This document shows, piece by piece, positions 1 to 6,007 of a DNA stretch of 6,007 nucleotides. Within the stretch, counting starts at the first letter, position 1. Each line of letters starts with the position of its first letter. Source of the stretch: Deltaproteobacteria bacterium RBG_13_61_14 (lineage in GTDB: Bacteria > RBG-13-61-14). A program made the translations under genes and the position numbers. The DNA lies in assembly GCA_001797815.1 (NCBI GenBank), contig MGQK01000060.1, positions 24,999 to 31,005 on the forward strand. Direction: 5' to 3'. The notes below the pieces were generated by a model, which saw only the letters and a program-made list of their open reading frames with translations, did no database searches and had not been told where the DNA came from.

Positions 1-10
1 CACAACTTCT

Positions 11-33
11 TGGAAATTCTTGTAAAATTTCCA
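11..33. repeat. Small inverted repeat (8-bp arms, 7-bp spacer)
   Basis: TGGAAATT at 11-18 is perfectly complementary to AATTTCCA at 26-33, with the spacer CTTGTAA between them. There is no T-run after either arm, so it is not a clear intrinsic terminator. It could be a protein-binding site or part of a gene that leaves the window on the left. Function unknown. Confidence 0.45.
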
Positions 34-119
34 GTCAAGCGCGGCCTTGGTGGCGCAGGTGCCCTCACCCGCGATTGAGTGCCAAATTCCGCCCTCACCA
101 CGACCCGTCTCCTGTCCGA

Positions 120-224
120 ATCGCCCTAACTACGACACCATTCTCCCTAATCCAGACGCCTTTCGCCCTCATAAAAACACGATTCGCACTCATAAAGACA
201 CGATTCGCACTTACTACGACATGG
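120..224. repeat. Degenerate 21-bp tandem repeat, five units
   Basis: Five adjacent 21-bp units begin at 120, 141, 162, 183 and 204. The two central units (162-182 and 183-203) differ at only two positions and follow TTCGCNCTCATAAANACACG plus A; the outer units are more diverged. A further related but out-of-phase copy lies at 87-107. There are no unique spacers between units, so this is a minisatellite-like array and not a CRISPR. Because the period is seven codons, several frames stay open through it on both strands, giving seven-residue peptide repeats that look coding but are probably not. Confidence 0.75.
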
Positions 225-243
225 ACTGTTCCGCTCTTGAAAA

Positions 244-278
244 GGCTTGAGGCATGAGGCGAGAGGCTTGAGGCATTT
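244..278. repeat. Heptamer array, GGCNTGA type
   Basis: Five consecutive 7-bp units start at 244, 251, 258, 265 and 272 with approximate consensus GGCNTGA: GGCTTGA, GGCATGA, GGCGAGA, GGCTTGA, GGCATTT. It has the same period as the heptamer arrays at 404-438 and 1808-1842, and reads as their reverse-complement style (TCANGCC). It has no evident function. Confidence 0.65.
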
Positions 279-339
279 AACCTGAACTATTTACCTCTCT
301 TCCCTTTGCCCCTTTGCGGCTTGGCGTGAAACCTCTTTT

Positions 340-390
340 CCGCAGATTACGCGGCTCGACTGAGCTCGCCGAGGTCAGATTTCACAGATT
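340..390. repeat. Split 'cagatt' repeat interrupted by a 24-bp palindromic block
   Basis: CCGCAGATTACGC at 340-352 is the exact reverse complement of 1778-1790, which belongs to a 9-bp tandem array. The same kind of word resumes at 377-390 (AGATTTCACAGATT). Between them, 353-376 is a GC-richer block containing GAGCTC and a CTCG/CGAG potential stem. The simplest reading is a continuous 'cagatt' repeat split by a small palindromic insertion. I see no target duplication. Confidence 0.45.
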
Positions 391-403
391 TTCTTGTTCT
401 GAA

Positions 404-438
404 GCCTAAAGCCCGAAGCCTAATGTCTAATGCCTCTT
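404..438. repeat. Heptamer array, GCCTAAA type (copy 1)
   Basis: Five 7-bp units (GCCTAAA, GCCCGAA, GCCTAAT, GTCTAAT, GCCTCTT) run without gaps. The 35-bp block matches the block at 1808-1842 at 33 of 35 positions and in the same order of variant units, so the two are copies of one dispersed sequence and did not arise separately from simple slippage. Confidence 0.75.
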
Positions 439-504
439 GAATCACTTTCCACTGCTTACCTCCAACCGTGAACTGCGAACTCTCTTGACTGGCAGGGGGA
501 CAGG

Positions 505-565
505 CATTCCGCCTTCGCGGAGGACGAAGCGCTCCCGCCTGCGCGAAGCCAGCTCCGGCGGGCAT
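505..565. repeat. GC-rich palindromic patch
   Basis: Two potential hairpins lie side by side. TCCGC-CTTC-GCGGA occupies 508-521 (5-bp stem, 4-nt loop), and CCCGCC at 534-539 pairs with GGCGGG at 557-562. The word GAAGC occurs repeatedly between them. No U-run follows on either strand. This resembles the short interspersed palindromic elements common in candidate-phylum genomes; that comparison is from memory and not a match I can verify. Confidence 0.4.
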
Positions 566-630
566 AGGCAGGTCGGCAGAGTCTCTCCTGTCTGTCATCC
601 TTTGTCCTTCCCGTTTATAGCCTAATCAAC

Positions 631-658
631 GGAATTAAGTATGGTGTCCCCCGAATTT
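631..658 (+). repeat. Left terminal inverted repeat of the cassette
   Basis: The outer part is GGAATTAAGTATGGTGTCCC and the inner part CCGAATTT. It pairs with 1097-1124 with two mismatches. It runs into an iterated inner tail, GAATTTCG at 653-660 and again at 662-669, which includes the palindrome TTCGCGAA (657-664). The right arm lacks this tail, so the two ends are not fully symmetric. Confidence 0.8.
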
Positions 659-713
659 CGCGAATTTCGAATTTTCCTCTCAAAAATCAAGCACAGTCCC
701 AAAGCAATTGCAT

Positions 714-1094
714 TTATTTCTTTCGAGATTCCATCTTCAAGCCGATTAAGTAACCAATAGTTGCGCATAATATATGAAATGTCATAACAATTGCATTAAA
801 CTCATTTCTTGAAAGTTTCGACGGCTTCGGGCCTCTATAATATATTAAAAAGGCGTCAAATATGAAAAAAGCTAAAAATATCATAAAGCCTACTGTGATA
901 CCGAAAAGCGCACCTTTTATTCTTAGGGGACTCTGGGAATAGTCTTTATTCATTGCTTCTAGGCTAGTAGGATATTTTTTAATCAGACGAAAATAAAAAT
1001 ATCTAACAAAATAGATTACAACCAATATAACAAACCAATACGTTAAGAGTATATCTTTTATAGAAAAATCGGAAAAAGTATGCAATATTTTCAT
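714..1094 (-). CDS. Small three-helix membrane protein, function unknown
   Basis: I do not recognise this 126-residue protein. It has three strongly hydrophobic segments at about residues 14-36 (rich in Tyr, Phe and Val), 63-88 (GITVGFMIFLAFFIFDAF) and 103-122 (containing HILCATIGYLIGLKM), joined by short basic loops, and ends in ESRKK. It is probably an inner-membrane protein. The frame also stays open upstream to an ATG at 1118, but those eight extra codons lie mostly in the inverted repeat, so I choose the ATG at 1094. That start has no Shine-Dalgarno of its own. It overlaps the stop of the upstream 34-codon ORF as ATGA, so translational coupling is likely. Its AT-rich codon use is unlike the neighbouring genes and suggests foreign origin. 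The gene fills the inverted-repeat cassette. Confidence 0.65.
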   Translation of the reverse strand: MKILHTFSDFSIKDILLTYWFVILVVIYFVRYFYFRLIKKYPTSLEAMNKDYSQSPLRIKGALFGITVGFMIFLAFFIFDAFLIYYRGPKPSKLSRNEFNAIVMTFHILCATIGYLIGLKMESRKK

Positions 1095-1195
1095 GGTAAT
1101 TCGGGGGACACCATACATAATTCCGATATTTGGTCAATCGTGTCCAGCGGGAGGAAGGCTTCCGGTAAAGGAGAGGAAAGGGGTTTCCGGTTCAT
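1091..1195 (-). CDS. 34-codon leader ORF or 5' remnant of a disrupted gene
   Basis: The ORF starts at ATG 1195, behind GGAGG at 1204-1208 with an 8-nt spacer, a near-ideal ribosome-binding arrangement. It encodes 34 residues beginning MNRKPLSSPLPEAFLPLDTI. About the first 24 residues come from unique DNA and the next nine (ELCMVSPEL) from the inverted repeat. Its TGA overlaps the ATG of the membrane protein as ATGA. There are two readings. It may be a genuine leader peptide that carries ribosomes onto the Shine-Dalgarno-less membrane gene. Or it may be the start of a former gene cut off by arrival of the cassette. I find no continuation left of 631, which weakens simple insertion into a gene. 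The family is not recognised. Confidence 0.45.
   Translation of the reverse strand: MNRKPLSSPLPEAFLPLDTIDQISELCMVSPELP
1097..1124 (-). repeat. Right terminal inverted repeat of the cassette
   Basis: On the minus strand it reads GGAATTATGTATGGTGTCCC followed by CCGAATTA. It encodes nine in-frame codons near the end of the 34-codon ORF and, in another frame, the codons just upstream of the membrane protein start. Thus the repeat itself supplies the ORF's C-terminal residues, and the ATGA junction lies immediately inside the repeat. Confidence 0.8.
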
Positions 1196-1203
1196 GGGTT
1201 TGG

Positions 1204-1208
1204 CCTCC
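1204..1208 (-). promoter_or_regulatory. Shine-Dalgarno of the 34-codon ORF
   Basis: GGAGG on the minus strand, eight nucleotides before the ATG at 1195. It is the only strong ribosome-binding site ahead of the cassette gene, so it probably serves both ORFs through coupling. Confidence 0.6.
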
Positions 1209-1215
1209 GGGTCGC

Positions 1216-1233
1216 GGTTGCATAGAAGCAACC
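1216..1233 (-). promoter_or_regulatory. Leader hairpin in the 5' UTR
   Basis: On the minus strand GGTTGC-TTCTAT-GCAACC forms a perfect 6-bp stem with a 6-nt loop. It lies between the predicted transcription start (near 1243) and the GGAGG ribosome-binding site, with about seven nucleotides between stem and Shine-Dalgarno. There is no U-run, so it is not a terminator. It could stabilise the transcript or modulate ribosome access. Confidence 0.45.
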
Positions 1234-1249
1234 CTCGTTTAATGCTTCC

Positions 1250-1279
1250 ATTCTAGGCATAGAGCTTTCAAGTTGTCAA
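1250..1279 (-). promoter_or_regulatory. Strong sigma70-type promoter driving the leader ORF and cassette gene
   Basis: The perfect -35 TTGACA (1274-1279, minus strand) is followed, after 18 bp, by TAGAAT (1250-1255), five of six matches to TATAAT. It starts only ten bases past the stop of the nucleotidyltransferase gene and points towards the cassette, with transcription predicted to begin near 1243. The promoter lies outside the inverted repeat, so the cassette gene depends on host-side DNA for expression. Confidence 0.65.
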
Positions 1280-1289
1280 GCGAGAGGTG

Positions 1290-1595
1290 TCAGGCCGCAT
1301 ACAAGAGCTTCCGCGAATTTTGGATATTTTCCAGGAAATAACGGTTCTTGATCGCTGTCACCATGACCAGATCTATTGGCCGATGAAAAAGGGCCTCCAA
1401 GTCCTCCAGCAGGCCGAAATAGGCCTCGGCATATTCACCCGTCTTCAGGTTCTCGAACTCGACCAGAAAGTCCAGGTCGCTGGTCGAGGAATCGAAATCG
1501 CCCTTGACCGCAGAGCCGAAAAGCTCCAGCCGAAGGACGTGATGCGCCGCGCAAAGCCGCGCCAGCCTTTCTTGATATGGTTCCAGGATTACCAT
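1290..1595 (-). CDS. MNT-family minimal nucleotidyltransferase (MntA-like antitoxin), solitary
   Basis: This 101-residue protein has the minimal nucleotidyltransferase fold of the DNA polymerase beta superfamily. The signature FGSAVKGDFD..SDLDFLV is at residues 26-45, with catalytic acidic residues D40 and D42 and the probable third carboxylate D75 in RPIDLV. All key residues are present, so it looks active. In the HEPN/MNT toxin-antitoxin systems the MNT partner neutralises the HEPN RNase by AMPylation. Here no HEPN gene lies on either side: upstream is repeat DNA, and downstream, ten bases past the stop, is a new promoter. I choose ATG 1595. A TTG at 1604 would add three residues; neither start has a well-spaced Shine-Dalgarno (GGGG ends 3 nt before the ATG). 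It is likely an orphan antitoxin or the survivor of a broken module. Confidence 0.85.
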   Translation of the reverse strand: MVILEPYQERLARLCAAHHVLRLELFGSAVKGDFDSSTSDLDFLVEFENLKTGEYAEAYFGLLEDLEALFHRPIDLVMVTAIKNRYFLENIQNSRKLLYAA

Positions 1596-1607
1596 CTTCC
1601 CCAAGAC

Positions 1608-1619
1608 CCCTGATCAGGG
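1608..1619. promoter_or_regulatory. Perfect 12-bp palindrome in the MNT leader
   Basis: CCCTGATCAGGG is a perfect palindrome between the predicted promoter and the start codon of the nucleotidyltransferase gene. One arm overlaps the AGGGG that might act as a ribosome-binding site. It could be an operator, or fold in RNA to hide that site. Confidence 0.4.
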
Positions 1620-1624
1620 CCAGA

Positions 1625-1663
1625 CTATAATTTATTATAGCATCGAGATCATTGGTTCCGCAA
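1625..1663 (-). promoter_or_regulatory. Predicted MNT promoter with palindrome over the -10 box
   Basis: The minus strand shows a perfect -10 TATAAT at 1634-1639. With an 18-bp spacer, TTGCGG at 1658-1663 is a weak -35 (three of six). The -10 sits inside a perfect inverted repeat, CTATAAT-TT-ATTATAG (1625-1640), which places a TATAAT on the plus strand as well. Such a symmetric site over a -10 is typical of an autoregulatory operator, as in toxin-antitoxin promoters, but no DNA-binding protein is encoded nearby. Confidence 0.5.
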
Positions 1664-1732
1664 CCGCTGAGCGGTCTCGGCTACCTTTTTGCTTTCCGCC
1701 AACTGCGAACCAGGAACCGCCAACCGATTTCC

Positions 1733-1750
1733 TTCACGTTCACGTTCACG
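1733..1750. repeat. Hexamer TTCACG tandem repeat, three copies
   Basis: TTCACG occurs three times head to tail. It is one of several short word-like repeats filling the spacer between the operon end and the nucleotidyltransferase promoter. Nearby AACTGCGAAC at 1701-1710 also occurs at 471-480 in the left intergenic region, so the two spacers share vocabulary. Confidence 0.6.
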
Positions 1751-1763
1751 GTTAAAACCAAGG

Positions 1764-1790
1764 AATCTGCGAAATCTGCGTAATCTGCGG
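1764..1790. repeat. 9-bp AATCTGCGN tandem repeat, three copies
   Basis: AATCTGCGA, AATCTGCGT and AATCTGCGG follow one another exactly. The last 13 bases (1778-1790) reappear inverted at 340-352. No coding or regulatory role is evident. Confidence 0.7.
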
Positions 1791-1801
1791 ATGCTCTCTT
1801 T

Positions 1802-1822
1802 CTTAGGGCCTAAAGCCCAAAG
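1802..1822 (-). terminator. Weak hairpin just past the operon end
   Basis: On the minus strand CTTTGGGC and GCCCTAAG can pair over eight positions with one mismatch around a TTTAG loop, about 20 bases past the last stop codon. No U-run follows, so this is at best a weak or processing hairpin. It overlaps the heptamer array and may be only a by-product of it. Confidence 0.2.
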
Positions 1823-1842
1823 CCTAATGTCTAAAGCCTCTT
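1808..1842. repeat. Heptamer array, GCCTAAA type (copy 2)
   Basis: Five 7-bp units, 33 of 35 bases identical to 404-438 and in the same orientation. It ends one base before the stop codon of the 776-residue gene, so the dispersed repeat abuts the operon's end. Confidence 0.75.
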
Positions 1843-1843
1843 C

Positions 1844-4174
1844 TTAGCTCAGCCCCCATCGCCTTCGCAAGAACCACTCCAGGCTGAGGGGGGCGAGGGC
1901 GCAGAGGAAGGTGAAGAGGTTGTCCCAGAGGGGGAAGTCGCGGGTGCCGGTGATTTTTTCGACCACCGGGTTTTTGAAGCTCAGCTCCGCGGTTCCCGCG
2001 TCCGCCCGCACGCTCTTGCCCCCGGTCTCCCGGGAAATCTCGGCCAGCCATTCCGGCCGTAGCGCCACGTCCTCAAACTCGCGCTTCTCTTCCGCCACCT
2101 CGAACAACACCTCGTCGTGCCCGAGCGACCGTCCGGCCAGCATGGCCGAAGCCCGCAGCCGATAACCTCCGACCGCGGCCGGCTTCAGGGTGAAATTGTA
2201 TTTGCCCTTGCCGGCCGGCGTCGGCTCCGGGATCGGCAACTCCGCCCCGGAGGGCGCTTCCGCCACTTCCAATTTCACCCGGGCCTGGTCCGTGGGCTGG
2301 TAACTTTCGTCCAGGACTTCCAGGGCCAGGCGCACCTCTTCGCCGGGCTGATAGCGGCCCTTTTCCCGGGTGAGCGAGAGGAGTTTCATCTCCGGGTCCT
2401 GCAAGAGCCAGCGGAGCGCGTTGTCCCAGAAGATCTGGTAGGGCTTGTTGCTCTTGCCCTGTCCGACGGCGGGCAGGTTCCAGTGCCAGGTCGAGTCGGT
2501 GGCCACCACCAGGCAGCGGCCGGCGCCGGCTTCGGTGATCGCGATCACCGGAAGATTGCCCCCGGGACCCTTGGCAAAGGGGTGCTCGCCCAGGACCAGC
2601 GCGCCCGGCTTGGCCCGGAGCGTCCGGTTGATGCCGGAGAGCGCGGGCAGGGATTTCCAGACCCGCTCGTTCTCGGCCGGGTCCTGGGCCACCCGGGTGA
2701 TGGGATGGGTGCGCCCGGCCGGGGTGAGATACATGACGTAATCGCCTTCCTCCAGGTTCGGCCAGTCCGGGCCCAGCTCCACCGGCAGGATCTCCTCCAG
2801 CGGCGCGTTGAAGGCGATGCCCCCGAGCAAGGCCCGGATCCCGCCGATCACCAGGACCGAGCCGCCGCGCACCTTCACGTAGTCGCGCAACAGCATCATA
2901 TACTGCGGCAGGAGGTATTCCATGCCGAAGAAGTTCTGGAAGATGACCAGATCGAAGTTGGGCAGCTCCTCGGTGAACAGCTTCTGGGTGGGGAACGGGA
3001 TCAGGGCCAGCTCGTCCTGCGGGGCCATGGGATCGTCCTGGTATTCGCGGAGGATGTAGAAGCTGACCAGGTCCACCGAAGGGTTGCGCTTCATGGCCAT
3101 GCGCAGGAAGCGCTCGTCCCAGGAGGGGTTGCCCACGATGTAGAGCACCCGCACCTTGTCCCGGAGCACGCGCAGCGGGAAGCTCAGGCGGTTGTTGAGA
3201 TCGGAGGCCTCGCCGGCAAAGACCGGGACCTCCAGGGTGTAAAGGAACTCGCCCACCTTGCGGGGGGTGAAGTCCAACTTGACCTCGGTGGTCTCCTGCT
3301 TCAAGTCCAGCTCCACCTCGCGGCTGACCAGGACCTGGTCTCCGCTCTTCAGGGTGAGGGCCACCCGGTCGGCGAAACGGCCGGCGCTCTTGAGCTTGAC
3401 CTTGATCAGGAAGGGGTTGTGGACAAAGCCGTATTCATCGTGGACGGCCTCGGTGATGGCGAGGTCGTGGAGCGCCTCGGGTTTGCCGCAGAGCACGGTG
3501 TGGACCGGGGCCGGGAATTCGGCCAGGTCGGGGATGCGGAGCGCGAGACCGGCCTGGTCCTCGCGGGCCTTGAGGATCTGGCGGAGCCGGCCGTTGTCCG
3601 CGCCGTCGCTGAGGATGAGCATGCCGGCGACCGGCTGGGAGCCGAGTTCCTTGAGCGCGTCGGTCATGGACTCGAGGATATGCGTGCCCGCGCCGGTGGC
3701 GGCGAGCGAAGCTTCCGGTCGGCCGGGCAGGAGCCGGGGCGATTCGGCAAAGGCAAAATAACGGACCTGGAACTTTTCTTCCAGGTCGTCAAAGTAGCGC
3801 CGGTTGCCATCCACGAACTTGAGCGCCTGGGCCAGGCGGGAGGGACCCGAGTTGCTCTCGCCCAGGTTCATGCTTTCGGAGGTATCCAGCAGCACGGCCA
3901 GGGAATTGGTCAGGCGCACCACCTTGGCCAGGCGGAGGCTGGGCTGGAAAAGCGCGAAGCAGATAACCGCGGCTCCGAGCAAGCGCAGGGAAAGGAGCAG
4001 CGCGGCCTTGCCCCCGCGGGCGCGGCGGACCGCGGGCCAGAGGAAAAGGACGAGGGCGATGAGCAGGATCCCGGCGGCCCACCAGGTGGCGGAGGACTCG
4101 GCGCCGGCCCAGTGGATCTGCCAGCGGTCAAAGCCGGTGGTGTCCACCCCCAGCCGCTCAAGGAGCTGCATCAT
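1844..4174 (-). CDS. Membrane protein with VWA domain and GATase-like domain
   Basis: This 776-residue protein has two N-terminal transmembrane helices (about 31-47 and 57-80). A von Willebrand A domain (about 91-230) follows with an intact metal site: DTSES at 97-101, T164 in GAGTH and D190 in LSDGAD. Next come a beta-sandwich-like stretch (240-335) and a class I glutamine-amidotransferase-like domain (about 340-590: VLYIVGNPSWDERFLR, LVIGG, ATDSTWHWN). I see no nucleophilic cysteine where a real amidotransferase would have one, so it is probably a binding or scaffolding domain. A second sandwich region (600-695) leads to a final membrane helix ending in EWFLRRRWGL, typical of this family. 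ATG 4174 overlaps the upstream stop as ATGA and is preceded by AGGG with a 7-nt gap. It is the last gene of the operon and probably works with MoxR-type ATPases in a cell-envelope complex. The exact substrate is unknown. Confidence 0.85.
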   Translation of the reverse strand: MMQLLERLGVDTTGFDRWQIHWAGAESSATWWAAGILLIALVLFLWPAVRRARGGKAALLLSLRLLGAAVICFALFQPSLRLAKVVRLTNSLAVLLDTSESMNLGESNSGPSRLAQALKFVDGNRRYFDDLEEKFQVRYFAFAESPRLLPGRPEASLAATGAGTHILESMTDALKELGSQPVAGMLILSDGADNGRLRQILKAREDQAGLALRIPDLAEFPAPVHTVLCGKPEALHDLAITEAVHDEYGFVHNPFLIKVKLKSAGRFADRVALTLKSGDQVLVSREVELDLKQETTEVKLDFTPRKVGEFLYTLEVPVFAGEASDLNNRLSFPLRVLRDKVRVLYIVGNPSWDERFLRMAMKRNPSVDLVSFYILREYQDDPMAPQDELALIPFPTQKLFTEELPNFDLVIFQNFFGMEYLLPQYMMLLRDYVKVRGGSVLVIGGIRALLGGIAFNAPLEEILPVELGPDWPNLEEGDYVMYLTPAGRTHPITRVAQDPAENERVWKSLPALSGINRTLRAKPGALVLGEHPFAKGPGGNLPVIAITEAGAGRCLVVATDSTWHWNLPAVGQGKSNKPYQIFWDNALRWLLQDPEMKLLSLTREKGRYQPGEEVRLALEVLDESYQPTDQARVKLEVAEAPSGAELPIPEPTPAGKGKYNFTLKPAAVGGYRLRASAMLAGRSLGHDEVLFEVAEEKREFEDVALRPEWLAEISRETGGKSVRADAGTAELSFKNPVVEKITGTRDFPLWDNLFTFLCALAPLSLEWFLRRRWGLS

Positions 4175-4980
4175 GGCCAGACCCTGCGCCGCCGGCGCTC
4201 TTCGATGAAGGGCACGTGGATCAGGTCTTTCTTGTAGTCCACGGTCAGGGCGTAAAACACGATGTTGATACCCAGGCGGATGGCCATTTCCCGCTGGCGC
4301 TCGCCGCCGGGCTCCACCTGGTGCATGAACCGGCCGAAGCTGTCCCTGGCCCAGGCCCCGGCCAGGTCGTTCGGGGAATAGATGAGGACGGTGCGGCCTT
4401 CGCGGTCCACCCCGGAGAGGTAGGGCCGGCCGGCCTTGCGGCCGACCACCCGGTCAATCAGGTAATAGGTCTGGAACACGGTATGGTCTTGCGGGAGCTT
4501 GGCCAGGATCTCGCCGGGGAAAAGCCGGCTGAACTCCCGCTGGAAAGACTGGTCGAAGCCGGACCCGGAAGCGCCGAGCGCGTCGTCCACCAGGAGGAAC
4601 CCGCCGTATTCCAGGAACTGCCGGAGCCGGTCCACTTCCGGCTCGGACCAGGGCGCGAACTCCCGGGCGCCGGAGAGGTAGAGGAACGGAGAGTAGAAGA
4701 GGCGGTCGCTCCCGAGCGCGATGTCCTTCCGCTCCGGCCCGGCCGGCACGCTGGTGCGCTGGACCAGGATCTGCAAAAAGCTTTCGGCCGCGGTGGGATG
4801 GGGAAGCCACTGGTTGCCCTGGCCGTAAATGAGCTGGGTAAAGAAAAAGCTGGGCCGCTCCGGGATCATGAACATCGAGCCCGGCCGGCGGACCTGGCTC
4901 CGGGCATAAGCGGGCAGACCCAGGCCCGAAGCCAGCAAGAGTTTCAGCAGCTCCCGCCGATCGAGCCGGAAAGGCGGCAT
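4171..4980 (-). CDS. DUF4159 protein with Tat-like signal peptide
   Basis: This 269-residue protein opens with a twin-arginine-like signal: RRELLKLLLASGLGLPAYA at residues 8-26, with likely cleavage after YA. It is therefore probably exported. The rest matches what I know of DUF4159 proteins: FTQLIYG near 47, an aromatic stretch around 94-101, GGFLLVDD at 126-133, DHTVFQ at 165-170, SPNDLAGAW at 202-210 and a closing RLGINIVFYALT..YKKDL segment. DUF4159 has a GATase-like fold but no assigned reaction. The ATG at 4980 lies two bases after the upstream stop and has GGAAGGG (4987-4993) six bases before it. The stop overlaps the next gene as ATGA. It is found almost always between BatA-like and VWA/GATase-like genes, as here, so it probably belongs to the same envelope complex. 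Confidence 0.85.
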   Translation of the reverse strand: MPPFRLDRRELLKLLLASGLGLPAYARSQVRRPGSMFMIPERPSFFFTQLIYGQGNQWLPHPTAAESFLQILVQRTSVPAGPERKDIALGSDRLFYSPFLYLSGAREFAPWSEPEVDRLRQFLEYGGFLLVDDALGASGSGFDQSFQREFSRLFPGEILAKLPQDHTVFQTYYLIDRVVGRKAGRPYLSGVDREGRTVLIYSPNDLAGAWARDSFGRFMHQVEPGGERQREMAIRLGINIVFYALTVDYKKDLIHVPFIEERRRRRVWP

Positions 4981-4982
4981 GC

Positions 4983-6007
4983 TCAGCCCTTCCTCAACAA
5001 GACCAGCTCCAGCGCCGCGGCCAGCGCCAGGATGAAGAGCAGGGTCGAGGCCAACTCGCTCCGCCGCACCTGGTCCCCGGCCGCCCGGATAAAGCCGGCC
5101 TCTCCGGCCGCGACCTCGACCCCGACCGCCGGCACCAGGGCTTTAAGCTCGCTTTCGCTGATCTTGGCCAGGTTCGATTCCCGCAAATCGAGGTTGATCA
5201 CCAACACCTGGTCGGCCTCGGCCGGAGAGAAGACCGAGGGCGTGCCCTCGGGCAGGCGGTCGGCCCAGCGCAGGTAATAGAAGCCGGGCCGGTCGGTGTC
5301 GGCCAGGCGCACCGTGTTCAAGCCCCGGTCCTGGACCGCGGGCAGCGCCTCGGCCCGGGCTAAAGGATTCACGACCACGGCGCCGGCCTTGCCCGGCGGA
5401 CAGGGGATCCGGATCTCCTGGCCGGCGGTCATGCCGCCGGGGTCGCCGCCGAACAGCGCCCCGGCCAGGTATTGCACGGTCTGCTGGAACAGGGGCAGGA
5501 AGGTGGGCCGGATGCAGAGGTCGTTCCAGGCCCGGTCCGCGCTGGAAGCAAACAGGATCACCTTGCCCCGGCCGAATTCCTTTTCCACCAGGAGGGGCGA
5601 GCCGTCGGTGAGGCGCAGGATCACCCGGCTCTGCGGCACCACCTCCTGCTGAAGCACGAAATAGGTGAAGAAGTTGGCCAGGGCCAGGTCGCCCTCGTCC
5701 GGTCCGCGGAAGACGCCGAGGATGGGATGGCGCTCGCCGGGAGCGGCTCCGGGCGCGAACAGGCTGTCGAGGTGCATGACCCGGATCTCGCCCTTGTTGG
5801 GGACACCATTCAGATAGTGTCCCCCATAGGGAGAGGCGATGCCCCGCAGCTCGCGCGGCAAGAGGTCGCCGAAGAGGCGGTCGTAAAAGTCGGCGTTGAC
5901 CTGGTCGCCCAGGGTGAAGAGCAAGCCGCCGCCCTCGCGGACAAAGCGCTTGATCTCGGCCACGGTTTTTTCCGGCAGCTTCTCCACGTTGGCCAGGACC
6001 AGCACCT
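4983..6007 (-). CDS. BatA-like membrane protein, C-terminal part (5' end outside window)
   Basis: About 340 residues are visible; the frame is open at the window edge and the first visible GTG (6003-6005) is most likely internal. Residues 1-185 form the GATase-like part: VLVLANVEKL, FVREGGGLLFTLGD at 21-34, SPLLVEKEFGRGKVILFASS at 136-155 and DRAWNDLCIRPTFLPLFQQT at 157-176, all characteristic of the large BatA-type proteins. Residues 190-260 look like a beta-sandwich. A C-terminal helix (about 317-337) ends in LELVLLRKG. The missing upstream part should hold the two N-terminal BatA transmembrane helices and probably a VWA domain. BatA-type proteins work with MoxR ATPases and DUF58 proteins, expected further upstream. 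An 8-bp palindrome containing the cassette repeat core lies in frame at residues 61-69 (GGHYLNGVP). Confidence 0.85.
   Translation of the reverse strand, partial: VLVLANVEKLPEKTVAEIKRFVREGGGLLFTLGDQVNADFYDRLFGDLLPRELRGIASPYGGHYLNGVPNKGEIRVMHLDSLFAPGAAPGERHPILGVFRGPDEGDLALANFFTYFVLQQEVVPQSRVILRLTDGSPLLVEKEFGRGKVILFASSADRAWNDLCIRPTFLPLFQQTVQYLAGALFGGDPGGMTAGQEIRIPCPPGKAGAVVVNPLARAEALPAVQDRGLNTVRLADTDRPGFYYLRWADRLPEGTPSVFSPAEADQVLVINLDLRESNLAKISESELKALVPAVGVEVAAGEAGFIRAAGDQVRRSELASTLLFILALAAALELVLLRKG
5799..5824 (-). repeat. Palindromic copy of the cassette repeat core inside the BatA-like gene
   Basis: GGGGACAC at 5799-5806 and GTGTCCCC at 5817-5824 are perfect inverted arms around a 10-bp centre. 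The minus strand reads ATGGTGTCCCC at 5799-5809, the same 11-mer found in both terminal repeats of the cassette (from 641 on the plus strand, and within 1097-1124 on the minus strand). The reading frame stays open and encodes GGHYLNGVP, so if it is an insertion it was accepted in frame. Confidence 0.55.

What the first reader, a model, noticed from the sequence alone, without database searches (positions are those of the whole stretch)
631..1124. A 28-bp inverted repeat bounds an AT-rich single-gene cassette with no transposase
The two arms match at 26 of 28 positions and enclose a small membrane-protein gene whose composition is unlike everything around it. There is no recombinase inside, so it looks like a non-autonomous element or cargo caught between two REP-like insertions. 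I recall GGTGTCCCC-type repeats near Y1/REP-associated tyrosine transposase (RAYT) genes in several uncultured bacteria, but cannot verify it here. A cargo-bearing REP pair would be an unusual arrangement.
Basis: partly seen in the sequence, partly recalled or inferred. Interest (0 to 1): 0.8.

Follow-up and report, generated by a model that had tools for sequence, protein, structure and literature searches.

The report
Foreign gene between two transposase-linked repeats
A small foreign-looking gene sits between two copies of a short repeat that elsewhere marks the ends of a REP-type transposase gene, and the same genome holds many other single defence-like or unknown genes behind the same repeat and shared promoter sequences, as if it keeps ready-made slots for swapping accessory genes.

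Summary
In detail: 631-658 and 1097-1124 match inverted at 26/28 and enclose an AT-rich (about 31% GC) one-gene segment in a roughly 60% GC genome. The arm core GAATTAAGTATGGTGTCCCC occurs 68 times here (0 in the control) and in many phyla, where, as once here, it caps both ends of a 220-aa RAYT (Y1/HUH transposase) gene. Facing arm pairs 0.2-2 kb apart number 8 against 0.4 expected. DNA inside solitary arms is AT-rich in 30/51 cases (4% of random windows) and holds unrelated defence-like, toxin-antitoxin or orphan genes. Homology between copies lies only outside the arms and includes sigma-70 promoters and a leader ORF reading into the cargo. Three two-slot loci share a collinear scaffold (promoter-leader-arm, gene, spacer-arm, gene, 3' module) with unrelated genes in the slots. 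A Planctomycetes genome without a RAYT hit has only two arms, a facing pair around an AT-rich cassette. Best reading: RAYT-linked arms delimit exchangeable accessory-gene cassettes behind resident expression modules. Movement, the enzyme and an empty site were not shown; no integron integrase reached the curated cut-off.

The parts
631..658 (+). left arm (A tip), GGAATTAAGTATGGTGTCCCCCGAATTT, pointing into the cassette
   Evidence: exact 20-mer among 26 in the genome
1097..1124 (-). right arm (A tip), one core mismatch, pointing into the cassette and towards the gene start
714..1094 (-). cargo gene, AT-rich, about 126 aa hydrophobic protein, orphan (alternative start at 1118 lies inside the arm)
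   Evidence: no relative found in plasmids or viral contigs
1091..1195 (-). leader ORF MNRKPLSSPLPEAFLPLDTIDQISELCMVSPELP that reads through the right arm; its stop overlaps the cargo start as ATGA; GGAGG at about 1204-1208
   Evidence: translation not tested
1094..1213 (-). X module next to the right arm, 83-90% identical to the 5' modules of L020 (two loci) and L070
1250..1279 (-). promoter TTGACA-18-TAGAAT (11/12) reading into leader, arm and cargo; counterpart of the repeated X promoter
586..630 (+). W module outside the left arm, about 87% identical to the flank of the 3' arm of L073
276..457 (.). distal 3' module, about 86% identical to the DNA downstream of the L067 cassette

Best explanation
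The segment is an exchangeable accessory-gene cassette: one AT-rich foreign gene delimited by two facing copies of a RAYT-linked terminal repeat (A tip), lying behind a resident promoter-leader-A-tip module that should drive its transcription and may couple its translation. The genome holds many such slots. Shown: the repeat caps RAYT genes here and elsewhere; solitary arms mark the 5' edge of AT-rich single genes; the outer modules are shared while the genes differ; three two-slot scaffolds are collinear with unrelated genes in the slots. Inferred: cassettes enter and leave at the arms, probably by single-strand cleavage and joining by a Y1/HUH RAYT acting in trans, and are kept because the resident module expresses the newcomer.
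For: 68 arm copies, 0 in control. 8 facing pairs at 0.2-2 kb against 0.44 expected (one arm of one pair has 4 mismatches). AT-rich DNA inside 30/51 solitary arms against 6/51 outside and 4% of random windows. Homology abuts the arm on the outer side in about 20/56 copies and on the inner side in none apart from one locus fetched twice; 27/99 against 2/98 in other phyla. Promoters in sense 13/50 against 2/50 antisense. Collinear scaffolds with swapped genes (controls). RAYT genes capped by the same arms, own RAYT related to TnpA_REP 4er8. G060 has only two arms, a facing pair around an AT-rich cassette, and no RAYT hit; G061 has a facing pair hugging one gene.
Against: No empty site, no excised or circular form, no enzyme activity was seen. 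In most other genomes the arm forms doublets or RAYT caps without AT-rich cargo. The part shared between copies lies outside the arms, which is also what simple insertion of elements ending in the arm would give. The gene slots of the three scaffolds could also have been exchanged by ordinary homologous recombination. The platform set compared was chosen by me.
Confidence: 0.45

Rival explanations
1. Independent insertions beside pre-existing genes. Elements that end in the A tip, some carrying promoters (mobile promoters), inserted next to horizontally acquired AT-rich genes, and those facing or activating the gene were kept. The gene never moved with the arms.
For: Homology lies on the outer side of the arms here and in other phyla, as expected if that side is the element interior; X and Y modules carry promoters in sense; REP-type elements are common between genes (PMC2817692, PMC3116915).
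Against: The same modules in the same order around unrelated genes at three loci would need repeated independent insertions in one order; G060 has no other arms in the draft to supply two independent insertions.
Confidence: 0.3
2. Homologous recombination between repeated intergenic modules swaps the genes between them; the arm is only the most conserved piece of the modules and no RAYT is involved.
For: Modules of 50-270 bp at 83-96% identity exist in several copies; the C75 locus shows a toxin-antitoxin-like operon between direct repeats of about 126 bp.
Against: The homology ends at the arm and not at variable points; facing pairs in G060 and G061 lie in genomes with few or no other copies to recombine with.
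Confidence: 0.2
3. An integron: the outer module is attI with its promoter and the spacer between genes is attC.
For: Promoter, leader ORF, then promoterless single genes with recurrent spacers; cargo rich in defence and toxin-antitoxin genes.
Against: No integron integrase over the curated cut-off (best 80 bits against 265); spacers and leaders fold no better than shuffles; slots are scattered over the genome.
Confidence: 0.02
4. Chance proximity: the arms are ordinary extragenic repeats and the AT-rich gene is an unrelated acquired gene that happens to lie between two of them.
For: Repeats of this class are numerous and extragenic in many genomes (PMC2817692, PMC3116915).
Against: 8 facing pairs against 0.44 expected, AT-rich polarity 30 against 6, shared promoter modules ending in the arm.
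Confidence: 0.03

Closest known systems
REP / REPIN elements with RAYT (TnpA_REP, IS200/IS605-like Y1 HUH transposases)
   Same: The arm caps RAYT genes in inverted orientation; inverted doublets form strong hairpins; tens of extragenic copies in the genome.
   Different: A single arm is not palindromic and lacks a visible GTAG/GGAG head; many solitary arms are exact copies (21 of 55) instead of decayed remnants; facing solitary arms enclose foreign genes.
Integron gene cassettes (attI with Pc, attC)
   Same: Resident promoter and leader ORF followed by exchangeable single genes, often defence or toxin-antitoxin; arrays of two slots.
   Different: No IntI over cut-off, no attC-like folding, slots dispersed over the chromosome.
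Mobile insertion cassettes (MICs; passenger gene between the inverted repeats of an absent transposase)
   Same: Passenger gene between inverted repeats without a transposase; a matching transposase gene elsewhere in the genome.
   Different: MICs as I know them use DDE-type IS ends and make target duplications; here the ends belong to an HUH RAYT, the arms point inwards to the cargo, and the shared DNA lies outside them.
Mobile promoters
   Same: Repeated promoter-leader modules upstream of unrelated genes.
   Different: Module order is conserved over two slots and a 3' module, and the modules end in a RAYT-type tip.

Membership tests
REP/RAYT system | RAYT gene delimited by two inverted copies of the repeat | tested here: met
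   L127, L081, L084, L139, own L072 and L248; own RAYT matches TnpA_REP 4er8
REP/RAYT system | high number of extragenic copies | tested here: met
   68 copies with up to 3 mismatches, 0 in control; mostly between genes by inspection
REP/RAYT system | each repeat is itself an imperfect palindrome with a GTAG/GGAG-type head | tested here: not met
   arm sequences; only two arms together form a hairpin
REP/RAYT system | cleavage or mobilisation of the repeat by the RAYT | not testable with these tools
   needs biochemistry
REPIN | two inverted repeats with a short spacer forming a hairpin | tested here: met
   met by the tight outward doublets elsewhere in the genome (L057, L031), not by the pair in this window, which faces inwards over 438 nt
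Integron | IntI tyrosine recombinase | tested here: not met
   TIGR02249 best 80 bits, cut-off 265; draft 95% complete
Integron | attC sites that fold as single-strand hairpins | tested here: not met
   spacers and leaders z between -1.4 and +2.2
Mobile insertion cassette | inverted repeats of a known transposase enclosing passenger genes only | tested here: met
   arms are those of the RAYT, interior has no recombinase
Mobile insertion cassette | evidence of transposition as a unit (target duplication, empty site) | tested here: inconclusive
   no relative close enough; only one genome held in the family of G060; same-order genomes lack arms

The most novel reading that the evidence does not exclude
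A dispersed, integrase-free gene-cassette system: RAYT-type (Y1 HUH) ends act as fixed junctions at which single accessory genes are exchanged behind promoter-leader platforms, and cassettes carrying their own arms travel between phyla.
Probability: 0.28. Interest if true: 0.88.

Novelty: new variant of a known kind. Interest (0 to 1): 0.66.

Why it matters
RAYTs and REPs are widespread, and as far as I know no role in carrying genes between genomes has been established for them. If their ends delimit exchangeable accessory genes behind ready promoters, this would be a second cassette logic beside integrons, with a cargo that includes defence and toxin-antitoxin genes, and it could be searched for with one 20-nt sequence in many phyla.

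Tried and rejected
Integron hypothesis. Rfam: no known RNA in 400-1700, one sub-threshold U7 hit taken as chance. Relatives of the cargo in plasmids and viral contigs: none. The arm in viral contigs: none. Relatives of the same order: no arms at up to 1 mismatch, and the GGTGTCCCC sites fetched from G001 lack the rest of the arm. Papers holding the arm sequence: two unrelated hits. Empty-site test through the family of G060: only one genome held. A second motif B (GGGGTCAGAGCTT) downstream of cargo recurs but is looser (31 matches at up to 1 mismatch) and is kept as a side observation. The long RAYTs (about 320 aa) were checked for common ends and gave no clean boundary. The 4-nt overlap of leader stop and cargo start (4 own loci) is suggestive only; I estimate 1-2 expected by chance. 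A link of arms with AT-rich cargo as a general rule in other phyla was tested and not found.

Full report
1. Observation. The arms 631-658 and 1097-1124 agree at 26 of 28 positions in inverted orientation; the pair extends to 41 nt at 83%. The 438 nt between are about 30-34% GC and hold one plausible gene on the minus strand, a hydrophobic protein without a Pfam family above cut-off. There is no recombinase. Coordinates and description are right.

2. The arm in this genome. The window is contig C60:24999-31005 of a 4.74-Mb draft in 132 contigs. GGTGTCCCC is in excess (93 against 10 in the control). GAATTAAGTATGGTGTCCCC occurs 26 times exactly and 68 times with up to 3 mismatches, against 0 in the control. 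Eight facing pairs lie 0.2-2 kb apart where 0.44 are expected under random placement, nine pairs are direct, and one is outward at that distance (one arm, in C53, was added by hand with 4 mismatches). Tight outward pairs (9-29 nt) form strong hairpins.

3. The arm as the end of a RAYT. RAYT genes of about 214-233 codons with outward arms close to both ends were found in a Nitrospirae (L127), Desulfatitalea (L081), Desulfotignum (L084), a Phycisphaerales (L139) and this genome (C46, L072), and in a Geobacteraceae (L248). A Dehalococcoidia locus (L138) instead has arms facing its RAYT. The own RAYT matches E. coli TnpA_REP 4er8 (E 0.002). The exact 20-mer is present in more than 100 stretches from Proteobacteria, Nitrospirae, Planctomycetes, Elusimicrobia, Dehalococcoidia, Armatimonadota and others, and in no viral contig. 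RAYT genes capped by inverted REPs are the defining organisation of that family (PMC2817692); inverted REP doublets are called REPINs, and single REPs are held to be decayed remnants (PMC3116915). Here 21 of 55 solitary arms are exact and they are about as alike as doublet arms. A single arm is not palindromic and no GTAG/GGAG head was seen, so I call it REP-like.

4. What lies inside. For 51 solitary arms the mean GC of the 400 nt downstream is 0.44 against 0.53 upstream; 30 have AT-rich DNA downstream and 6 upstream, against 4% of random windows. A gene start often follows about 30 nt after the arm in the same direction. The cargo tested is mostly unrelated from locus to locus: an OLD-like AAA ATPase, a TIR (CAP12) protein, SIR2, a GmrSD/NsnA-like protein, an ADP-ribosylglycohydrolase with a DAC domain, a methyltransferase, and many orphans; a HicA toxin; at C75 an apparent MazEF-like pair (read, not domain-tested). 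Family names do not prove function.

5. What is shared. Homology between solitary copies touches the arm on the outer side in about 20 of 56 and on the inner side in none, apart from one locus fetched twice; in other phyla the counts are 27 of 99 and 2 of 98. The shared outer modules fall into families (X, Xr, S, Y, T, V, W, U), most copies of which end in the arm. X and Y hold strong sigma-70-like promoters reading into the cargo; over all solitary arms such promoters are found 13 times in sense and 2 times in antisense. The X promoter has six copies in the genome: five have an arm within 300 nt downstream and the sixth (C75) a truncated one. The window has its own version, TTGACA-18-TAGAAT at 1279-1250. 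The X leader carries a Shine-Dalgarno and an ORF through the arm; in the window its stop overlaps the cargo start as ATGA. Coupling was not tested.

6. Scaffolds with swapped genes. At C65 (two copies) and C44 the order promoter, leader, arm, gene 1, spacer with arm, gene 2, 3' module is conserved, with 79-100% identity in the shared blocks and no gene homology. Chains of at least two collinear blocks occur in 14 of 66 platform pairs, in 0 of 900 random pairs, and in 1 of 153 pairs of AT-rich islands without solitary arms. I chose the platform set, so this is descriptive. The window shares its 5' module with these loci and its distal 3' module with L067.

7. Beyond this genome. A Planctomycetes draft (G060, 2.6 Mb) has only two arms at up to 2 mismatches, a facing pair around an AT-rich two-gene cassette, and no RAYT hit. 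A Nitrospirae draft (G061), also without a RAYT hit, has a facing pair hugging a single gene (21 nt before the ATG, 10 nt after the stop). These fit arms travelling with cargo, with the caution that both are drafts. In most other genomes the arms are doublets or RAYT caps without AT-rich cargo, so the cassette use is local or secondary.

8. Mechanism. I favour cassettes exchanged at the arms, probably by a Y1/HUH RAYT in trans, behind resident expression modules. The architecture is shown; the enzyme, the movement and any empty site are inferred. The main rivals are promoter-bearing elements inserted beside acquired genes, and plain homologous recombination between the repeated modules.

Noticed in passing
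window 5798-5825; also L020 near 4309-4359, L023 6617-6642, L027 8941-9182, L062 10953-10978, L069 8354-8379, L071 9404-9429: A short perfect or near-perfect hairpin of the same tip (GGGGACACCATTCNGATGGTGTCCCC) lies inside coding sequence; in the window it is read in frame in ORF 4983-6005, and L027 has three copies close together.
   Followed up: partly
L046 9992, L020 8052, L070 2149 and 3154, L067 5189, L205 13928, L221 7643 and others: A second tip-like motif (GATCGGGGTCAGAGCTTCACATAAAACTTAA) often follows AT-rich genes in sense direction and also forms hairpin doublets (L029 6494, L202 3855); it may be the end of another RAYT family.
   Followed up: partly
window 117-221: Diverged 21-nt repeats (CGATTCGCACTNATAAAGACA), related copies of which recur in other intergenic regions of the genome.
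   Followed up: no
L083 2994 and 7797, L155 1701 and 2568 (Geobacteraceae): A GC-rich terminator-like hairpin (AAAGGCGGCC-GATT-GGCCGCCTTTT) stands directly before the arm at all four sites in two genomes.
   Followed up: no
own genome, L002-L008 and L011-L014, L016: About a dozen long RAYT-like genes (about 320 aa) of diverse sequence besides the 220-aa type, a rich set for one genome.
   Followed up: partly
window 1290-1604: A small MNT-type nucleotidyltransferase gene (NTP_transf_2) ends just before the promoter of the cassette; such genes are often antitoxins, but no partner was sought.
   Followed up: no
L226 (C75), about 2240-3330, minus strand: Two direct repeats of about 126 bp, each ending in a full or truncated arm, flank an apparent MazEF-like operon behind the X promoter.
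   Followed up: partly
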